Source: Methylovorus glucosotrophus (lineage in GTDB: Bacteria > Pseudomonadota > Gammaproteobacteria > Burkholderiales > Methylophilaceae). Taken from it: a stretch of 64,000 nt of DNA. Numbering within the stretch: position 1 is the first letter of the stretch; every line of letters starts with the position of its first letter. The notes under the pieces were generated by a model. It was not told the DNA's origin and did not search any database. It saw nothing but the letters and a program-made list of their open reading frames with translations. The position numbers and the translations under genes are program-made. The stretch lies in the NCBI RefSeq assembly GCF_009858335.1, contig NZ_VMSE01000001.1, positions 1,302,001-1,366,000 on the forward strand, in the 5' to 3' direction. Positions 1 to 64,000 of the stretch are shown here, in pieces.

Positions 1-310
1 TGACTTAGGGGAAACGCTGAATATTAATCTTTTCCGTATTGTGCAGGAGTCAGTCACCAATGCGTTGCGGCATGCGCAGGCAACCCAGATTAATATACGC
101 TTGATAAAAACAACGGAAGGCGCATTGCAGCTTTCCATACAGGATAATGGTGTGGGCATGAATATATGTAATGTGGATCAATCCAAGCATTTTGGCTTGC
201 TGGGCATGCGTGAGCGCGTGCAGGCGCTGCATGGAACCTTTAATGTTGACTCGCTGATGGAACAAGGGACCCAGATCATGGTGACTATTCCCGCGCGAGG
301 TGCCGCATGA
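1..310 (+). CDS. Sensor histidine kinase, C-terminal fragment (NarX/UhpB type)
   Basis: This is the last ~102 residues of a two-component sensor kinase; the reading frame is open from base 2 and the start lies outside the window. The fragment opens in the N box of the HATPase_c ATP-binding domain (FRIVQESVTNALRHA), continues with the G1 box DNGVGM and the second glycine box FGLLGMRERV, and ends in GTQIMVTIP. This order is that of HisKA_3-type kinases that pair with NarL/FixJ regulators. Its stop overlaps the start of the response regulator by four bases (ATGA), so the two are translationally coupled and very probably cognate partners. The input domain and signal cannot be judged. Confidence 0.9.
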   Translation, partial: DLGETLNINLFRIVQESVTNALRHAQATQINIRLIKTTEGALQLSIQDNGVGMNICNVDQSKHFGLLGMRERVQALHGTFNVDSLMEQGTQIMVTIPARGAA

Positions 311-948
311 GCGAGCCCATCAAGGTCATGCTGGTTGACGACCATGCCGTGGTGCGCATGGGTTTCAAGATGTTGCTGGAGTCGGCTTCGGATATCAAAG
401 TGATTGCCGAAGCTGAAAATGGCGAGCAGGGCATCAAGCTTTACATGGAACATCATCCGGATGTGGTCGTCATGGATATTACGATGCCCGGTATTGGCGG
501 GCTCGAGGCGATTGAGCGCATCATGGCCAAGGATAGTTCGGCCAAGGTGCTGGTGTTGTCTGCCCATGAGGATTCAGTGCATCCCAAGCGCGTGCTGAAT
601 GCAGGCGCCATGGGCTATCTCACCAAGCGCAGTGCTGCTGAGGAATTGATCAAGGCCATACGCACGGTGGCGGGCAATAAACGTTATCTGGAAGCGACCG
701 TCGCCCAGCAGATGGCCATTCAGCAACTATCCGGCGAGGCAAATCCGGTGGACGTGCTTTCGGACCGTGAGTTCGAGGTGTTTATCGCGCTGGCTAAAGG
801 AAAGACCACGAATGATATTGCCGAAACACTAAGCCTGTCGCCACGCACAGTAGGCACGCACCTCTACAATATCAAGCAAAAGCTGAACGCCAATAACTCG
901 GCCGAGATTGCGCTGATTGCCATGCGCTCAGGCCTGATTGATCCCTGA
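307..948 (+). CDS. NarL/LuxR-family response regulator
   Basis: A 213-residue DNA-binding response regulator. The receiver domain (about residues 5-122) has the acidic pair D11-D12, the phosphoacceptor D57 in VVVMDITMPG, the switch serine in VLSAHED and the conserved lysine in YLTKRSA. The C-terminal GerE/LuxR helix-turn-helix (about 145-210) shows LSDREFEVF and TNDIAETLSLSPRTVGTHL. Length and layout match the NarL/UvrY family. The start overlaps the kinase stop by 4 bp. Phosphorylation by the upstream kinase and transcriptional control of unknown targets are inferred from the family and the pairing; no target can be read from the sequence. Confidence 0.94.
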   Translation: MSEPIKVMLVDDHAVVRMGFKMLLESASDIKVIAEAENGEQGIKLYMEHHPDVVVMDITMPGIGGLEAIERIMAKDSSAKVLVLSAHEDSVHPKRVLNAGAMGYLTKRSAAEELIKAIRTVAGNKRYLEATVAQQMAIQQLSGEANPVDVLSDREFEVFIALAKGKTTNDIAETLSLSPRTVGTHLYNIKQKLNANNSAEIALIAMRSGLIDP

Positions 949-952
949 GCGT

Positions 953-1630
953 TTAATGTCCTGGGTAGCGGGCGACATTCAGCTCACCCGCACCAGCGAC
1001 TTCTACCACGGCATAATCGCCGCTCTTCATGCGTCCGAAATCGGGAGGAATGAGGAAAGTAATGGGCTGATGGTTATCCCCTACAGGCGCGCCAGTCGCC
1101 AGTTGCCAACGCGGCCATTCGGTTGTTGGTGGAAGCCCTGCAGCTCCCATAAGGCGGGCTTTTTCCAGAATGGAGCGCTTTTCATCGCCTATCAGCAGAT
1201 TCCATAACTCCACGCGCACCAGTTTGCTTTGCACCAGCGCTGCCTGCGTTTTGCTGTTAACTTCAGCCGCTGTCGCGCCATTTGCCATCGCCTGGTCTGG
1301 CACGGATGGTGTATTGGTTGAGGCTTGCCGGTAATCCGGCAAAGGTTCTTTTACGGTTTCCACCGTGGAAAAGCCGGAGGTAACAAAACTTGCCCAGTAT
1401 GGGTCTGGCTCGGTGTCTTTGAGAGGCAGGCTGCGGCTGGCTTCATCCTGTTTCAGCAAGTAGTTGTCGTATGCATCTGAGGTGGTCTTGTCCAGGCTGC
1501 GCATGGCCACTGACTGGGCTATTTGCTGGGCAATGGGCCCGCCCATGCAGCCTGTGAGCCACAGGGCAAGGCAGGGCGCAATAAGCTTGCCTGCAAAACG
1601 ACCTATGTGTTCACGATTTGCTGCCAACAT
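953..1630 (-). CDS. Putative lipoprotein of unknown function
   Basis: A 225-residue protein with a lipoprotein signal: a basic N-terminus, a hydrophobic stretch and a lipobox LTGC with the lipidated Cys at position 28, followed by MGG. The mature part has no domain I recognise. It contains a polar, Pro/Ser/Thr-rich middle and a C-terminal portion with alternating beta-like segments (ITFLIPPDF, DYAVVEVAGAG). It is transcribed towards the response regulator, with the two stops 4 bp apart, and stands alone. Probably exported and anchored to a membrane; function unknown. Confidence 0.75.
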   Translation of the reverse strand: MLAANREHIGRFAGKLIAPCLALWLTGCMGGPIAQQIAQSVAMRSLDKTTSDAYDNYLLKQDEASRSLPLKDTEPDPYWASFVTSGFSTVETVKEPLPDYRQASTNTPSVPDQAMANGATAAEVNSKTQAALVQSKLVRVELWNLLIGDEKRSILEKARLMGAAGLPPTTEWPRWQLATGAPVGDNHQPITFLIPPDFGRMKSGDYAVVEVAGAGELNVARYPGH

Positions 1631-1706
1631 TCTGAAATCCAGCGTGGGGTGTGGTGTGAAGACTAATCGTTCTTTAAGTGCTTGTCTAGCTTGAGTAAAC
1701 GCGCTT

Positions 1707-2618
1707 TTACGCCTTATTTTGAGGTTTGCGTGATGTGACGCTTATCACGCCACTCAGCACGATGATGGCCACGGCGAACCAGCGATCCAGCGAAAGCATC
1801 TCCCCCCAGATCACGATGCCAAACACGCTGGCGAGGACAACCGTGCTGTAAGCCAGGCTGCCGACGACCAGGGGATTGCCCGTGCGATAAGCCCGCGTCA
1901 GGGCAAGCTGGGCAATGGTGGCCGACACTCCTAGCCCGATCAGGAGTAACAGATCATCCCACTCAACGCGATGAAAGTCGTGGACCAGCATCCATATGCC
2001 ACCACCCAGTGTGCACACCAGCGTGAAATAGAACACAGTACGCCAGTCGGGTTCGCCGGCGCGGCCCAACTGGGTTACGTGGATATACACAATCCCCGCC
2101 AATGCGCCTGACAGCAGGCCCAATGCACCCGCAATCAGCTCATCCACATGCAGGCTGGGCTTGAGCAATAAGGTGACCCCAACAAACCCGAGCGCTATTG
2201 CGACGAACAGGGTTTTGCGGAATTTTTCTCCTAGATAAAACGGGGCAAGCGCTGCCATGAAAAGCGGCGAGGTGTAATTCAGGGTGATGGCGGTTGCCAG
2301 GGGGAGTTCACTGATGGCGTAGAAAAACAGCAGCAGGGAGATAAACCCCAGTACCGCACGCCACATGTGTTTGCTGAGCAAGGGGGTGGCGAGGGATTGC
2401 TTGCGTATGCGCGTCAGGCCGTAAATAAACACCAGGCCGAAGAACGAGCGGTAGAACACGAGTTCGGCGCTACTGAATTTTTGCGCACCAAGCTTGACCA
2501 GCACCCCCATGATGGCAAAGAAGAACGCTGCCACCAGCATCCACAGGCTACCCAGCCGCCATTGCCTGATCAGGCGGAAAAGATTCACAGATGAGGGTCT
2601 AACTGTTTGCGCATCCAC
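1707..2618 (-). CDS. DMT-superfamily (EamA-type) permease
   Basis: A 303-residue integral membrane protein with about ten hydrophobic segments arranged as two EamA repeats; the first begins near residue 25 (LWMLVAAFFFAIMGVLVKLG). The YTSPLF motif in the fourth segment of the first repeat and an ALTRAYRTG motif in the second repeat are typical of drug/metabolite exporters. The predicted start lies inside the end of the upstream Rieske oxygenase gene (34 bp overlap), so the two are likely co-transcribed. A later ATG at the first membrane segment is possible but would cost the cytoplasmic leader. Substrate unknown; export of a product of the oxygenase is speculation. Confidence 0.88.
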   Translation of the reverse strand: MDAQTVRPSSVNLFRLIRQWRLGSLWMLVAAFFFAIMGVLVKLGAQKFSSAELVFYRSFFGLVFIYGLTRIRKQSLATPLLSKHMWRAVLGFISLLLFFYAISELPLATAITLNYTSPLFMAALAPFYLGEKFRKTLFVAIALGFVGVTLLLKPSLHVDELIAGALGLLSGALAGIVYIHVTQLGRAGEPDWRTVFYFTLVCTLGGGIWMLVHDFHRVEWDDLLLLIGLGVSATIAQLALTRAYRTGNPLVVGSLAYSTVVLASVFGIVIWGEMLSLDRWFAVAIIVLSGVISVTSRKPQNKA

Positions 2619-3688
2619 AGGTGGAAGTGCTCAAGCCCGGTTTCCATGGGGTGTTGATAAGGGCCATGTTCATCCAGGCCCTGAGCAAACAGGGCGCGGC
2701 GACCGTCGTGCATGCGTTGGCAGATTTCCTTGTCCTCAATCGCGGTCTCATTGTAGGCCGCCTGCTGGGCTTCCACGTATTCGCGCTCAAACAAGGCAAT
2801 ATCTTCCGGGTAGTAAAATTCCACCACATTGGTGCATGCATCCACCCCGCGAGGAATGAGGTGCGACACGACGAGCACATTCGGGTACCACTCGATCATC
2901 AGGAAGGGGTAATACACCATCCAGATGGCGCCATACTTGGGTGCGGATTGTTCGCCATACTGCAATACCTGTTGCTGCCAGCGCTGATAGGTGGGGGAGC
3001 CGGATTTTTGCAGCGAATGCTTTACGCCTACGGTTTGTACGCTGTACCAGTCGCCAAACTCCCAGTTCAGCTGTTCACAGTCCACAAACTTGTCCAGCCC
3101 GGGGTGGAGCGGCCCGACATGGTAGTCCTCCAGATAAACCTCGATAAAGGTTTTCCAGTTGAAGGCATATTCTTCCACCATCACGCGGTCCAGCATGTAA
3201 CTCGTAAAATCAAAATCCTGCTTGCAGCCCAATTGGCGCAGGTCGCGGGCTATATCCCGTGGGCTGTCAAACAGCAGACCTTGCCATTGCTGAAGTGGGG
3301 TCTTGTTCAGGTGCAAACACGGGTTATCAGGAAAATGCGGTGCGCCCAGCAGCTCGCCTTTGAGGTTATAAGTCCAGCGGTGCAATGGGCAGACAATGTG
3401 CTGCGTGTTGCCACGGCCATTCAGCATGATGGCCTGCCGGTGGCGGCAGACGTTGCTGATCAGTTCAATGCCATTCTGATTGTGTACCAGCGCGCGGCCT
3501 TCCTGCATCCAGTCCAGGGTGTGATAGTCGCCAGGGTGTGGCGCCATGAGCTCGTGCCCTACGTATTGGGGCGCATGTGCAAACAGCACTTTCTGTTCAA
3601 GCTTGTAAATCTCGGGGTCGGTATACCAGGCAATCGGCAGCTGGGAAACAGTTGGCCGGGGCAAATTGACGGAGACAAGGGAAGCCAT
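2585..3688 (-). CDS. Rieske-type ring-hydroxylating oxygenase, alpha subunit-like
   Basis: A 367-residue oxygenase with the Rieske [2Fe-2S] motif in its N-terminal third (VCRHRQ ... CPLHRW, a C-x-H-x16-C-x2-H arrangement) and the mononuclear iron site in the C-terminal SRPBCC domain, where EDYHVGPLH supplies the two histidines and the bridging acid. A candidate third ligand lies in the helix around EDKEICQRMHDGRR. The layout resembles choline/carnitine monooxygenase-like oxygenases more than the large aromatic dioxygenases, but the substrate cannot be predicted. No reductase or ferredoxin gene is adjacent, so electrons must come from elsewhere. The gene overlaps the downstream DMT permease by 34 bp. 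Confidence 0.88.
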   Translation of the reverse strand: MASLVSVNLPRPTVSQLPIAWYTDPEIYKLEQKVLFAHAPQYVGHELMAPHPGDYHTLDWMQEGRALVHNQNGIELISNVCRHRQAIMLNGRGNTQHIVCPLHRWTYNLKGELLGAPHFPDNPCLHLNKTPLQQWQGLLFDSPRDIARDLRQLGCKQDFDFTSYMLDRVMVEEYAFNWKTFIEVYLEDYHVGPLHPGLDKFVDCEQLNWEFGDWYSVQTVGVKHSLQKSGSPTYQRWQQQVLQYGEQSAPKYGAIWMVYYPFLMIEWYPNVLVVSHLIPRGVDACTNVVEFYYPEDIALFEREYVEAQQAAYNETAIEDKEICQRMHDGRRALFAQGLDEHGPYQHPMETGLEHFHLWMRKQLDPHL

Positions 3689-3942
3689 AGGTTGCGAGCA
3701 GTGGTTGGAAGTGACTGATTGAATGCGAAATGCAGATAAAACGGCGGACTTGGGATTTTGCCCGAATGGGATATTTTTTCAAGCAGAATTTTACTTGCGG
3801 GGCAGATTGGGAGAGGGGATTTTTCTATGATAAAAATGCTGGTGCAAAGGCTCGGATGAGGCGTCAAATGTTGCTTAATCGGCTGTTTTGCGCTAACCTC
3901 AACACTCTTGATGTGCAACGATTTTTTACAGAGAAACGGCCA

Positions 3943-4047
3943 ATGAAAAATCCCCTGGATTCGATTTCCGGCACCCTGATTTCAGGCGTGATCCTGACGC
4001 TGGTGCTGTATGTTTTTCTTAAAAACTTCATATTGGCCGGGGTGTGA
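3943..4047 (+). CDS. Small single-pass membrane protein (34 aa)
   Basis: A 34-residue peptide with a short polar head (MKNPLDSISG) and one hydrophobic span (TLISGVILTLVLYVFLKNFI). The ATG at 3943 follows an AGAGAA purine stretch and the stop lies two bases before the ATG of the PuuD-like gene. The same frame is open further upstream, but the upstream residues are cysteine- and arginine-rich and look non-coding, so I take the short form. Co-transcription and tight spacing suggest it acts with the downstream membrane protein. Function unknown. Confidence 0.6.
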   Translation: MKNPLDSISGTLISGVILTLVLYVFLKNFILAGV

Positions 4048-4049
4048 TC

Positions 4050-4541
4050 ATGGATTTGATGCCAGGGTTCGCACGCTGGATACATGTATGGGCAGGCATT
4101 ACGTGGGTCGGCCTGCTTTACTACTTTAATTTTGTGCAGGTGCCTGCGTTGAAAGACGCCACGGCCGATGGCACCGCAGCCGGTATCAGCAAGCATGTGG
4201 CGCCTCGAGCGCTGCTCTGGTTTCGATGGGCGGCCGTCGTCACGTGGGTTGCGGGTGCGGCACTGCTGGGCAAGGCGTTTGTTCCAGCGTTTACACTGCA
4301 GGCTGACTATGCGGCTATCGGTGTCGGGGCGTGGCTGGGCACGATCATGCTGTTTAATGTCTGGGTGCTGATCTGGCCTAACCAGAAAAAAATTCTGGGA
4401 CTAGCCCCGGCAGATGATGCTGCCAAGGCCCGCGCACGGCGCGTTGCCTTTTTAGCGTCACGAACCAACACTATGCTGTCTGTCCCCATGATTTTTTTCA
4501 TGACGAATGGACTGACGCACCGGGCTATTTTCGGGCTTTAG
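4050..4541 (+). CDS. PuuD-like (urate oxidase N-terminal-type) membrane protein
   Basis: A 163-residue membrane protein with four predicted spans (about 10-30, 53-75, 85-108 and 145-158). The first span, FARWIHVWAGITWVGLLYYFNFVQ, resembles the membrane domain seen at the N-terminus of PuuD-type urate hydroxylases (Urate_ox_N/DUF989). It lacks the C-terminal cytochrome c part of full-length PuuD, so urate oxidation cannot be claimed. I prefer the ATG at 4050 because a GGGGTG Shine-Dalgarno-like run sits at a normal distance before it; a GTG at 4044 is the alternative. It is followed by a strong terminator and forms a two-gene unit with the preceding 34-residue peptide. Confidence 0.72.
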   Translation: MDLMPGFARWIHVWAGITWVGLLYYFNFVQVPALKDATADGTAAGISKHVAPRALLWFRWAAVVTWVAGAALLGKAFVPAFTLQADYAAIGVGAWLGTIMLFNVWVLIWPNQKKILGLAPADDAAKARARRVAFLASRTNTMLSVPMIFFMTNGLTHRAIFGL

Positions 4542-4558
4542 GATTTTTATATTGCTGC

Positions 4559-4590
4559 AAACGGCGGCATAGGCCGCCGTTTGTTTTTTT
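4559..4590 (+). terminator. Rho-independent terminator
   Basis: A perfect hairpin with arms AACGGCGGC and GCCGCCGTT and a 4-base loop is followed by G and seven T. It lies between the PuuD-like gene and argD and separates the two transcription units. Confidence 0.92.
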
Positions 4591-4607
4591 ATAGATAGAG
4601 TTAAACA

Positions 4608-5789
4608 ATGTCTCAACATTTGATGAATACCTATGCCAGGCAACCTGTCACCTTTGTGAAGGGGGAGGGCGTCTGGTTATACGATGCGCAGGGTAACCGC
4701 TATCTTGACGCTCTGGCTGGCGTGGCCGTGAATGGTCTCGGGCACGCGCATCCCCGCCTGGTAGCCGCCATTAGCGAGCAGGCGGGCAAGCTGATTCATG
4801 TTTCCAATATTTATCAAATTGCCGAGCAGGCCGCTCTGGCAGATAAAGTCTGCGAAATTGCTGGCATGGATCGTGTTTTCTTTTGCAATTCCGGTTGCGA
4901 GGCCAACGAAGCCGCCATCAAGCTGGCGCGTCTGCATGGCCACAACAATGGCATTGAAAACCCAGAAATCATCGTCATGGATAGGGCATTTCATGGCCGT
5001 ACACTGGCGACCCTGTCTGCAACCGGCAACCGCAAAACCCAGGCAGGCTTTGAGCCGCTGGTGAGTGGCTTTGTGCGTGTGCCGTTTGACGATCTCGATG
5101 CCGTACGCCAAGTGGCAGAGCATAACCCCAATGTGGTGGCAATCCTGGTAGAGCCTGTGCAGGGCGAAGGCGGCATTAACGTACCGCGCGATGGCAAGGC
5201 CTATCTTGAGGGCTTGCGCGCGCTCTGTGATCAATACGGCTGGTTGCTGATGCTGGATGAAGTGCAGAGCGGCATAGGCCGCACGGGCACCTGGTTTGCA
5301 TTTCAGCATACTGATATCAAGCCCGATGTCATGACGCTGGCCAAGGGCTTGGGGTCTGGCGTGCCGATCGGTGCATGTGTGGCCCGCGGGGCGGCGTCCG
5401 AAGTATTTACCTACGGCAAGCACGGTTCCACCTTTGGCGGCAATCCATTGGCAACGGCCGCGGGTCTGGCAACGCTCAACATCATTGAGCAAGATGGTTT
5501 GTGCGCCCACGCTGAAGAAATAGGCAACTGGATTTGCGATGCTTTCCGCGCCGAGTTTGCTGGCGTGAAGGGGGTAAGCACCATACGCAATGCAGGTCTG
5601 ATGATTGGTATCGAGCTTGATCGTCCGTGCGGCGAGCTGGTCAAGCAGGCTCTGGAGCAACGTCTGCTGATCAATGTCACCGCGGAAAAGGTCGTGCGCT
5701 TGTTGCCGCCACTGGTCATCAATCAGGACGAAGCCCAACAACTGGTCAGCCAGCTCTCAGGTCTGATCAAGGCCTTTTTAGGTCAATAA
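4608..5789 (+). CDS. argD: Acetylornithine aminotransferase
   Basis: A 393-residue class III PLP aminotransferase that converts N-acetylglutamate semialdehyde to N-acetylornithine in arginine synthesis; many members also act on succinyl-diaminopimelate in lysine synthesis. The PLP lysine is K246 in TLAKGLGSG. The GCEANEAAIKLAR segment, LDEVQSGIGRTG and the KHGSTFGGNPLA segment are all as in ArgD. Length is normal. It starts 18 bp after a terminator and is followed 18 bp later by argF, so it leads an arginine operon. Confidence 0.95.
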   Translation: MSQHLMNTYARQPVTFVKGEGVWLYDAQGNRYLDALAGVAVNGLGHAHPRLVAAISEQAGKLIHVSNIYQIAEQAALADKVCEIAGMDRVFFCNSGCEANEAAIKLARLHGHNNGIENPEIIVMDRAFHGRTLATLSATGNRKTQAGFEPLVSGFVRVPFDDLDAVRQVAEHNPNVVAILVEPVQGEGGINVPRDGKAYLEGLRALCDQYGWLLMLDEVQSGIGRTGTWFAFQHTDIKPDVMTLAKGLGSGVPIGACVARGAASEVFTYGKHGSTFGGNPLATAAGLATLNIIEQDGLCAHAEEIGNWICDAFRAEFAGVKGVSTIRNAGLMIGIELDRPCGELVKQALEQRLLINVTAEKVVRLLPPLVINQDEAQQLVSQLSGLIKAFLGQ

Positions 5790-5807
5790 AATAAAAGAAG
5801 TAAACTT

Positions 5808-6725
5808 ATGGCTATCAAACACTTTTTACAATTCAAGGACTTGAACCGGGAAGAGTTGGATCATATCTTTGAACGTACGCGCTGGATCAAGCAGCAGTTC
5901 AAGGCTTATCAGCAATACTGGCCGCTGACTGACCGTACCCTGGTCATGATCTTCGAGAAAGCCAGTACACGTACACGTCTGTCGTTTGAGGCTGGCATGC
6001 AGCAACTTGGTGGTTCGGCTATCTACCTGAACACCCGTGATTCCCAGCTGGGGCGCGGTGAGCCAGTGGAAGATGCGGCGCAGGTCATTTCGCGCATGAG
6101 CGATATTGTGATGATCCGCACCTTTGAGCAGGAGATCATCGAGCGTTTTGCAGCTAATTCGCGCGTGCCGGTGATCAATGGCCTGACCAATGAATATCAC
6201 CCATGCCAGATACTGGCCGATATTTTTACCTTTATTGAGCATCGTGGGCCTATCCAGGGCAAGACCGTGGCTTGGATAGGTGATTCCAACAATGTCTGCA
6301 ATACCTGGCTGCAAGCTGCAGAGGTGCTGGATTTCAATGTGCATGTCTCTACGCCACCGGGTTACGAAGTCGAGCCTGAGCGTGCTGGCCTGTATGGGCA
6401 TGAGCATTACGAGGAATTTACCGACCCGATGGAAGCTGCACGGGGAGCTGATCTGGTCACGACCGATGTCTGGACATCCATGGGCTTTGAGGCCGAAAAC
6501 GAAGAGCGGATGCGCGATTTTGCTGATTGGCAGGTGGATGCGGACATGATGCGTGTGGCCAAGTCGGATGCCTTGTTTATGCATTGTTTACCGGCGCATC
6601 GTGGCGAAGAAGTAGCAGCAGAGGTGATTGATGGTCCGCATTCGGTGGTTTGGGATGAAGCGGAGAACCGCCTGCATGTGCAAAAGGCGCTGATGGAATA
6701 TCTGCTGCTGGGCAAGGTGGCCTGA
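5808..6725 (+). CDS. argF: Ornithine carbamoyltransferase
   Basis: A 305-residue anabolic ornithine transcarbamylase making citrulline from ornithine and carbamoyl phosphate. The carbamoyl-phosphate loop STRTR is at residues 53-57, the HPCQ motif follows in the middle, and the ornithine loop HCLPAHRGEEV starts at residue 259. Length is typical of the short anabolic enzymes. It follows argD by 18 bp in the same operon. Confidence 0.96.
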   Translation: MAIKHFLQFKDLNREELDHIFERTRWIKQQFKAYQQYWPLTDRTLVMIFEKASTRTRLSFEAGMQQLGGSAIYLNTRDSQLGRGEPVEDAAQVISRMSDIVMIRTFEQEIIERFAANSRVPVINGLTNEYHPCQILADIFTFIEHRGPIQGKTVAWIGDSNNVCNTWLQAAEVLDFNVHVSTPPGYEVEPERAGLYGHEHYEEFTDPMEAARGADLVTTDVWTSMGFEAENEERMRDFADWQVDADMMRVAKSDALFMHCLPAHRGEEVAAEVIDGPHSVVWDEAENRLHVQKALMEYLLLGKVA

Positions 6726-6737
6726 TTTTAAATCAGT

Positions 6738-7046
6738 ATGGATAAGAAGCCTGTTGAGCTTTCCCGCCATATCCTGCCGGTTGCCTCCACCATGGTGGGG
6801 GTCTGTGTCACCGTTATCTCGGTCATTCAGCTCGCACCAGACAAGGCGATATCCAGTTGGGCGGACAAGCTGTTGGCGGTGGATAGCCTGGCCTTCATGG
6901 CGAGCACGATGCTCTCTTATTGGTCCATTCGGCACAAAGATCATCTGCAGCGTATCGAGCGCTATGCCGATCGGCTGTTTCTGCTGGGGATGGCGCTGAT
7001 GGTGTTTGTCAGCTTTCTGGTGGCGTTTGAGCTGTTCACTGATTAG
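6738..7046 (+). CDS. Small membrane protein between argF and argG
   Basis: A 102-residue protein with three hydrophobic spans (about 15-32, 48-62 and 80-99) separated by a basic loop (IRHKDHLQRIERYADR). It begins 12 bp after argF and ends 45 bp before argG, so it is almost certainly co-transcribed with the arginine genes. I do not recognise a characterised family. The regular hydrophobic pattern and the tight spacing support a real gene; the role is unknown. Confidence 0.7.
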   Translation: MDKKPVELSRHILPVASTMVGVCVTVISVIQLAPDKAISSWADKLLAVDSLAFMASTMLSYWSIRHKDHLQRIERYADRLFLLGMALMVFVSFLVAFELFTD

Positions 7047-7091
7047 TTTAAGATTTGAATATAAGCGTTTAAAAGATAACAGGAAAAAGTA

Positions 7092-8315
7092 ATGAGCGAT
7101 GTGAAAAAAGTAGTGTTGGCCTACTCGGGCGGATTAGACACCTCCGTCATCCTTAAATGGCTGCAGGATACCTACCAATGTGAAGTGGTGACGTTTACTG
7201 CTGACTTGGGCCAAGGCGAAGAGCTGGAGCCAGCACGCGAAAAAGCCAAGAAATTCGGCGTCAAGGAAATTTATATTGATGACCTGCGCGAAGAGTTCGT
7301 GCGCGATTTCGTATTCCCCATGTTCCGCGCCAATACTGTATATGAAGGCGAATATCTGCTCGGCACCTCCATCGCGCGTCCATTGATTGCCAAGCGTCTT
7401 ATCGACATTGCCAATGAAACCGGTGCAGATGCCATTTCGCATGGCGCTACCGGCAAGGGCAATGACCAGGTGCGTTTTGAGTTGGGTGCCTATGCGCTCA
7501 AGCCTGGTGTCAAGGTTATCGCGCCATGGCGCGAGTGGGATTTGCTGTCCCGCGAAAAGCTGCTGGCCTATGCCGAGCAGCATGGTATCCCGGTAGAAAT
7601 GAAGCACAAGCAGGGCGGTAGTCCATATTCCATGGATGCCAATCTCTTGCATATCTCTTACGAAGGTCGCCATCTGGAAAACCCGGCTGCTGAGGCAGAG
7701 GAAGACATGTGGCGCTGGACAGTTAGCCCGGAAAAAGCGCCGGATGCTGCCGAATATCTGGATGTGGAGTATGAGCGCGGCGATATCGTGGCGCTGAATG
7801 GCAAACGCCTCAAGGCGCATGAAGTGCTGGCTGAGCTCAATCGACTTGGTGGCAAGCACGGCATTGGCCGTCTGGACCTGGTGGAAAACCGCTATGTCGG
7901 CATGAAGTCGCGCGGCTGTTATGAAACGCCAGGCGGCACCATCATGCTGAAGGCGCACCGTGCGATTGAATCCATTACGCTGGATCGTGAAGTTGCGCAT
8001 TTGAAGGACGACCTCATGCCGCGTTACGCCAGCCTGATTTATAACGGTTACTGGTGGAGCCCTGAGCGCATCGCCTTGCAGACCCTGATTGATCATACAC
8101 AGCTGAATGTGAATGGCTGGGTGCGCCTCAAGCTTTACAAGGGCAACGTGATTGTGGTCGGCCGTGACAGCAAGACGGATTCACTGTTTGATTCCACCAT
8201 CGCTACCTTTGAAGATGATGCGGGCGCCTACGACCAGAAGGATGCCGGTGGTTTCATCAAGCTGAATGCATTGCGCATGCGTATTGCTGCCAATTTACAC
8301 AACAAGAAAAAGTAA
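7092..8315 (+). CDS. argG: Argininosuccinate synthase
   Basis: A 407-residue enzyme that joins citrulline and aspartate with ATP cleavage to form argininosuccinate. The N-terminal PP-loop AYSGGLDTS (residues 10-18) binds ATP, and the central segment [14 protein letters not shown] and the [15 protein letters not shown] segment are hallmark ArgG sequences. Length is typical of the common bacterial type. The ATG has an AGGAAAAA ribosome-binding sequence. argH is not in the window, so the last step is encoded elsewhere. Confidence 0.96.
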
Positions 8316-8328
8316 ACAGGAGAGTCTC

Positions 8329-8640
8329 ATGGCCCAGTTCGATAATGTAAGCGTCAAGAAAAAAGCCAACGTGTATTTTGATGGCAAGTGTGTCAGCCAT
8401 ACCGTGATGTTTCCAAACGGTACGCGTTGTACCGTTGGCGTGATTTTCCCCAGCACGCTGACATTCAATACCGGCTCGCCAGAGCTGATGGAAATTAACG
8501 CGGGTGTTTGCAAAGTGCGCCTGAAAGGCGAAGAAGCCTGGAATACCTATCAGGCCGGTGAAAAATTCACCGTACCGGGCAATTCAAGCTTTGATATTGA
8601 AACGATTGAAACGCTGGATTACGTCTGCCATTTTGAGTAA
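8329..8640 (+). CDS. ppnP: Pyrimidine/purine nucleoside phosphorylase (PpnP/YaiE family)
   Basis: A 103-residue cupin-fold protein of the DUF1255 family, whose E. coli member phosphorolyses a range of nucleosides. Diagnostic segments are [15 protein letters not shown] near the N-terminus, [13 protein letters not shown] in the middle and YVCHFE at the end. I start it at the ATG at 8329, preceded by an AGGAGAG ribosome-binding site, rather than at earlier in-frame codons inside argG. Activity is assigned by family only. Confidence 0.88.
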
Positions 8641-8643
8641 GCC

Positions 8644-9138
8644 ATGATAGATCGCGATTATGTGCGCTTGATGGCGCGCTATAACCGCTGGATGAATGGG
8701 AAACTGTATGCGGCTGCTGCGAGTCTTAACGAAGAGCAGCGGCAGCTGGATAAAGGGGCCTTTTTCAAGTCCCTGCATGGCACGTTGGCTCATTTGGTAT
8801 GGGCTGATGATATCTGGCTGGCCAGGTTTGAGGCGAACGTACAGCGCTACAGCGATAAGGCCGACAACTTTGCTGCCTTAAGTGAACGTCGGCTGGTGCT
8901 GGATAATGCCATTCTGGCCTGGGCGACAAGCGTCAGCAATAACTGGCTGCAGGAAGAGTTGCGTTGGGATAGCGGTATTTATCAGCAGACCTTCAGTCGC
9001 CCCGCATGGATCACGGTATCGCACTTTTTCAATCATCAGACTCACCATCGCGGTCAGGCTACAACCTTGCTCATGCAGTTTGGAATCGATCCAGGCGTAA
9101 CGGATCTGGCTTTTATGGATATGACGGAAACACAGTAA
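8644..9138 (+). CDS. DinB-family protein
   Basis: A 164-residue four-helix-bundle protein of the DinB/YfiT superfamily. The start MARYNRWMNGKLY, the first metal histidine in SLHGTLAHLVWADDIWL and the closing HFFNHQTHHRGQ metal site are the three characteristic segments. Members of the superfamily include thiol-dependent S-transferases and damage-induced proteins of unknown role; no substrate can be assigned here. It follows ppnP by 3 bp, so the two are probably co-translated. Confidence 0.85.
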   Translation: MIDRDYVRLMARYNRWMNGKLYAAAASLNEEQRQLDKGAFFKSLHGTLAHLVWADDIWLARFEANVQRYSDKADNFAALSERRLVLDNAILAWATSVSNNWLQEELRWDSGIYQQTFSRPAWITVSHFFNHQTHHRGQATTLLMQFGIDPGVTDLAFMDMTETQ

Positions 9139-9156
9139 ACAACAGGAACACACATC

Positions 9157-9651
9157 ATGCCTACATTTGATATTTCTTCTGAAGTTGATATGGTCGCCTT
9201 GAAAAATGCCATTGATGTGGCAGGCCGCCAGATCACCAACCGCTATGACTTCAAGGGTACCAGCGCAGCGGTTGAGCTGAATGAAAAAGACTATCTGATC
9301 ACCCTGCATGGTGACTCCGATTTTCAGCTGGATCAGATCAAGGATATCTTGCTGCCAGCCATGGAAAAGAAGGAAGCAGACAGTGCCAAGCGTCTGGATC
9401 ATCAGGATGTGCAGAAAGTGTCGGGCAACAAGGTCAAGCAGGTGCTGAAAATCAAGGCGGGTATTGATACCGAGCTGGCCAAGAAAATCGTCAAGTTGCT
9501 GAAGGACAGCGGCCTGAAAGTGCAGGCCAGCATCCAGGGCGATACGGTACGCGTTACCGGCGCCAAGCGTGACGTGCTGCAGGATGCGATTGCCTTTGTC
9601 AAAAAATCGGTCACCGATTTTCCTCTGCAATTCGGCAACTTCAGGGATTAA
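9157..9651 (+). CDS. yajQ: YajQ-family nucleotide-binding protein
   Basis: A 164-residue cytoplasmic protein of the UPF0234/DUF520 family with two ferredoxin-like repeats. It starts MPTFDISSEVD, carries the ITNRYDFKGT signature, and ends in FPLQFGNFRD, all near-invariant in YajQ. Some members bind cyclic di-GMP and act as transcription co-factors, others bind RNA or nucleotides; which applies here is not known. It is the last gene before the leu operon. Confidence 0.9.
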   Translation: MPTFDISSEVDMVALKNAIDVAGRQITNRYDFKGTSAAVELNEKDYLITLHGDSDFQLDQIKDILLPAMEKKEADSAKRLDHQDVQKVSGNKVKQVLKIKAGIDTELAKKIVKLLKDSGLKVQASIQGDTVRVTGAKRDVLQDAIAFVKKSVTDFPLQFGNFRD

Positions 9652-9662
9652 TGCCGCGATTT

Positions 9663-9692
9663 GCGGATACAGGAATAGCGGATACAGGAATA
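9663..9692 (+). repeat. 15-bp perfect tandem duplication upstream of leuC
   Basis: The sequence GCGGATACAGGAATA occurs twice back to back (9663-9677 and 9678-9692) in the 95-bp gap between yajQ and leuC. It ends within the likely promoter/leader region of the leu operon and is followed by a small CCAAC/GTTGG inverted repeat. Whether it is a recent slippage event or a pair of binding sites cannot be told from one sequence. Confidence 0.8.
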
Positions 9693-9746
9693 TAAGATAG
9701 CCAACCGTTGGCAGTTGCCCGGTTTAGCAAATGGAAAGCATAAGAA

Positions 9747-11147
9747 ATGGCAAAAACGCTTTACGATAAATTGTTCGATTCCCATGTGGTGCGCGAGGAA
9801 AACGGCACCGCATTGCTCTATATCGACCGTCATCTGGTGCATGAAGTAACCAGCCCTCAAGCCTTTGAAGGCCTGAAAATCGCCGGCCGCAAGCTTTGGC
9901 GTATCAATTCCGTGCTGGCAGTGCCTGATCACAATGTGCCGACGACCGATCGCTCGCATGGTATCGCTGACCCGATCTCACGTTTGCAGGTAGAAACACT
10001 GGACCAGAACTGTGTCGATTTCGGCGTGACGGAATTCAAGATGAATGACAAGCGTCAGGGGATCGTGCACGTCATCGGGCCTGAGCAGGGTGCTACCTTG
10101 CCTGGCATGACGGTTGTCTGCGGCGATTCCCACACAAGCACCCATGGCGCATTCGGCGCCTTGGCGCATGGTATCGGTACTTCTGAAGTCGAGCACGTCA
10201 TGGCAACGCAATGCCTGGTGCAGAAAAAATCCAAGGCCATGCAGATTCTGGTCGAAGGCGAGCTTGGTCGTGGTGTAACCGCCAAAGACGTGGCGCTGGC
10301 CGTGATCGGTCGTATTGGTACCGCTGGCGGTACGGGTTACGCCATTGAATTTGCTGGCTCTGCCATTCGCTCGCTCAGTATGGAAGGGCGCATGACCCTG
10401 TGCAATATGGCCATCGAGGCGGGTGCCCGGGCCGGCATGGTGGCGGTGGATGACATTACCATCAACTACCTTAAGGGCCGTCCTTATGCGCCTACCGAAG
10501 CGCAGTGGGATGCTGCCGTGGCTTATTGGAAAACCTTGCATAGCGATGAGGGTGCCAAATTTGATGCCGTGGTCGAGCTCAAGGCCGAGGATATTCAACC
10601 ACAAGTGACCTGGGGTACCTCGCCAGAAATGGTTACCGCCATCAATGGCCGCGTGCCGGATCCCGAGCAGGAGTCTGATCCTACCAAGCGTGGCGGGATT
10701 GAGCGCGCTCTGCAATACATGGGGCTGGAGGCGAATACGCCTATCGAAGCGATCAATATCGACAAGGTATTCATCGGCTCCTGCACCAATTCCCGTATTG
10801 AGGATTTGCGCGCTGCGGCCATGATCGCCAAGGGCAAGCGTGTGGCCTCTAATGTGAAGCTTGCCATGGTGGTGCCAGGCTCTGGCCTGGTAAAGGCGCA
10901 GGCTGAGCAGGAGGGGCTGGACCGCATTTTCCTGGATGCCGGTTTTGAGTGGCGCGAGCCAGGGTGCTCCATGTGCCTCGCCATGAATGCGGATCGTCTG
11001 GAACCCGGTGAGCGTTGCGCCTCTACCTCCAACCGCAATTTTGAAGGTCGGCAGGGTCAGGGTGGGCGCACGCATCTGGTAAGTCCTGAAATGGCGGCCG
11101 CTGCCGCTGTGGCAGGGCATTTTGTTGATGTCAGGACGATGCTGTAA
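9747..11147 (+). CDS. leuC: 3-isopropylmalate dehydratase large subunit
   Basis: A 466-residue aconitase-superfamily protein carrying the [4Fe-4S] cluster of isopropylmalate isomerase. It starts [13 protein letters not shown], with [13 protein letters not shown] in the middle and cluster cysteines in IGSCTNSR (about 345) and CSMCLAMN (about 406-409). It works with LeuD in leucine synthesis. Length is exactly that of the bacterial enzyme. It heads a leuC-(entericidin)-leuD-leuB operon. Confidence 0.97.
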
Positions 11148-11241
11148 AGCAACGCCTGTCGCATGCCATGCATGCACCTAAGAGTCAGCAGGCTTGGCCT
11201 GCGTTTTCACTGAGTGTAATTGAGAGCATAGGGGAACAGAG

Positions 11242-11364
11242 ATGAAATGGATGACATGCATGGTCATGTTGGCACTGTTGAGCCTCACAGCCTGTAATAC
11301 TGTTGAAGGCATGGGAAAAGATATTGAAAAGGCTGGCGAAGCCATCCAGAAAACGAGCAAGTAA
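11242..11364 (+). CDS. Entericidin A/B-like small lipoprotein
   Basis: A 40-residue peptide with a hydrophobic signal and a lipobox LTAC (Cys18), followed by [18 protein letters not shown]. The short amphipathic tail with the G-x-G-x-D-I motif is characteristic of entericidins, small membrane lipoproteins linked in E. coli to toxin/antidote behaviour. It lies between leuC and leuD, and its TAA stop shares one base with the leuD ATG (TAATG), so it is coupled to leuD. An AGGGGAACAGAG ribosome-binding sequence precedes its ATG. A role in leucine synthesis is not suggested by its sequence. Confidence 0.82.
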
Positions 11365-12002
11365 TGCAGGCATTTACCCAATTGAATGGAGTTGTGGCAC
11401 CGTTGGATCGCGCGAACGTCGATACCGATGCCATCATTCCCAAGCAATTTCTGAAATCCATCAAACGTTCAGGGTTTGGCCCCAACGCGTTTGACGAGTG
11501 GCGCTACCTGGATCATGGCGAGCCCGGCATGGACAACAGCAAACGTCAGATCAATCCTGACTTCGTGCTGAACCAGCCTCGCTATCAAGGCGCGAGTATC
11601 CTGCTGACCCGCGAGAATTTCGGTTGCGGCTCCAGCCGGGAGCATGCTCCTTGGGCCCTGCTGGATTATGGTTTCCGCGCGATTATTGCGCCTAGCTATG
11701 CGGATATTTTCTTCAACAACTGCTTCAAGAATGGCATCTTGCCCATCATTCTGAGCGCGGATGTGGTGGACAGCCTGTTTCAGGCGGTGGAAGCTAATCA
11801 AGGCTACAAACTCACCGTGGATCTTGCGACCCAGACGGTGAATACGCCGGATGGCAAATCCTATGCGTTTGAGGTGGATGCATTCCGCAAGCATTGTCTG
11901 CTCAATGGCCTAGATGATATTGGCCTCACCTTGCAGCATGTGGACGATATCAAGACGTTTGAAACCAAGCATAAAGCAGCGCAACCTTGGCTGTTTAACT
12001 AA
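11364..12002 (+). CDS. leuD: 3-isopropylmalate dehydratase small subunit
   Basis: A 212-residue swivelling subunit of isopropylmalate isomerase. It starts [22 protein letters not shown] and has the IIPKQFLK and [15 protein letters not shown] signatures of LeuD. Length is normal. The start codon overlaps the stop of the entericidin-like gene by one base, so translation is likely re-initiated from that small gene. Confidence 0.96.
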
Positions 12003-12037
12003 CTTCTCATTCAAGAATCTTCAGGAAATCGCGGTAT

Positions 12038-13093
12038 ATGAAAATAGCAGTTTTGCCGGGTGACGGCATCGGTCCCGAAATTGTGGCGCAAGCGGTCAAG
12101 GTATTGAATGCCTTGAATATTGGCATTGAAATGCAGGAAGCGCCTATCGGTGGCGCTGGCTACGAGGCAGCTGGTGATCCATTGCCAGAAGCTACATTGG
12201 CGCTGGCAAAGTCCTCGGATGCCGTATTGCTTGGCGCTGTAGGTGACTGGAAATACGACAAACTGGAGCGTCATCTGCGTCCTGAGCGCGGCCTGTTGCG
12301 TATCCGCAAGGAACTGAACCTGTTTGCCAATCTGCGTCCGGCCTTGTTGTATCCCGAGCTGGCCTCGGCTTCTACATTGAAGCCTGAAGTCGTGGCCGGG
12401 CTGGATATCATGATCGTGCGTGAATTGACGGGTGATATTTACTTTGGTCAGCCACGTGGCATTTCCACACTGGAAAACGGCGAGCGTGAAGGCATCAATA
12501 CCATGCGCTACAGCGAATCCGAAATTCGCCGTATTGCCCACGTTGCCTTTGGTATCGCCATGAAGCGCAACAAAAAGGTGTGCTCTGTGGATAAGGCCAA
12601 TGTGCTTGAGACGACAGAGTTGTGGCGTCAGGTCATGATCGAAGTGGCGAAGGAGTACCCCGAGGTCGAGCTTAGCCATATGTATGTCGATAATGCTGCC
12701 ATGCAGCTGATCCGTGCGCCCAAGCAGTTTGATGTGATGGTCACGGGGAATATTTTTGGTGACATTCTCTCTGATGAGGCATCCATGCTGACCGGCTCCA
12801 TTGGCATGTTGCCATCCGCCTCGCTGGATCAGAACAACAAGGGTATGTATGAGCCAAGCCATGGCTCTGCGCCTGATATTGCCGGTAAGGATATTGCCAA
12901 CCCTCTGGCGACGATTTTGTCGGCTGCCATGATGCTGCGTTATAGCTTCAATGATGAAGCCAATGCTACGCGTATCGAGAAAGCCGTTAAAAAAGCGCTG
13001 GCTGAAGGTTATCGTACAGCGGATATCTACACGGATGGATGCCGTAAGGTTGGCTGTGCTGCCATGGGCGATGCTGTGGTAGCCGCCTTGTAA
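12038..13093 (+). CDS. leuB: 3-isopropylmalate dehydrogenase
   Basis: A 351-residue NAD-dependent beta-decarboxylating dehydrogenase, third enzyme of leucine synthesis. It begins with the [11 protein letters not shown] nucleotide-site motif, has [11 protein letters not shown] and [12 protein letters not shown] in the middle, and the [15 protein letters not shown] metal/substrate region and [13 protein letters not shown]-binding loop. It is separated from leuD by 35 bp and is followed by asd. Confidence 0.97.
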
Positions 13094-13153
13094 CTAGATC
13101 AAAAGCGGAAATTGACGGTCAATAAACCGGTTTTTTCGCTAAAGGAAATGCAC

Positions 13154-14266
13154 ATGTTAAGAGTAGGATTTGTCGGTTGGCGTGGCATGGTGGGTTCCGT
13201 GCTGATGCAACGTATGCGTGAAGAGCGCGACTTTGACCATATCGAGCCCGTATTTTTTACCACTTCCCAAACGGGAGGGCAGGGCCCGGACATTGGCAAG
13301 GATGTGCCGCCCTTGAAGGATGCCCGCGCCGTGGATCAGTTAAAGGCCATGGATGTGATCGTTTCCTGTCAGGGTGGCGATTACACAACCGAGATTTTTC
13401 CGAAACTGCGTGCCGACGGCTGGAGTGGACACTGGATCGACGCGGCATCTACCCTGCGCATGGAGCAGGATGCCGTGATTGTGCTCGACCCAGTCAATCT
13501 TGATGTGATCAAGAATGCCTTGGTGAGTGGCGGCAAGAACTGGATTGGTGGTAACTGCACGGTTTCTCTGATGCTGATGGCGCTGAACGGCTTGTTCCGT
13601 GAAAATCTGGTGGAATGGGCTACCTCCATGACCTATCAGGCAGCGAGTGGTGCAGGCGCGCAGAATATGCGTGAATTGCTAAAGCAGATGGGGGAGGCAC
13701 ATCGTGTGGCCAGTGACCTCTTGAATAATCCGGCTTCGGCTATTCTGGATATCGATCGTGAAGTTGCCGGTATTCTGCGCGACGAGCGTTTCCCTACCGA
13801 TCATTTCGGCGTGCCGCTTGCTGGCAGCCTGATTCCCTGGATCGACAAGGATCTGGGCAACGGCCAGAGCAAGGAGGAGTGGAAGGGGCAGGCTGAAACC
13901 AACAAGATACTAGGACGGGAAGCAACCCCGGTGCCTATCGATGGCCTGTGCGTGCGAATCGGCGCTATGCGCTGTCACTCCCAGGCGCTGACCATCAAGC
14001 TCAAAAAGGATGTGCCACTGGATGACATCATCGGACTGCTTGACGGCGCAAACCCCTGGGCAAGCGTCATACCTAATGAGCGTGATATCACTATTCGGCA
14101 ATTGACTCCGGCTGCCATTACCGGGACCTTGAAAACCCCCGTCGGACGATTGCGCAAGATGAGCATGGGCAATGAGTATTTGTCTGCATTTACCGTAGGC
14201 GATCAGCTATTGTGGGGCGCTGCTGAGCCTTTGCGTCGGATGCTGCGAATTCTGGTTAAACATTAA
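13154..14266 (+). CDS. asd: Aspartate-semialdehyde dehydrogenase
   Basis: A 370-residue NADPH-dependent enzyme of the aspartate pathway (Met, Thr, Lys and diaminopimelate). It starts [15 protein letters not shown] (nucleotide loop), with the catalytic cysteine C135 in [11 protein letters not shown] and the substrate histidine region in [13 protein letters not shown]. This is the long gram-negative Asd form. I use the ATG at 13154, which has AAAGGAAA upstream; an ATG at 13148 is also possible. The leuCDB-asd order is typical of betaproteobacteria. Confidence 0.95.
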
Positions 14267-14278
14267 GGGTTTAAGCGC

Positions 14279-14296
14279 TCTGCTTTCGTCAGCAGA
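14279..14296 (+). terminator. Weak hairpin after asd
   Basis: A 6-bp inverted repeat TCTGCT/AGCAGA with a 6-base loop follows asd by 12 bp. The T-run is interrupted and displaced (ATGGACCATTTTT), so it would be at best a weak terminator. Confidence 0.3.
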
Positions 14297-14344
14297 ATGG
14301 ACCATTTTTGGCAGTAATAAATAGCATGTAAATGTGATGTGAGC

Positions 14345-14391
14345 TGTCAGCTTGCAACTCTAAATGATTGATGTTAGCTTACAATCTAATA
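14345..14391 (+). repeat. Imperfect direct repeat upstream of fimV
   Basis: TGTCAGCTTGCAACTCTAA (from 14345) recurs as TGTTAGCTTACAATCTAA (from 14372), with two substitutions and a one-base deletion, at a spacing of 27 bp. The pair lies just ahead of the GTG start of fimV. The near helical-turn multiple spacing would suit two protein-binding sites, but no factor can be named. Confidence 0.4.
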
Positions 14392-14410
14392 CTGCAATAA
14401 GGGTGGAATA

Positions 14411-17400
14411 GTGCATAAGTCTAAACTAAAACGGATTTCGCTCGCGGTTTTCCTGGCGATAATTCCATGGACTGCTGATGCTGCCGGGCTGGGAAGATTG
14501 ACGGTCGCATCAGGTCTTGGAGAACCGTTAAGTGCCGAAATCGAGTTGCTTGGAACCACCCAGGATGAACTCGAGTCTCTCTCCGCTGCCATCGCTCCAG
14601 AAGCTGCTTACGCTGTACAAGGTGTAGAGCGCACTCCTATTCAAAATGCCATCAAGATCAATGTCAGCAGGAAAGCCAACGGCACTGCTGTTCTAAGATT
14701 AAGCAGTAATCAGCCGATTACTGATCCGTTTGTCGATATGTTGATCCAGGTTGAGTGGGCGACGGGCCGTCTGGTGCGTGAGTACACCATGTTGCTGGAT
14801 CCACCTGGCTATGCCACGCCTAATCCCAATAGCAACCTGCCCCAGGCTGCAGCACCAGCAAGCAATCCAGTTCCATCGGCTACTGCCCCGTCCGCGGTGG
14901 CTGCAGGTCCTGTGCGTCCAAGTGCAGACAGCGCTAGCGCCCCCCCTGCAAAGACAGCCAAACGCAATAATCGCAAACCCGCAGCGCCTGCTGAAAAGCC
15001 AGTGCCCGTGGAAAGTGAAAGCGCTGACAAGACACATACGACCAGTCGTGGCGATACCCTCAGCGCTATCGCGCGGAATGCTGATGTAGAAGGCGTCAGC
15101 CTGGATCAGATGCTGGTAGGTATCTATCGCGCAAACAAGCATGCGTTTGACGATAACAACATGAATCGCCTCAAGGTGGGGCAGATATTGCGCATTCCAC
15201 CTACGCAAGAGGTGCAAGGCATCAGTAATGCCGAAGCGCGTCAGGAAATCCAGCTGCAGGCGGCTGATTGGAATGCCTACCGCAAACGTCTTGGCGAGTC
15301 TGTTGCTACGGCAAGTGCGGGTCGCGAAGGTGAGGGCAGCCAGTCCGCCAGTGGCAAGCTGACTTCGGCAGCGCAGGACAAGGCAGCTCAGTCGCAGTCT
15401 GGGTCACGCGATGTTGTTCGATTGTCCAAAGGCGAGGCCCCTGATAGTGCCGCTTCCCGTTCTGGTCAAGAAAAGCTTAATGCCTTGCAGGAAGAGGCGA
15501 TAGCAAAAGAAAAAGCCTTGCAAGAGGCGAGCGATCGCGCTGCTGCTCTTGAGAAGCAAGTGCGTGATATGCAAAAGTTGCTTGAAATCAAAAATCAAGC
15601 CATGGCTGAACTGAAAGATAATGCAGCTAATCAGCTGCATAGCGCTAAAAATGGCGAGCAAAAAGCAGAGCCTGTTACGCCTGAAAAGCCTGCTCAAGCT
15701 GTTCCCGCAGTGAAGCCTGATAGTGGTGTGGTTAAAAAGGAAGAGGAAGCAACTTCTCCTGCGGTAAACCCCAAACCAAGTGTGACTCCTGCGCCAGTGC
15801 CGGATACTGAGTTGATTGCGGGTGTGGAGAATGAAAAGCTGATCCTATGGGGGGGTGCAGGTGCTGCATTACTCGCCCTGCTCGGTGGCTGGTTATATCT
15901 GCGTAACAAGCGTAAACGCAATTTGGATACGTTCGAGAAAGCGATCCTCACCTCCGGAGGCTTGAAGGCAAATACCGTTTTTGGCAGCACCCTGAGCAAC
16001 AAGGTGGACTCCGGGGATACCTCATTCCTGACAGACTTTTCGCAAACGGGTGGTGGCATGATCGATACGCATGATGTCGATCCAATTGCCGAAGCCGAGG
16101 TTTACATGGCATATGGACGCGATGCGCAAGCCGAAGAGATTCTGCGTGATGCGATTGCCAAGGACCCTAAGCGTTACGAATTGCATCACAAGCTATTGGA
16201 GATGTATGCCGCTCGCAAGGACACCGCTGCATTTGAAACCCTGGCAGGTGAAATTTATGCCACGATAGGAGCAAGTGACCCGCAGTGGCGCAAAGTGGCG
16301 GAGCTGGGACGCAAGTTGGATAGCCAAAATCCCATCTATCAAGGCGGTGACGAAGGCCTGGGTCTGGATGATGATTTGGGCTTGGATGACGTGCCTTCGA
16401 CGGCTAAACCTGATATTGCCAGTGGCATGGACTTTTCTCTGGATGATAATCTGGATGACAGGGCTGTCTCTGACGCTGAGTCTGCAGATGACGCCTCTTC
16501 TGATCTGGACTTTGGCCTCGGCGAAGATAAGCCTGCCAATGAGGCTGCCTCGGTGGAGGATGCTAATACGCTGGATTTCGTCGGATTCAATGTTAATTCT
16601 GGCGCCGACGAGAATGATGATCAAGACACAAGAAACAACGAGATAGCGTCATCTTCGGCAGCGGCCTCCATGATGGCGCCCACCATTATGGATGATCTGC
16701 CTGAGCCATACTCAGTCGATGAGGATGTGAACACACAGCTTGAGTCTGATAACCAGTCCTCCGATTCCAACGATCTTGATTTCCAGCTCAACTTGCCAGA
16801 ATCCCCAGCGGCAAACACCATACAGATGGACATAGGCGAGTTCGGCAATACACTGCCTGGTTTGCCAGAGGAGGATGCATCATCCTCTGAGAATGCAAAC
16901 GATACGCTTCCGACTACGTTTGATTTCGATTTGCCAGGATCGGATGCGGGTAACAGTGACTTCCCTGATCTTGTGTCATCTTCGCCTGCGTTCGACGAAG
17001 AACAGCTGCAGAGCTCAGAGGCGGATGAGCAGGGCGTTGCATTCCAAAATAGCGATGCCGCTGTGGAAGCCGATGTACCTTCCCCACCTGTCAGTGATGA
17101 TTCATTGCCGCAGCCCAAACCATTTGTTCCTGACATCAGTCTGGACTTTGATACGCCTGAAAGCGAGCAGGATAAAAAAGTGTCTGACTCTGCCACCGCA
17201 TCTGCAGGCGCTCTGCCTGATGCCTTCAATGAGGATCCGGTGGAAGAGATTGTGTTCGAGTCGCCATCCAGTGATGTCGATCTCGACTTTAATCTGGATA
17301 ACCTGGCTGACGCGGAAGAGGATGTCGCGTTGCCTGATCTGAATACAAATTCCACGGAATCCATTGCGCCGGCAGAGGTGGATTTTTCAGATATCAGTCT

Positions 17401-17611
17401 GGATCTTAATGGCGCCAATGCTTCCGATGAGCCACCTGCGGCCATTGCGGCTGAATCTGCTGAAGTAGATACCAAGTTGGATCTGGTCACCGCCTATATG
17501 GATATGGGCGATAATGAAGGTGCCAAGGAGCTGCTTGAGGAAGTGCTTAGCGAGGGCGGCCCACAACAGCGGGCCCGAGCACAGGCCATTATCAATAGTC
17601 TGGGTGCTTAG
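14411..17611 (+). CDS. fimV: FimV/HubP-like polar protein
   Basis: A 1066-residue inner-membrane protein of the FimV/HubP family, which marks cell poles and supports type IV pili in relatives. In order: signal peptide (1-24, ending TADA), the FimV N-terminal domain starting GLGRLTVASGLGEPLSAEIEL, a Pro/Ala-rich linker, a periplasmic LysM peptidoglycan-binding domain (about 208-262), a coiled coil (about 350-410), one membrane span (about 476-498), then a very acidic cytoplasmic region rich in Asp, Ser and Glu, and the FimV C-terminal motif KLDLVTAYMDMGDNEGAKELLEEVL. A TPR-like segment follows the membrane span (about 555-640). GTG start with an AAGGGTGG ribosome-binding site. It is usually found, as here, before truA. 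Confidence 0.9.
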   Translation: MHKSKLKRISLAVFLAIIPWTADAAGLGRLTVASGLGEPLSAEIELLGTTQDELESLSAAIAPEAAYAVQGVERTPIQNAIKINVSRKANGTAVLRLSSNQPITDPFVDMLIQVEWATGRLVREYTMLLDPPGYATPNPNSNLPQAAAPASNPVPSATAPSAVAAGPVRPSADSASAPPAKTAKRNNRKPAAPAEKPVPVESESADKTHTTSRGDTLSAIARNADVEGVSLDQMLVGIYRANKHAFDDNNMNRLKVGQILRIPPTQEVQGISNAEARQEIQLQAADWNAYRKRLGESVATASAGREGEGSQSASGKLTSAAQDKAAQSQSGSRDVVRLSKGEAPDSAASRSGQEKLNALQEEAIAKEKALQEASDRAAALEKQVRDMQKLLEIKNQAMAELKDNAANQLHSAKNGEQKAEPVTPEKPAQAVPAVKPDSGVVKKEEEATSPAVNPKPSVTPAPVPDTELIAGVENEKLILWGGAGAALLALLGGWLYLRNKRKRNLDTFEKAILTSGGLKANTVFGSTLSNKVDSGDTSFLTDFSQTGGGMIDTHDVDPIAEAEVYMAYGRDAQAEEILRDAIAKDPKRYELHHKLLEMYAARKDTAAFETLAGEIYATIGASDPQWRKVAELGRKLDSQNPIYQGGDEGLGLDDDLGLDDVPSTAKPDIASGMDFSLDDNLDDRAVSDAESADDASSDLDFGLGEDKPANEAASVEDANTLDFVGFNVNSGADENDDQDTRNNEIASSSAAASMMAPTIMDDLPEPYSVDEDVNTQLESDNQSSDSNDLDFQLNLPESPAANTIQMDIGEFGNTLPGLPEEDASSSENANDTLPTTFDFDLPGSDAGNSDFPDLVSSSPAFDEEQLQSSEADEQGVAFQNSDAAVEADVPSPPVSDDSLPQPKPFVPDISLDFDTPESEQDKKVSDSATASAGALPDAFNEDPVEEIVFESPSSDVDLDFNLDNLADAEEDVALPDLNTNSTESIAPAEVDFSDISLDLNGANASDEPPAAIAAESAEVDTKLDLVTAYMDMGDNEGAKELLEEVLSEGGPQQRARAQAIINSLGA

Positions 17612-17643
17612 CTGATATCTGCATTTAGTTGTGTAGTTGTGAT

Positions 17644-17674
17644 AAAAAGCCGGATGATTTGATCCGGCTTTTTT
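17644..17674 (+). terminator. Rho-independent terminator after fimV
   Basis: An 11-bp perfect hairpin (AAAAGCCGGAT / ATCCGGCTTTT, loop GATTTG) ends in six T. It sits 32 bp after the fimV stop and separates fimV from truA. Confidence 0.92.
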
Positions 17675-17723
17675 CTTATACGATGGGAAGCTGACACGGG
17701 ATATTGTGAATGGTGAGGTTTAA

Positions 17724-18509
17724 ATGAGAGTTGCCCTTGGGCTAGAGTACGACGGTGCCCATTTTTGCGGCTGGCAAAGTCAGCCGGGGGGCTACGGAGT
17801 ACAGGATGCACTGGAACGCGAGCTGGCCCGCATGGCTTGCCATCCGGTGCGGGTGATTGCGGCCGGGCGAACCGATACTGGGGTCCATGCCCTGGCCCAA
17901 GTGGTGCATTTTGAAACAACAACCGAGCGACCGCTGAATGCCTGGGTTCGTGGAGTAAACGCAGGCCTTCCCTCCAGTGTCAAAGTGTTATGGGCGCAGC
18001 AGGTGGACGATGAGTTTCATGCCCGATTTTCAGCCCGCCAACGGTATTACCAATATATTTTGTTTGACCAGGCGGTAGCACCAGCCATCCTTGCTGGCAA
18101 AGTTGGCTGGTTTCATCAGCCTCTGGATGTAGACGCCATGGCGGAGGCTGCTGCGCATTTGATTGGTGAACATGATTTCAGCGCTTTCCGTGCTGCTGAA
18201 TGTCAGGCCAAATCTCCCATACGGACATTACAGCAGGCGGAGGTGCGTCGTGCAGGGCAGGCTATTCTGTTTGAGTTTAGCGGCAATGCATTTTTGCATC
18301 ATCAGGTGCGTAACATGGTGGGCGCGCTGGTATATGTAGGCAAGGGGAGTCAGCCACCTGCGTTCATCCAGCAACTCCTGCAGAGTCATGACCGTCGTCT
18401 TGCTCCTCCAACATTCTCCCCGGATGGCTTGTATTTGAGTGGAGTAGGCTACGAATCGAGATGGGGGCTGCCCGATACCCGCCGCTATGTGCATTTGTCG
18501 TTGGTCTGA
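17724..18509 (+). CDS. truA: tRNA pseudouridine(38-40) synthase
   Basis: A 261-residue enzyme that isomerises uridines 38-40 in the anticodon stem-loop of tRNAs. The catalytic aspartate is in AGRTDTGVHALAQ, with the N-terminal LGLEYDGAHFCGWQ and the C-terminal NAFLHHQVRNMVGALVYVG signatures. Length is normal. It begins 50 bp after the fimV terminator and leads into the trpF-trpB-trpA genes. Confidence 0.96.
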   Translation: MRVALGLEYDGAHFCGWQSQPGGYGVQDALERELARMACHPVRVIAAGRTDTGVHALAQVVHFETTTERPLNAWVRGVNAGLPSSVKVLWAQQVDDEFHARFSARQRYYQYILFDQAVAPAILAGKVGWFHQPLDVDAMAEAAAHLIGEHDFSAFRAAECQAKSPIRTLQQAEVRRAGQAILFEFSGNAFLHHQVRNMVGALVYVGKGSQPPAFIQQLLQSHDRRLAPPTFSPDGLYLSGVGYESRWGLPDTRRYVHLSLV

Positions 18510-18602
18510 GGCTCTTTTCATATTGCCGCAATGTGACATGCGACAACGTTTCAGTTAACCTAGCGGTCTCAATCAATTCTGCTTTCATCAAAGAATCTCA
18601 TC

Positions 18603-19226
18603 TTGCGTACCAGAGTCAAAATATGCGGCATTACCAGAGAGGAAGATGCCCTCACAGCAGTGCGGCATGGCGCTGATGCGGTTGGACTGGTGTTTGTTGA
18701 GGCTAGCCCCAGACATGTCAGCATTGCCCAGGCACAAGCCGCTATTCGTAGCTTGCCTCCATTTATTGCGGTGGTAGGTTTGTTTGTCGATGCCGAGCCC
18801 TCATTCATTGAACAAGTGCTAAAGGAAGTACGCCTGGATATGTTGCAATTTCACGGCGATGAGTCTCCTGAAGAATGCCAGCGTTATGCTCGGCCTTATA
18901 TGAAGGCAATACGCGTCAGGCCGGACACAAATTTGCTACAATACGCCCTCGATTATCCACGGGCCAGCGCGCTGCTGTTGGACGCCCATGTTGAAGGCGT
19001 AGCGGGTGGAACGGGCCAGCGTTTTGACTGGTCGCTTATTCCCGCAGACTTGCCTATGCCCATTGTGCTGGCAGGTGGGCTGAATGCGGACAATGTGGCA
19101 GAAGCGATAAAACAGGTTCGACCATATGCCGTTGATGTGAGTGGTGGTGTCGAGTCCCAAAAAGGAATTAAGGATGCCGGCAAAATTGCCGCATTCATGC
19201 GAGGAGTTACAGATGCAGCTTTATGA
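18603..19226 (+). CDS. trpF: Phosphoribosylanthranilate isomerase
   Basis: A 207-residue TIM-barrel enzyme of tryptophan synthesis. It starts [16 protein letters not shown], whose cysteine and the aspartate in GLFVDAEP are the catalytic pair, and ends with phosphate-binding segments [11 protein letters not shown] and [10 protein letters not shown]. The only start codon that keeps the conserved KICGIT strand is the TTG at 18603. It overlaps trpB by 14 bp. Confidence 0.94.
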
Positions 19227-20415
19227 TATGCCTGACGACAGAGGCCATTTTGGTCCGTACGGCGGGATTTTTGTCGCAGAAACTCTGGTGGAAGCCCTGG
19301 AAGAATTGCGTGTCATGTATGAGCGCTTTCGCCATGACCCTGAATTTCTGGCCGAATTTGCACATGATCTGAAGTATTTTGTAGGCCGTCCAAGCCCTAT
19401 CTACTACGCCAAGCGCTGGTCTGAACGCGTTGGCGGTGCTCGCATTTATCTCAAGCGGGAAGATCTGAACCACACTGGCGCCCATAAGGTGAATAACACC
19501 GTGGGGCAAGCACTCCTGGCAAAACGCATGGGCAAGCCACGCGTAATCGCTGAAACGGGGGCAGGGCAGCATGGCGTTGCGACGGCTACCATTGCAGCTC
19601 GTATGGGGCTGGAGTGTGTCGTGTACATGGGTTCTGAGGATGTGAAGCGCCAGGCTCCCAATGTCTATCGCATGAAGCTGTTGGGCGCGACCGTCGTGCC
19701 GGTGGAAAGTGGTTCAAAAACCCTCAAGGATGCGCTGAATGAAGCCATGCGCGACTGGGTAACCAACATCTCCAACACCTTTTACATTATTGGTACCGTG
19801 GCTGGCCCGCACCCTTATCCCATGATGGTACGGGATTTTCAGGCGGTGATTGGTGTAGAAGCCAAGCAGCAAATGCAGGAAATGATCGGGCGTCAGCCAG
19901 ATGCGGTCGTGGCCTGTGTGGGCGGCGGTTCCAATGCCATGGGTATTTTCTACCCCTATATCAACGAAGAAAATGTGCGCCTGATCGGCGTTGAGGCAGC
20001 GGGCCTGGGTCTGGCAACAGGCAAACACGCCGCGCCACTGACAGCCAATAGCTCAGTCGGCGTATTGCATGGCAACCGTACTTATCTGATGCAGGACGAA
20101 GACGGTCAAATCATCGAAACGCATTCGATCTCTGCTGGCCTGGATTATCCAGGAGTGGGGCCTGAGCATGCATGGCTGAAAGACAGCAAGCGTGCTGAAT
20201 ACGTGGCCATTACCGATGATGAAGCCATGGCGGCTTTCCATAGTCTGTGCCGCACCGAAGGTATTATTCCTGCACTGGAATCCAGCCATGCGTTGGCGTA
20301 TGCAGAAAAGATGGCGGCGACCATGTCTCCCGACCAGGTCATTCTGGTGAACCTCTCCGGTCGTGGCGATAAAGATATCAACACGGTGGCCGGTTTGTCT
20401 GGCATTACCCTTTAA
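19213..20415 (+). CDS. trpB: Tryptophan synthase beta subunit
   Basis: A 400-residue PLP enzyme condensing indole with serine. The PLP lysine is K92 in [10 protein letters not shown], the phosphate loop is [10 protein letters not shown], and it starts with the usual [15 protein letters not shown]. The ATG at 19213 has a GAGGAG ribosome-binding site inside the end of trpF; upstream in-frame codons lie within trpF and are unlikely starts. It works with TrpA encoded 25 bp downstream. Confidence 0.97.
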
Positions 20416-20440
20416 TCATCCAGTATTTAAGATCCCATTC

Positions 20441-21241
20441 ATGTCTCGCATAAAAACCACGTTCGATCAGCTCAAACAGCAGGGAAAGAAAGCTCTGATC
20501 CCTTACATTACCGCTGGTGACCCTCATCCTGACCAAACCGTAAAGCTGTTACATGCCATGGTGGCAAACGGTGCCGATATGATTGAGCTCGGCGTGCCTT
20601 TTTCAGATCCCATGGCAGATGGTCCCGTTATTCAGCGCGCCAGCGAGCGCGCCTTGGTCCATCACGTTGGCCTCAGCCGCGTGCTCGACATCGTGCGTGA
20701 ATTCCGTCAGCAGGATAATGTGACGCCTATCATACTGATGGGTTACGCTAATCCGGTTGAAGCAATGGGGCAGGAGAAGTTTTCTGACCGAGCCAAAGCC
20801 GCCGGTGTGGATGGTGTACTGACGGTGGATTATCCGCCTGAGGAATGCAAGGAATTCACCGCCCTGTTGCAGGCACGCGGCATTGACCCCATTTTTCTGT
20901 TATCACCGACCACCGAGCCTGCTCGTGTAGAGGTGATTGTGAACCAGGCCAGCGGCTTCGTTTACTATGTCTCCCTCAAGGGGGTGACGGGTGCTAAAAA
21001 CCTCGATATTGAAGAGGTGGCGCAAAAAGTAGCTGAAATTCGAACCCTGACGGATTTGCCTGTAGGCGTAGGTTTTGGTGTGCGTGATGCGGCGACAGCA
21101 ACGGCTGTGGCTGCGATTGGTGATGCTGTGGTGGTGGGCAGCCGTATGGTGCAGGCTGTGGAACAATCCAATGATCAAAATCTCGTTGATAACGTGGCTG
21201 CGCTGATGAAAGAATTGCGCATCGCGGTTGACGCTGCTTAA
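20441..21241 (+). CDS. trpA: Tryptophan synthase alpha subunit
   Basis: A 266-residue TIM-barrel protein that cleaves indole-3-glycerol phosphate and channels indole to TrpB. It shows IPYITAGDPHP, the catalytic glutamate in MIELGVPFSDPMADGP, and the aspartate in GVDGVLTVDYPPEE. The start at 20441 matches the usual N-terminus SRIKTTFDQLK; in-frame codons upstream fall in trpB. Confidence 0.96.
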   Translation: MSRIKTTFDQLKQQGKKALIPYITAGDPHPDQTVKLLHAMVANGADMIELGVPFSDPMADGPVIQRASERALVHHVGLSRVLDIVREFRQQDNVTPIILMGYANPVEAMGQEKFSDRAKAAGVDGVLTVDYPPEECKEFTALLQARGIDPIFLLSPTTEPARVEVIVNQASGFVYYVSLKGVTGAKNLDIEEVAQKVAEIRTLTDLPVGVGFGVRDAATATAVAAIGDAVVVGSRMVQAVEQSNDQNLVDNVAALMKELRIAVDAA

Positions 21242-21253
21242 AAAGGACATGCC

Positions 21254-22120
21254 ATGAGCTGGTTACAAAAACTACTTCCTCCCAAGATCAATCGCCCGAC
21301 GGGCATTAATAAAAAAACCGTACCAGAAGGTCTCTGGAGCAAATGCCCTTCGTGTGAATCCGTGCTGTATCGGACGGATCTCGAAAAGAATGCTGAAGTT
21401 TGTCCCAAGTGCGGCTATCACAACCGTATTTCAGCGCGTGCCCGTTTGGCCATGCTGCTGGACGAGGAGGGGCGCTCCGAAATCGGCGCCGAAGTGCAGC
21501 CTGTAGACCCGCTGAAGTTCAAGGATAGCAAACGCTATGCTGACCGCATCAAGTCATCCCAGGCAGATGTGGGTGAAACCGATTCCCTGATCGTGTTGCA
21601 AGGCAGCATCAAGGCTGTTCCTGTGGTAGCCGCTGCGTTTGAGTTCAAGTTCATGGGTGGTTCCATGGGTTCGGTGGTGGGTGAGCGCTTTGTGCGCGGC
21701 GTCAACGCTGCCATTGAGCGTCGCTCGGCGTTCGTATGCATTTCCGCCAGTGGCGGCGCCCGTATGCAAGAAGGCCTGTTTTCACTGATGCAAATGGCGA
21801 AAACCAGCGCTGCCTTAACTGCGCTTGGCCGCGCCGGTTTGCCTTATATTTCAGTGTTGACGGATCCAACCATGGGTGGCGTTTCTGCCAGTTTTGCCAT
21901 GCTGGGCGATGTGATTGTGGCCGAACCGCAGGCGCTGATTGGCTTTGCCGGTCCACGCGTGATCGAACAAACCGTTCGCGAAACCCTGCCTGAAGGTTTC
22001 CAGCGGGCGGAATTCCTGCTGGAACATGGCGCGGTGGATATCATTGTTGACCGCCGTGAAATGCGTGACAAGCTGGCCAACCTGATCAGTAGCATGACCA
22101 AATTACCTGCTGTTGCCTGA
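21254..22120 (+). CDS. accD: Acetyl-CoA carboxylase carboxyltransferase beta subunit
   Basis: A 288-residue subunit of the carboxyltransferase making malonyl-CoA. It carries the N-terminal four-cysteine zinc ribbon (CPSCESVLY ... CPKCGYHN, about residues 35-60) and the crotonase-like core with [11 protein letters not shown] and [13 protein letters not shown]. Length is normal. The trpFBA-accD-folC order is common in beta- and gammaproteobacteria. Confidence 0.97.
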
Positions 22121-22132
22121 TTCCATCGTATT

Positions 22133-23425
22133 GTGACTGATCTTTCAACGCCGCCTGACTCGTTGCAGGGCTGGCTGCAATACATTGAAGCGTTACATCC
22201 CAAGTCCATTGCCATGGGCCTGGAGCGTGTGCAGGCGGTGAGGCAGCGCCTTGATCTGCCCCTTGATTTCGTGGTCATTACTGTCGCCGGCACCAATGGC
22301 AAAGGATCCACCTGCGCCATGCTGGAGCAGGTCTATCTGCAGGCAGGCTATCGCGTAGGCTGTTATACATCCCCCCACATTCTGCGGTACAACGAGCGGG
22401 TTCGCATCATGGGCCGTGAGGCTGCGGATGCGGATCTTTGTGCTGCATTTGCCCGCGTTGAAGAGGCTCGTGGCGACACGGCATTGACGTACTTCGAGTT
22501 TGGTACCCTGGCCGCCTTGTGCTGTTTTTGTCAGCATGCACTGGATGTCGTGATTCTTGAAGTTGGTCTGGGCGGACGGCTTGATGCCGTGAATGTTGTC
22601 GATGCCGATGTTGCCATCGTTACCAGTATTGATCTGGATCATATGGATTATCTCGGCGATAACCGGGAAAGCATCGGTTTCGAGAAAGCTGGCGTCTATC
22701 GTGCTGGCCGTGCCGCCATTTGTGCAGATGCATCTCCGCCAGCAACCTTGCTGAAACACGCCGAGACCATCCAGGCTGAACTGCTCTGTATTCATCGTGA
22801 TTTTCACTACCAGGTGCAATCTGGGCGCTGGCATTACCAGTGGGCGGATTTCACCTTGCATGACTTGCCTTTGCCAGCATTGGCAGGGGATTTTCAGCTT
22901 TCCAATGCTTCCGCTGTATTGACGGCGATTCAATCGCTGCATGACAAACTGCCGGTGAATGCTGAGGCAATTCACGCCGGCTTGCAGCATGTGAATCTCG
23001 CTGGGCGCTTTGACGTGCGACAGTCTGCACCCAGTGTCATTCTCGATGTGGCGCATAACCCTCATGCGGCTACTGCGCTGGCCTCCAACCTGAATGCACA
23101 GGCGAATGCCGGTCGAACCCTGGCGGTTTTTGCCATGCTGGCGGATAAGGATATCCCCGGTGTAGTAGCGGCCGTACACGCCACGGTGCATGCCTGGTAT
23201 CTGGCAGATATTCCTCAGATTCGGGGTGCCAAAGCCATTCAACTGCAAGAAGCCGTGACCGAAATTGACCCCGACGTTCCTGTGCATGTATACCGAACGG
23301 TGGCAGAAGCCTACAGGCAAGCCTGTATAGATGCAGGCGAAAATGATAGAATTATTGTATTCGGATCATTTTTCACCGTGGCTGATGTCATGCAGCTTTT
23401 ACCCGCGTCACCTGATAACCACTAG
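22133..23425 (+). CDS. folC: Bifunctional folylpolyglutamate/dihydrofolate synthase
   Basis: A 430-residue Mur-ligase-type enzyme adding glutamate to dihydropteroate and folates. The P-loop is GTNGKGSTCAML (about residues 49-60), followed by YTSPHILRYNERVRI and the EVGLGGRLDAVN magnesium/omega-loop region. It uses a GTG start 12 bp after accD. Normal length. Confidence 0.93.
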   Translation: MTDLSTPPDSLQGWLQYIEALHPKSIAMGLERVQAVRQRLDLPLDFVVITVAGTNGKGSTCAMLEQVYLQAGYRVGCYTSPHILRYNERVRIMGREAADADLCAAFARVEEARGDTALTYFEFGTLAALCCFCQHALDVVILEVGLGGRLDAVNVVDADVAIVTSIDLDHMDYLGDNRESIGFEKAGVYRAGRAAICADASPPATLLKHAETIQAELLCIHRDFHYQVQSGRWHYQWADFTLHDLPLPALAGDFQLSNASAVLTAIQSLHDKLPVNAEAIHAGLQHVNLAGRFDVRQSAPSVILDVAHNPHAATALASNLNAQANAGRTLAVFAMLADKDIPGVVAAVHATVHAWYLADIPQIRGAKAIQLQEAVTEIDPDVPVHVYRTVAEAYRQACIDAGENDRIIVFGSFFTVADVMQLLPASPDNH

Positions 23426-23437
23426 GATGTTTTACCC

Positions 23438-24181
23438 ATGGCCTCTGATAATTTGAACGAGCAGGAAATTCAATTCAAGAAGCGTGCTCGTAGACGGCTG
23501 GTTGGTGCAGTTGCGCTCGTATTGCTGATGGTAACGGTCTTGCCCATGCTGCTTGATGATCGTGCCAGCAAGGCTCCACAACAAGAAATTGCCATTTCCA
23601 TTCCTAGCCAGGATAGCGAATTTAACTCCAAGATTGTTCCGGTCAAGCCCGAAGCCACGGCGACTACCGAGCAATCCGGCTCTGCCATTCCAGAAGATCA
23701 ACCCGTTACTGAACCTGAATCAACGGGCGAAATTGCACCGCTGTCCCCACCTATTGAGTCGCGTGCCGAGCCTGTTGCCCCAGCCAAGCCTGCAGCAGCC
23801 AAGCCTGCGGCTACTCCATCTCCTGTTAAAACAGCGCCTTCGACTGCAGTGGCAAAACCTTCCGAAGCCGTCAAACCTGCTGAAACCAAGCCTGCAGAAA
23901 GCAAACCCGTTGCCGCAGAGGTTGCGAGAAAAGATTCCTCTGAAAAAGTCGCAGGCTTTCTGGTGCAAGTCGGTGTGTTCTCCGATCCCGATAACGTGAA
24001 GCAGCTGCAACAGAAGCTGGCAGGCCTGGGCATTAAATCCAATACTGAAAAGCTGGATACCCCTAAAGGCCCTAAAATCCGGTTGCGCAGCCAGCTATAT
24101 TCCACTCGTCCACAAGCCGAGCAGGCGCTGGACAAGATCAAGGGTGCAGGGTTGACCGGCATGGTGGTCACCAGCAAGTGA
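23438..24181 (+). CDS. SPOR-domain protein (DedD-like)
   Basis: A 247-residue bitopic membrane protein: a short basic cytoplasmic head (KKRARRRLV), one membrane span (about 22-40), a long periplasmic linker rich in Pro, Ala, Lys and Glu with repeated KPAETKPAES-like units, and a C-terminal SPOR domain (about 166-245, starting GFLVQVGVFSDPDNVKQLQ). SPOR domains bind denuded septal peptidoglycan, so a role at the division site is likely. Its place between folC and cvpA is that of dedD in E. coli. Confidence 0.87.
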   Translation: MASDNLNEQEIQFKKRARRRLVGAVALVLLMVTVLPMLLDDRASKAPQQEIAISIPSQDSEFNSKIVPVKPEATATTEQSGSAIPEDQPVTEPESTGEIAPLSPPIESRAEPVAPAKPAAAKPAATPSPVKTAPSTAVAKPSEAVKPAETKPAESKPVAAEVARKDSSEKVAGFLVQVGVFSDPDNVKQLQQKLAGLGIKSNTEKLDTPKGPKIRLRSQLYSTRPQAEQALDKIKGAGLTGMVVTSK

Positions 24182-24194
24182 GGGGTTATCCCTT

Positions 24195-24686
24195 ATGACA
24201 GTATTTGACTATGCCGTGCTCGGCATACTGGGGCTTTCGGTATTATTGAGCGTCATGCGCGGTTTTGTACGGGAAGTTCTGGCCCTGGCTGGTTGGGTAG
24301 CTGCTTTTTTCGTTGCCAAGCTTTACACCATGGAGCTGGCACCCTTATTACCTGAGGCAATTCCGTCAGAGGCCTTGCGTTTTCTGGCAGCGTTCCTCAT
24401 ATTGTTTTTAGCTACCTTGCTGTTATGCAGCCTGCTGGCTATTGTGCTGGGGCAATTATTCAAGACAGTCGGCCTCGGGTGGCTGGATCGCGCACTTGGC
24501 GCGGTATTTGGTTTGTTACGTGGTGTGCTGATATTGCTCGTGCTGGTTTTTCTGGCCGGCCTGACCAGCGTGCCCAAGGATGAAAGGTGGCGCAATGCGA
24601 TGTTCAGTGCGCCATTGGAAGCCATGGTGGTCAGCTTGTTGCCATGGCTTCCGCAAGATATTACTAAGCATGTCAAGTACGATTGA
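24195..24686 (+). CDS. cvpA: CvpA-family membrane protein
   Basis: A 163-residue protein with four hydrophobic spans (about 5-25, 28-48, 65-88 and 102-122). The N-terminal VFDYAVLGILGLSVLLSVMRG and the GLGWLDRALGAVFGLLRG segment are typical of CvpA, named for colicin V production in E. coli and implicated in envelope homeostasis. It lies directly upstream of purF, the standard gene order. Confidence 0.9.
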   Translation: MTVFDYAVLGILGLSVLLSVMRGFVREVLALAGWVAAFFVAKLYTMELAPLLPEAIPSEALRFLAAFLILFLATLLLCSLLAIVLGQLFKTVGLGWLDRALGAVFGLLRGVLILLVLVFLAGLTSVPKDERWRNAMFSAPLEAMVVSLLPWLPQDITKHVKYD

Positions 24687-24756
24687 AGAACCATTTGCGG
24701 TATACACAGTCGTACGCGCTTCATCGGAATTCTCGTTTTTTTAAGGTGCTCACTCC

Positions 24757-26295
24757 ATGTGTGGAATCATAGGCGTTGTCGGTAAAAACCCGGTCAATCA
24801 GTTGCTTTACGACGGATTGCTGGTTCTGCAACACCGCGGGCAGGATGCGGCGGGTATTGTCACTTGCGATGGCAATACGTTCTACATGCACAAGAATAAC
24901 GGCCTGGTGCAGGATGTTTTCCAGACGCGCCACATGCGCAGCCTGCAAGGCAATGCCGGTATCGCCCATGTGCGCTACCCCACGGCGGGTTCTTCATCAG
25001 CCGCCGAAGCCCAGCCTTTCTATGTGAACTCTCCTTTTGGCATCGTGCTGGGTCACAACGGTAACCTGACCAACTCCACGCAGCTGAAGGAAGAAATGTT
25101 CCGTCAGGATCTGCGCCACATCAACACGAGTTCCGATTCCGAAGTGCTGCTGAACGTGCTCGCTCATGAAATTGAGCACACCGCGCATAGCGCAGTGCTG
25201 AACAGTGACATGATCTTTGAAGCGGTCGCTGGCGTGCACAAGCGTTGCCTAGGTGCGTATGCCGTCGTGGCAATGGTGGCCAACTTTGGCCTGCTGGCTT
25301 TCCGTGATCCCAATGGGATTCGGCCTCTGGTCATCGGCAAGTCCGAAACAGAGAAGGGCGTTGAATACATCGTCGCTTCTGAAAGTGTGGCGCTGGATGT
25401 GCTGGGTTTCAAACTGGTACGCGATGTTGAGCCGGGCGAGGCTATTTTCATTGATATGGATGGCAATTTCTTCTCCCGCCAATGTGCTGAAAAGCCCAAA
25501 CTCTCCCCTTGTATTTTTGAATATGTGTATCTGGCACGTCCTGACTCTGTTATCGACAAGGTATCTGTCTACCAGACTCGTCTGCATATGGGCGTTAGCC
25601 TTGCCAAGAAAATCGCCAAGGAGTGGGGTGATCTGCATATTGACGTGGTAATTCCTATCCCCGATACCAGTCGGCCCAGTGCCCTGCAATTGGCGAATGC
25701 CTTGAATCTCACCTACAGAGAAGGCTTTATCAAGAATCGCTATATTGGCCGTACCTTTATCATGCCAGGTCAGGCATTGCGCAAAAAATCCGTACGCCAG
25801 AAGCTGAATCCGATCGGCATGGAGTTCAAGGGCAAGAATGTATTGCTTGTGGATGACTCCATTGTGCGTGGCACCACCTCCAAGCAGATCGTGCAGATGG
25901 CCCGCGATGCAGGTGCCAATAAAGTGTATTTTGCCTCTGCTGCACCACCTGTACGTTTCCCTAACGTCTATGGCATTGATATGCCGACCCGCGATGAATT
26001 GCTAGCCACTGGCCGTACCGATCAGCAGATCTGCGAAGAAATTGGTGCGGATGCCTTGATTTATCAGGATCTGGATGCGCTGATTGAAGCCGTCCAATTA
26101 AGCAATCCGGACATCAAGATGTTTGATTGCTCCTGTTTTGATGGGAATTATGTCACTGGCGATATCGACGAAACGTACCTCAATAACGTTGAAAGTGCGC
26201 GTGGCGATAAGCTGGGTCACAAGAAGCCTGCTAACTCCAGCACCCAGTTGGACCTCAATCTGGTGACTATCAAGGAATACGAGGAAGCTGTATAG
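24757..26295 (+). CDS. purF: Amidophosphoribosyltransferase
   Basis: A 512-residue enzyme catalysing the first step of purine synthesis (PRPP + glutamine to phosphoribosylamine). The class II glutaminase nucleophile is Cys2 directly after the initiator Met (CGIIGVVG), so no propeptide is present. The PRPP-binding loop is [13 protein letters not shown] in the C-terminal half. Length matches the E. coli-type enzyme. An AAGGTG ribosome-binding sequence precedes the ATG. Confidence 0.97.
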
Positions 26296-26353
26296 ACATG
26301 AACCTGACAGCGGTGTTGGCCTTGACCACTACCGCTTGCAGGCATATCATGAA

Positions 26354-26420
26354 CTTGCGCCGATTTGAGCTTAATTCATTTAACTCAGCTTGCGGGCGCC
26401 TTATAAATTCAGCTAAAGCG
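26354..26420 (+). promoter_or_regulatory. SAM-II-type riboswitch aptamer upstream of metZ
   Basis: The leader of metZ contains, in order, the elements of a SAM-II (SAM_alpha) aptamer as I recall its consensus: a P1 stem (GCGCC 26357-26361 with GGCGC 26395-26399), the segment GATTTG directly after the 5' arm, CTTGC just before the 3' arm, then TTATAAA and GCTAAAG in the 3' tail that would form the pseudoknot. The P1 loop holds an extra hairpin (TGAG-C-TTAA / TTAACTCA). SAM-II elements are known in front of metA, metX and metZ, mainly in alphaproteobacteria, where SAM binding lowers expression. The pseudoknot pairing itself is the least clear part. Confidence 0.82.
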
Positions 26421-26427
26421 AGTGCAT

Positions 26428-26463
26428 AAACCCGTTTTAGCGCCAGCTATCACGGGTTTTTTT
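26428..26463 (+). terminator. Riboswitch-controlled terminator before metZ
   Basis: Arms AAACCCG (26428-26434) and CGGGTTT (26453-26459) form a 7-bp hairpin followed by four more T. An alternative helix pairs GCTAAAGCG of the aptamer tail (26412-26420) with CGTTTTAGC (26433-26441), nine pairs including one G-T. It overlaps the terminator's 5' arm, so the two folds exclude each other. With SAM bound the tail is held in the aptamer and the terminator can form. This is inferred from sequence. Confidence 0.85.
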
Positions 26464-26506
26464 ATGCTCGGCGCTGGTTTGTTCTTGGCGTAGAAAGGAA
26501 ATAACA

Positions 26507-27676
26507 ATGACACAAGATTGGCATGCAGAAACCTTGGGGGTGCGTGCAGGCAGCGAGCACACGGAATTTGGTGAGAACTCCGAGGCTATATTTCTTACTT
26601 CCAGCTTTGTTTTTGAAAATGCAGCCCAGGCGGCTGCACGCTTTGGTGGGCAAGAGCCAGGCAATATCTATTCGCGGTTTACCAACCCCACCGTCACCAT
26701 GTTTCAGAACAAGCTGGCAGCGCTGGAAGGCGCGGAGTTATGCGTAGCTACCTCGTCTGGCATGGCCGCTATTCTGGCAACCGTGATGGGCTTATGCTCG
26801 GCGGGCGATCATGTCGTAGCATCGCGCAGCATTTTTGGTACTTCGGTGCAATTGTTCAGCAATATCCTCAAACGCTGGGGGCTGGAGACTACCTTCGTTT
26901 CGCTGACCGAGCCGGATGAATGGCGTGCTGCCGTCAAGCCAAACACCAAATTGTTTTTTGTGGAAACGCCGTCTAACCCACTGACGGAAGTGTGCGACAT
27001 TACTCTGCTGGCCGGGATCGCCCATGAAGCCGGAGCCTTGCTGGCCGTGGACAATTGTTTCTGCACGCCTGCCTTGCAGAAGCCTTTGGCGCTTGGGGCT
27101 GATATCGTGATTCACTCTGCTACCAAATACATAGACGGGCAGGGGCGTTGCTTGGGCGGTGCTGTGTTGGGGCGCCGTGATGTGCTGGAGCCGGTATATG
27201 GCTTCCTGCGTACCGCCGGTCCGACCATGAGTGCATTTAATGCCTGGGTATTTCTGAAAGGCCTGGAGACGCTGCATGTGCGCATGGCCGCCCACGTGCA
27301 AAATGCCCTGGCCCTCGCCACCTGGCTGGAGCAGCAACCGGCGGTTGCCCGGGTGTACTACCCTGGTCTGCCGTCGCATCCGCAGCATGCGCTGGCCATG
27401 CGCCAGCAAAGCGGTGGTGGTGCTATCGTGTCATTTGAACTCAAAGGTGGCAAGGATGCCGCCTGGGGCTTGATTGATGCTACCCGCCTAATTTCCATTA
27501 CGGCCAACCTGGGGGATGCAAAAAGCACGATTACGCATCCTGCGACCACGACACACAGTCGCGTGAGTCCGGAAGCGCGCGCTGCCGCAGGCATTGGCGA
27601 TGGACTGGTACGCATTGCCGTAGGTCTGGAACACATTGAGGACTTGAAGGCAGATCTTCTATTGCTAACGCGCTAG
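26507..27676 (+). CDS. metZ: O-succinylhomoserine sulfhydrylase
   Basis: A 389-residue PLP enzyme of the Cys/Met metabolism family that makes homocysteine directly from an activated homoserine and sulfide. The PLP lysine is K207 in HSATKYIDGQG; N-terminal YSRFTNPTVTMF and C-terminal THSRVSPEARAAAGI segments fit the MetZ branch. The protein starts MTQDWHAETLGVRAG, with an AAAGGAAA ribosome-binding site. Control by the SAM-responsive leader fits a methionine gene. It would draw sulfide from the cys operon located about 20 kb downstream. Confidence 0.93.
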   Translation: MTQDWHAETLGVRAGSEHTEFGENSEAIFLTSSFVFENAAQAAARFGGQEPGNIYSRFTNPTVTMFQNKLAALEGAELCVATSSGMAAILATVMGLCSAGDHVVASRSIFGTSVQLFSNILKRWGLETTFVSLTEPDEWRAAVKPNTKLFFVETPSNPLTEVCDITLLAGIAHEAGALLAVDNCFCTPALQKPLALGADIVIHSATKYIDGQGRCLGGAVLGRRDVLEPVYGFLRTAGPTMSAFNAWVFLKGLETLHVRMAAHVQNALALATWLEQQPAVARVYYPGLPSHPQHALAMRQQSGGGAIVSFELKGGKDAAWGLIDATRLISITANLGDAKSTITHPATTTHSRVSPEARAAAGIGDGLVRIAVGLEHIEDLKADLLLLTR

Positions 27677-27782
27677 TCGGCGTGAATATTGGCAGATAGC
27701 CATATTGGCCCAGCACTTTTTTAATTGCCGTTAGTCACACAGTCGTAGGTTGGTATCCAATAACAATATGGGAGTCATTAGC

Positions 27783-28067
27783 ATGAGTTTGAAAGACGAA
27801 TATTTGGAAAAGCTGAAGCTGCAACTGGATGAGTGGTCAGCCGATATTGATGTGCTGGAAGCTAAGGCCCGCAAGGCTGAAGCGGAATTGCGGATCAAAT
27901 ATGAGCAGCAGATCGAGGCCTTGAAGGCAAAGCGTGAGGAAGCCAAGATCCGCGTTGGCGAGGTCAAGGAGTCCGCAGGCGAAGCTTGGCAGGAGCTGAA
28001 GAAGGGTGGCGATGCGGCATGGGAAAACATACGCAAAGCCTTTGAAGAAGCGCGCAAGAAGTTTTGA
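27783..28067 (+). CDS. Small coiled-coil protein
   Basis: A 94-residue, highly charged protein predicted to be almost entirely helical: long runs of Lys/Glu/Ala with heptad-like hydrophobic spacing (KLKLQLDEWSADIDVLEAKARK) and a distinct C-terminal part WQELKKGGDAAWENIRKAF. No cysteine, signal peptide or membrane span. The start at 27783 is chosen because the upstream in-frame codons lack a ribosome-binding site, while GGGAGTCATTAGC precedes this ATG. It is followed 40 bp later by the DUF3185-type membrane protein. Function unknown. Confidence 0.75.
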   Translation: MSLKDEYLEKLKLQLDEWSADIDVLEAKARKAEAELRIKYEQQIEALKAKREEAKIRVGEVKESAGEAWQELKKGGDAAWENIRKAFEEARKKF

Positions 28068-28107
28068 GGCAAGTCATTCCACGTTTAACTAGAAGAAAGG
28101 AATCCAC

Positions 28108-28329
28108 ATGAAATCCTCTGTCGTAGTTGGTCTGATATTGATTGCCTTGGGTGTAGCGGCGCTGGTGTATAAAAACATCAGCTACTCGTCCGAGGAGACC
28201 GTGATGCAGATTGGCCCCGTGAAGGCCACGGCTGAAACTGAAAAGAATATCCCCATCCCGAATGTGCTGGGTATTGTGGCGATAGTGGCTGGCGTCGTGG
28301 TGATTGCGGTAGGTGGTCGCGGCAAATAA
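28108..28329 (+). CDS. DUF3185-type small membrane protein
   Basis: A 73-residue protein with two hydrophobic spans (about 5-22 and 51-68) and a polar loop between them (SSEETVMQIGPVKATAETEK). The VGLILIALGVAALVYKNISYSS opening and the closing IVAGVVVIAVGGR resemble the DUF3185 family. An AGAAAGGAATCC ribosome-binding site precedes the ATG. It is the last gene before a strong bidirectional terminator. Function unknown. Confidence 0.78.
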   Translation: MKSSVVVGLILIALGVAALVYKNISYSSEETVMQIGPVKATAETEKNIPIPNVLGIVAIVAGVVVIAVGGRGK

Positions 28330-28358
28330 GCTGCAGGGTTCTGTATCTTCAGGATGTG

Positions 28359-28394
28359 AAAAGCAAAAAGGGGCGGTTGCCCCTTTTTGCTTTT
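28359..28394. terminator. Bidirectional rho-independent terminator
   Basis: A 16-bp perfect hairpin (AAAAGCAAAAAGGGGC, loop GGTT, GCCCCTTTTTGCTTTT) lies between the convergent DUF3185-type and peroxiredoxin genes. T-rich ends on both strands let it serve both. Confidence 0.93.
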
Positions 28395-28433
28395 ATGGCG
28401 GGCAGAGTATCTGCCCGATAGTGTTGCCGTGCT

Positions 28434-29036
28434 TTAGAGCGAAGCGGCGTTATCGGCCAGATATTTGGCGACGCCTTCAGGAGAAGCGTCCATGCCTGCC
28501 TTGCCTTTTTTCCAGCCGGCAGGGCAGACTTCGCCATGCTCTTCAAAGAATTGCAGCGCATCGGCAATGCGCAGTGTTTCATCAATATCACGGCCCAGAG
28601 GCAGGTCGTTCACTACCTGATTCACTACAATACCTTGCTTGTTGATGAGGAAGGTGCCGCGGTAAGCCACGCCACCGTCAGCCTCTACGTCGTAAGCCTT
28701 GGCGATTTCATGCTTGATATCCGCGACCATGGGGTAGCCAACCTTGCCAATGCCGCCTTTTTCCACTGGGGTATTTTTCCATGCCAGATGGGTGAAGTGA
28801 GAGTCGATGGAAACACCGATCACTTCAATACCACGTTTCTTGAATTCATCCAGACGGTGATCAAACGCAATCAGTTCGGAAGGGCAAACAAAGGTGAAGT
28901 CCAGAGGCCAGAAGAAGATGACCGCGGCCTTGCCCTTGATGTAGCTTGCCAGATTGAAGTCTTCTTTGATCGTATTGTCACCGAGCACGGCAGCAGCAGT
29001 AAAATCGGGGGCGGGTTTGCCAACAAGTACGGCCAT
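28434..29036 (-). CDS. Typical 2-Cys peroxiredoxin (AhpC/Prx1 type)
   Basis: A 200-residue thiol peroxidase reducing hydrogen and alkyl peroxides. The peroxidatic cysteine is C51 in DFTFVCPSE, and the resolving cysteine is C171 in GEVCPAGW, near the C-terminus as in typical 2-Cys enzymes. The GGVAYRGTFLINKQG segment corresponds to the GLALRGTF region. No ahpF is adjacent, so the reductant is probably thioredoxin or an enzyme encoded elsewhere. An AAAGGAGAT ribosome-binding site precedes the ATG. Confidence 0.93.
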   Translation of the reverse strand: MAVLVGKPAPDFTAAAVLGDNTIKEDFNLASYIKGKAAVIFFWPLDFTFVCPSELIAFDHRLDEFKKRGIEVIGVSIDSHFTHLAWKNTPVEKGGIGKVGYPMVADIKHEIAKAYDVEADGGVAYRGTFLINKQGIVVNQVVNDLPLGRDIDETLRIADALQFFEEHGEVCPAGWKKGKAGMDASPEGVAKYLADNAASL

Positions 29037-29235
29037 ATTGATCTCCTTTTTGATGAGTAAATAAAAAATTCTAACAGCGTGCCAGACTACACCGCAAATG
29101 AAGAATTGGATAGCGCCATCACCTTCTGCAGCAATGGCCGGATGCTGTGATGGACGCGGCTTAAAGAGGCATGCCCTGCGTGGCTTATCGTGTTAAAATC
29201 GGGGTCTTTACAGCCACTTTACGCCGATAGCCCAC

Positions 29236-31782
29236 ATGGATCAGTTCGCAAAAGAAACCCTCCCTATCAGCCTCGAAGACGAGATGCGCCGTTCCTACCT
29301 CGATTACGCCATGAGCGTGATCGTGGGACGTGCACTACCAGACGTTCGTGATGGCCTGAAGCCCGTGCACCGTCGTGTGCTTTTTGCCATGCACGAGCTG
29401 AGTAACGACTGGAATCGTCCTTATAAAAAGTCTGCCCGTATCGTCGGCGACGTCATCGGTAAATACCACCCTCACGGGGATACTGCCGTGTACGACACTA
29501 TCGTGCGTATGGCCCAGGATTTCTCCTTGCGCTACATGCTGGTCGATGGTCAGGGTAACTTTGGTTCGGTGGATGGCGATAATGCCGCGGCCATGCGGTA
29601 CACCGAAATCCGGATGGCGAAGATTGCGCATGAACTGCTTGCCGATATCGACAAGGAAACCGTCGACTTTGGCCCCAACTACGATGGCTCTGAGCACGAA
29701 CCGCTCATCATGCCAGCGCGTATTCCGAATCTGCTGATCAATGGCAGCTCCGGTATTGCCGTGGGTATGGCAACCAATATTCCGCCGCATAACCTCAATG
29801 AAGTGGTCGATGCCTGTCTGGTCTTGCTGAAAAATCCAGAAACCACGGTGGATGAGCTGATTGACATCATCCCCGCGCCGGATTTTCCTACCGCAGGCAT
29901 TATCTACGGCACGCTGGGTGTCAAGGAAGGCTACCGTACAGGCCGTGGCCGTGTGGTCATGCGCGGCCGCACCCATGTGGAAGACATGGAAAAGGGCAAC
30001 CGTCAGGCGCTGATCATTGATGAACTGCCTTACCAGGTCAATAAAAAGACCCTGATCGAAAAAATTGCCGAGCTGGTCAACGACAAGAAGATTGAAGGCA
30101 TTTCCGATCTGCGTGACGAGTCTGACAAGTCCGGCATGCGCGTGGTAATCGAGCTCAAGCGCGGCGAGGTTCCGGAAGTTATCCTGAACAATCTGTACAA
30201 GCAGACCCAACTGCAAGACACCTTCGGCATGAATATGGTGGCATTGCTGGATGGTCAGCCACGCCTGCTGAATCTGAAGCAGATGCTGGAAGCCTTCTTG
30301 CGCCATCGTCGCGAGGTCATTACCCGCCGTACCGTTTACGAACTGCGCAAGGCACGCGAGCGCGGCCATGTGCTGGAAGGCCTTGCCGTCGCACTGGCCA
30401 ACGTGGATGAAATGATTGCCTTGATCAAGGCTGCGCCTACGCCGCCAGAAGCCAAGAAGTCACTGATGGCTCGCACCTGGGTTTCGCCTGTGGTGGAGGA
30501 GATGCTGAAGCGTGCCGCCATGGAAGCTTCGCGCCCTGATGGCTTGTCGGTCGACTTTGGCATGACACCGAATGGCTATCGCTTGTCGGATGTCCAAGCC
30601 CAGGAAATCCTGCAGATGCGTCTGCAACGCCTGACTGGTCTGGAGCAGGACAAGATCGTCAATGAATACAAGGAGGTGATGGATGTCATCGCTGACTTGC
30701 TCGATATCCTGGCCAAGCCCGAGCGTGTGACGCAAATGATCGTGGATGAACTGGCCGCTATCCGCCAGCAGTTCGGCGATGAGCGCCGCAGCGAGATTGT
30801 GCACAACGCACAGGATTTATCGCTGGAAGACCTGATCACCCCGCAGGATGTGGTGGTGACACTGTCGCATACAGGTTATGTGAAGTCGCAACCGCTGGAT
30901 GAGTATCGTGCCCAGCGCCGTGGTGGTCGTGGCAAGCAGGCCACCGCTACCAAGGAAGACGATTTCATCGACAAGATGTTCGTGGCCAATACTCACGATT
31001 ACATTCTGTGCTTCTCCAGCCGTGGTCGCGTTTACTGGCTCAAGGTTTACGAAGTGCCTCAAGGCAGCCGCATCAGCCGTGGCAAGCCTATCGTTAACCT
31101 GTTCCCACTGGAAGATGGCGAGAAGATCAATGCCATCCTGCCCGTGAAAGAGTTCGACGAAAATCACTTTATCTTCATGGCAACGGCCCAGGGTACTGTG
31201 AAAAAGACCGCACTGGTCGAGTTCTCCAACCCGCGTCGCGCTGGCATTATCGCCATCAACCTGGATGACGGTGACTACCTGATTGGCGCTGAGGTGACCA
31301 ATGGTGCCAACGACATCGTGCTGGTATCCAATGGCGGCAAGGCGGTATGGTTCGACGAAGAGGATGTACGCGCCATGGGCCGCAACACGCGTGGCGTGCG
31401 CGGCATGAAGCTGATGGCCAAGCAGCGCGTGATCTCGCTGCTGATTGCCGAGGATGACAAGCAAACGGTACTGGTCGCCACTGAAAACGGTTACGGCAAA
31501 CGTACTGTGCTGTCCGACTTCCGTCACTCTGGTCGCGGCACGCAGGGTGTCAAGGCCATTGCTACCAGCGAGCGCAATGGCAGCGTAGTCGCTGCGCGTC
31601 TGGTAAGTGATGAAGATGAAATCATGCTCATCACCACTGGTGGTGTGCTGATCCGTACCCGCGTCAAGGAAATCCGTGAGCTGGGCCGTGCCACCCAAGG
31701 CGTCACCCTGATCAATCTGGGTGAAAATGAAAAACTGTCTGGCCTCGAAAAAGTGGTCGAGACTGATGATGCCGATGAATAA
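29236..31782 (+). CDS. gyrA: DNA gyrase subunit A
   Basis: An 848-residue type II topoisomerase subunit. The winged-helix region holds [14 protein letters not shown], with Thr83 and Asp87 at the quinolone-determining positions (E. coli numbering coincides), and the DNA-cleaving tyrosine is Y122 in [10 protein letters not shown]. The C-terminal half carries the beta-pinwheel repeats and the GyrA box QRRGGRGKQ (about residue 558-566), which distinguishes gyrase from ParC. Length is normal. It heads a gyrA-serC-pheA cluster and has a 199-bp upstream region in which no clear promoter stands out. Confidence 0.97.
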
Positions 31783-31803
31783 CTAAAAAGTTGGGGGCAG
31801 GGA

Positions 31804-32886
31804 ATGACGCAGATCTATAATTTTTCGGCAGGGCCTGCGGTATTGCCCAAGGAAGTGCTGCAGCAGGCCGCAGCTGAAATGCTGGACTGGCACGGTTCCG
31901 GCATGTCCGTCATGGAAATGTCGCACCGCGGCAAGGAATTCATGTCCATCGCGGCGGAAGCGGAAGCAGATTTACGGGAATTGCTGGCCATCCCTGCCAA
32001 TTACAAGGTGCTGTTTTTGCAGGGCGGGGCGCATGCGCAGTTCACCATGATCCCGCTCAATCTGTTGAGAAACAAGAAAGCGGCAGATTACATCGACACT
32101 GGCATCTGGTCGCAAAAAGCCATTGCAGAAGCTCGCAAGTATTGCGAGGTCAATGTGGCGGCTTCTTCGGCTGACCATAATTACACCTATGCCCCCGAGC
32201 AGAGTGCGTGGAAGCTGGATCCGGATGCGGCTTATGTGCATTACACCTCCAATGAAACCATTGGCGGCGTTGAAATATTCTGGACTCCCGAGACCGGAGA
32301 TGTCCCTCTCGTTTGCGATATGTCGTCGCATATTCTTTCCCGCCCGATTGATGTCAGCCGCTATGGCCTGATCTATGCGGGCGCACAAAAAAACATCGGA
32401 CCTGCCGGATTAACCATTGTCATCGTCCGCGAAGACCTGATTGGCGAGACCTTGCCTGGCACGCCAACGATGTTGGACTACAAGATTCACGCCGATAATG
32501 ACTCCATGTACAACACGCCACCTACCTATGGCATTTACATAGCGGGTCTGGTGTTCAAATGGCTGAAAGCCAATGGTGGCCTGGCGGCCATGGAACAGCT
32601 CAATATTCGCAAGGCTGCCATGCTGTACGATTACATCGCCAGTTCCAGCCTTTATGTTTCACCGATTGCGCCTGACAACCGCTCGCGCATGAACGTGCCA
32701 TTCACTCTGCGCAACACTGCCCTGGATGCGGAATTTCTCAAGCAGGCGCAGCAGCGCGGCCTGTTACAGCTGAAGGGCCACAAGCTGGTTGGTGGCATGC
32801 GGGCGTCGATATACAACGCTATGCCCATCGAAGGCGTGCAGGCATTGGTGAGTTTTATGCAAGAATTTGAGCGTGCGCAAGGCTAG
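31804..32886 (+). CDS. serC: Phosphoserine aminotransferase
   Basis: A 360-residue class V PLP aminotransferase making 3-phosphoserine (and acting in pyridoxine synthesis in many bacteria). It starts [16 protein letters not shown], has the PLP lysine K196 in [12 protein letters not shown], and [11 protein letters not shown] near the C-terminus. It begins 21 bp after gyrA; the gyrA-serC-pheA order is widespread in beta- and gammaproteobacteria. Confidence 0.97.
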
Positions 32887-32895
32887 GAAATATTC

Positions 32896-33972
32896 ATGAG
32901 CGACCAACTCAAACAATGTCGTGACCAGATTGATGCCATTGATCTCCAGTTGCTGGAGCTGGTCAATGCCCGCGCGCGTCTGGCACGTGAAATCGGCACC
33001 CTGAAAAACGGTGGCCCCATCTATCGTCCAGAACGTGAGGCGCAGGTGCTGCGCCGTCTACTGGATGCCAACCAGGGGCCACTATCTGCTGAGGCCGTTA
33101 CCGCCATTTTCCGTGGCGTCATGTCCAATTGCCGTGCGCTGGAAAAAGAGCTGACCGTCGCTTTTCTCGGGCCGGTAGGCACCTTCAGTGAAGAAGCTGC
33201 CAACAAGCAGTTTGGCGGGCTGACCTCGCCCATGGAGTGTGTCTCCATTGATGAAGTCTTCCGCATGGTGGAGTCTGGGGCCGCTGATTATGGTGTGGTG
33301 CCGGTAGAAAACTCGACCGAAGGCGCAGTAGGGCGCACTCTGGATTTGCTGATGGCGACCAGCCTGCATATTTGCGGTGAGATCGAACTGCCTGTACACC
33401 ACAATCTGCTGTCAACGGCGGCTGACCTCAACGATATCAAGGTCGTGTATTCCCACGCGCAATCGCTGGGGCAATGCCATGAGTGGCTGAATCGCTATTT
33501 GCCGCATGCAGAGCGTCAGGCCGTGGTCAGCAATGCCGAGGCAGCCAGCCTCGCCAAACAGGCACCCGACGGCCAGGGCGTAGCGGCGATTGCCAGCAAG
33601 CGCGCTGCCGAGCTGTTTGATTTGCAGGTGCTTGCTGCCAGCATTGAGGATGATCCGCGCAACACCACGCGTTTTCTTATTCTTGCCAACCACGATGTCG
33701 CCCCGTCCGGTCAGGACAAGACCTCACTCGTGATCGCCGCCAAGAATGTGCCAGGTGCGGTGGTTTCCCTGCTGGCGCCGCTCGCCGAGTACCAGGTCAG
33801 CATGACCAAGTTTGAGTCCCGCCCTTCGAAAATCGGCATGTGGGAGTATGTGTTTTTTGTCGATGTTGAAGGGCACCATCTCGATGCATCAGTGTCACAA
33901 GCCTTGGAAGAGCTTAAAAAACGGGCATCCATGCTCAAGGTGTTAGGTTCTTATCCCGTTGCAGTTATATGA
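32896..33972 (+). CDS. pheA: Chorismate mutase / prephenate dehydratase (P-protein)
   Basis: A 358-residue bifunctional enzyme of phenylalanine synthesis. Residues 1-90 form the AroQ chorismate mutase (CRDQIDAIDLQLLELVNARA), about 93-270 the prephenate dehydratase (FLGPVGTFSEEAA, NTTRFLIL), and the C-terminus an ACT domain with ESRPSKIGMWEY, the phenylalanine-binding motif. Feedback inhibition by phenylalanine is expected from this motif. It starts 9 bp after serC. Confidence 0.96.
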   Translation: MSDQLKQCRDQIDAIDLQLLELVNARARLAREIGTLKNGGPIYRPEREAQVLRRLLDANQGPLSAEAVTAIFRGVMSNCRALEKELTVAFLGPVGTFSEEAANKQFGGLTSPMECVSIDEVFRMVESGAADYGVVPVENSTEGAVGRTLDLLMATSLHICGEIELPVHHNLLSTAADLNDIKVVYSHAQSLGQCHEWLNRYLPHAERQAVVSNAEAASLAKQAPDGQGVAAIASKRAAELFDLQVLAASIEDDPRNTTRFLILANHDVAPSGQDKTSLVIAAKNVPGAVVSLLAPLAEYQVSMTKFESRPSKIGMWEYVFFVDVEGHHLDASVSQALEELKKRASMLKVLGSYPVAVI

Positions 33973-34004
33973 TGTAATCATCCACCCAACACGATTCGAG
34001 GCCT

Positions 34005-35171
34005 ATGCTTATCAGTCGAGACATTTTGCGATCTGCAAGCCTGCACCCGTGGTCCCTTAGTTTCATCAACAAACGGCTTGAAACGCTATATCTGCATTAC
34101 CTCATGCCCTCGGTCAAAAGCCAGGCACGCATGGGTTTGTTGCTGGGCGCCGTCATGTATGGGCTGTATGGCTTTCTGGATGTGCTGTTTGTCACGCCAG
34201 AGGCTGTGATCAAGGTCTGGTATGTGCGCACCATGGTGCTCATGATCGGCTTTGCCGTGTTTGCCATCAGCTTTACCAAAAAATTCACCCGTTATCACCA
34301 GCAGTTAATCGGTATCACCGGGCTGTTCGCGGGCATCGGCCTGTTTGCCAAGATGAGCTACCTGCCGCCCAACGCCATTAACTTCTATTACGCTGGCCTG
34401 ATCATCATCACCTTCTGGTGCCACACATTCTCCGGCTTGCGTTTTGTCTACGCCACCGGGGTTTCGGTGCTGTTGTTGCTGATTTTCAATATGCTGTTCT
34501 GGGGCTTGCGTGACATGCCCAGCCTGGATATGACCAGCTATGATTTTTTCATCATCTCGGCCAATATCATTGGTGCCTTTGCCAGCTACATGAATGAAAA
34601 GCAAAGCCGCCAGCTGTTTCTGCGCGAAAAAGAGCTGGATAACGAGCGTTACCTGCAACAGGAGCGTGCACTGCACGACAGACTGACGGGCTTGCCCAAT
34701 CGTGAACTGTTGCATGATCGCATTGAGCAGGCCATCCACTATGCTGCTCGTAATAGCCAGGTGTGTGCCGGCTTGTTTATTGATCTGGATAAATTCAAAC
34801 CGATTAACGATACCTATGGGCATGCCGTAGGTGACATGGTGCTGAAAGAGGTGTCTTCCCGCTTCAAGAATGTCATGCGGGAGGCCGATACGCTGGCACG
34901 ATTGGGTGGTGACGAGTTTTTTGTGCTCGCCAAGGATATCCAGACGCAGGAGGAGGCCGAGGCCTTTGCCCACAAGCTTTTGCAGCAGCTGCGCATACCG
35001 CTCACCTCCATCAACGCCTTCAATAGCAATTCGGTGTCTGCCAGTATTGGTATCTGCATGTTTCCATATCCGCACGCCACGGCGATTGATGTGGTGCGCC
35101 GCGCGGATCAGGCCATGTATCATGTCAAGCGCATGAGCAAGGATGGTATTGCCGTGGCCGCCATCGATTAA
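34005..35171 (+). CDS. Membrane-bound diguanylate cyclase (GGDEF)
   Basis: A 388-residue protein with six predicted membrane spans in its first ~200 residues, a short helical linker (MNEKQSRQLFLREKELDNERYLQQ) and a C-terminal GGDEF domain. The catalytic signature RLGGDEF is intact (G301-F305), and the product-inhibition I-site RxxD (R292-D295) stands five residues before it. It should therefore make cyclic di-GMP with feedback inhibition. The membrane part is probably a sensor but I cannot assign a MASE family. It lies 32 bp after pheA and is followed by a terminator before hisC. Confidence 0.88.
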   Translation: MLISRDILRSASLHPWSLSFINKRLETLYLHYLMPSVKSQARMGLLLGAVMYGLYGFLDVLFVTPEAVIKVWYVRTMVLMIGFAVFAISFTKKFTRYHQQLIGITGLFAGIGLFAKMSYLPPNAINFYYAGLIIITFWCHTFSGLRFVYATGVSVLLLLIFNMLFWGLRDMPSLDMTSYDFFIISANIIGAFASYMNEKQSRQLFLREKELDNERYLQQERALHDRLTGLPNRELLHDRIEQAIHYAARNSQVCAGLFIDLDKFKPINDTYGHAVGDMVLKEVSSRFKNVMREADTLARLGGDEFFVLAKDIQTQEEAEAFAHKLLQQLRIPLTSINAFNSNSVSASIGICMFPYPHATAIDVVRRADQAMYHVKRMSKDGIAVAAID

Positions 35172-35197
35172 CATGAAGCTGCAAACAGCACGCAAGC

Positions 35198-35224
35198 AGC
35201 GGCCTGGCCGCTTTTTTATTTTTT
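35198..35224 (+). terminator. Rho-independent terminator after the diguanylate cyclase gene
   Basis: A short GC-rich hairpin (AGCGGC, loop CTG, GCCGCT) is followed by a T-rich run (TTTTTATTTTTT). It would end the gyrA-serC-pheA-GGDEF transcript before hisC. Confidence 0.8.
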
Positions 35225-35248
35225 GATCTGACAAGCAAGAGGTTTATC

Positions 35249-36352
35249 GTGACTAGAATGTGCGATCTCGCACCACCTTATATCCGCTCCATTGCCCCAT
35301 ACCAGCCGGGCAAACCCATCAGTGACCTGGCGCGAGAAATGGGCCTGCAGCCTGAAAATATCATCAAGCTCGCCTCCAATGAAAACCCGCTCGGCGTCGG
35401 CCCCAAGGCCCAGATGGCGATGGAAGAGGCCTTGCATGACATCGCGCGCTATCCCGATGGCAATAGCTTTGCGCTGCGCGATGCGGTTTGCAGCAAATTT
35501 GGCGTTAAACCCGACCAACTGGTTTTCGGCAATGGCTCTAACGACATTCTGGAACTGGCTGCCCGTGCATTCCTGCATGCAGGAACAGAGGCCGTGTATT
35601 CGCAGCATGCGTTTGCTGTGTATGCCCTGGTGACACAAGCGGTCGGTGCAAAAGGCGTCGCGGTACCTGCGGTAAATTTCGGCCACGACCTGACGGCCAT
35701 GCGGGCAGCGGTGACGCCGCGTACCCGTATCGTGTTTATTGCCAATCCGAATAACCCGACCGGCACATTGTTGGGCAAGCAGGCGCTGCATGACTTTATC
35801 GCCAGTTTGCCACGCGAGGTACTGGTGGTGCTGGATGAAGCCTACGACGAATATCTGGCACTTGAGCACAAGTCAGAGGCCATAAACTGGCTTGGTGAAT
35901 TTGAAAACCTGATTATTTCGCGCACTTTTTCCAAAGCCTATGGCCTCGCAGGTTTGCGCATCGGCTTTGGCATGGCATCGCCGGATGTGGCGGACATGAT
36001 GAACCGTGTGCGCCAGCCATTTAACGTCAATAGCATTGCTCAGGCAGCTGCCGTGGCCGCGCTGGACGATGAAGAATTTGTCCTGCGCAGCTTTGCCCTC
36101 AATCAGGCCGGTATGGCGCAAATCACGCAGGGCTTGCATGCCTTGGGGCTGGAATACATTCCATCGCATGGCAACTTTGTCAGCTTCAAGATCGCCGAAG
36201 CGGGCAAGGTTTATCAGCAGCTATTGCAGCAAGGGGTGATCTTGCGCCCGATTGCTGCTTACGAAATGCCGGATTACCTGCGCGTCAGTATTGGTCTGTT
36301 TGACGAGAATGCCCGCTTCCTGCAAGTGCTGGAATCAATCTGCCGTGGCTGA
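35249..36352 (+). CDS. hisC: Histidinol-phosphate aminotransferase
   Basis: A 367-residue class I/II PLP aminotransferase. The LASNENPLG opening, [10 protein letters not shown], the LDEAYDEYL segment and the PLP lysine K229 in [14 protein letters not shown] are typical of HisC. Many betaproteobacteria carry this paralogue next to pheA, where it may also transaminate aromatic precursors. It uses a GTG start at 35249 with AAGAGGTTT upstream, and starts after a terminator. Confidence 0.93.
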
Positions 36353-36384
36353 TCGCCAGGGAGTGATGTCATGAGGAAAGCGCG

Positions 36385-37404
36385 ATGATTATCGTCATGC
36401 ACCGGGAGGCGACTGATCGCGATGTGGCCGCCATTGTGGCCCGCATTGAAGAGCAGGGCCTCGGCGTCAATGTATCCCGCGGCACCGAGCGTACCGTGAT
36501 CGGTGCGATTGGCGATGAGCGCAAGCTTGACCAAGTCATGTTCGAGACCATGGCCGGCGTTGAGCAGGCGCTGCACATTCTCAAGCCTTATAAAATCGTC
36601 GCGCGCGAATGGCATCCTGAGGATACCGTCATTAATATCCGCGGCATTCCGCTGGGTGGGCCGCAAGTGCAGGTGATCGCCGGGCCTTGCTCGGTGGAAA
36701 CGCCTGAACAGATGGCGGCATCTGCCAGCGCTGTGAAGGCGGCGGGCGTCAGGCTGATGCGCGGCGGCGCATTCAAACCCCGTACCAGCCCCTATACCTT
36801 TCAGGGCACCGGGGTGGAGGGGCTGGAGATGTTTCGTCAGGCCGCCGATGCCGAGAATCTGCCTATCGTGACCGAGCTTATGGATGTGCGGCAATTGCCC
36901 ATGTTCATGGACTATGGCGTGGATGTGATTCAGATTGGCACCCGTAACATGCAGAATTTTGATCTGCTGAAAGAGGTGGGGCGCATTAACGTGCCTGTCA
37001 TCCTCAAGCGTGGCATGTCGGCTACTATCAGCGAATGGCTAATGGCGGCTGAATATATTGCCGCCGGTGGCAATCACAATATTATTTTCTGCGAGCGCGG
37101 CATACGCACGTTTGAAACGGCCTACCGCAATGTGCTGGATGTGACGGCGATTCCCGTGCTTAAAAAGGAAACCCATTTACCGGTGATTGTGGACCCCTCT
37201 CATGCCGGCGGCAAAGCGTGGATGGTGCCAGCATTGTCGCGGGCAGCCGTGGCGGCAGGGGCCGATGGCTTGCTGGTCGAGATGCACCCCAGCCCCTGTG
37301 ATGCCTGGTGCGATGCTGATCAGGCGCTGAACCCGCAAGAGTTGCAAACGCTGATGGGCGAGTTGCGGGGCATTGCCGGAATTCTGGGACGCAGCATCGC
37401 CTGA
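36385..37404 (+). CDS. aroF: 3-deoxy-7-phosphoheptulonate (DAHP) synthase, type I-beta
   Basis: A 339-residue enzyme of the first shikimate-pathway step. It has the N-terminal ferredoxin-like regulatory domain (about residues 1-70, MIIVMHREATDRDVAAIVAR) seen in Thermotoga-type DAHP synthases, then the TIM barrel with VIAGPCSVET, GGAFKPRTSPY, and VDPSHAGGK. This differs from the AroFGH type of enteric bacteria. It occupies the place where tyrA often follows hisC in betaproteobacteria. Start at 36385 is 32 bp after hisC. Confidence 0.94.
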   Translation: MIIVMHREATDRDVAAIVARIEEQGLGVNVSRGTERTVIGAIGDERKLDQVMFETMAGVEQALHILKPYKIVAREWHPEDTVINIRGIPLGGPQVQVIAGPCSVETPEQMAASASAVKAAGVRLMRGGAFKPRTSPYTFQGTGVEGLEMFRQAADAENLPIVTELMDVRQLPMFMDYGVDVIQIGTRNMQNFDLLKEVGRINVPVILKRGMSATISEWLMAAEYIAAGGNHNIIFCERGIRTFETAYRNVLDVTAIPVLKKETHLPVIVDPSHAGGKAWMVPALSRAAVAAGADGLLVEMHPSPCDAWCDADQALNPQELQTLMGELRGIAGILGRSIA

Positions 37405-37449
37405 ATACCGCATGAATAGTCGCGTTGCGCGCATTTTCGGTACCAGACT

Positions 37450-37464
37450 TCATGATTATCATGA
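37450..37464. promoter_or_regulatory. Perfect 15-bp palindrome upstream of pqqA
   Basis: TCATGAT-T-ATCATGA is an exact inverted repeat with a one-base centre, 126 bp before the pqqA start and 45 bp after aroF. The stem is AT-rich with no T-run, so a protein-binding site is more likely than a terminator. No regulator can be named. Confidence 0.45.
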
Positions 37465-37590
37465 GCCCGCTTTGGTTGTTTTTGCCCTGTTGCCCTGAAT
37501 GAAGGGGATGCACAATGGCTACACATCAACGCAAGCAAAGCAACAAGCTGTTGATGCCAGTGTTTCAACCCATAATTAAGGAGAATCAAC

Positions 37591-37662
37591 ATGTGGACCA
37601 AACCAGAAGCTACTGAAATGCGTTTCGGCTTTGAAGTAACCATGTACGTTTGCAATCGTTAA
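37591..37662 (+). CDS. pqqA: PQQ precursor peptide PqqA
   Basis: A 23-residue peptide, the ribosomal precursor of pyrroloquinoline quinone. Its E15-V-T-M-Y19 core supplies the glutamate and tyrosine that PqqE joins by a carbon-carbon bond. The N-terminal MWTKPEATEMRFGFEVTMY is close to that of other methylotroph PqqA peptides. An AAGGAGAATCAAC ribosome-binding site precedes the ATG. It heads the pqqABCDE operon and is followed by two hairpins that probably set its high expression relative to pqqB-E. Confidence 0.96.
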   Translation: MWTKPEATEMRFGFEVTMYVCNR

Positions 37663-37683
37663 TTTGATTGCTTGCAGGTTACG

Positions 37684-37713
37684 CAAGACGGGCCGGGTTT
37701 CCGGCCCGTCTTG
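37684..37713 (+). terminator. Strong hairpin after pqqA (attenuator-like)
   Basis: A 13-bp perfect, very GC-rich hairpin (CAAGACGGGCCGG, loop GTTT, CCGGCCCGTCTTG) begins 22 bp after pqqA. Only two T follow, so it may be a leaky terminator or a 3' stabiliser of the pqqA message rather than a full stop. Confidence 0.75.
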
Positions 37714-37719
37714 TACTGA

Positions 37720-37761
37720 ATGATGCCTGAGTGCTGTCTTGTGAGAGTATTCAGGCATCAT
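37720..37761 (+). repeat. 11-bp perfect inverted repeat between pqqA and pqqB
   Basis: ATGATGCCTGA (37720-37730) and TCAGGCATCAT (37751-37761) are exact inverse complements separated by 20 bases. The element begins 7 bp after the first hairpin and ends 63 bp before pqqB. It could fold in RNA or bind a protein at a promoter internal to the operon. Confidence 0.75.
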
Positions 37762-37824
37762 CCAACGGGGATCTGGACATTAAAATAAAGACCCCGAATC
37801 CAGTTTTGAGAGAGAAGAACAAGC

Positions 37825-38742
37825 ATGCAAATACATGTACTAGGCGCTGGCGCTGGCGGCGGCTTTCCGCAGTGGAACTGCAATTGTCCCAATTGTGATG
37901 GTTTGCGCAAAGGCACGATCAAAGCCAAACGTCGTACCCAATCTTCCATCTGCGTGAGTGGCGATGGCATCAACTGGGTATTGTTCAATACCTCCCCCGA
38001 TATTCTGCAGCAAATCCAGGAATTCCCGCCTTTACAGCCTGCCCGCGCGATTCGCGACAGCGGCATTGTCGGTATTGTGCTGATCGACGCCCAGATTGAC
38101 CACACCACGGGCTTGCTGATGTTGCGCGAGGGCCAGGTGAAGCGTGAAATCTGGTGTACCGACATGGTGTATCAGGATCTGACCACGGGTAATCCCTTGC
38201 TGAATATCCTGGGACATTACTGCGGCGTCAATCATCACCCCATCGCAGTGGATGGCCAAACGACCTTTGAAATCCCCGGCGCTGCCAACCTGCGCTTTAC
38301 GGCCGTCGCTCTCAAAAGCGCGGCGCCACCGTATTCACCACATCGCAACGACCCACACCCTGGTGACACCATAGGCGTGCTGATTGAAGATACCAAAACC
38401 GGCAAGAAGTGCTGGTATTCCCCCGGTCTGGGCGAGATTGAGCCGCACCTGCCACCGTTGCTGGAACAGGCCGACTGCATCATGGTGGATGGCACATTCT
38501 GGACCAACACCGAAATGATAGACATGGGCCTGATGACCAAGACAGCCCGCAGCATTGGCCACCTGCCACAGTCAGGCGAGGGCGGCATGATGGAGGCCTT
38601 GTCACCCTACAAGAAAGCGCGCAAGGTGCTGATTCATATCAACAACACCAACCCCATTCTGCGTGAAGACTCCGCCGAGCGGGCCGAGCTGGAACGTCAC
38701 GGCATTGAAGTTGCCTACGACGGTATGGATATCGTTTTATAA
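37825..38742 (+). CDS. pqqB: PQQ biosynthesis protein PqqB
   Basis: A 305-residue metallo-beta-lactamase-fold protein of PQQ synthesis, proposed to oxidise the tyrosine part of the processed precursor. It starts [21 protein letters not shown] with the paired cysteine motif CNCPNC characteristic of PqqB, followed by [10 protein letters not shown] and [13 protein letters not shown]. Length is normal. An AGAGAGAAG sequence precedes the ATG. Confidence 0.96.
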
Positions 38743-38782
38743 AAACCAGGCTATAAAAATACCAAGATAGACGGAGATCATC

Positions 38783-39514
38783 ATGAGTGCACCATGGAGT
38801 CGTGAGGAGTTTGAGGAAAAGCTGCGTGAGAAGGGCAAGGGTTATCATATCTACCATCCCTTCCACGTGATGATGTATGAGGGCAAGCTCACCCGCGAGC
38901 AACTGCAATGCTGGGTAGCCAACCGCTTTTATTACCAGATTGGTATTCCGCAAAAAGACGCGGCCATCATGTCCAACTGCCCGGACAAGGAAATCCGCAA
39001 AGGCTGGATACAGCGCATTATCGATCACGATGGTGATGGCACTGCCGAAGGCGGTATTGAAGCCTGGATCAAGCTGGGCGAAGCCGTTGGCCTGACGCGC
39101 GAGGATGTGACTTCACTTCGCCTGGTGAGCCCTGGCGTGCGTTTTGCCGTGGATGCCTATATCAACTTTGCCCGTCAGCGCCCATGGCAGGAGTCGGTGT
39201 GTTCATCGCTGACCGAGCTGTTTGCGCCACACATTCACCAGCAGCGCATCAGTTCCTGGCCCAGCATGTATCCATGGGTTAAAGAAGAAGGCCTGATCTA
39301 TTTCAAGAAGCGTCTGACCGAAGCCCGCCGCGATGTGGAGCAGGGCTTGGCGGTGACGCTGGACTACTTCAGCCAGAGCCGCGAAATGCAGGAAAAGGCG
39401 CTGGATATTCTCCAATTCAAGTTGGACGTGCTGTGGGTCATTGCTGACGCCATCATGCTGGCCTCTACCGATATTAAGGTTGAAGATCGTGACTACCTCC
39501 GTCAACCCCGCTGA
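38783..39514 (+). CDS. pqqC: Pyrroloquinoline-quinone synthase PqqC
   Basis: A 243-residue cofactorless oxidase catalysing the final ring closure and oxidation of PQQ synthesis. It starts with [23 protein letters not shown], and has [19 protein letters not shown] and [11 protein letters not shown], all hallmark PqqC segments that line the active site. It is a stand-alone PqqC, not the PqqC/D fusion known from Methylobacterium extorquens, and overlaps pqqD by 26 bp. Confidence 0.96.
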
Positions 39515-39773
39515 TATTTTCAGTCTGGCCCGCCACTATCGCTTTCAGTGGGAAGAGGCGCAGCAATGCTATGTGCTGTTGTTCCCCGAAGGCATGATCA
39601 AGCTTAACGGCGGGGCCGGTGAGGTGATCAAACGGGTGGATGGTAATAAAACGGTGAGTGATATTGTTGCCGAACTGCAGCAAGCCTTCCCGGATGCACC
39701 GGATATTGAATCTGACATTCTCGCCATGCTCCAGCTGGCGCTTGAAAAAGCCTGGCTGGAAAAACGCAACTAA
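39489..39773 (+). CDS. pqqD: PQQ peptide chaperone PqqD
   Basis: A 94-residue small winged-helix protein that binds PqqA and presents it to PqqE. Core features are [25 protein letters not shown], the [19 protein letters not shown] segment and a helical C-terminus. I start it at the GTG at 39489, inside the pqqC end, preceded by AAGGTTGAAG; the frame is open further upstream but those residues are not PqqD-like. The 26-bp overlap indicates translational coupling with pqqC. Confidence 0.9.
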
Positions 39774-39821
39774 TGTTTAAAAACTCAAGGTTGCAAAACT
39801 AAGGTTGCAAGGAGCGTTATC

Positions 39822-41009
39822 ATGACTACTACAGGCAATAACGGCGTCGCCGCATCCAAAACCAATACCCAGCCCCTGTGGCTGCTGGCTGAAGTCACTT
39901 ATCGCTGCCCGCTGCATTGCGCGTTTTGCTATAACCCGACCGACTACGACAAGCATACCCAGAATGAGCTGACCACCGAACAGTGGATACAGGCGCTGCG
40001 CGATGCCCGCAAAATGGGGGCGCTGCAACTGGGTATCTCTGGTGGGGAGCCGCTGTTGCGCGATGATATTGAAGACATTGTGCGCGAGGCGCGCCAGCTG
40101 GGCTATTACAGCAACCTGATCACCTCAGGCGTGGGCCTTACGGAAAAACGCATACAGGAATTCAAAGAGGGCGGGCTGGACCATATCCAGCTCTCCATGC
40201 ATGACATCACCGAAGAGATCAACAACTTCATCACCAATACCAAAACCTTTGAGCTGAAGAAAAAGGTGGCGGCCATGATCAAGGGCCATGGCTACCCCAT
40301 GGTGCTGAATGTGGTGATCCATCGCTACAACATCGGGCACATCAAAGAGATTCTGGAGATGGCTGAAGCGCTGGGCGCGGATTATGTCGAGCTGGCCAAT
40401 ACGCAGTACTATGGCTGGTCGCTGATCAACCGCAGCCAGCTGATGCCAACCAAGGAACAGATTGATCATGCCGAGATGATCACCAATGAGTTCCGCCAGA
40501 AGGTCGGCAACAAGATGAAGATTTTCTTCGTGGTGCCGGATTACTTCTCGGATCGCCCCAAGAAATGCATGAATGGCTGGGGCGAGGTATTCATGATCGT
40601 AACTGCCAATGGCGATGTGCTGCCTTGCCATTCGGCCCGCGTATTGCCCGGCATGGCATTCCCCAATGTGCGCGAACATGGCCTGGAATGGGCATGGAAA
40701 GAGTCGCCGGCATTTAATAAATACCGTGGCGATGACTGGATGAAAGAGCCATGCCGCAGTTGCCCGGAAAAAGAGAAGGATCTGGGCGGCTGTCGCTGTC
40801 AGGCCTTCCTGCTGTCAGGCGATGCAGAGAGCGCTGACCCGGTATGTACGCTATCGCCCAATCACCATCTGATTGAAAAGGCGATTGAGGATGCCAAGAA
40901 CCCGCAATTGCAGGCGCAGCCGATAGTCTTCCGCAATGATAAAAACTCGCGGCGTATTGCCGCTGGCGAAGCCCCCGAACTGGTCAAGGAGTTTCATGCC
41001 TTGCCATAA
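39822..41009 (+). CDS. pqqE: PqqA peptide cyclase PqqE (radical SAM/SPASM)
   Basis: A 395-residue radical SAM enzyme that joins the Glu and Tyr side chains of PqqA. The radical SAM cluster motif is C29-x3-C33-x2-C36 (CPLHCAFC), followed by GISGGEPLLRDDI. The SPASM domain near the C-terminus has CRSCPEKEKDLGGCRC and DPVC for auxiliary iron-sulfur clusters. It is the last gene of the operon and is followed by a terminator; no pqqF-like protease is adjacent. Confidence 0.97.
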   Translation: MTTTGNNGVAASKTNTQPLWLLAEVTYRCPLHCAFCYNPTDYDKHTQNELTTEQWIQALRDARKMGALQLGISGGEPLLRDDIEDIVREARQLGYYSNLITSGVGLTEKRIQEFKEGGLDHIQLSMHDITEEINNFITNTKTFELKKKVAAMIKGHGYPMVLNVVIHRYNIGHIKEILEMAEALGADYVELANTQYYGWSLINRSQLMPTKEQIDHAEMITNEFRQKVGNKMKIFFVVPDYFSDRPKKCMNGWGEVFMIVTANGDVLPCHSARVLPGMAFPNVREHGLEWAWKESPAFNKYRGDDWMKEPCRSCPEKEKDLGGCRCQAFLLSGDAESADPVCTLSPNHHLIEKAIEDAKNPQLQAQPIVFRNDKNSRRIAAGEAPELVKEFHALP

Positions 41010-41060
41010 CACCATGGCGATGAGCGGTTGATCATCACCCGGGGCAGCATAGTCAGTCAG

Positions 41061-41091
41061 AAAAGCGCGTTGCTCCCCAACGCGCTTTTTT
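41061..41091 (+). terminator. Rho-independent terminator of the pqq operon
   Basis: An 11-bp perfect hairpin (AAAAGCGCGTT, loop GCTCCCC, AACGCGCTTTT) followed by T residues lies 51 bp after pqqE. Confidence 0.93.
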
Positions 41092-41135
41092 GTGCGCCAT
41101 TTTTTGTGCCTCATTGATGCCATACACCTCCTATA

Positions 41136-42350
41136 ATGACCCACATGCATAAAGCCTCCGCTCTTACCTTGTCTTTCCTGCTGGCTGGCCTGGCTGCGCT
41201 GGCGCCATTCACCATTGATACCTACCTGCCGGCATTTCATACGCTGGCGCAGGATTTTCATACCGACAATCTGGCCATCCAGCAGAGTCTGACGGCCTAT
41301 TTGTTGCCGTATGCCTTGATGACGCTCTGGCATGGCGCGATATCAGATGCGATTGGCCGCTTGCGGACGATTTATATCGGGCTGGGCATCTTCACGCTGG
41401 CATCCATCGGCTGTGCGTTTGCCACTAACGTGGAAACCCTGTGGTTCTTCCGGGTGATACAAGGGCTATCCGCAGGCGCGGGCAATGTGGTGGCACGCGC
41501 CATGGTGCGCGATCTGTTTGAAGGCGTGATGGCGCAGCGGGTGATGGCGCAATTGCAGATGATGTTTGGCCTGGCACCTGCGATAGCGCCCATCATGGGC
41601 GGCTGGCTGCTGGGCATTCATTGGCAGGCCATTTTTGTGTTTCTGGCTTTGTATGCGGGGCTCGCCATGCTGTGCGTACAACGCTGGCTACCGGAAACCA
41701 TGCCGCCCGAAAAGCGCCGGCCACTCTCTGCGCGGGCAGTTTGGCAGGGCTATGCCCAGGTTTTTGGCGACAGGGAATATCTGAAACTGGTCGTCGCCGT
41801 GGGCGCCAATTTTGCGGGGTTTTTTGTGTATGTGCTGGCGGCACCGGTATTTCTGGTTGAGCACCTTGGCCTGGGTCCGCAGCAGTTTGGCTGGATGTTC
41901 ATCCCAACGGTTTGCGGCATGATGCTGGGTTCTTATCTGGCCCGCCACAGCGCTGGTCGTTACAGTGCGCACCGCATCATTCGTCTGGGCTATGGCTGGA
42001 TGGCGATGGCCGCCATATTGAATCTGCTGGTGTGCTGGTTGCTGCCACCGCAGCCCTTATGGAACATTGCTCCCATCGTGCTCTACAACATAGGCTCAGC
42101 GCTGGTGCTGCCCAACCTGTCGATTGCCGCCTTGGACCGCATGCCAAAACTGCGCGGCACCGCTTCGTCTGGCCAGGCATTCATGCAGATGGTGCTGGCA
42201 ACCGTCTCTGCTGGCTTGCTGATTCCCTTGCTGTGGCATCATCCTGCGGGATTGGCCTTGGGTATGGCGGGGTATCTTTTGCTCGGGTTTCTGGCTACGC
42301 GCGCCAGCCTAGTGTGGCAGCCAATCAAGCCTGCAAGCCAGGACAAGTAG
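41136..42350 (+). CDS. Bcr/CflA-family MFS drug exporter
   Basis: A 404-residue membrane protein with about twelve spans. The first span ends in the APFTIDTYLPAFHTLAQDF signature of Bcr/CflA exporters, and the loop 2-3 motif GAISDAIGRLRTI is the MFS motif A. Such proteins export drugs or small metabolites by proton antiport; the substrate here is unknown. Start at 41136 is preceded by CTCCTATA; a second ATG nine bases on is possible. It stands alone between the pqq terminator and the convergent recQ. Confidence 0.88.
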   Translation: MTHMHKASALTLSFLLAGLAALAPFTIDTYLPAFHTLAQDFHTDNLAIQQSLTAYLLPYALMTLWHGAISDAIGRLRTIYIGLGIFTLASIGCAFATNVETLWFFRVIQGLSAGAGNVVARAMVRDLFEGVMAQRVMAQLQMMFGLAPAIAPIMGGWLLGIHWQAIFVFLALYAGLAMLCVQRWLPETMPPEKRRPLSARAVWQGYAQVFGDREYLKLVVAVGANFAGFFVYVLAAPVFLVEHLGLGPQQFGWMFIPTVCGMMLGSYLARHSAGRYSAHRIIRLGYGWMAMAAILNLLVCWLLPPQPLWNIAPIVLYNIGSALVLPNLSIAALDRMPKLRGTASSGQAFMQMVLATVSAGLLIPLLWHHPAGLALGMAGYLLLGFLATRASLVWQPIKPASQDK

Positions 42351-42427
42351 CTTCCGTCCTGAGTGTTTGTTAATCCCGCTTGATTTAGCGGCTTGCATCG
42401 CACTTGAGAACAGGCGCGAAAAGATAG

Positions 42428-44257
42428 TCAGGCGTGGTCTTCCAGCACTTTCAGGAAATCATCCCCGTAGCGTGCCAGCTTGGCTTGTCCCACGCCGCCT
42501 ATCTGGCCCAGTTCGGTCAGGCTCTGCGGTTTGCGGTTAAGGATTTCCAGCAAGGTGCTGTCATGGAAAATGACATAAGGTGGTACGCCTTGCTCCTTGG
42601 CGAGTTCCATGCGCTTGGCGCGCAGCGCTTGCCATAAGGGATCATCCTGCGCACCCGCAAAGGCTTCTTTGGCGCGTGAGCTGCGCTCGGCCTTGCTCAT
42701 GCGGTTGCCTGCAGGCGTCGGGTCCTGACGTTGCCATACTTCGCACTCACCGCGCAATACGGGTCGCGCTGCCTCGGTCAGGCGCAAGCCACCATAGGCC
42801 GCGATATCGACTTCAAGCAAACCGCTGGCGGCCAGCTGCCGGAATACGCTGCTCCATTGCGCCACGCTGTATTGCTTGCCTATGCCAAAGGTGCTGACTT
42901 GCTGATGGTTGAACTTCTCCACTTGCGGCGTTACTTTGCCGATCAGGATATCAATCAGATGCCCCGTGCCAAAGCGCTGTCCGGTGCGATACACGCAGGA
43001 AAGCGCCATGCGCGCAGCTTCGGTGGCATTCCAGGTATCCGGCGGTGTCAGGCAATTGTCGCACTGGGCGCAATCGCCAGGGTGCGCTTCGCCAAAGTAG
43101 CGCAATATGCCCTGGTGGCGACAGCCGGTGGCTTCGCAAAAGCCGAGCAGGGCATCCAGTTTCTGCCGTTCGACGCGCTTGCGCTCTTCCGGCGCATCGC
43201 CCGAGTCCAGCATCTGCCGCATGGAAACCACATCGCCCAGTCCATAGGCCATCCAGGCATTGGCTTGCAGGCCATCGCGCCCGGCGCGGCCGGTTTCCTG
43301 ATAATAGCTTTCCATGCTTTTCGGCAGGTCCAGATGCGCCACGAAGCGCACATTGGGTTTGTCTATGCCCATGCCAAAGGCGATGGTCGCCACCATGATG
43401 ATGCCTTCTTCGCGCAGGAACTGGCGTTGATGCTTTTCTCGCGTCGCGGCATCGAGTCCAGCATGGTAAGGCAGGGCATTCCAGCCGCGGCTTTGCAGCC
43501 AGGCGGCGGTTTCATCCACCTTGCGCCGCGACAGGCAGTAGACAATGCCAGCGTCGTTGGGGTGCTCGGTTTCAAGGAATTGCTCCAGCTGCTGGCGCGC
43601 ATTGTTTTTCAGCACGATGCGATAGCGAATATTCGGCCGGTCAAAGCTGGAGATGAACTGGCGGGCATGCTCGAGGTTAAGCCGCTCGATGATTTCGGCG
43701 CGGGTAGGGGCGTCCGCTGTGGCGGTGAGCGCTACCCGTGGCACATCGGGGAATCGCTCATGCAATATCGTGAGCTGACGGTATTCCGGACGGAAATCAT
43801 GCCCCCATTGCGATACGCAATGCGCTTCATCAATGGCAAACAGCGCAAGGCCGATGTGCGCCTGCACTTCGTCGAGTAATGACAGAAAGCTGCCCAGCAT
43901 CAGGCGCTCCGGCGCTACGTACAGAATCTTGATGTCACCGGAAAGGATGCGTTGCTGCAATTGATAGGCTTCATCCGCCTGCAGGCTGGAGTTGAGGAAA
44001 GCGGCCTCCACGCCAAGTTGCTGCAATGCCTCGACCTGATTCTGCATGAGGGCGATCAGGGGCGAGACGACAATCGCCAGGCCTGGGCGCAGTAGCGCTG
44101 GAATCTGATAACACAGCGACTTGCCGCCACCTGTGGGCATCAATACCAGCGCATCGCCACCTTGTGCCAGATGTTCAACGACGTCTTGCTGGGGGCCTCG
44201 GAACTGGTTGTAGCCGAAGATGCTTTCCAGTACCTCTTGGGCGTTTTGATGGCTCAT
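42428..44257 (-). CDS. recQ: ATP-dependent DNA helicase RecQ
   Basis: A 609-residue SF2 helicase acting in recombination and fork repair. Walker A is [11 protein letters not shown] (41-51), the DEAH box is at 143-146 followed by the aromatic-rich loop [13 protein letters not shown], and motif VI is [10 protein letters not shown]. The RecQ C-terminal zinc site has CEATGC and CAQCDNC, and an HRDC domain (about 530-605) ends the protein. Length is that of E. coli RecQ. Confidence 0.96.
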
Positions 44258-44360
44258 GTGGGCGCTATCTGTGATGTGGCGGGCGTCATGCGCAAGCGGG
44301 TAAGCGGTGAGGGCTTATGCAGCGCTGACACGCTCACTCTTGCCCAAGGTCTTCTGCCAA

Positions 44361-44396
44361 AAGCAAAAGCCCCAACAGGGGCTTGGCTTTTTTTGG
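44361..44396 (-). terminator. Rho-independent terminator of the ferredoxin gene
   Basis: Read on the minus strand, AAGCCCC-TGTT-GGGGCTT is followed by TTGCTTTT. It lies 37-72 bp beyond the stop of the ferredoxin gene and ahead of recQ. The plus-strand side also carries seven T, so it may act in both directions. Confidence 0.85.
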
Positions 44397-44432
44397 CCAT
44401 GACGGGCAAGGCCTGGGACATCCGGGCTAAAA

Positions 44433-44756
44433 CTATTCGACCAGCAGATCGCGCTTGCCAGCTTTGCCGTTATTGCTGTCAGCGTCAGGCAGTGGATCCT
44501 TGCGGCCGGTAATGGTGGGCCAGATAGCAGACAGACGTGCATTCAGGGCAATGAATTCCTGCTGGTCAGCAGGCACATCATCTTCTGCGTAAATTGCTTC
44601 AGCAGGACACTCGGCAACACACAGGGTGCAATCAATGCATTCGTCAGGGTTGATTGCCAGAAAGTTGGGGCCTTCTACAAAGCAATCGACCGGGCAAACA
44701 TCCACGCAGTCGGTGTATTTGCATTGAATACAATTTTCAGTGACAACATAAGCCAT
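44433..44756 (-). CDS. fdxA: Seven-iron ferredoxin FdxA
   Basis: A 107-residue ferredoxin of the Azotobacter FdI type with one [3Fe-4S] and one [4Fe-4S] cluster. Cysteines C9, C12, C17, C21 and C25 lie in the first motif region, and C40, C43, C46 and C50 in the second ([12 protein letters not shown]). The C-terminal half is the usual ~50-residue extension of this family. The sequence opens [19 protein letters not shown]. Electron partner unknown; it is a single-gene unit with its own terminator. Confidence 0.93.
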
Positions 44757-44799
44757 TCAAACAATCCTCTCAAAATCCCGGCGCTTTTAGACAGACGCC

Positions 44800-44805
44800 A
44801 TTATA
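44800..44805 (-). promoter_or_regulatory. Possible -10 element of the ferredoxin gene
   Basis: On the minus strand a perfect TATAAT lies about 44 bp before the fdxA start, in an AT-rich stretch. No convincing -35 hexamer stands at the right distance, so this is only a candidate. Confidence 0.3.
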
Positions 44806-44867
44806 GTCGATATAAAACGTTATTTTTATTGATAATGCTGATAAGGCAATTCCAGTGAATCGATAAG

Positions 44868-46166
44868 CTAGCCGGTGATCATGCCGGCGCCGACCGTGTT
44901 ATTGGTCGACTCATCAATCACGATAAAGGCCCCGGTAGCGCGATTGCGGCTATAGGGATCCACCATCAGTGGCTGTGCCAGGCGGAAGCTGATGCGTGCG
45001 ATATCGTTCATGGCCAGCCCCTGGGTTGGCAACTCTTCCAGAGTGTTCACATCCACCTTGTAGGCGATCTCGCCGACCTTGGCCTTGGATTCGCGCGTGG
45101 TGTGGCGAATGATATAGGTGCGGGCAGCCGAGAGCGGGGTTTCCGACAGCCAGCAGACAAAGGCGTCAATCTGCTTGACCGGCTCAGGTGCTGCGCCAGT
45201 TTTTACGATCATGTCACCGCGGGAAATATCAATTTCATCTTCCAGCAGCAGGGTCACGGATTGCTCTGTAATGGCGGTTGGCAGCTGCTCTACACCCAGC
45301 TGAATCGCTTTTACTGTAGACGTCTGACCGGAAGGCAGGGCGGTGACGGCATCGCCTACGGCAATTTCACCGGATTCAACTTTGCCCATGAAGCCGCGGA
45401 AGTCATGCAGTTCCGGATCATCAGAAGCATGTGGGCGGCAGACAAACTGCACAGGGAAGCGGAAATCTTCTGATTGTTCCGAATGCGCAGCAGGCACGGA
45501 TTCGAGCAAGTCGATCAGGGTAGGGCCGGTATACCAGTCCAGACCTTCGCCACGGTCCACAATCATGTCGCCATTGAGCGCAGAAAGTGGGATGAAGGTG
45601 ATGTCGTGCCCGGCGCGTTGCAGGCCGATCTGCTCGGCAAATGCCAGATAATCGGCGCGGATACGGTCAAACACGGCCTGATCATAATCCACCAGATCCA
45701 TTTTGTTCACCGCGACCACGATGTGCGGAATGCCGACCAGATGGGCCAGGTAAGAGTGGCGACGGGTTTGCGTCAGCACGCCTTTGCGGGCATCGATCAG
45801 GATGATGGCAAGATTGGCGGTAGAAGCAGCGGTCACCATATTGCGGGTGTACTGTTCATGACCGGGGGCATCGGCAATGATGTATTTACGGGTGCCGGTG
45901 CTGAAGTAGCGGTAGGCCACGTCAATGGTAATGCCTTGCTCGCGCTCAGCTTGCAGGCCGTCGGTCAGCAGCGAAAGGTCAACCGCGCCCATGCCACGTT
46001 TCTTCGAGGTTTTTTCCATCTGGGTCAGCGTGTCGGCCAGGATGGTTTTGGTGTCGAACAGCAGGCGTCCAATGAGGGTGCTTTTGCCGTCATCTACACT
46101 GCCGCATGTCATGAAGCGCAGCAAGGAGTCGTTATGTTGTGGTGTTGTCATGATGTCTACCGTCAT
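44868..46166 (-). CDS. cysN: Sulfate adenylyltransferase subunit 1 (GTPase)
   Basis: A 432-residue EF-Tu-like GTPase that drives ATP sulfurylase. G1 is GSVDDGKST (22-30), G3 DAPGHEQYTRNM and G4 NKMDLVDYD. The length stops after the beta-barrel domains, and there is no C-terminal APS kinase (CysC) domain as in NodQ-type fusions. It follows cysD (46239-47174), separated by 72 bp. A second ATG at 46151 (MTTPQHND) could be the true start, since neither has a strong ribosome-binding site. Confidence 0.93.
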   Translation of the reverse strand: MTVDIMTTPQHNDSLLRFMTCGSVDDGKSTLIGRLLFDTKTILADTLTQMEKTSKKRGMGAVDLSLLTDGLQAEREQGITIDVAYRYFSTGTRKYIIADAPGHEQYTRNMVTAASTANLAIILIDARKGVLTQTRRHSYLAHLVGIPHIVVAVNKMDLVDYDQAVFDRIRADYLAFAEQIGLQRAGHDITFIPLSALNGDMIVDRGEGLDWYTGPTLIDLLESVPAAHSEQSEDFRFPVQFVCRPHASDDPELHDFRGFMGKVESGEIAVGDAVTALPSGQTSTVKAIQLGVEQLPTAITEQSVTLLLEDEIDISRGDMIVKTGAAPEPVKQIDAFVCWLSETPLSAARTYIIRHTTRESKAKVGEIAYKVDVNTLEELPTQGLAMNDIARISFRLAQPLMVDPYSRNRATGAFIVIDESTNNTVGAGMITG

Positions 46167-46238
46167 TAATTCAGTGATCCGCTAACCAGCCCATATCGGG
46201 GCAGTCTCTTGGGAATAGCGCAGGCTATTACCGCCAGC

Positions 46239-47174
46239 CTAGAAGTAACCTTCCTTTTTGCGCTGCTCCATCGAGGCATCCGATGTCTGGTCATCCAGGC
46301 GGGTGGCGCCGCGCTCGGTGATCGTGGTGGTGGCGGTTTCCAGCACAATCTTGGAAACGTCGTCAGCATCACTGATCACGGGGGCCGTGCAGGTAATGTC
46401 GCCCACGGTTCTGAAACGCACCTGCATGTTGATCACTTCTTCGCCAGCCTTGGGCTGGTTGATGACGTCGCCCGTGGTCAATGGCACATTGACCGGGAAA
46501 ATGGAGCCATTGCGCATGACCACGTCACGCTGATGCGCAAAGTAGATGCTGGGCAGCTGCAGTTGCTCGCGTTCGATGTATTGCCAAACGTCCATTTCGG
46601 TCCAGTTTGAAATGGGGAAGGCGCGGATGTTTTCACCCTTGTGACTGCGGGCGTTGTACAGATTCCACAATTCGGGACGCTGGTTTTTGGGGTCCCATTG
46701 GCCGAACTCATCACGGAAACTCATGATGCGTTCCTTGGCACGCGCTTTTTCCTCGTCGCGACGGGCGCCGCCGATGCAGCAATCAAACCCGAACTCTTCG
46801 ATGGCTTCCAGCAGCGTCACCGATTGATGCTTGTTGCGGGATTCATCTTCCGATTTCAGCACCACGGTGCCGCGCTTCATGGAGTCTTCCACCGAGCGGA
46901 CGATCAGGCGTTCGCCCAGTTCGGCAGCGCGCTGGTCACGGAAATTGATGACTTCCGGGTAATTGTGGCCAGTATCAATATGCATGAGCGGGAAAGGGAA
47001 GCGACCTGGGCGGAAGGCTTTTTCGGCCAGGCGCAAAATGCACAGCGAATCCTTGCCGCCGGAGAACAACAGCACCGGGTTGGAGCATTGCCCGGCAACT
47101 TCGCGCAGGATATGAATGGCTTCGGATTCCAGCCAGTCCAGATGACTCAGGGTTTTCTTGTTCAAGTTTGACAT
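46239..47174 (-). CDS. cysD: Sulfate adenylyltransferase subunit 2
   Basis: A 311-residue PP-loop enzyme forming adenosine 5'-phosphosulfate (APS) from sulfate and ATP with CysN. The start at 47174 gives the usual N-terminus (SNLNKKTLSHLDWLESEAIH); upstream in-frame codons run into cysH. The PP-loop is LLFSGGKDS, with GGARRDEEKARAKER and the C-terminal ERGATRLDD as in CysD. It is 17 bp downstream of cysH. Confidence 0.95.
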   Translation of the reverse strand: MSNLNKKTLSHLDWLESEAIHILREVAGQCSNPVLLFSGGKDSLCILRLAEKAFRPGRFPFPLMHIDTGHNYPEVINFRDQRAAELGERLIVRSVEDSMKRGTVVLKSEDESRNKHQSVTLLEAIEEFGFDCCIGGARRDEEKARAKERIMSFRDEFGQWDPKNQRPELWNLYNARSHKGENIRAFPISNWTEMDVWQYIEREQLQLPSIYFAHQRDVVMRNGSIFPVNVPLTTGDVINQPKAGEEVINMQVRFRTVGDITCTAPVISDADDVSKIVLETATTTITERGATRLDDQTSDASMEQRKKEGYF

Positions 47175-47191
47175 AGTAGTTTCAGTAAGAA

Positions 47192-47962
47192 TTATTTCTT
47201 GACGTGCAGGCCGCATTCCTTGGAGGTCGGGTCTTCCCACCACCAGCGGCCAGCGCGGACATCTTCACCCAGGGCAACCGAGCGCGTGCAGGGCGCGCAA
47301 CCGATGCTGGGATAAAACTGGTCATGCAGCTTGTTATAAGGCACCTCATGCAGGCGGATATAGGCCCACACTTCTTTTTCGGTCCAGTCGGTCAGCGGAT
47401 TGAATTTTTCCAGCTTGTTGCCGGCATCAAATTCACGCATTGGCAGATCGGTGCGGGTGGCGGATTGCTGCGCACGCATGCCGGTGATCCATGCTTTTTT
47501 GCCTTGCAGCGCGCGGCCCAGCGGCTCCACTTTGCGCATATGGCAGCAGGCTTTGCGCAGCTCGATGGATTCGTAAAAGGCATTCATGCCATTGGTTTGC
47601 ACGTAACGCTCTACGGTTTCAAAACGCGGAAACAGGATCCTGAGCCGGGTGGCGTAAGTGCTTTCCACTTCGGCAATCAGGTCATAGGTTTCAACCGGCA
47701 GGCGGCCGGTATCCAGCGAGAAAATCTCGATAGGCAAATGCTCGCGCAGAATGATGTCGGTCAACACCATGTCTTCGGCGCCCATGCTGTTGGCAAACGT
47801 GACTTCGTGCTGGTCACCAAACTCGGCCACGATCTGCTGCAGTTGGCCAAGCAGTGCGGCACGCTTGGCAGCTACTGTGGCAGTCAGCTCATCGGTCAAT
47901 GCAGGGCGAGTGGCGGGGTTGCTGGCCGCGACGCGCAGCACGGAAAACTCACCGCCGCTCAT
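47192..47962 (-). CDS. cysH: Adenylylsulfate (APS) reductase, iron-sulfur type
   Basis: A 256-residue thioredoxin-dependent reductase. It contains the paired cysteines KACCHMRK and GCAPCTRS that bind a [4Fe-4S] cluster in APS reductases; enterobacterial PAPS reductases lack them. The C-terminal ECGLHVKK carries the catalytic cysteine. With cysD/cysN but no cysC nearby, direct reduction of APS to sulfite is the likely route. It overlaps the DUF934 gene by 4 bp. Confidence 0.93.
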   Translation of the reverse strand: MSGGEFSVLRVAASNPATRPALTDELTATVAAKRAALLGQLQQIVAEFGDQHEVTFANSMGAEDMVLTDIILREHLPIEIFSLDTGRLPVETYDLIAEVESTYATRLRILFPRFETVERYVQTNGMNAFYESIELRKACCHMRKVEPLGRALQGKKAWITGMRAQQSATRTDLPMREFDAGNKLEKFNPLTDWTEKEVWAYIRLHEVPYNKLHDQFYPSIGCAPCTRSVALGEDVRAGRWWWEDPTSKECGLHVKK

Positions 47963-48579
47963 GGCTGCGAAGCCGGTTGCCGACTAACGCGACGCCATAC
48001 CGGCTGCTTGTCGTCCACGGCGCCCTGGTAAGGCTGGCTGAAGTCTTTCAGGCTGGCTAGGGCATCTTCTGCCGAACGGTCAGCACGAATCAGGTAGCTG
48101 TCAAAACCACAACGCTTGAGGAAGAACAGCTGGTCGCGCAGCACATCGCCAAATGCGCGCAGGGTGTTTTTGTAACCATGACGGGTGCGCAGCAGATTGC
48201 CAATGGAGAAAATGCGGCCATCGGCAAAACGCTCGACATGCACGGCAATCAGCGGCAACTGGTTGATATCGTCAAATGCGCTGACCAGGTCTGCCAGCAC
48301 TTCGTGCGTATCCAGCCAGATGGCCAGCTCACCTGCGGCCAGGCGTGATTCCAGCTCGCCACGGCGGGCGATCCACAAGGAGAGCGGAACCAGTATCTTG
48401 CCGGTGGCAGGGATGACGGTGGCGGCAATCTGCTCTTCGCTGTAGGTTTTTTCGCCAGTCAGCTTGAACAGCACGACTTTGCCTGCCTGCTTGCGTACGG
48501 TTTCTTCGCCCAGCACGGGCAGTTTGACCAGATTCCATTCGTCTTCAACGATGGAGGTGCCGAGGATGAGATTAGACAT
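47959..48579 (-). CDS. DUF934 protein of the sulfite-reductase operon
   Basis: A 206-residue cytoplasmic protein of the DUF934 family, which is regularly found between sulfite reductase and cysH in beta- and alphaproteobacteria. Segments GKILVPLSLWIARR and GNLLRTRHGYKNTLRAFGDVLRDQLFFLKRCGFD are typical. I start it at 48579 (MSNLILG), overlapping the sulfite reductase stop by 8 bp; it overlaps cysH by 4 bp at the other end. An auxiliary role in electron supply or assembly is assumed from context only. Confidence 0.87.
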   Translation of the reverse strand: MSNLILGTSIVEDEWNLVKLPVLGEETVRKQAGKVVLFKLTGEKTYSEEQIAATVIPATGKILVPLSLWIARRGELESRLAAGELAIWLDTHEVLADLVSAFDDINQLPLIAVHVERFADGRIFSIGNLLRTRHGYKNTLRAFGDVLRDQLFFLKRCGFDSYLIRADRSAEDALASLKDFSQPYQGAVDDKQPVWRRVSRQPASQP

Positions 48580-50242
48580 GAGCGGCCTCCTTCTTGGCAT
48601 AAACATGGGCTTTGAACGGTGCCACGCCGATACGGCGCACGGTATCGATAAAGCGTTCTTCTTCTATACGCTCTTGCAGATAGACGTCAATCAGGCGCTG
48701 TACGACGCCAGGCATCTCTTCGGCTGCAAATGATGGCCCAATCACGGTGCCAATGCTGGCGTCATTGCCTTGCTTGCCACCAATGGTGACTTGGTACCAT
48801 TCGGAGCCATCCTTATCTACGCCCAGAATGCCGATGTGGCCGATATGGTGGTGACCGCATGCGTTCATGCATCCCGAGATATTGAGCTCGATATCGCCGA
48901 TATCGTGCAGATAATCCAGATTATCAAACTGCTGCTGAATGGCTTCTGCAATCGGAATGCTCTTGGCATTGGCCAGCGAGCAAAAATCGCCGCCTGGGCA
49001 GCAAATGATATCGGTCAGCAGGCCGATGTTAGGCGTGGCAAGGCCAGCTGCGCGGGCTTGCTCCCAGATGCTGAACAAGTCGGACAGCTTGACGTCAGCC
49101 AGAATCAGGTTTTGCTCATGCGATACACGCAATTCACCAAAACTGTATTTCTCAGCGAGATCGGCCACTACATGCATCTGCTCGGACGTGGCATCGCCTG
49201 GCGCGCGGCCATGCGGTTTCAGCGAAAGCGTTACCGCACGGTAGCCTGCTTGCTGATGCCCGTGCACGCTCCGCTTCACCCAGGCAGCAAAAGCCGGGTT
49301 GCTGGCAATCGCGCTATCAAACGAAGCATCATGCGCAGGCAGTGTGTCGTATGGCATCTTGGTGAAATACTGTGCCACACGCTGCAATTCGGCTTCGGTA
49401 ATGGTGTTGGGGCTGTCTTTCAGGTAGGCCCATTCGGCCTCTACCTGCTTGCGGAACTCATCAATGCCCAGTGCCTTCACCAGAATCTTGATGCGCGCCT
49501 TGTAGGCGTTATCGCGACGGCCATGCAGGTTGTAGACGCGGATGATGGCTTCGCAATAGGTCAACACATGTTGCCATTCCAGATGCTCACGGATCACCGA
49601 ACCCAGAATAGGGGTACGGCCCAGGCCGCCACCGACCCAAACCTTGATCGCCATCTTGTTTTCGCTGTCGCGATAGAACTCGAGGCCGATATCGTGCGCC
49701 TGCACGATCGCGCGATCCTGCTTGGTGCCGGATACTGCAATCTTGAACTTGCGTGGCAAGAGGGCGAATTCGGGGTGGAACGTGCTCCATTGGCGCATGA
49801 TTTCCGCCACGGCACGTGGATCGATGATTTCATCGGGGGCAATGCCAGCGAACTGATCGGTGGTGATATTGCGGATGCAATTGCCGGAGGTTTGAATCGC
49901 ATGCATCTGTACGGTCGCCAGTTCGGCCAGGATGTCCGGCACGTCTTCCAGCTTGGGCCAGTTCAGTTGCAGGTTCTGGCGGGTGCTGAAGTGGCCATAG
50001 CCACGGTCGTAGCGCGCTGCGATATCGGCCAGCTTGTGCAGTTGGCGTGAGGAAAGCATGCCGTAAGGCACGGCAATACGCAGCATGGGTGCGTGGCGCT
50101 GAATGTAGAGGCCATTCTGCAGGCGTAGCGGACGAAACTCTTCATCAGTGAGTTCACCGGCTAAGTAGCGGCGCGTCTGGTCGCGATACTGCGCAACACG
50201 TTCGTCTACGATGGCTTGGTCAATTTCGTCGTATTTATACAT
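48572..50242 (-). CDS. cysI: Sulfite reductase hemoprotein (nitrite/sulfite reductase family)
   Basis: A 556-residue siroheme enzyme reducing sulfite to sulfide. The [4Fe-4S]-siroheme cysteines are in CCPGGDFC (about 414-421) and GCMNAC (about 456-461), separated as in this superfamily, and the two ferrodoxin-like half domains are present. Assignment to sulfite rather than nitrite rests on its place with cysH, cysD and cysN. No flavoprotein CysJ is adjacent, so a ferredoxin or another reductase must donate electrons. Confidence 0.92.
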   Translation of the reverse strand: MYKYDEIDQAIVDERVAQYRDQTRRYLAGELTDEEFRPLRLQNGLYIQRHAPMLRIAVPYGMLSSRQLHKLADIAARYDRGYGHFSTRQNLQLNWPKLEDVPDILAELATVQMHAIQTSGNCIRNITTDQFAGIAPDEIIDPRAVAEIMRQWSTFHPEFALLPRKFKIAVSGTKQDRAIVQAHDIGLEFYRDSENKMAIKVWVGGGLGRTPILGSVIREHLEWQHVLTYCEAIIRVYNLHGRRDNAYKARIKILVKALGIDEFRKQVEAEWAYLKDSPNTITEAELQRVAQYFTKMPYDTLPAHDASFDSAIASNPAFAAWVKRSVHGHQQAGYRAVTLSLKPHGRAPGDATSEQMHVVADLAEKYSFGELRVSHEQNLILADVKLSDLFSIWEQARAAGLATPNIGLLTDIICCPGGDFCSLANAKSIPIAEAIQQQFDNLDYLHDIGDIELNISGCMNACGHHHIGHIGILGVDKDGSEWYQVTIGGKQGNDASIGTVIGPSFAAEEMPGVVQRLIDVYLQERIEEERFIDTVRRIGVAPFKAHVYAKKEAAHV

Positions 50243-50258
50243 GTGATACGGCTTGCCT

Positions 50259-51053
50259 TTATGCTAAAACAAATTTTAAACCGATAATCAGCAACAGCGT
50301 TGCCAATACTGGGCGTAATACTTTTTCCGGGATACGCGCGCTGACGTGGCTGCCTATCCATATCCCCGGGAGCGAGCCAATCAAGAGGCTGCCCAGCAGG
50401 GTGAAATCTACATGGCCCAAGGTCCAATGGCCGATGCCGGCAACGGCGGTCAGCGGAATGGCATGTGCCAGGTCTGTTCCCACCACCTTGAGCGTGCTCA
50501 TCTTGGGGAACAGGAACAAGATGGCGATGGTGCCCAGGGCGCCAGCGCCGACCGATGACAGCGTCACCAGTACCCCCAGAATGGCGCCTGTCAGGATGGT
50601 CGCCGGAATCTGCATTTGCTGGAACCTGCCAGTACTGACGACGACATCTTCAATCTCACGGGTATGCTGGCGCATCAACACGCTTCTGATCAGCAGCGCA
50701 CACGCTGTCAATATCAGGGCAATGCCGAGCGAGTATGTGATTAGCCCGGTAGTTTCCTTGCCTATCGACATTAGATGCTTGATCACATAAATGGTGCCTA
50801 CCGCAAAAGGCAGGCTGCCCATGGATAGCCAGCTCACCACTTTCCAGTCGACTGATTTATGTGTGCCATGATGTACCCATACACCACCGGTTTTGGTGAT
50901 CGCTGCAAATAACAAATCCGTACCCACGGCGACTGCAGGTTTAAAGCCAAACAAAAAAACCAGCAGTGGTGTCATCAGGGAGCCGCCACCTACGCCAGTA
51001 ATACCTACCAGCAAACCTACGGCAAATCCTGAAGCGATATAACCAAAGTCCAT
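50259..51053 (-). CDS. TauE/SafE-family anion permease
   Basis: A 264-residue membrane protein with about eight hydrophobic spans. The N-terminal GLLVGITGVGGGSLMTPLL and the mid-protein ILGVLVTLSSVGAGALGT are the paired signatures of the TauE/SafE (sulfite exporter) family. As the first gene of the cys operon it may import sulfate or export excess sulfite; the direction cannot be told from sequence. It is 16 bp upstream of the sulfite reductase. Confidence 0.9.
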   Translation of the reverse strand: MDFGYIASGFAVGLLVGITGVGGGSLMTPLLVFLFGFKPAVAVGTDLLFAAITKTGGVWVHHGTHKSVDWKVVSWLSMGSLPFAVGTIYVIKHLMSIGKETTGLITYSLGIALILTACALLIRSVLMRQHTREIEDVVVSTGRFQQMQIPATILTGAILGVLVTLSSVGAGALGTIAILFLFPKMSTLKVVGTDLAHAIPLTAVAGIGHWTLGHVDFTLLGSLLIGSLPGIWIGSHVSARIPEKVLRPVLATLLLIIGLKFVLA

Positions 51054-51139
51054 AGAGTCAATTCGTTATTTTGTAAAGGGTTTTTAAAAAAGCGGTTTTT
51101 TCGGAAAAGCTTTTTATTTTACCAGTAAACCGAGTGCCT

Positions 51140-51164
51140 ATTCATAATATGTTATTCTATGAAT
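51140..51164. promoter_or_regulatory. Perfect 7-11-7 inverted repeat in the cys/cysB divergent promoter
   Basis: ATTCATA (51140-51146) and TATGAAT (51158-51164) are exact inverse complements with an 11-base centre, 36 bp before cysB and 86 bp before the permease gene of the divergent operon. The spacing fits a LysR-type operator, so a CysB binding site is the natural suggestion. A second AT-rich, T-tract region lies between it and the permease gene. Confidence 0.6.
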
Positions 51165-51200
51165 ATCTGATTTGGTTATAAGGCTGGAGCAGGATACGTC

Positions 51201-52136
51201 ATGAAGCTTCATCAATTGCGCTATGTACATGAGGTTGCCAAGCAGGGGATGAACATATCCCAGGCGGCAGAAACCTTGCACACTTCACAGCCAGGTGTCA
51301 GCAAGCAAATTCAACTGCTGGAAGAAGAGCTCCAGCTGCAGATATTTCTGCGTAATGGCAAGCGCTTGGTCGGCGTGACTGAACCGGGCAAGATTATACT
51401 GGACTTGGCCGACCGCGTCATGCGCGAGATGAACAACATCAAGCGCGTAGGCGAGGACTTCACCCAGAAGCAGGCCGGTACGTTGGTGATTGCCACGACG
51501 CACACGCAGGCGCGCTATCGTCTGCCGGTAGCGGTAAAAGCCTTTACCGAGCAATATCCCGACGTGAAACTCACCATTCATCAGGGCAATCCCTCCCAGG
51601 TGGCCGAGCAGGTAGCCAGTGGCGAGGCGGATATCGGGATTGCCACCGAAGCAATCAGCAAGGAAGAAAAACTGGTGGCCCTGCCTTGCTACCAATGGAA
51701 CCGTTGCGTTGTCGTCCCTCATGGACATCCTCTGCTCTCGGATACACCGCTTACCCTCAAGAAAATCGCCCAGTATCCGCTGATCACCTACGATTTTGGT
51801 GTGACCGGCGGCTCGGTGGTCAGCCATGTCTTCGAGAAAGAAAACCTGACACCGAATGTCGTGCTGACCGCGATTGATGCCGATGTGATCAAAACCTATG
51901 TGGGGCTGGGCATGGGCATAGGCCTGATGGCGAGCATGGCGTACGACAAGGACCGCGATAGTGGTTTGGCGATGCTGGATGCCAGCCATTTATTTCCCGT
52001 CAGTACTACCTACCTTGGCTTTAGACGCGATACTTTCCTGCGAGGCTATATATATGGCTTTATCCAATTGCTGGCGCCACATCTGGACAAAAAAACCGTC
52101 AATGCAGCCATTCAGTCTGCCAATCCTGCGACCTAG
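51201..52136 (+). CDS. cysB: CysB-like LysR-type transcriptional regulator
   Basis: A 311-residue regulator with an N-terminal winged helix-turn-helix (MKLHQLRYVHEVAKQGMN, AAETLHTSQPGVSKQIQLLEEEL) and a substrate-binding domain with TTHTQARYRLP, the CysB/Cbl hallmark that contacts sulfate or acetylserine. It lies divergent from the cys operon, so autoregulation and activation of that operon under sulfur limitation are likely. The GGAGCAGGA sequence before the ATG is a good ribosome-binding site. Confidence 0.93.
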   Translation: MKLHQLRYVHEVAKQGMNISQAAETLHTSQPGVSKQIQLLEEELQLQIFLRNGKRLVGVTEPGKIILDLADRVMREMNNIKRVGEDFTQKQAGTLVIATTHTQARYRLPVAVKAFTEQYPDVKLTIHQGNPSQVAEQVASGEADIGIATEAISKEEKLVALPCYQWNRCVVVPHGHPLLSDTPLTLKKIAQYPLITYDFGVTGGSVVSHVFEKENLTPNVVLTAIDADVIKTYVGLGMGIGLMASMAYDKDRDSGLAMLDASHLFPVSTTYLGFRRDTFLRGYIYGFIQLLAPHLDKKTVNAAIQSANPAT

Positions 52137-52140
52137 TGTC

Positions 52141-52650
52141 GTGAATGGTCTGCGCCTGATTCTGCAGGCTGCGCTGTTGGGATTGCTATGGAGCAACGCG
52201 CTGGCAAACGCTGCCAGCGCCATGCCGCCTGTGGATCCCGATAATGCGATTTATGAAGTCCCCGTTGAGCCCGGCGTCAGCTATGACGATGTGGTGACCA
52301 GTCTCAAGGTGGTGTCGGAAGGCGAGAACTTTGTGAATCCCGCCAATTTTCCTATTGGTGAGCACATGAAGAAACGCGGTCAGGATCCGCATGGGGTGCT
52401 GGAAGTGCGTGCATTCTGCAATCTTGGCCTGGGCGCCGAGATCATGCTGGATCATCCTGAGTTTGTTGTATTCGCCCCTTGCCGTATTGCCCTGTATGAA
52501 AAAGCCGGAAAGCTGTTTCTGGGCCTTGACCGGCCGACCTTCGATTTGAAAAACATCAAGAATCCGACCCCGCGTGCCCAACATGCTGCACGCGAACTGG
52601 AAGCCACCCTGATAAAAATCATTGATAAAGCCCGCAAGGGTGATATTTGA
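52141..52650 (+). CDS. Exported DUF302-like protein
   Basis: A 169-residue protein with a signal peptide (hydrophobic [12 protein letters not shown], probable cleavage after NAASA). The mature part ([38 protein letters not shown] and [19 protein letters not shown]) resembles the DUF302 fold, with two cysteines placed as in that family. I choose the GTG at 52141, four bases after the cysB stop; the frame is open upstream inside cysB but only the shorter form gives a signal peptide at the N-terminus. Co-transcribed with cysB; function unknown. Confidence 0.75.
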
Positions 52651-52661
52651 ACGAGGAATTC

Positions 52662-54158
52662 ATGAGCACATCGATGCTGATAGCGAAAAGCGAAGAGTTT
52701 ATTTACCTGCTGCCGCGCATGGCAAACCGCCATGGCTTGATTGCCGGAGCCACTGGGACAGGTAAAACCGTGACCTTACAGAGCCTGGCGGAAGGCTTTT
52801 CGCGGCTGGGTGTGCCCGTATTCATGGCGGATGTGAAGGGTGACCTCTCGGGCATGGCCTATGCCGGCGGAAATAACCCGAAAGTGCAAGCGCGTGTTGA
52901 GCAGCTTGGCCTGGAGAACTTTGCCCTGGAAGCATGCCCGGTAACGTTCTGGGATGTATTTGGCACCAAGGGCCACCCGATACGTACCACCGTTGCCGAG
53001 ATGGGGCCTTTGCTGCTGTCGCGCATGATGAACCTCAATGAAGTGCAAAGTGGCGTATTGACTGCCATCTTCAAGATTGCCGACGACCAAGGCTGGCTGT
53101 TGCTGGATCTGAAAGACCTGCGTGCCATGATCCAGCACACCTCGGAGCATGCCGCTGAATACACCGCGCAATATGGCAATATCTCTACTGCCAGTGTGGG
53201 TGCCATTCAGCGTGCGCTGTTGCAGCTTGAGCACGAAGGCGCAGATCAACTGTTCGGGGAGCCTGCGCTTAATCTCGATGATTTCATGCAGACGGATGCC
53301 CAAGGGCGCGGAGTCATCAATATCCTGGCTGCCGACACCCTCTACAACTCGCCGCGTGTTTATGCCACCTTGCTGCTGTGGCTGCTGTCCGAGCTGTTTG
53401 AAAAGCTGCCGGAAGTGGGCGACCTGGATAAGCCCAAGCTGGTGTTTTTCTTTGATGAAGCACATTTGCTATTCAATGAAGCGCCCAGTGCGCTGATGTA
53501 CAAGATCGAGCAGGTCGTGCGACTGATACGTTCCAAAGGCGTGGGCGTATATTTTGTCAGCCAGAACCCGCTGGACATCCCGGATGTGGTGCTGGGGCAA
53601 CTGGGTAACCGCGTGCAGCATGCCTTGCGCGCCTTTACACCGCGTGATCAAAAAGCGGTCAAGGCCGCCGCTGAAACATTCCGCGCTAACCCCGGCGTGG
53701 ATGTTTCCCGCGTGATTACCGAACTGGGCGTGGGCGAAGCTCTGGTTTCCCTGCTGGATGAAAAGGGTAGTCCGGCGCCTGTGGAGCGCGCTTTTATTTG
53801 CCCGCCCGGCAGTCGCATTGGGCCTGCTACCGATGCCGAGCGCGACGCCATTATCAAGGCCTCGGTCTTGTATGGACACTACGAAAAAAGCGTAGACCGG
53901 CTATCTGCATATGAAGTCTTGAAGGGCAGGGCCGCAGCCTCTGAAGAAACACCCAAGGAGGCGGATAGTGGTGGTTTTGACTGGGGCACTTTGTTTGGTG
54001 GAGATGCACCCGCGTCTGGCAAGAAACCATCCGGGCGGCAGCCTGACGGTATCTTGGAAACCGTCACTAAAACCGCAGCCCGCACCATAGGCGCCGAGCT
54101 GGGCCGTCAGATTATCCGCGGGGTGCTGGGCTCATTGCTGGGCAATAAACGCAAATAA
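52662..54158 (+). CDS. HerA-like ATPase (DUF853 family)
   Basis: A 498-residue cytoplasmic ATPase of the HerA/FtsK superfamily. Walker A is [12 protein letters not shown] (about residues 27-38), Walker B is [12 protein letters not shown] (about 258), and a C-terminal arginine-rich sensor region follows ([16 protein letters not shown] [16 protein letters not shown]). The ~60-residue tail is low-complexity, ending [18 protein letters not shown]. The ATG at 52662 has CGAGGAATT upstream. DUF853 proteins are widespread but their role is unsettled; DNA or protein translocation is possible. Confidence 0.85.
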
Positions 54159-54183
54159 GCCAGATGCAACCGGGCTGGTTGGC

Positions 54184-54804
54184 TTAGTTTGCGCGGCCGC
54201 CCATAGGGCTGACAGTTGCGCCTCCAGGTTGCGTATTCCCCTGCGTGTAGGGGAAGCCGAAGCCCGGCCTGTATAAATTGCGTGTGCGCTGCGTATAAGT
54301 GGGGTCTACATCTGAACTGCCGCATGCGGCTTGTACCGCGCTGATCTGTTTATCCAGCACTTCCGGGTCTCCTGCCGCGCTATCGCTTGCTTCATAAGCC
54401 GCCTGCAGGCTTTTGCGTGCGGCGATACATTCGCTGGATGTGCTTTTGTCAGCCACTTGGGCCTTGCCGCTATCGGTGTTGCGCAATTTGGCTTGGCGGA
54501 TCAGTTCACGTTGCTCTGCCGTAATCGCCAGACGTTCGGCCTTGGCGATATCGTTAGCCGCCAGCGCTGCCTTTACCGCATCGTCCAGTTGCTGCACATA
54601 GCGATTCTTGTCGGTACTGGCAGCACCTTCTTGCGCAGGCGCCGGGTCAGCCTGAATATCCAGCTTGGTTTGCCCGGCTTTGGAAGCGCAGGGGGTATCC
54701 GAATACACCACGCCCTGACTGCTTTCGCATTTATAAACCTGCGCCATGGCTGGCGTCGCTAGCGCCAGCAGAGCCAGGCTGAATAAGCATGCGGCATTTT
54801 TCAT
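54184..54804 (-). CDS. Exported DUF4124-domain protein
   Basis: A 206-residue protein with a signal peptide ending ATPAMA (about residue 21), then a DUF4124 domain of some 40 residues with the YKCESSQGVVYSDTPC motif (the two cysteines likely form a disulfide). The rest is Ala/Gln/Lys-rich with predicted helices and a Gly/Pro-rich C-terminus. I start at 54804 (MKNAACLFSL), the ATG that gives a normal signal peptide. Probably periplasmic; function unknown. Confidence 0.8.
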   Translation of the reverse strand: MKNAACLFSLALLALATPAMAQVYKCESSQGVVYSDTPCASKAGQTKLDIQADPAPAQEGAASTDKNRYVQQLDDAVKAALAANDIAKAERLAITAEQRELIRQAKLRNTDSGKAQVADKSTSSECIAARKSLQAAYEASDSAAGDPEVLDKQISAVQAACGSSDVDPTYTQRTRNLYRPGFGFPYTQGNTQPGGATVSPMGGRAN

Positions 54805-54907
54805 CAATACGATTCTTCCCATTTGGTTTTGTTATGACCGCCGCAGAGTGCGATAATTCGCCCGCAGGCAGCCACTGCCACTTCATTTTTAGATCAGGCA
54901 TTTTGAT

Positions 54908-55474
54908 TTGCAAAGAATTTTAACATCGGCCCACGCCGAGCAGACCATTAATAAATCGCGCTTCATTGCGGCAGTCGATTATTGCGAAAACGAGCGCGCC
55001 GTTGCGGCTGCGTTGCGCAAACTGGCATCGCAGCATCAGGGCGCCTCCCATCTGGCGTATGCCTTTCGCCTGAAAACCGAGCAAGGTATTGTCCAGCGCT
55101 TCAGCGATGCCGGTGAGCCTTCGGGCACGGCGGGCAAGCCTATTCTGCAGTTTCTCGAAGGGCGCGATCTCATCAATGTCTGTGTGGGCGTGATTCGGTA
55201 TTACGGTGGTATCAATCTGGGGACTGGCGGCTTGGCCCGTGCTTATGGCGGCACCGCCAAGATGGCGCTGGAAGCCGCCCGTACCGGGCCCTATGTCGAA
55301 ATGCGGCAGTATCGCCTGCAGCTCAGTTACAACAAGCTGGATCAGTTTGTACGGGAGTTGCAGCAACGGCATGGCGAGGTGCGGGACAAACAGTTTGGTG
55401 AATATGTGCAGCTTGAGATTTCGCTGCCATTGTCGGAAGAGGAGTGGCTGATCGGGCGTTACGGCACGCCCTGA
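54908..55474 (+). CDS. YigZ/IMPACT-family protein
   Basis: A 188-residue member of UPF0029. Diagnostic segments are INKSRFIAAVDYCENE, ASHLAYAFRL, FSDAGEPSGTAGKPIL and VIRYYGGINLGTGGLARAYG. The C-terminus has the DUF1949-like domain. Its bacterial role is not established (translation factor-like fold). The only start that keeps the conserved N-terminus is the TTG at 54908, since a stop codon lies in frame at 54890. It is divergent from the DUF4124 gene. Confidence 0.88.
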   Translation: MQRILTSAHAEQTINKSRFIAAVDYCENERAVAAALRKLASQHQGASHLAYAFRLKTEQGIVQRFSDAGEPSGTAGKPILQFLEGRDLINVCVGVIRYYGGINLGTGGLARAYGGTAKMALEAARTGPYVEMRQYRLQLSYNKLDQFVRELQQRHGEVRDKQFGEYVQLEISLPLSEEEWLIGRYGTP

Positions 55475-55508
55475 TTGTGCAGCGAAAAGAGATTATGCTG
55501 CGACAAGA

Positions 55509-55539
55509 CATTGCCAGGGGTATTGACCGCCTGGCAATG
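55509..55539. repeat. 10-bp perfect inverted repeat between convergent genes
   Basis: CATTGCCAGG (55509-55518) and CCTGGCAATG (55530-55539) are exact inverse complements with an 11-base loop, between the YigZ-family and OmpA-like genes, which converge. There is no T-run on either strand, so it is not a classical terminator, though it may serve as one with Rho or as an RNA stabiliser. Confidence 0.6.
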
Positions 55540-55552
55540 CGGGATTGCTGAG

Positions 55553-56221
55553 TTATTGTGGGGTCGCTGCGGCGGCTTGCGGCTCGGCAACAAAAATTTC
55601 TACACGGCGATTCTTGGCGCGATTGGCATCACTGTTGTTTTCTACCAGCGGCTCATGTGAACCACGGCCTTCTGTGGTGAAGCGGCTGGAGGCCACGCCA
55701 CGCGTCACCAGGTAATCGCGTGCATGGTTAGCGCGGTTGAGAGACAGAGGGTTATTCACCGCATCCGTGCCTGTATTGTCGGTATGGCCGACAATCGTCA
55801 CCTTGGTAGCAGGGTTGGCGACCAGACTCTGGGCAAAACTATCCAGCACTGGACGGAAGTTGGGCTTGATATCCGACTTGCCACTATCAAATGAAATATC
55901 GCTTGGGATATCCAGCTTCAGGCGATTATCCGCGGTCTGGCTGACTTGCACGCCCGTCCCAGCTGTGGCTTGCTCCATCTGTTGTTTCTGCTCTTCCATG
56001 CGGCGTGACCAGACATTGCCGCCAATCGCACCTGCACCTGCGCCTACAGCCGCACCAATGGCTGCACCTTTGCTACCGCCTGCCAGTGCACCCACCACCG
56101 CCCCGACTCCGGCTCCTATGCCTGCGCCTTTTGCTGTGCCTTTCTGGGTTTCGGTCATGTTGGCACAGCCGGACATCGTTAATGCCAGCAATAGGGAGGA
56201 AGTAATCAGGGGAGACTTCAT
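55553..56221 (-). CDS. OmpA-family outer membrane lipoprotein (YiaD-like)
   Basis: A 222-residue lipoprotein with a lipobox MSGC (Cys19), a glycine-zipper segment rich in GAGIGAGVGAVVGAL-type repeats (about 30-70) and a C-terminal OmpA peptidoglycan-binding domain (about 105-210) with GHTDNTGTD and NRAKNRRVEI. This is the layout of YiaD-type proteins, which tether the outer membrane to the cell wall. Single gene, with its own upstream region. Confidence 0.9.
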   Translation of the reverse strand: MKSPLITSSLLLALTMSGCANMTETQKGTAKGAGIGAGVGAVVGALAGGSKGAAIGAAVGAGAGAIGGNVWSRRMEEQKQQMEQATAGTGVQVSQTADNRLKLDIPSDISFDSGKSDIKPNFRPVLDSFAQSLVANPATKVTIVGHTDNTGTDAVNNPLSLNRANHARDYLVTRGVASSRFTTEGRGSHEPLVENNSDANRAKNRRVEIFVAEPQAAAATPQ

Positions 56222-56315
56222 GGTGTTGTTCTTTCTCGGGTTATGGATATGTATTGGGCAGATGAGCTTGAGCGAAGTTCTACCGGAGTGGATAAATTAA
56301 AAGCGGGTGCCGGCA

Positions 56316-56353
56316 ATAAAAAACCCGACATCAGCAAGCTGTGTCGGGTTTTA
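56316..56353 (-). terminator. Rho-independent terminator of the fhc operon
   Basis: On the minus strand, AAAACCCGACA and TGTCGGGTTTT form an 11-bp hairpin followed by TTTATT. It lies 14 bp after the fhcC stop. Confidence 0.92.
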
Positions 56354-56366
56354 GGGTCTGTCAGTG

Positions 56367-57173
56367 TTATTTGAAGACGAGGATCTCACCTTTGCCGTCA
56401 TTGGCAATATCGCCCGCGTAACGTTGCACACGGTTGCGATTCACGGCGGCGAACTTGGTGGGCAGGTCACGGAAGGATTTGAACATCAGGCTCAGGAAGG
56501 GCAGGGTATGCGAACCGCAATCCTGAATCGTGGCATGCAGTTTGGGCGCATTGTTGAGCAGCACCGTGCCGCGACGCATGCCATAAGCCAGATACTCGCC
56601 AGTGGTGCCCATGACGCCGATGGTGCCCGCGATCATGCGCGAGGCGCAGTAGCTGCCGACATTGCCTTCGATCAGCACCAGGCCGCGGCGCATCTGGTCG
56701 CCTGCGCGCTCACCCGCATTGCCGGTAATGATGACGGTGCCGCCTTTCATGCCACGGCGCTCGCCGATAATGGCCGAGGCCAGGAAATCGCCAACATTGC
56801 CATGCACATGCAACAAGCCACCCGCCATGCCGCTGGCAGCAAAGTCGCCCGCATTGCCATGCAAGACGATCTCGCCCTTGCGTAGCTTGAACGCCAGATA
56901 GGAGCCGACATTGCCGTGCACGGTAATGCGACCGCTACGCATGCCATGCCCGATGTAATCCAGGCGGTCGGTGGCATTTTTAATGACGATATCGGTGGCA
57001 TCGTCACCGGAAATATCAAACAGGGCGTCAACACGGGGTTGCTCATGGCCGCTGGGCAGTTCGATCGCGGCGATGTCAGCCAGCGATTTGTCAGCCAGCG
57101 CATCCGGCGTCAGCGCGCTCAGGTCGACGCGTTGCCGCGGGGCTGTTTTCAGGGTAAAGGTAAGAGCGCTCAT
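56367..57173 (-). CDS. fhcC: Formyltransferase/hydrolase complex subunit C
   Basis: A 268-residue protein like subunit C of formylmethanofuran dehydrogenase and the C-terminal domain of glutamate synthase. It is a right-handed beta-helix made of repeats of the type G-x-x-G-x-(L/I/V)-x-(V/I)-x-G-(N/T)-x-G, e.g. GMRSGRITVHGNVGSYLAF and RKGEIVLHGNAGDFAA, about seven turns. It belongs to the Fhc complex that releases formate from formyl-methanofuran. Its start overlaps the fhcD stop by 4 bp. Confidence 0.95.
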   Translation of the reverse strand: MSALTFTLKTAPRQRVDLSALTPDALADKSLADIAAIELPSGHEQPRVDALFDISGDDATDIVIKNATDRLDYIGHGMRSGRITVHGNVGSYLAFKLRKGEIVLHGNAGDFAASGMAGGLLHVHGNVGDFLASAIIGERRGMKGGTVIITGNAGERAGDQMRRGLVLIEGNVGSYCASRMIAGTIGVMGTTGEYLAYGMRRGTVLLNNAPKLHATIQDCGSHTLPFLSLMFKSFRDLPTKFAAVNRNRVQRYAGDIANDGKGEILVFK

Positions 57174-58078
57174 GCGTAGTCTCCGCTCATGATTTCGCGT
57201 AGTTTGAAGAGGAATGGCCCCAGCTTGCCACCGTAATTACCGGCAGAAATGCGCTTGATGCCATTGGCGGCACCCAGCTCACAGGCTGCGGCGATCCCTA
57301 CCTTCATAGCCTTGTTGATGTCGTCGGCGGTCAGGCCGTCAATCACGATTTCCATTACTGACTCAATTTCCGGTGAAAGCTCGGTCTTGGTAATGCCTTT
57401 CAGCGTCGGGCAGAAAGCGTCGTTGGTGGAGGCAATCAGTGTCTTGTACTTGGAACCGACCTTGGAGCCCGAGCGCACCACGCCACCAGGGAAAGGCATG
57501 ATGACGTTCGGGATTTTTTTCATGGCTTCAATCGCCGCTTCGCAGGCAGCCAGGGCCTGTGGTTGCGATTCGGCCAGAATCAGGAAGTTGCCACCGCCCA
57601 CGGCACGTACCATGCCGGTGGTTTCTTCGGTCATGAATTCACCATCCATCACTGGCACGCGCCAGTAGCGTTTGCCGCCAAAGACCTTGGAGGTCTGGAA
57701 TCCATCGCCAAAGAAGCGCAGGTTTTTGCCGAGGTTGATGCGGTCGCCGCCTTCCAGGCCGGAGAATGCCGCCGCCGTGGGGCAGGTCAGTACACATTGC
57801 CCCATGCGGGTTTCCAGCTGCTTCATCAGCACAGCGCTCCCCATGGCAAACATCAGGACGGAGACGCCTGGGCGGCCATCCGGCGTTTCTTCCGGCGTGA
57901 GCTCGCGCTCAATGCCGGCTTCCACGCCACAGGCAATCACCGAGGTGGCAAAACCGGTCATGGCTTGTGCGGCGTTGTATGCCCATTTCAGATTCTGGGC
58001 GGTGATGATGACGCGAGTGCCGCGCATACCGAAGGCTTCGGCGAAGGTATCGTCTATCGATACTCCATTGATAATCAT
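57170..58078 (-). CDS. fhcD: Formylmethanofuran-H4MPT formyltransferase
   Basis: A 302-residue enzyme transferring the formyl group between H4MPT and methanofuran (Ftr/FhcD). The N-terminal MIINGVSIDDTFAEAFGMRGTRVIIT and the EFMTEETTGMVRAVGGGNF segment are characteristic. I start at 58078, where the ATG overlaps the fhcA stop (ATGA); an upstream in-frame ATG lies in fhcA. It overlaps fhcC by 4 bp, so fhcA, fhcD and fhcC are tightly coupled. Confidence 0.96.
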   Translation of the reverse strand: MIINGVSIDDTFAEAFGMRGTRVIITAQNLKWAYNAAQAMTGFATSVIACGVEAGIERELTPEETPDGRPGVSVLMFAMGSAVLMKQLETRMGQCVLTCPTAAAFSGLEGGDRINLGKNLRFFGDGFQTSKVFGGKRYWRVPVMDGEFMTEETTGMVRAVGGGNFLILAESQPQALAACEAAIEAMKKIPNVIMPFPGGVVRSGSKVGSKYKTLIASTNDAFCPTLKGITKTELSPEIESVMEIVIDGLTADDINKAMKVGIAAACELGAANGIKRISAGNYGGKLGPFLFKLREIMSGDYA

Positions 58079-59754
58079 GCAGTTTTCTCCCGTCTGCCCT
58101 TGCATTCCTGAACGATGACGCGGCTATGGCCGCCTTCGCTGATTTCATCGGCCGACACTTTGAAGTGTTCCATATTCATGGTGTGGTAAGTGTCGAAATA
58201 CTTTTTCAGGTCTTTTTCGATACCGGCACGATCAAATTCCGGCTTCACTGTGTGCGTGCTGCCCCAGGTGACCTTGACCACTTCACCATTGCGCACCACC
58301 AGTTCGCCATCCTTGAACACATAGTCTGGCTTGGCAAACATGGCCTCGCGGTCGGGGTTGTCGGTGTAGACGGTAATGTCGGCACCGGCACCCACGCCCA
58401 GATGGCCGCGATCATGCAGGCCGACCAGGCGCGCAGCGCCGGCACGGGTCATGATGGCGATTTCATACAGGCTGTATTCGCGCTCAATGCTGTTCAAGGT
58501 GCTCATGGCTTGCGCATCCAGGTTCAGCTTGGTGAACATGTCATTGCGGAAGCTCTTGTCCATCAGCAGCTTGATCAAGTGTGGATAGCTGGTAAACGGC
58601 GCGCCATTCGGGTGGTCGGTCGTCAGGAAAATGCGCCATGGATCTTCGGTCAGCAGGAAGATTTCTAGGCCGATTGCCCATTGCAGGGCATTCACGAAAT
58701 TCTGATCCTTGTATTTGAATGGCACCACACCGCAGCCTGCATCGCACTCAATGTCCATGATCACCGACTTCTTGGGGCTGGCATGGCTGGCATTTGCAAA
58801 CTGGCGCATATTGTCGCCAGAGGCGGTGACGGTCTGGCCAAACAGAATCTGGCCGACGTCAGCAGAGACGTTCTTGTGTTTGTTCAGTGCTTCAGCAATC
58901 GCGGCCGCGCCGGACGAAAACTTGCGATCGCCTTCGGTGCCGTAGCTGTGGAACTGGATGTGTGTAAGGTGCACTGGGAAGCCTTCCACAGCGCCCATGG
59001 TCTTGAGCGTGGTTTCGACGTTGCCAGGTACGCCCAGGTTGTTGCCATGCACATGCAATGGATGAGGCACGCCAAGCTCATGCACGGCGCGGCTCAGGGC
59101 CTTGAGCACTTCACGCGGGGAGATCTGATAGTGGGCATGTTGCTCATCCAGATCCAGCGCACGCTGATTGAACTTGAAGGCGCTGATGCCGCCGGGATTC
59201 ACGACCTTGATGCCAATCGCCTGGCTGGCGTGCATGATCCACGCCACGTAATCGTTGATGGCATTCTGGTCCTGTTTGGCCGCCAGCATGCGCAGGAAGA
59301 AGTCATCGCTGCCTATCATGGCGTAGCCGCCCTTGTCGATGATGGGCGTGTCGCACATTTCAAGGTGGGACTGACGTGCATTGACGGGTAACAGGGCGGG
59401 CTCGAAACCGGCGGTGTAGCCCATTTCGGCATAACGATAGCCGGTGGTCAGGGTGGAAGGTGCCGCATGGCCACAGCCTGAACGGCAGAATTCGGTATGC
59501 ACGGTGGGGTCAATACGGTGATCTTCGGGCAACATGGTGCGGGCGATATTCACCTTGCCGCCGCCGATGTGCGTATGCATGTCAATGGCGCCTGCCATGA
59601 CCACCTTGCCGCGCAAATCGTATTCCTGACTCACGGGTTCGCCATCTCTTGGGCGTTCCACAATGCGGCCGTCACGCACATAAATGTCCATGACCTTGCC
59701 ATCAATCTGATGTGCGGGGTCGTAGACCGTGCCTCCGGTAAGTTTAATCAACAT
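58075..59754 (-). CDS. fhcA: Formyltransferase/hydrolase complex subunit A
   Basis: A 559-residue amidohydrolase-fold protein that hydrolyses formyl-methanofuran to formate in methylotrophs. The metal-binding H60-x-H62 lies in AGAIDMHTHIGGGKVN; further histidines that should complete the binuclear site are in PLHVHGNNLG and VHLTHIQFHSYG, with the aspartate in LTTDHPNGAPF. Length is as in other FhcA proteins. The gene is 26 bp after fhcB and overlaps fhcD by 4 bp. Confidence 0.95.
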   Translation of the reverse strand: MLIKLTGGTVYDPAHQIDGKVMDIYVRDGRIVERPRDGEPVSQEYDLRGKVVMAGAIDMHTHIGGGKVNIARTMLPEDHRIDPTVHTEFCRSGCGHAAPSTLTTGYRYAEMGYTAGFEPALLPVNARQSHLEMCDTPIIDKGGYAMIGSDDFFLRMLAAKQDQNAINDYVAWIMHASQAIGIKVVNPGGISAFKFNQRALDLDEQHAHYQISPREVLKALSRAVHELGVPHPLHVHGNNLGVPGNVETTLKTMGAVEGFPVHLTHIQFHSYGTEGDRKFSSGAAAIAEALNKHKNVSADVGQILFGQTVTASGDNMRQFANASHASPKKSVIMDIECDAGCGVVPFKYKDQNFVNALQWAIGLEIFLLTEDPWRIFLTTDHPNGAPFTSYPHLIKLLMDKSFRNDMFTKLNLDAQAMSTLNSIEREYSLYEIAIMTRAGAARLVGLHDRGHLGVGAGADITVYTDNPDREAMFAKPDYVFKDGELVVRNGEVVKVTWGSTHTVKPEFDRAGIEKDLKKYFDTYHTMNMEHFKVSADEISEGGHSRVIVQECKGRREKTA

Positions 59755-59780
59755 AGCGTATTCCTTAAGTCAGATGCGGC

Positions 59781-61079
59781 CTAGAGGCCGGCTTCGATAG
59801 CGGAGAGAACGTCGCCCAGGGTGGGCAGGTCGGTCGCACGCAATTGTTTGAGTGGCAGTGCCACCGAGCTGTCGCTGCGGAATTGAACGCCTTTGGTTTC
59901 AATGCCGGGTACCGCGACCGGGATAAAGACATCCGGCTCGGTTTCAAGCTCCAGATTGGGATGGCCGATCACGATATTGGGAATCTTGCTTGCAGGTGGC
60001 AGGCGTGCCGGATTGAAGCTGCTGATCCATACCATGGCATCTACCTGACCTTCAGCCAGCAGGCGGTCAGTAGCATAGTGATGCGGTTCGTAATCCGGGT
60101 AGTCATTGCGGTAGGACATGCGGAATGGGTAGCCGCTGATCCAGGAACTGGTGTTGTATGCGCCGACATCGCCTTCGCTGCCACTCAGTGGAAGACCGGA
60201 AGAGCGGGTCGTGGCATTCAGTTTGTCGACTATGCCGACGATGTTCTGGATAGCCAGTTCGGCATGCGGAAAGTCGAGGGCGCTGGCGGTCCAGGCGACC
60301 ACGCTGTATTTGGCGGCCTGCAAGCGCTCGGCCAGTTTGGCAAGATCACTTACCTGTATGCCGGCCACTTCGGTGGCGATGACTTTTTTGCCCAGCAGAA
60401 TGGCGCGCAACACGCCCAGCACTTCGGGCAATTGCGCTACATCACAGGGCAGTACCGTGGGCTGTACGCCTTTGGGCGATACGCCATGGCTGGTATCGAG
60501 GTCGCGACCACCGAGATAAACCACTTCGCGGCTGGAGGTGTCCTGGCCAAACATGGTTTCCGGATTCCAGATGTTGCGTTCAAAAAATCGCGAGAAATAG
60601 CTGACGATATCGGTGCCGACCACGAGCAGCAGGTCTACCCGGTTTTTCACTTCGGTCAGTGTGGTGATCTGCCAGCCCGAGTTCTGCATCACCAGCAGAT
60701 TGCGCATCGAGCTTTTGCCATTCATATGGTCTATGGTCGCGCCTGATTTCTCGGCCAGATTCATCACGGCACGCATGCCTTGAATGTCCGTGCCCAGACC
60801 GCTCAGCAATGGATGCTTGGCTCCGCCCAGGATTTCGGTGGCTTTGGCAATGGCGGCTTGCAGGTCGCTGGGCTTGCCTGCAATGCGGGGCTGGGTTGTT
60901 TTTGGGGTGTACTGGAAGAACTTGACGCCCTTGGCACATGGGTTTTTGATGACTTTCAGTGCACCATCTGCATGTCGTTCCACGCTGAGATCGTCGCAGA
61001 GCAGGCCGCAGGCGGGACAGGTGACGGCTTCAATGGTACCGGGGCTGGATAGATCGATTGCTTGAGAGAGATGCTCCAT
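59781..61079 (-). CDS. fhcB: Formyltransferase/hydrolase complex subunit B
   Basis: A 432-residue protein related to the molybdopterin-containing subunit of formylmethanofuran dehydrogenase. It has the N-terminal iron-sulfur motif C21-x2-C24-x3-C28 and C48 (TCPACGLLCDD, NPCAKG), and a molybdopterin-oxidoreductase fold (WTASALDFPHAE). Methylotroph FhcB proteins lack the catalytic Mo/W site and are thought to be structural. First gene of the operon fhcB-A-D-C. Confidence 0.93.
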   Translation of the reverse strand: MEHLSQAIDLSSPGTIEAVTCPACGLLCDDLSVERHADGALKVIKNPCAKGVKFFQYTPKTTQPRIAGKPSDLQAAIAKATEILGGAKHPLLSGLGTDIQGMRAVMNLAEKSGATIDHMNGKSSMRNLLVMQNSGWQITTLTEVKNRVDLLLVVGTDIVSYFSRFFERNIWNPETMFGQDTSSREVVYLGGRDLDTSHGVSPKGVQPTVLPCDVAQLPEVLGVLRAILLGKKVIATEVAGIQVSDLAKLAERLQAAKYSVVAWTASALDFPHAELAIQNIVGIVDKLNATTRSSGLPLSGSEGDVGAYNTSSWISGYPFRMSYRNDYPDYEPHHYATDRLLAEGQVDAMVWISSFNPARLPPASKIPNIVIGHPNLELETEPDVFIPVAVPGIETKGVQFRSDSSVALPLKQLRATDLPTLGDVLSAIEAGL

Positions 61080-61432
61080 GCGAAACCTTATCGTGTAAGC
61101 GGGTACCGGAGTGCCCTAATGATGATTTCCCTGTTATTTTTTAGTGTGCGCTCGGGAGTAACGGCTGCGCATCTATTGAATCTCGGCTGAATCACGGCCT
61201 TAAGCGGCCTTGACCCTGCTAACTGCAAGGATTATGCAGCTTAACAAAAGCCAGCGTCAAGATTGAGTTTGCATGGGATTGCGCGTGCTTTGGCTGCCTG
61301 ATCGGGATTAATTCTCATCTACACCATCATGTGGTCTCGCAGGGTGGTAGAGATTGTCTTTTTCGGGATATAAAAAACGGCCATGCTGGGCTACAATAAG
61401 CCGCTTTTGCAGCCCCCAACAAGCGATCAACG
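61080..61432. promoter_or_regulatory. Divergent promoter region of fhcBADC and beta-RFAP synthase
   Basis: This 353-bp gap has no plausible gene on either strand. It must hold the promoters for both directions. On the plus strand TACAAT at 61392-61397, 35 bp before the beta-RFAP synthase start, is a candidate -10, without a good -35. A small inverted repeat GGCC-TTAAGC-GGCC lies near 61196-61209. I see no clear operator or riboswitch-like fold. Confidence 0.5.
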
Positions 61433-62443
61433 ATGTCTAGCGGTTACACCCATCCCTCACTCAACACGCCCTCTGGCCTTGCCAGTGTGCATGTAAAAAC
61501 CTCTGCCAGATTGCACATGGGGTTTTTTGATCTGAATGGGGACCTGGGTCGTCGCTTTGGCAGTCTGGGCGTCTCGCTGGATAAACCATGCACAGCGCTG
61601 ACGGCGTATCCCGCTGCCACCATCACAGCAGAGGGGCCCGGTGCCAAGCGGGCATTGAAAACCGCACAGCGTATCGCCGATGCCCTCAATCTACAGGCCG
61701 GTGTGCGCATCGTGCTTTCTGAAGCTATTCCCGAACATGCCGGGCTGGGGTCCGGGACCCAGATGTCTCTGGCAGTAGGTACTGCCATTAGCCGACTGTA
61801 TGGCCTCAATCTCAGTTTGCGCGATATTGCTATCCTCACGGCGCGTGGGGCCCGCTCGGGTATCGGTCTTGGTACATTTGCCACAGGCGGCGTGATCGTG
61901 GATGGTGGCCGTAGCAGCGAGACCGATGTGCCACCGGTGATTGCCCATGCGGACTTTCCTGATCAATGGCGCCTTCTGTTGATATTTGACCATGGGCGTA
62001 CCGGTGTGCATGGCAGCCAGGAAGTCGACGCATTCCGCGAGCTGCCTCAATTTCCGGCGCAGAGTGCGGCCGAACTTTGCCGCTACGTGCTGATGCAGGC
62101 CTTGCCAGCGCTGGCCGAGCATGATTTGTCCGCCTTTGGCCGCGCCATACGTGAGCTGCAGGAGCGTACCGGGGATCATTTTGCGCCAGCCCAGGGTGGC
62201 CGTTATGCCAGCCCCAGAGTGGCGGAAATACTGGATTTTCTGGCGGGGCAGGGTGTGCCATGCCTGGGACAAAGTTCCTGGGGGCCTACAGGTTTTGCAG
62301 TTTTTGCCGATGTTGAAGATGCGGAGCGTATGCTGGAAGCGTTACAATCCAGATATACTGATGAGCAAGGCATTGAATTCCTGCTGTGCAAGGGCGGCAA
62401 TGCTGGCGCTGAAATTAGCGTAGTTCAGGAACTCCTGGCCTAA
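61433..62443 (+). CDS. Beta-ribofuranosylaminobenzene 5'-phosphate synthase
   Basis: A 336-residue GHMP-kinase-fold enzyme that joins 4-hydroxy- or 4-aminobenzoate with PRPP at the first committed step of methanopterin synthesis. The N-terminal VKTSARLHMGFFDLNGDLGRRFGS and the GHMP glycine loop PEHAGLGSGTQMS (about 99-111) are the family signatures. Its presence marks H4MPT synthesis in the host. It is divergent from fhcB, with a weak ribosome-binding site before the ATG. Confidence 0.94.
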   Translation: MSSGYTHPSLNTPSGLASVHVKTSARLHMGFFDLNGDLGRRFGSLGVSLDKPCTALTAYPAATITAEGPGAKRALKTAQRIADALNLQAGVRIVLSEAIPEHAGLGSGTQMSLAVGTAISRLYGLNLSLRDIAILTARGARSGIGLGTFATGGVIVDGGRSSETDVPPVIAHADFPDQWRLLLIFDHGRTGVHGSQEVDAFRELPQFPAQSAAELCRYVLMQALPALAEHDLSAFGRAIRELQERTGDHFAPAQGGRYASPRVAEILDFLAGQGVPCLGQSSWGPTGFAVFADVEDAERMLEALQSRYTDEQGIEFLLCKGGNAGAEISVVQELLA

Positions 62444-62556
62444 AAACAATTAATGAATTTTTATGCGAGTAGTGCAGTTTCAAGTAGTTATGCAGTGAGC
62501 GGGCTGGAAACAGCCTGAAATTTAAAAACAGAACCACCTTTGCGAGGGCAAGCGAC

Positions 62557-63468
62557 ATGGAAGGGACCAAAGTGGAAAAGCCGTACGTATTACATTTTAT
62601 TACACCAGCTAAAAATGCCAGCCCGTTTGACGTCAATATGGCGTATGACGCTGGTTACGATGCCATCGCGCAATATACCAATGTACAACTGAGTGAAGTG
62701 ACCGGCCTCGTGCAGGATGCCATTTTCTCGCGTGGCCCTCGTGGCGTATGGCGCACCGGCATGCTGATCGGTGGCCGTGATGTTGACCTGGCCATGGATA
62801 TGCTGGAAACAGCCAAGAAGTCCATGGTGCCACCATTCGAAATTTCCGTATTTGCCGATCCTTCCGGCGCATTTACGACCTCCGCTGCCATGATGGCACG
62901 CGTTGAGCAGCTGCTGACCAAGTATTACGGCGGTACGCTGCAAGGCCGCAAGGTCAGCATTTTCGGCGCAACCGGCCCAGTGGGTGGTTGTACCGCCGTG
63001 ATTGCATCCAAGTACGGTGCAACTGTTGAAATGGTCGCTCACCGCGCGCTGTCCGATGTAGTGGAAAAAGCCGAAGCCTATAACAAGCGTTACGGTACCA
63101 ATATCCAGTGCGTGGATGGCAGCACCGATGAGCTGAAGACCAAGATTCTGGCTACCAGCGATGTTGCCCTGTGCTGTGCCGCTGCTGGCGTGCGCGTGCT
63201 GACCATTGAGCAGATGAAGACTTCCAAGACGCTGAAGGTTGTGGCTGACGTGAACGCCGTTCCACCTACCGGTGCTGAAGGCGTGGGCGTGATGGCCGAC
63301 GGTGTGCTGATCGAAGGTACTGAAATCTACGGTATCGGCGCCTTGGCGATCGGTAATATCAAATACCAAACCCAGCAACGTCTGTTCAAGAAAATGCTGG
63401 AAGGTCAGAGCCATGTGTACATCGATTTCATTACCGCCTTTGAACTGGCGCGTAAAGATCTCGTATAG
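62557..63468 (+). CDS. mtdB: NAD(P)-dependent methylene-H4MPT dehydrogenase
   Basis: A 303-residue enzyme oxidising methylene-H4MPT to methenyl-H4MPT in formaldehyde oxidation. The Rossmann glycine loop is FGATGPVGGCTAVIA (about 136-150), with KPYVLHFITPAKNASPFDVNMAYDAGYD at the N-terminus shortened here to its key part ASPFDVNMAYDAGYD. It starts at 62557 with a GCGAGGG ribosome-binding site and lies 113 bp after the beta-RFAP synthase gene. Whether it uses NAD, NADP or both cannot be read from the sequence. Confidence 0.95.
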   Translation: MEGTKVEKPYVLHFITPAKNASPFDVNMAYDAGYDAIAQYTNVQLSEVTGLVQDAIFSRGPRGVWRTGMLIGGRDVDLAMDMLETAKKSMVPPFEISVFADPSGAFTTSAAMMARVEQLLTKYYGGTLQGRKVSIFGATGPVGGCTAVIASKYGATVEMVAHRALSDVVEKAEAYNKRYGTNIQCVDGSTDELKTKILATSDVALCCAAAGVRVLTIEQMKTSKTLKVVADVNAVPPTGAEGVGVMADGVLIEGTEIYGIGALAIGNIKYQTQQRLFKKMLEGQSHVYIDFITAFELARKDLV

Positions 63469-64000
63469 GTAGCTCTGAAACACCAGATTGCCATAGTGGC
63501 GGCGATTGCCCGCCCTTATGTCGCAGCAGCATCGGCAGCGGGGTATCACGTACTCGCTGCCGATGTTTTTGGTGATGAGGACACGCGAGCAGCCAGTGCC
63601 GCCTTGCTGGTGTTGCCTTATCGCGATGGTGGGTTTACCGAGGATGCGATACGCCATACCTTGATCCCGGCGCTGTCTTTGTATCAGGTTCCGTATCTGT
63701 TGTACGGCAGTGGCTTTGAAACCAACCCATCCTTGCTCGACCTGCTTTCCCCGCATATCACCATACTGGGGAATACCTCATCCACTATTTCACGCTGCAA
63801 GTCTCCCCGGGATTTTTACGCCAGCTGTCTTGCCCTCGATATCCCTGTTCCTGATACCCGGTTTGCGCTTGAGTCACTTATCGATGAGCCGCTGGATGCA
63901 TGGTTATGCAAGCGCGCAGGGCACGCAGGTGGCATGCATGTCATGCCTGTCGCTGCTGGCATGCCTGAACCTGAAGCGGATGTCTATTTTCAACGCAAGA
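63469..64000 (+). CDS. ATP-grasp protein of the H4MPT cluster, N-terminal part
   Basis: An open frame runs from directly after the mtdB stop to the window end (at least ~175 residues). The N-terminus IAIVAAIARPYVAAASAAGY, the aspartate in VLAADVFGDEDTR, the SSTISRCKSPRDFYASCL segment and the CKRAGHAGGMHV segment fit ATP-grasp proteins found beside H4MPT genes in methylotrophs, thought to act in cofactor synthesis. There is no ATG, GTG or TTG upstream of the first beta strand; the candidates are CTG at 63475, with AGGT 4 bases before it, or GTG at 63496, which would cut the strand. The C-terminal part and active site are outside the window. Confidence 0.75.

Follow-up and report, generated by a model that had tools for sequence, protein, structure and literature searches.

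A putative SAM-II riboswitch variant with an extra L1 hairpin in the metZ leader of Methylovorus glucosotrophus

The stretch of Methylovorus glucosotrophus DNA analysed here (64 kb; hereafter, the window) raises the question of whether metZ is controlled in this methylotroph by a SAM-II riboswitch acting on transcription termination, as an initial annotation made from the sequence had proposed. The gene upstream of the leader, purF (amidophosphoribosyltransferase; 24757-26295, plus strand), was assigned with NCBIfam TIGR01134 (541.4 bits, cut-off 350), and the controlled gene, metZ (O-succinylhomoserine sulfhydrylase; 26507-27676, plus strand), with NCBIfam NF006003 (713.9 bits, cut-off 522). 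The leader between them (26322-26463, plus strand) encompasses a promoter, a SAM-II core, a nine-pair antiterminator and an intrinsic terminator. Sequence and comparative evidence point to this leader being a SAM-II riboswitch variant that controls metZ by termination, a reading to which we assign a probability of roughly 90%.

Promoter, aptamer core and conservation

Every feature of the leader described here is on the plus strand. Its sigma-70-type promoter (TTGACC-17-TATCAT; 26322-26350) matches the consensus at 10 of 12 positions, with its -10 element ending 6 nt before the P1 stem. Promoter scores of at least 8 out of 12 were obtained for 92 of 110 distinct Methylophilaceae upstream stretches, compared with 25 of 110 shuffled ones, and in 88 of those 92 the -10 element ends 6-8 nt 5' of P1.

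The SAM-II parts listed in the initial annotation (P1, GATTTG, CTTGC, TTATAAA and GCTAAAG) are all present, on the strand and at the place it gave. The P1 5' strand GCGCC (26357-26361) pairs with GGCGC (26395-26399), and the window element lacks the outermost possible pair, T26356/C26400. The stem is followed on its loop side by GATTT (26362-26366, reading GATTTG from 26362), the L1 strand of the putative SAM pocket, a role that we take to hold from the residue and contact mapping of SAM-II and SAM-V structures. The P1 loop ends in AGC-TTGC, where TTGC (26390-26393, within CTTGC at 26389-26393) supplies the GC predicted to form P2b with the GC of GCTAAA. After P1 come the A-rich linker L3, TTATAAA (26401-26407), and then GCTAAAGCGAGT (26412-26423), which opens with GCTAAA (26412-26417; GCTAAAG from 26412), the P2b 3' strand and a further part of the putative pocket. 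Among elements with an L1 of at least 14 nt (long-loop elements), three A positions of the linker are kept in 81/81 and the fourth in 79/81. The element hence presents the P1 and P2 pseudoknot layout of SAM-II and its pocket letters (GAUUU, UUGC and GCUAAA), these letters being also the search motif used for relatives. The P2b letters are invariant among relatives and belong to that motif, as does GCTAAA, whose conservation is therefore partly by construction.

A strict element pattern was found in 142 of 187 Methylophilaceae genomes, once per genome, with no match for the reversed pattern; it was absent from 19 of 119 good-quality genomes of the family. The named loci number at least 119, and 17 of 119 listed gave no element under the requirements of the extraction script and were left out of all element counts. 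A script that needed four P1 pairs, a limited loop length, a limited linker and enough sequence extracted 229 distinct elements from the fetched loci, 117 from Methylophilaceae and 112 from elsewhere. The shuffle rates given below for the antiterminator pairing refer to an earlier grouping of 110 and 119, after which seven Methylophilaceae elements from named records were moved from the others into the family.

Since the script demanded four P1 pairs in all 229 distinct elements, only pairs outside those four constitute evidence for the stem. The loop-side end pair of P1 is formed in 218 of 221 elements (shuffle mean 199.4, maximum 208) and the outer end pair in 165 of 221 (mean 108.1, maximum 130), both above chance under shuffles that ignore the relatedness of the elements. 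The next pair outward is formed in 39 of 221 elements, below its shuffle mean of 70.6, indicating that the stem ends at the outer pair; a P1 of more than six pairs was accordingly rejected.

A metZ homologue lies downstream of 116 of the 117 distinct Methylophilaceae elements, the exception (L111) being cut by the end of its locus, and the element thus sits upstream of methionine genes, as SAM-II does. Outside this family, a metZ homologue follows 30 of the 112 elements among the loci listed, and the downstream genes of two others (L082 and L089) look MetX-like by eye. The parts of the element, their conservation, the promoter and the metZ link are all supported by sequence and comparison with relatives.

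Several observations were made beyond the family. SAM-II-like elements occur as two copies with a spacing of 111-112 nt in four records, three of Halomonas and one gammaproteobacterial (L053, L090, L103 and L146), the second copy in L146 preceding an ORF that reads like MetK, and a search of the class returned matches 111-113 nt apart in three genomes (G294, G328 and G418). A Gallionella locus (L051) carries a SAM-II-like element with P1 GGGGG/CCCCC upstream of metK (2149-3048, minus strand; NCBIfam TIGR01034); AGGAG directly follows GCTAAA in this element, which may therefore act on translation. A search for this form of the element in 250 genomes of the order found none. The motif also occurs in four MAG records (L068, L081, L139 and L126), three of them labelled Acidimicrobiia and one Chloroflexi, and one genome in the class search (G457) presented ten matches to a SAM-II model built from alphaproteobacterial sequences.

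Probable assignment to SAM-II

The covariance-model check put forward in the initial annotation went against it. The Rfam SAM_alpha model (RF00521) scored the window element at 15.8 bits (E 0.64), the best match of its genome and not significant against a cut-off of 36; at E up to 5 this model gave no match in 20000-32000, and an Rfam search of the 64-kb window at gathering score found nothing. SAM_alpha passed its cut-off in 3 of 61 genomes (G019, G052 and G057), searched with stricter filters under which weak matches are lost, and in 4 of 18 named loci: Zeimonas (52.0 bits), Bosea (37.8), a Bordetella MAG (37.7) and Novimethylophilus (36.9). The Novimethylophilus locus (L034) belongs to the Methylophilaceae, has no L1 hairpin and likewise carries its element between homologues of purF (84% identical) and metZ (81%). 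Relatives without the hairpin tend to score higher, so the low Rfam score of the window element is probably due to its L1 hairpin.

Alphaproteobacterial loci were scored with SAM_alpha as well, independently of the pattern used to gather them. Seven of the eight checked matched at E 0.0084 or better and one (L098) gave no match; only one of the eight exceeded the cut-off. Passed by only 3 of the 61 genomes and by one of the eight alphaproteobacterial loci, the SAM_alpha cut-off is strict, an annotation threshold rather than a defining trait. A second covariance model was built exclusively from 18 alphaproteobacterial SAM-II-like sequences. It gave the window element 50.4 bits, with E values of 1.4e-12 in the window and 6.4e-11 across the whole genome, where the next best match was at E 0.14; these scores are inflated, since the pattern used to collect the alphaproteobacterial sequences has core letters in common with the window element. 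At E up to 0.001 the same model matched 135 of the 274 genomes sampled from the class, also under stricter filters that lose weak matches. Homology to RF00521 is hence supported through orthologues over the cut-off and through the model of alphaproteobacterial sequences, and not by the element's own score; on this sequence evidence, the element can be retained as a probable SAM-II member.

The leader could also be read as a metXZ attenuator without a riboswitch, in which a protein or some other signal chooses between antiterminator and terminator. The section on metXZ in Leyn 2014 names no effector (PMC4239095), and SAM as ligand of the window element is itself deduced from sequence, but the core matches SAM-II in both sequence and layout, orthologues pass the Rfam SAM_alpha cut-off and the controlled genes are methionine genes, as with SAM-II. 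These lines of evidence make such an attenuator improbable and favour the riboswitch reading.

The L1 hairpin and the proposed termination switch

As noted in the initial annotation, the P1 loop of the window element holds an extra hairpin, GAG-C-TTAA-TTCAT-TTAA-CTC (26367-26386), which is weak (-1.5 kcal/mol). Its 3' side contains the P2a 5' strand ACTC (26383-26386), which pairs with GAGT (26420-26423), and the hairpin and P2a hence have a strand in common. Long loops are present in 96 of the 117 Methylophilaceae elements, 84 of them distinct in L1, linker and tail. In all 84 the foot of the hairpin keeps three standard pairs, which are GAG/CTC in 82, GAA/TTC in one (L019), a compensatory change, and include a G-U in another (L253). 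At least three contiguous P2a pairs are likewise formed in 84/84 of these elements, versus 31 of 124 short-loop elements, the P2a partner in long-loop elements being the GAG after GCTAAAGC; P2a reads TTC/GAA in L253, again compensatory, and includes a G-U in L019. One compensatory event each supports the foot of the L1 hairpin and the third pair of P2a, and the retention of both pairings in 84/84 indicates that one strand keeps two partners. In short-loop relatives, the second P2a pair is formed in 78 of 109 elements (shuffle mean 61.8), a count reached by 0 of 1000 shuffles; an extension of P2a past this pair was discarded for these relatives, pairing there being at or near chance. For the apical part of the L1 stem, an ungapped group of 31 elements presents a change from G-C to A-U at one pair in 10 rows, and a second pair changes from U-A to C-G in 6 rows and is unpaired in 10. 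Outside the Methylophilaceae, the long L1 of one betaproteobacterial MAG (L144) could form another hairpin, GTTGC/GCAAC, which may have been inserted independently.

In truncated transcripts, GCTAAAGCG (26412-26420) and CGTTTTAGC (26433-26441) fold together into the nine-pair antiterminator with one G-U that had been proposed initially, and this is the best fold of a transcript ending at 26448. The latter strand is also the upper 5' arm of an intrinsic terminator stem-loop (26428-26459; -16.6 kcal/mol, z -5.94) followed by a T run (26457-26463). The overlap claimed between antiterminator and terminator stands, the terminator being evident in the fold to 26470, but its 5' arm was drawn too short: it is more than AAACCCG and runs on through TTTTAGC (26428-26441), so that the antiterminator occupies all of its upper half. 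A simple terminator scan of 26200-26560 returned 0 sites, though the terminator fold is clear.

Stepwise folding of the growing transcript gave the antiterminator as the best structure at the tested lengths from 26443 to 26452 and the terminator from 26455, the switch falling at the same point whether or not the pseudoknot bases were prevented from pairing. The energy model thus has the terminator win once its 3' arm is out, even in the ligand-free state, which implies that antitermination would have to be kinetic, read-through presumably needing the antiterminator to persist while the polymerase passes.

The two structures were followed in the relatives. A terminator was called in 95 of 96 long-loop Methylophilaceae elements, and the sole exception (L258) is an artefact of the script, its terminator being visible by eye and in a direct fold (-12.4 kcal/mol). 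With the transcript cut at the terminator loop, at least five of the six GCTAAA bases pair downstream in 94 of the 95 long-loop elements with a called terminator. Among short-loop Methylophilaceae elements, 14 of 21 have a terminator and 7 of those 14 the antiterminator pairing, the corresponding counts outside the family being 85 of 112 and 31 of 85. Shuffle rates for the pairing are 24% for long-loop elements (on 90 of them, the groups being nearly the same), 16% for short-loop elements and 8% for the others. By class, as labelled in record titles, the pairing was found in 0 of 6 alphaproteobacterial, 10 of 17 gammaproteobacterial and 13 of 41 other named betaproteobacterial elements. The antiterminator as a general SAM-II trait is not supported by the counts outside the family (31 of 85, and 0 of 6 in alphaproteobacteria). 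Comparison with relatives therefore upholds, for the leader of metZ, both the proposed antiterminator/terminator switch and, as far as sequence can indicate, the assignment to a SAM-II-type element controlling this gene.

A SAM-II aptamer acting mainly on translation, with a constitutive terminator, has a precedent in the translational SAM-II reported for S. meliloti metA, where the downstream terminator is not predicted to be SAM-responsive (PMC9373788), and eight elements from streamlined Methylophilaceae are devoid of a credible terminator. In the window, however, 78 nt separate GCTAAA from the likely ribosome site (AGGA at 26496), and 94 of 95 long-loop elements retain the antiterminator pairing, leaving translational control with little likelihood. 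The eight elements are metZ leaders from one genus (g16; L014, L015, L197, L200, L202, L203, L204 and L211) with genomes of about 1.3 Mb; the terminators called for L014 and L015 are spurious, lying inside the coding region, and GAGGA is found closely 3' of GCTAAA, which may reflect a platform that has shifted from transcription to translation.

The leader is most probably an OFF switch of SAM-II type that acts on transcription, stopping that of metZ when SAM is plentiful. RNA polymerase would use the promoter immediately upstream and start at about 26357, so that the transcript would begin with the aptamer. At low SAM, GCUAAAGCG would be free as CGUUUUAGC emerges; the two would pair, occupying the 5' arm of the terminator, and metZ would be read. 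In the presence of SAM, the ligand would close the pseudoknot (P2b GC/GC and P2a ACUC/GAGU, with GAUUU as third strand), and with GCUAAAGCGAG held in this way CGUUUUAGC would join the terminator and transcription would end at the T run. The L1 hairpin and P2a use the same CUC, so opening of the hairpin foot would be part of pseudoknot closure. We tentatively entertain a two-layer switch in the Methylophilaceae, in which the hairpin competes with P2a for CUC and provides a ligand-free alternative fold within the aptamer, in addition to the antiterminator outside it; such an arrangement, which we consider possible rather than likely, would tune SAM affinity or folding speed.

The remaining alternative, an antisense sRNA of the Bp2_287 kind on the minus strand, is suggested by RF02424, which matches 26338-26462 on the minus strand (E 0.007) and, at E up to 5, lies antisense to the element in 12 of 20 relative loci, and by an RT-PCR product reported in Burkholderia (PMC3521395). 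It was rejected as highly improbable, given that the window match (27.4 bits) and all 12 relatives fall below the cut-off of 70, that the plus strand carries the promoter, the T run of the terminator, the pairing evidence and metZ downstream, and that the RF02424 consensus reads by eye as the complement of the SAM-II core.

Relation to known systems

SAM-II was defined in Corbino 2005, which noted promoters immediately upstream of P1 and terminators downstream of P2 and included Bordetella bronchiseptica in its alignment (PMC1273637). Barrick and Breaker 2007 describe SAM-II with terminators in alpha- and betaproteobacteria (PMC2258182), and Meyer 2009 gives Alpha-, Beta- and Gammaproteobacteria (PMC2704228). 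Leyn 2014 reports SAM_alpha only in Rhizobiales and Rhodobacterales, and presents metXZ as a new candidate RNA element of 35 betaproteobacterial genomes, kept apart from SAM_alpha and preceding metZ in three Methylophilales and two other species (PMC4239095). The novelty of a betaproteobacterial SAM-II, which the initial annotation held would be of interest, is weak, with Bordetella listed in 2005 (PMC1273637) and metXZ leaders in 2014 (PMC4239095). Among titles and abstract openings in the open-licence literature, neither an equation of metXZ with SAM-II nor a description of the L1 hairpin was found.

If the SAM-II reading is correct, the unassigned metXZ element of betaproteobacteria would gain a ligand, SAM, and Rfam RF02424 would seem to have been modelled on the wrong strand. 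SAM-II would also be widespread beyond the alphaproteobacteria and under-annotated, as suggested by the 135 of 274 genomes matched with the alphaproteobacterial model versus the 3 of 61, in a different and closer genome set, over the Rfam cut-off. The Methylophilaceae would furthermore provide a natural series before a single gene (short loop, hairpin loop and terminator apparently lost) for the study of riboswitch platform change.

The window element shares with SAM-II (RF00521; PMC1273637) the P1 and pseudoknot, the GAUUU, UUGC and GCUAAA letters, a promoter just 5' of P1, a terminator 3' and a downstream methionine gene. It differs in having a structured 20-nt L1 hairpin, with CUC common to P2a, where SAM-II has a short L1 loop, and in scoring 15.8 bits against 36. 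SAM-II with long loops (RF01726), listed for Bacteroidetes and marine samples in Weinberg 2010 (PMC2864571), has the same core with enlarged loops; searches with its model, of 20000-32000 at E up to 5 and of the window at cut-off, found nothing, and the relatives gave one weak match (L173, 22.7 bits against 44). SAM-V has a SAM pocket nearly that of SAM-II (PMC6061858), but is translational, with a 2-bp P2a and an extra P3, whereas the window element has a transcriptional terminator, and neither 20000-32000 nor the 20 relative loci matched the SAM-V model at E up to 5.

The agreement with metXZ (PMC4239095), compared by general features only, extends to the taxa, to metZ in three Methylophilales and to a betaproteobacterial metX/metZ leader with pseudoknotted conserved blocks followed by a terminator; metXZ was reported apart from SAM_alpha and is here tied to SAM-II, to which, judging from these sequence features, it very probably belongs. 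Bp2_287 (RF02424) occupies the same place in the leader, its source paper setting it by purF, metZ and metX and suggesting a cis-acting element of methionine metabolism (PMC3521395), but its model lies on the opposite strand and seems to represent the riboswitch complement. The SAM-II class, also in betaproteobacteria, was thus already known, and what appears to be new is the Methylophilaceae variant, in which an L1 hairpin and P2a share the CUC on the 3' side of the hairpin, together with the links to metXZ and Bp2_287.
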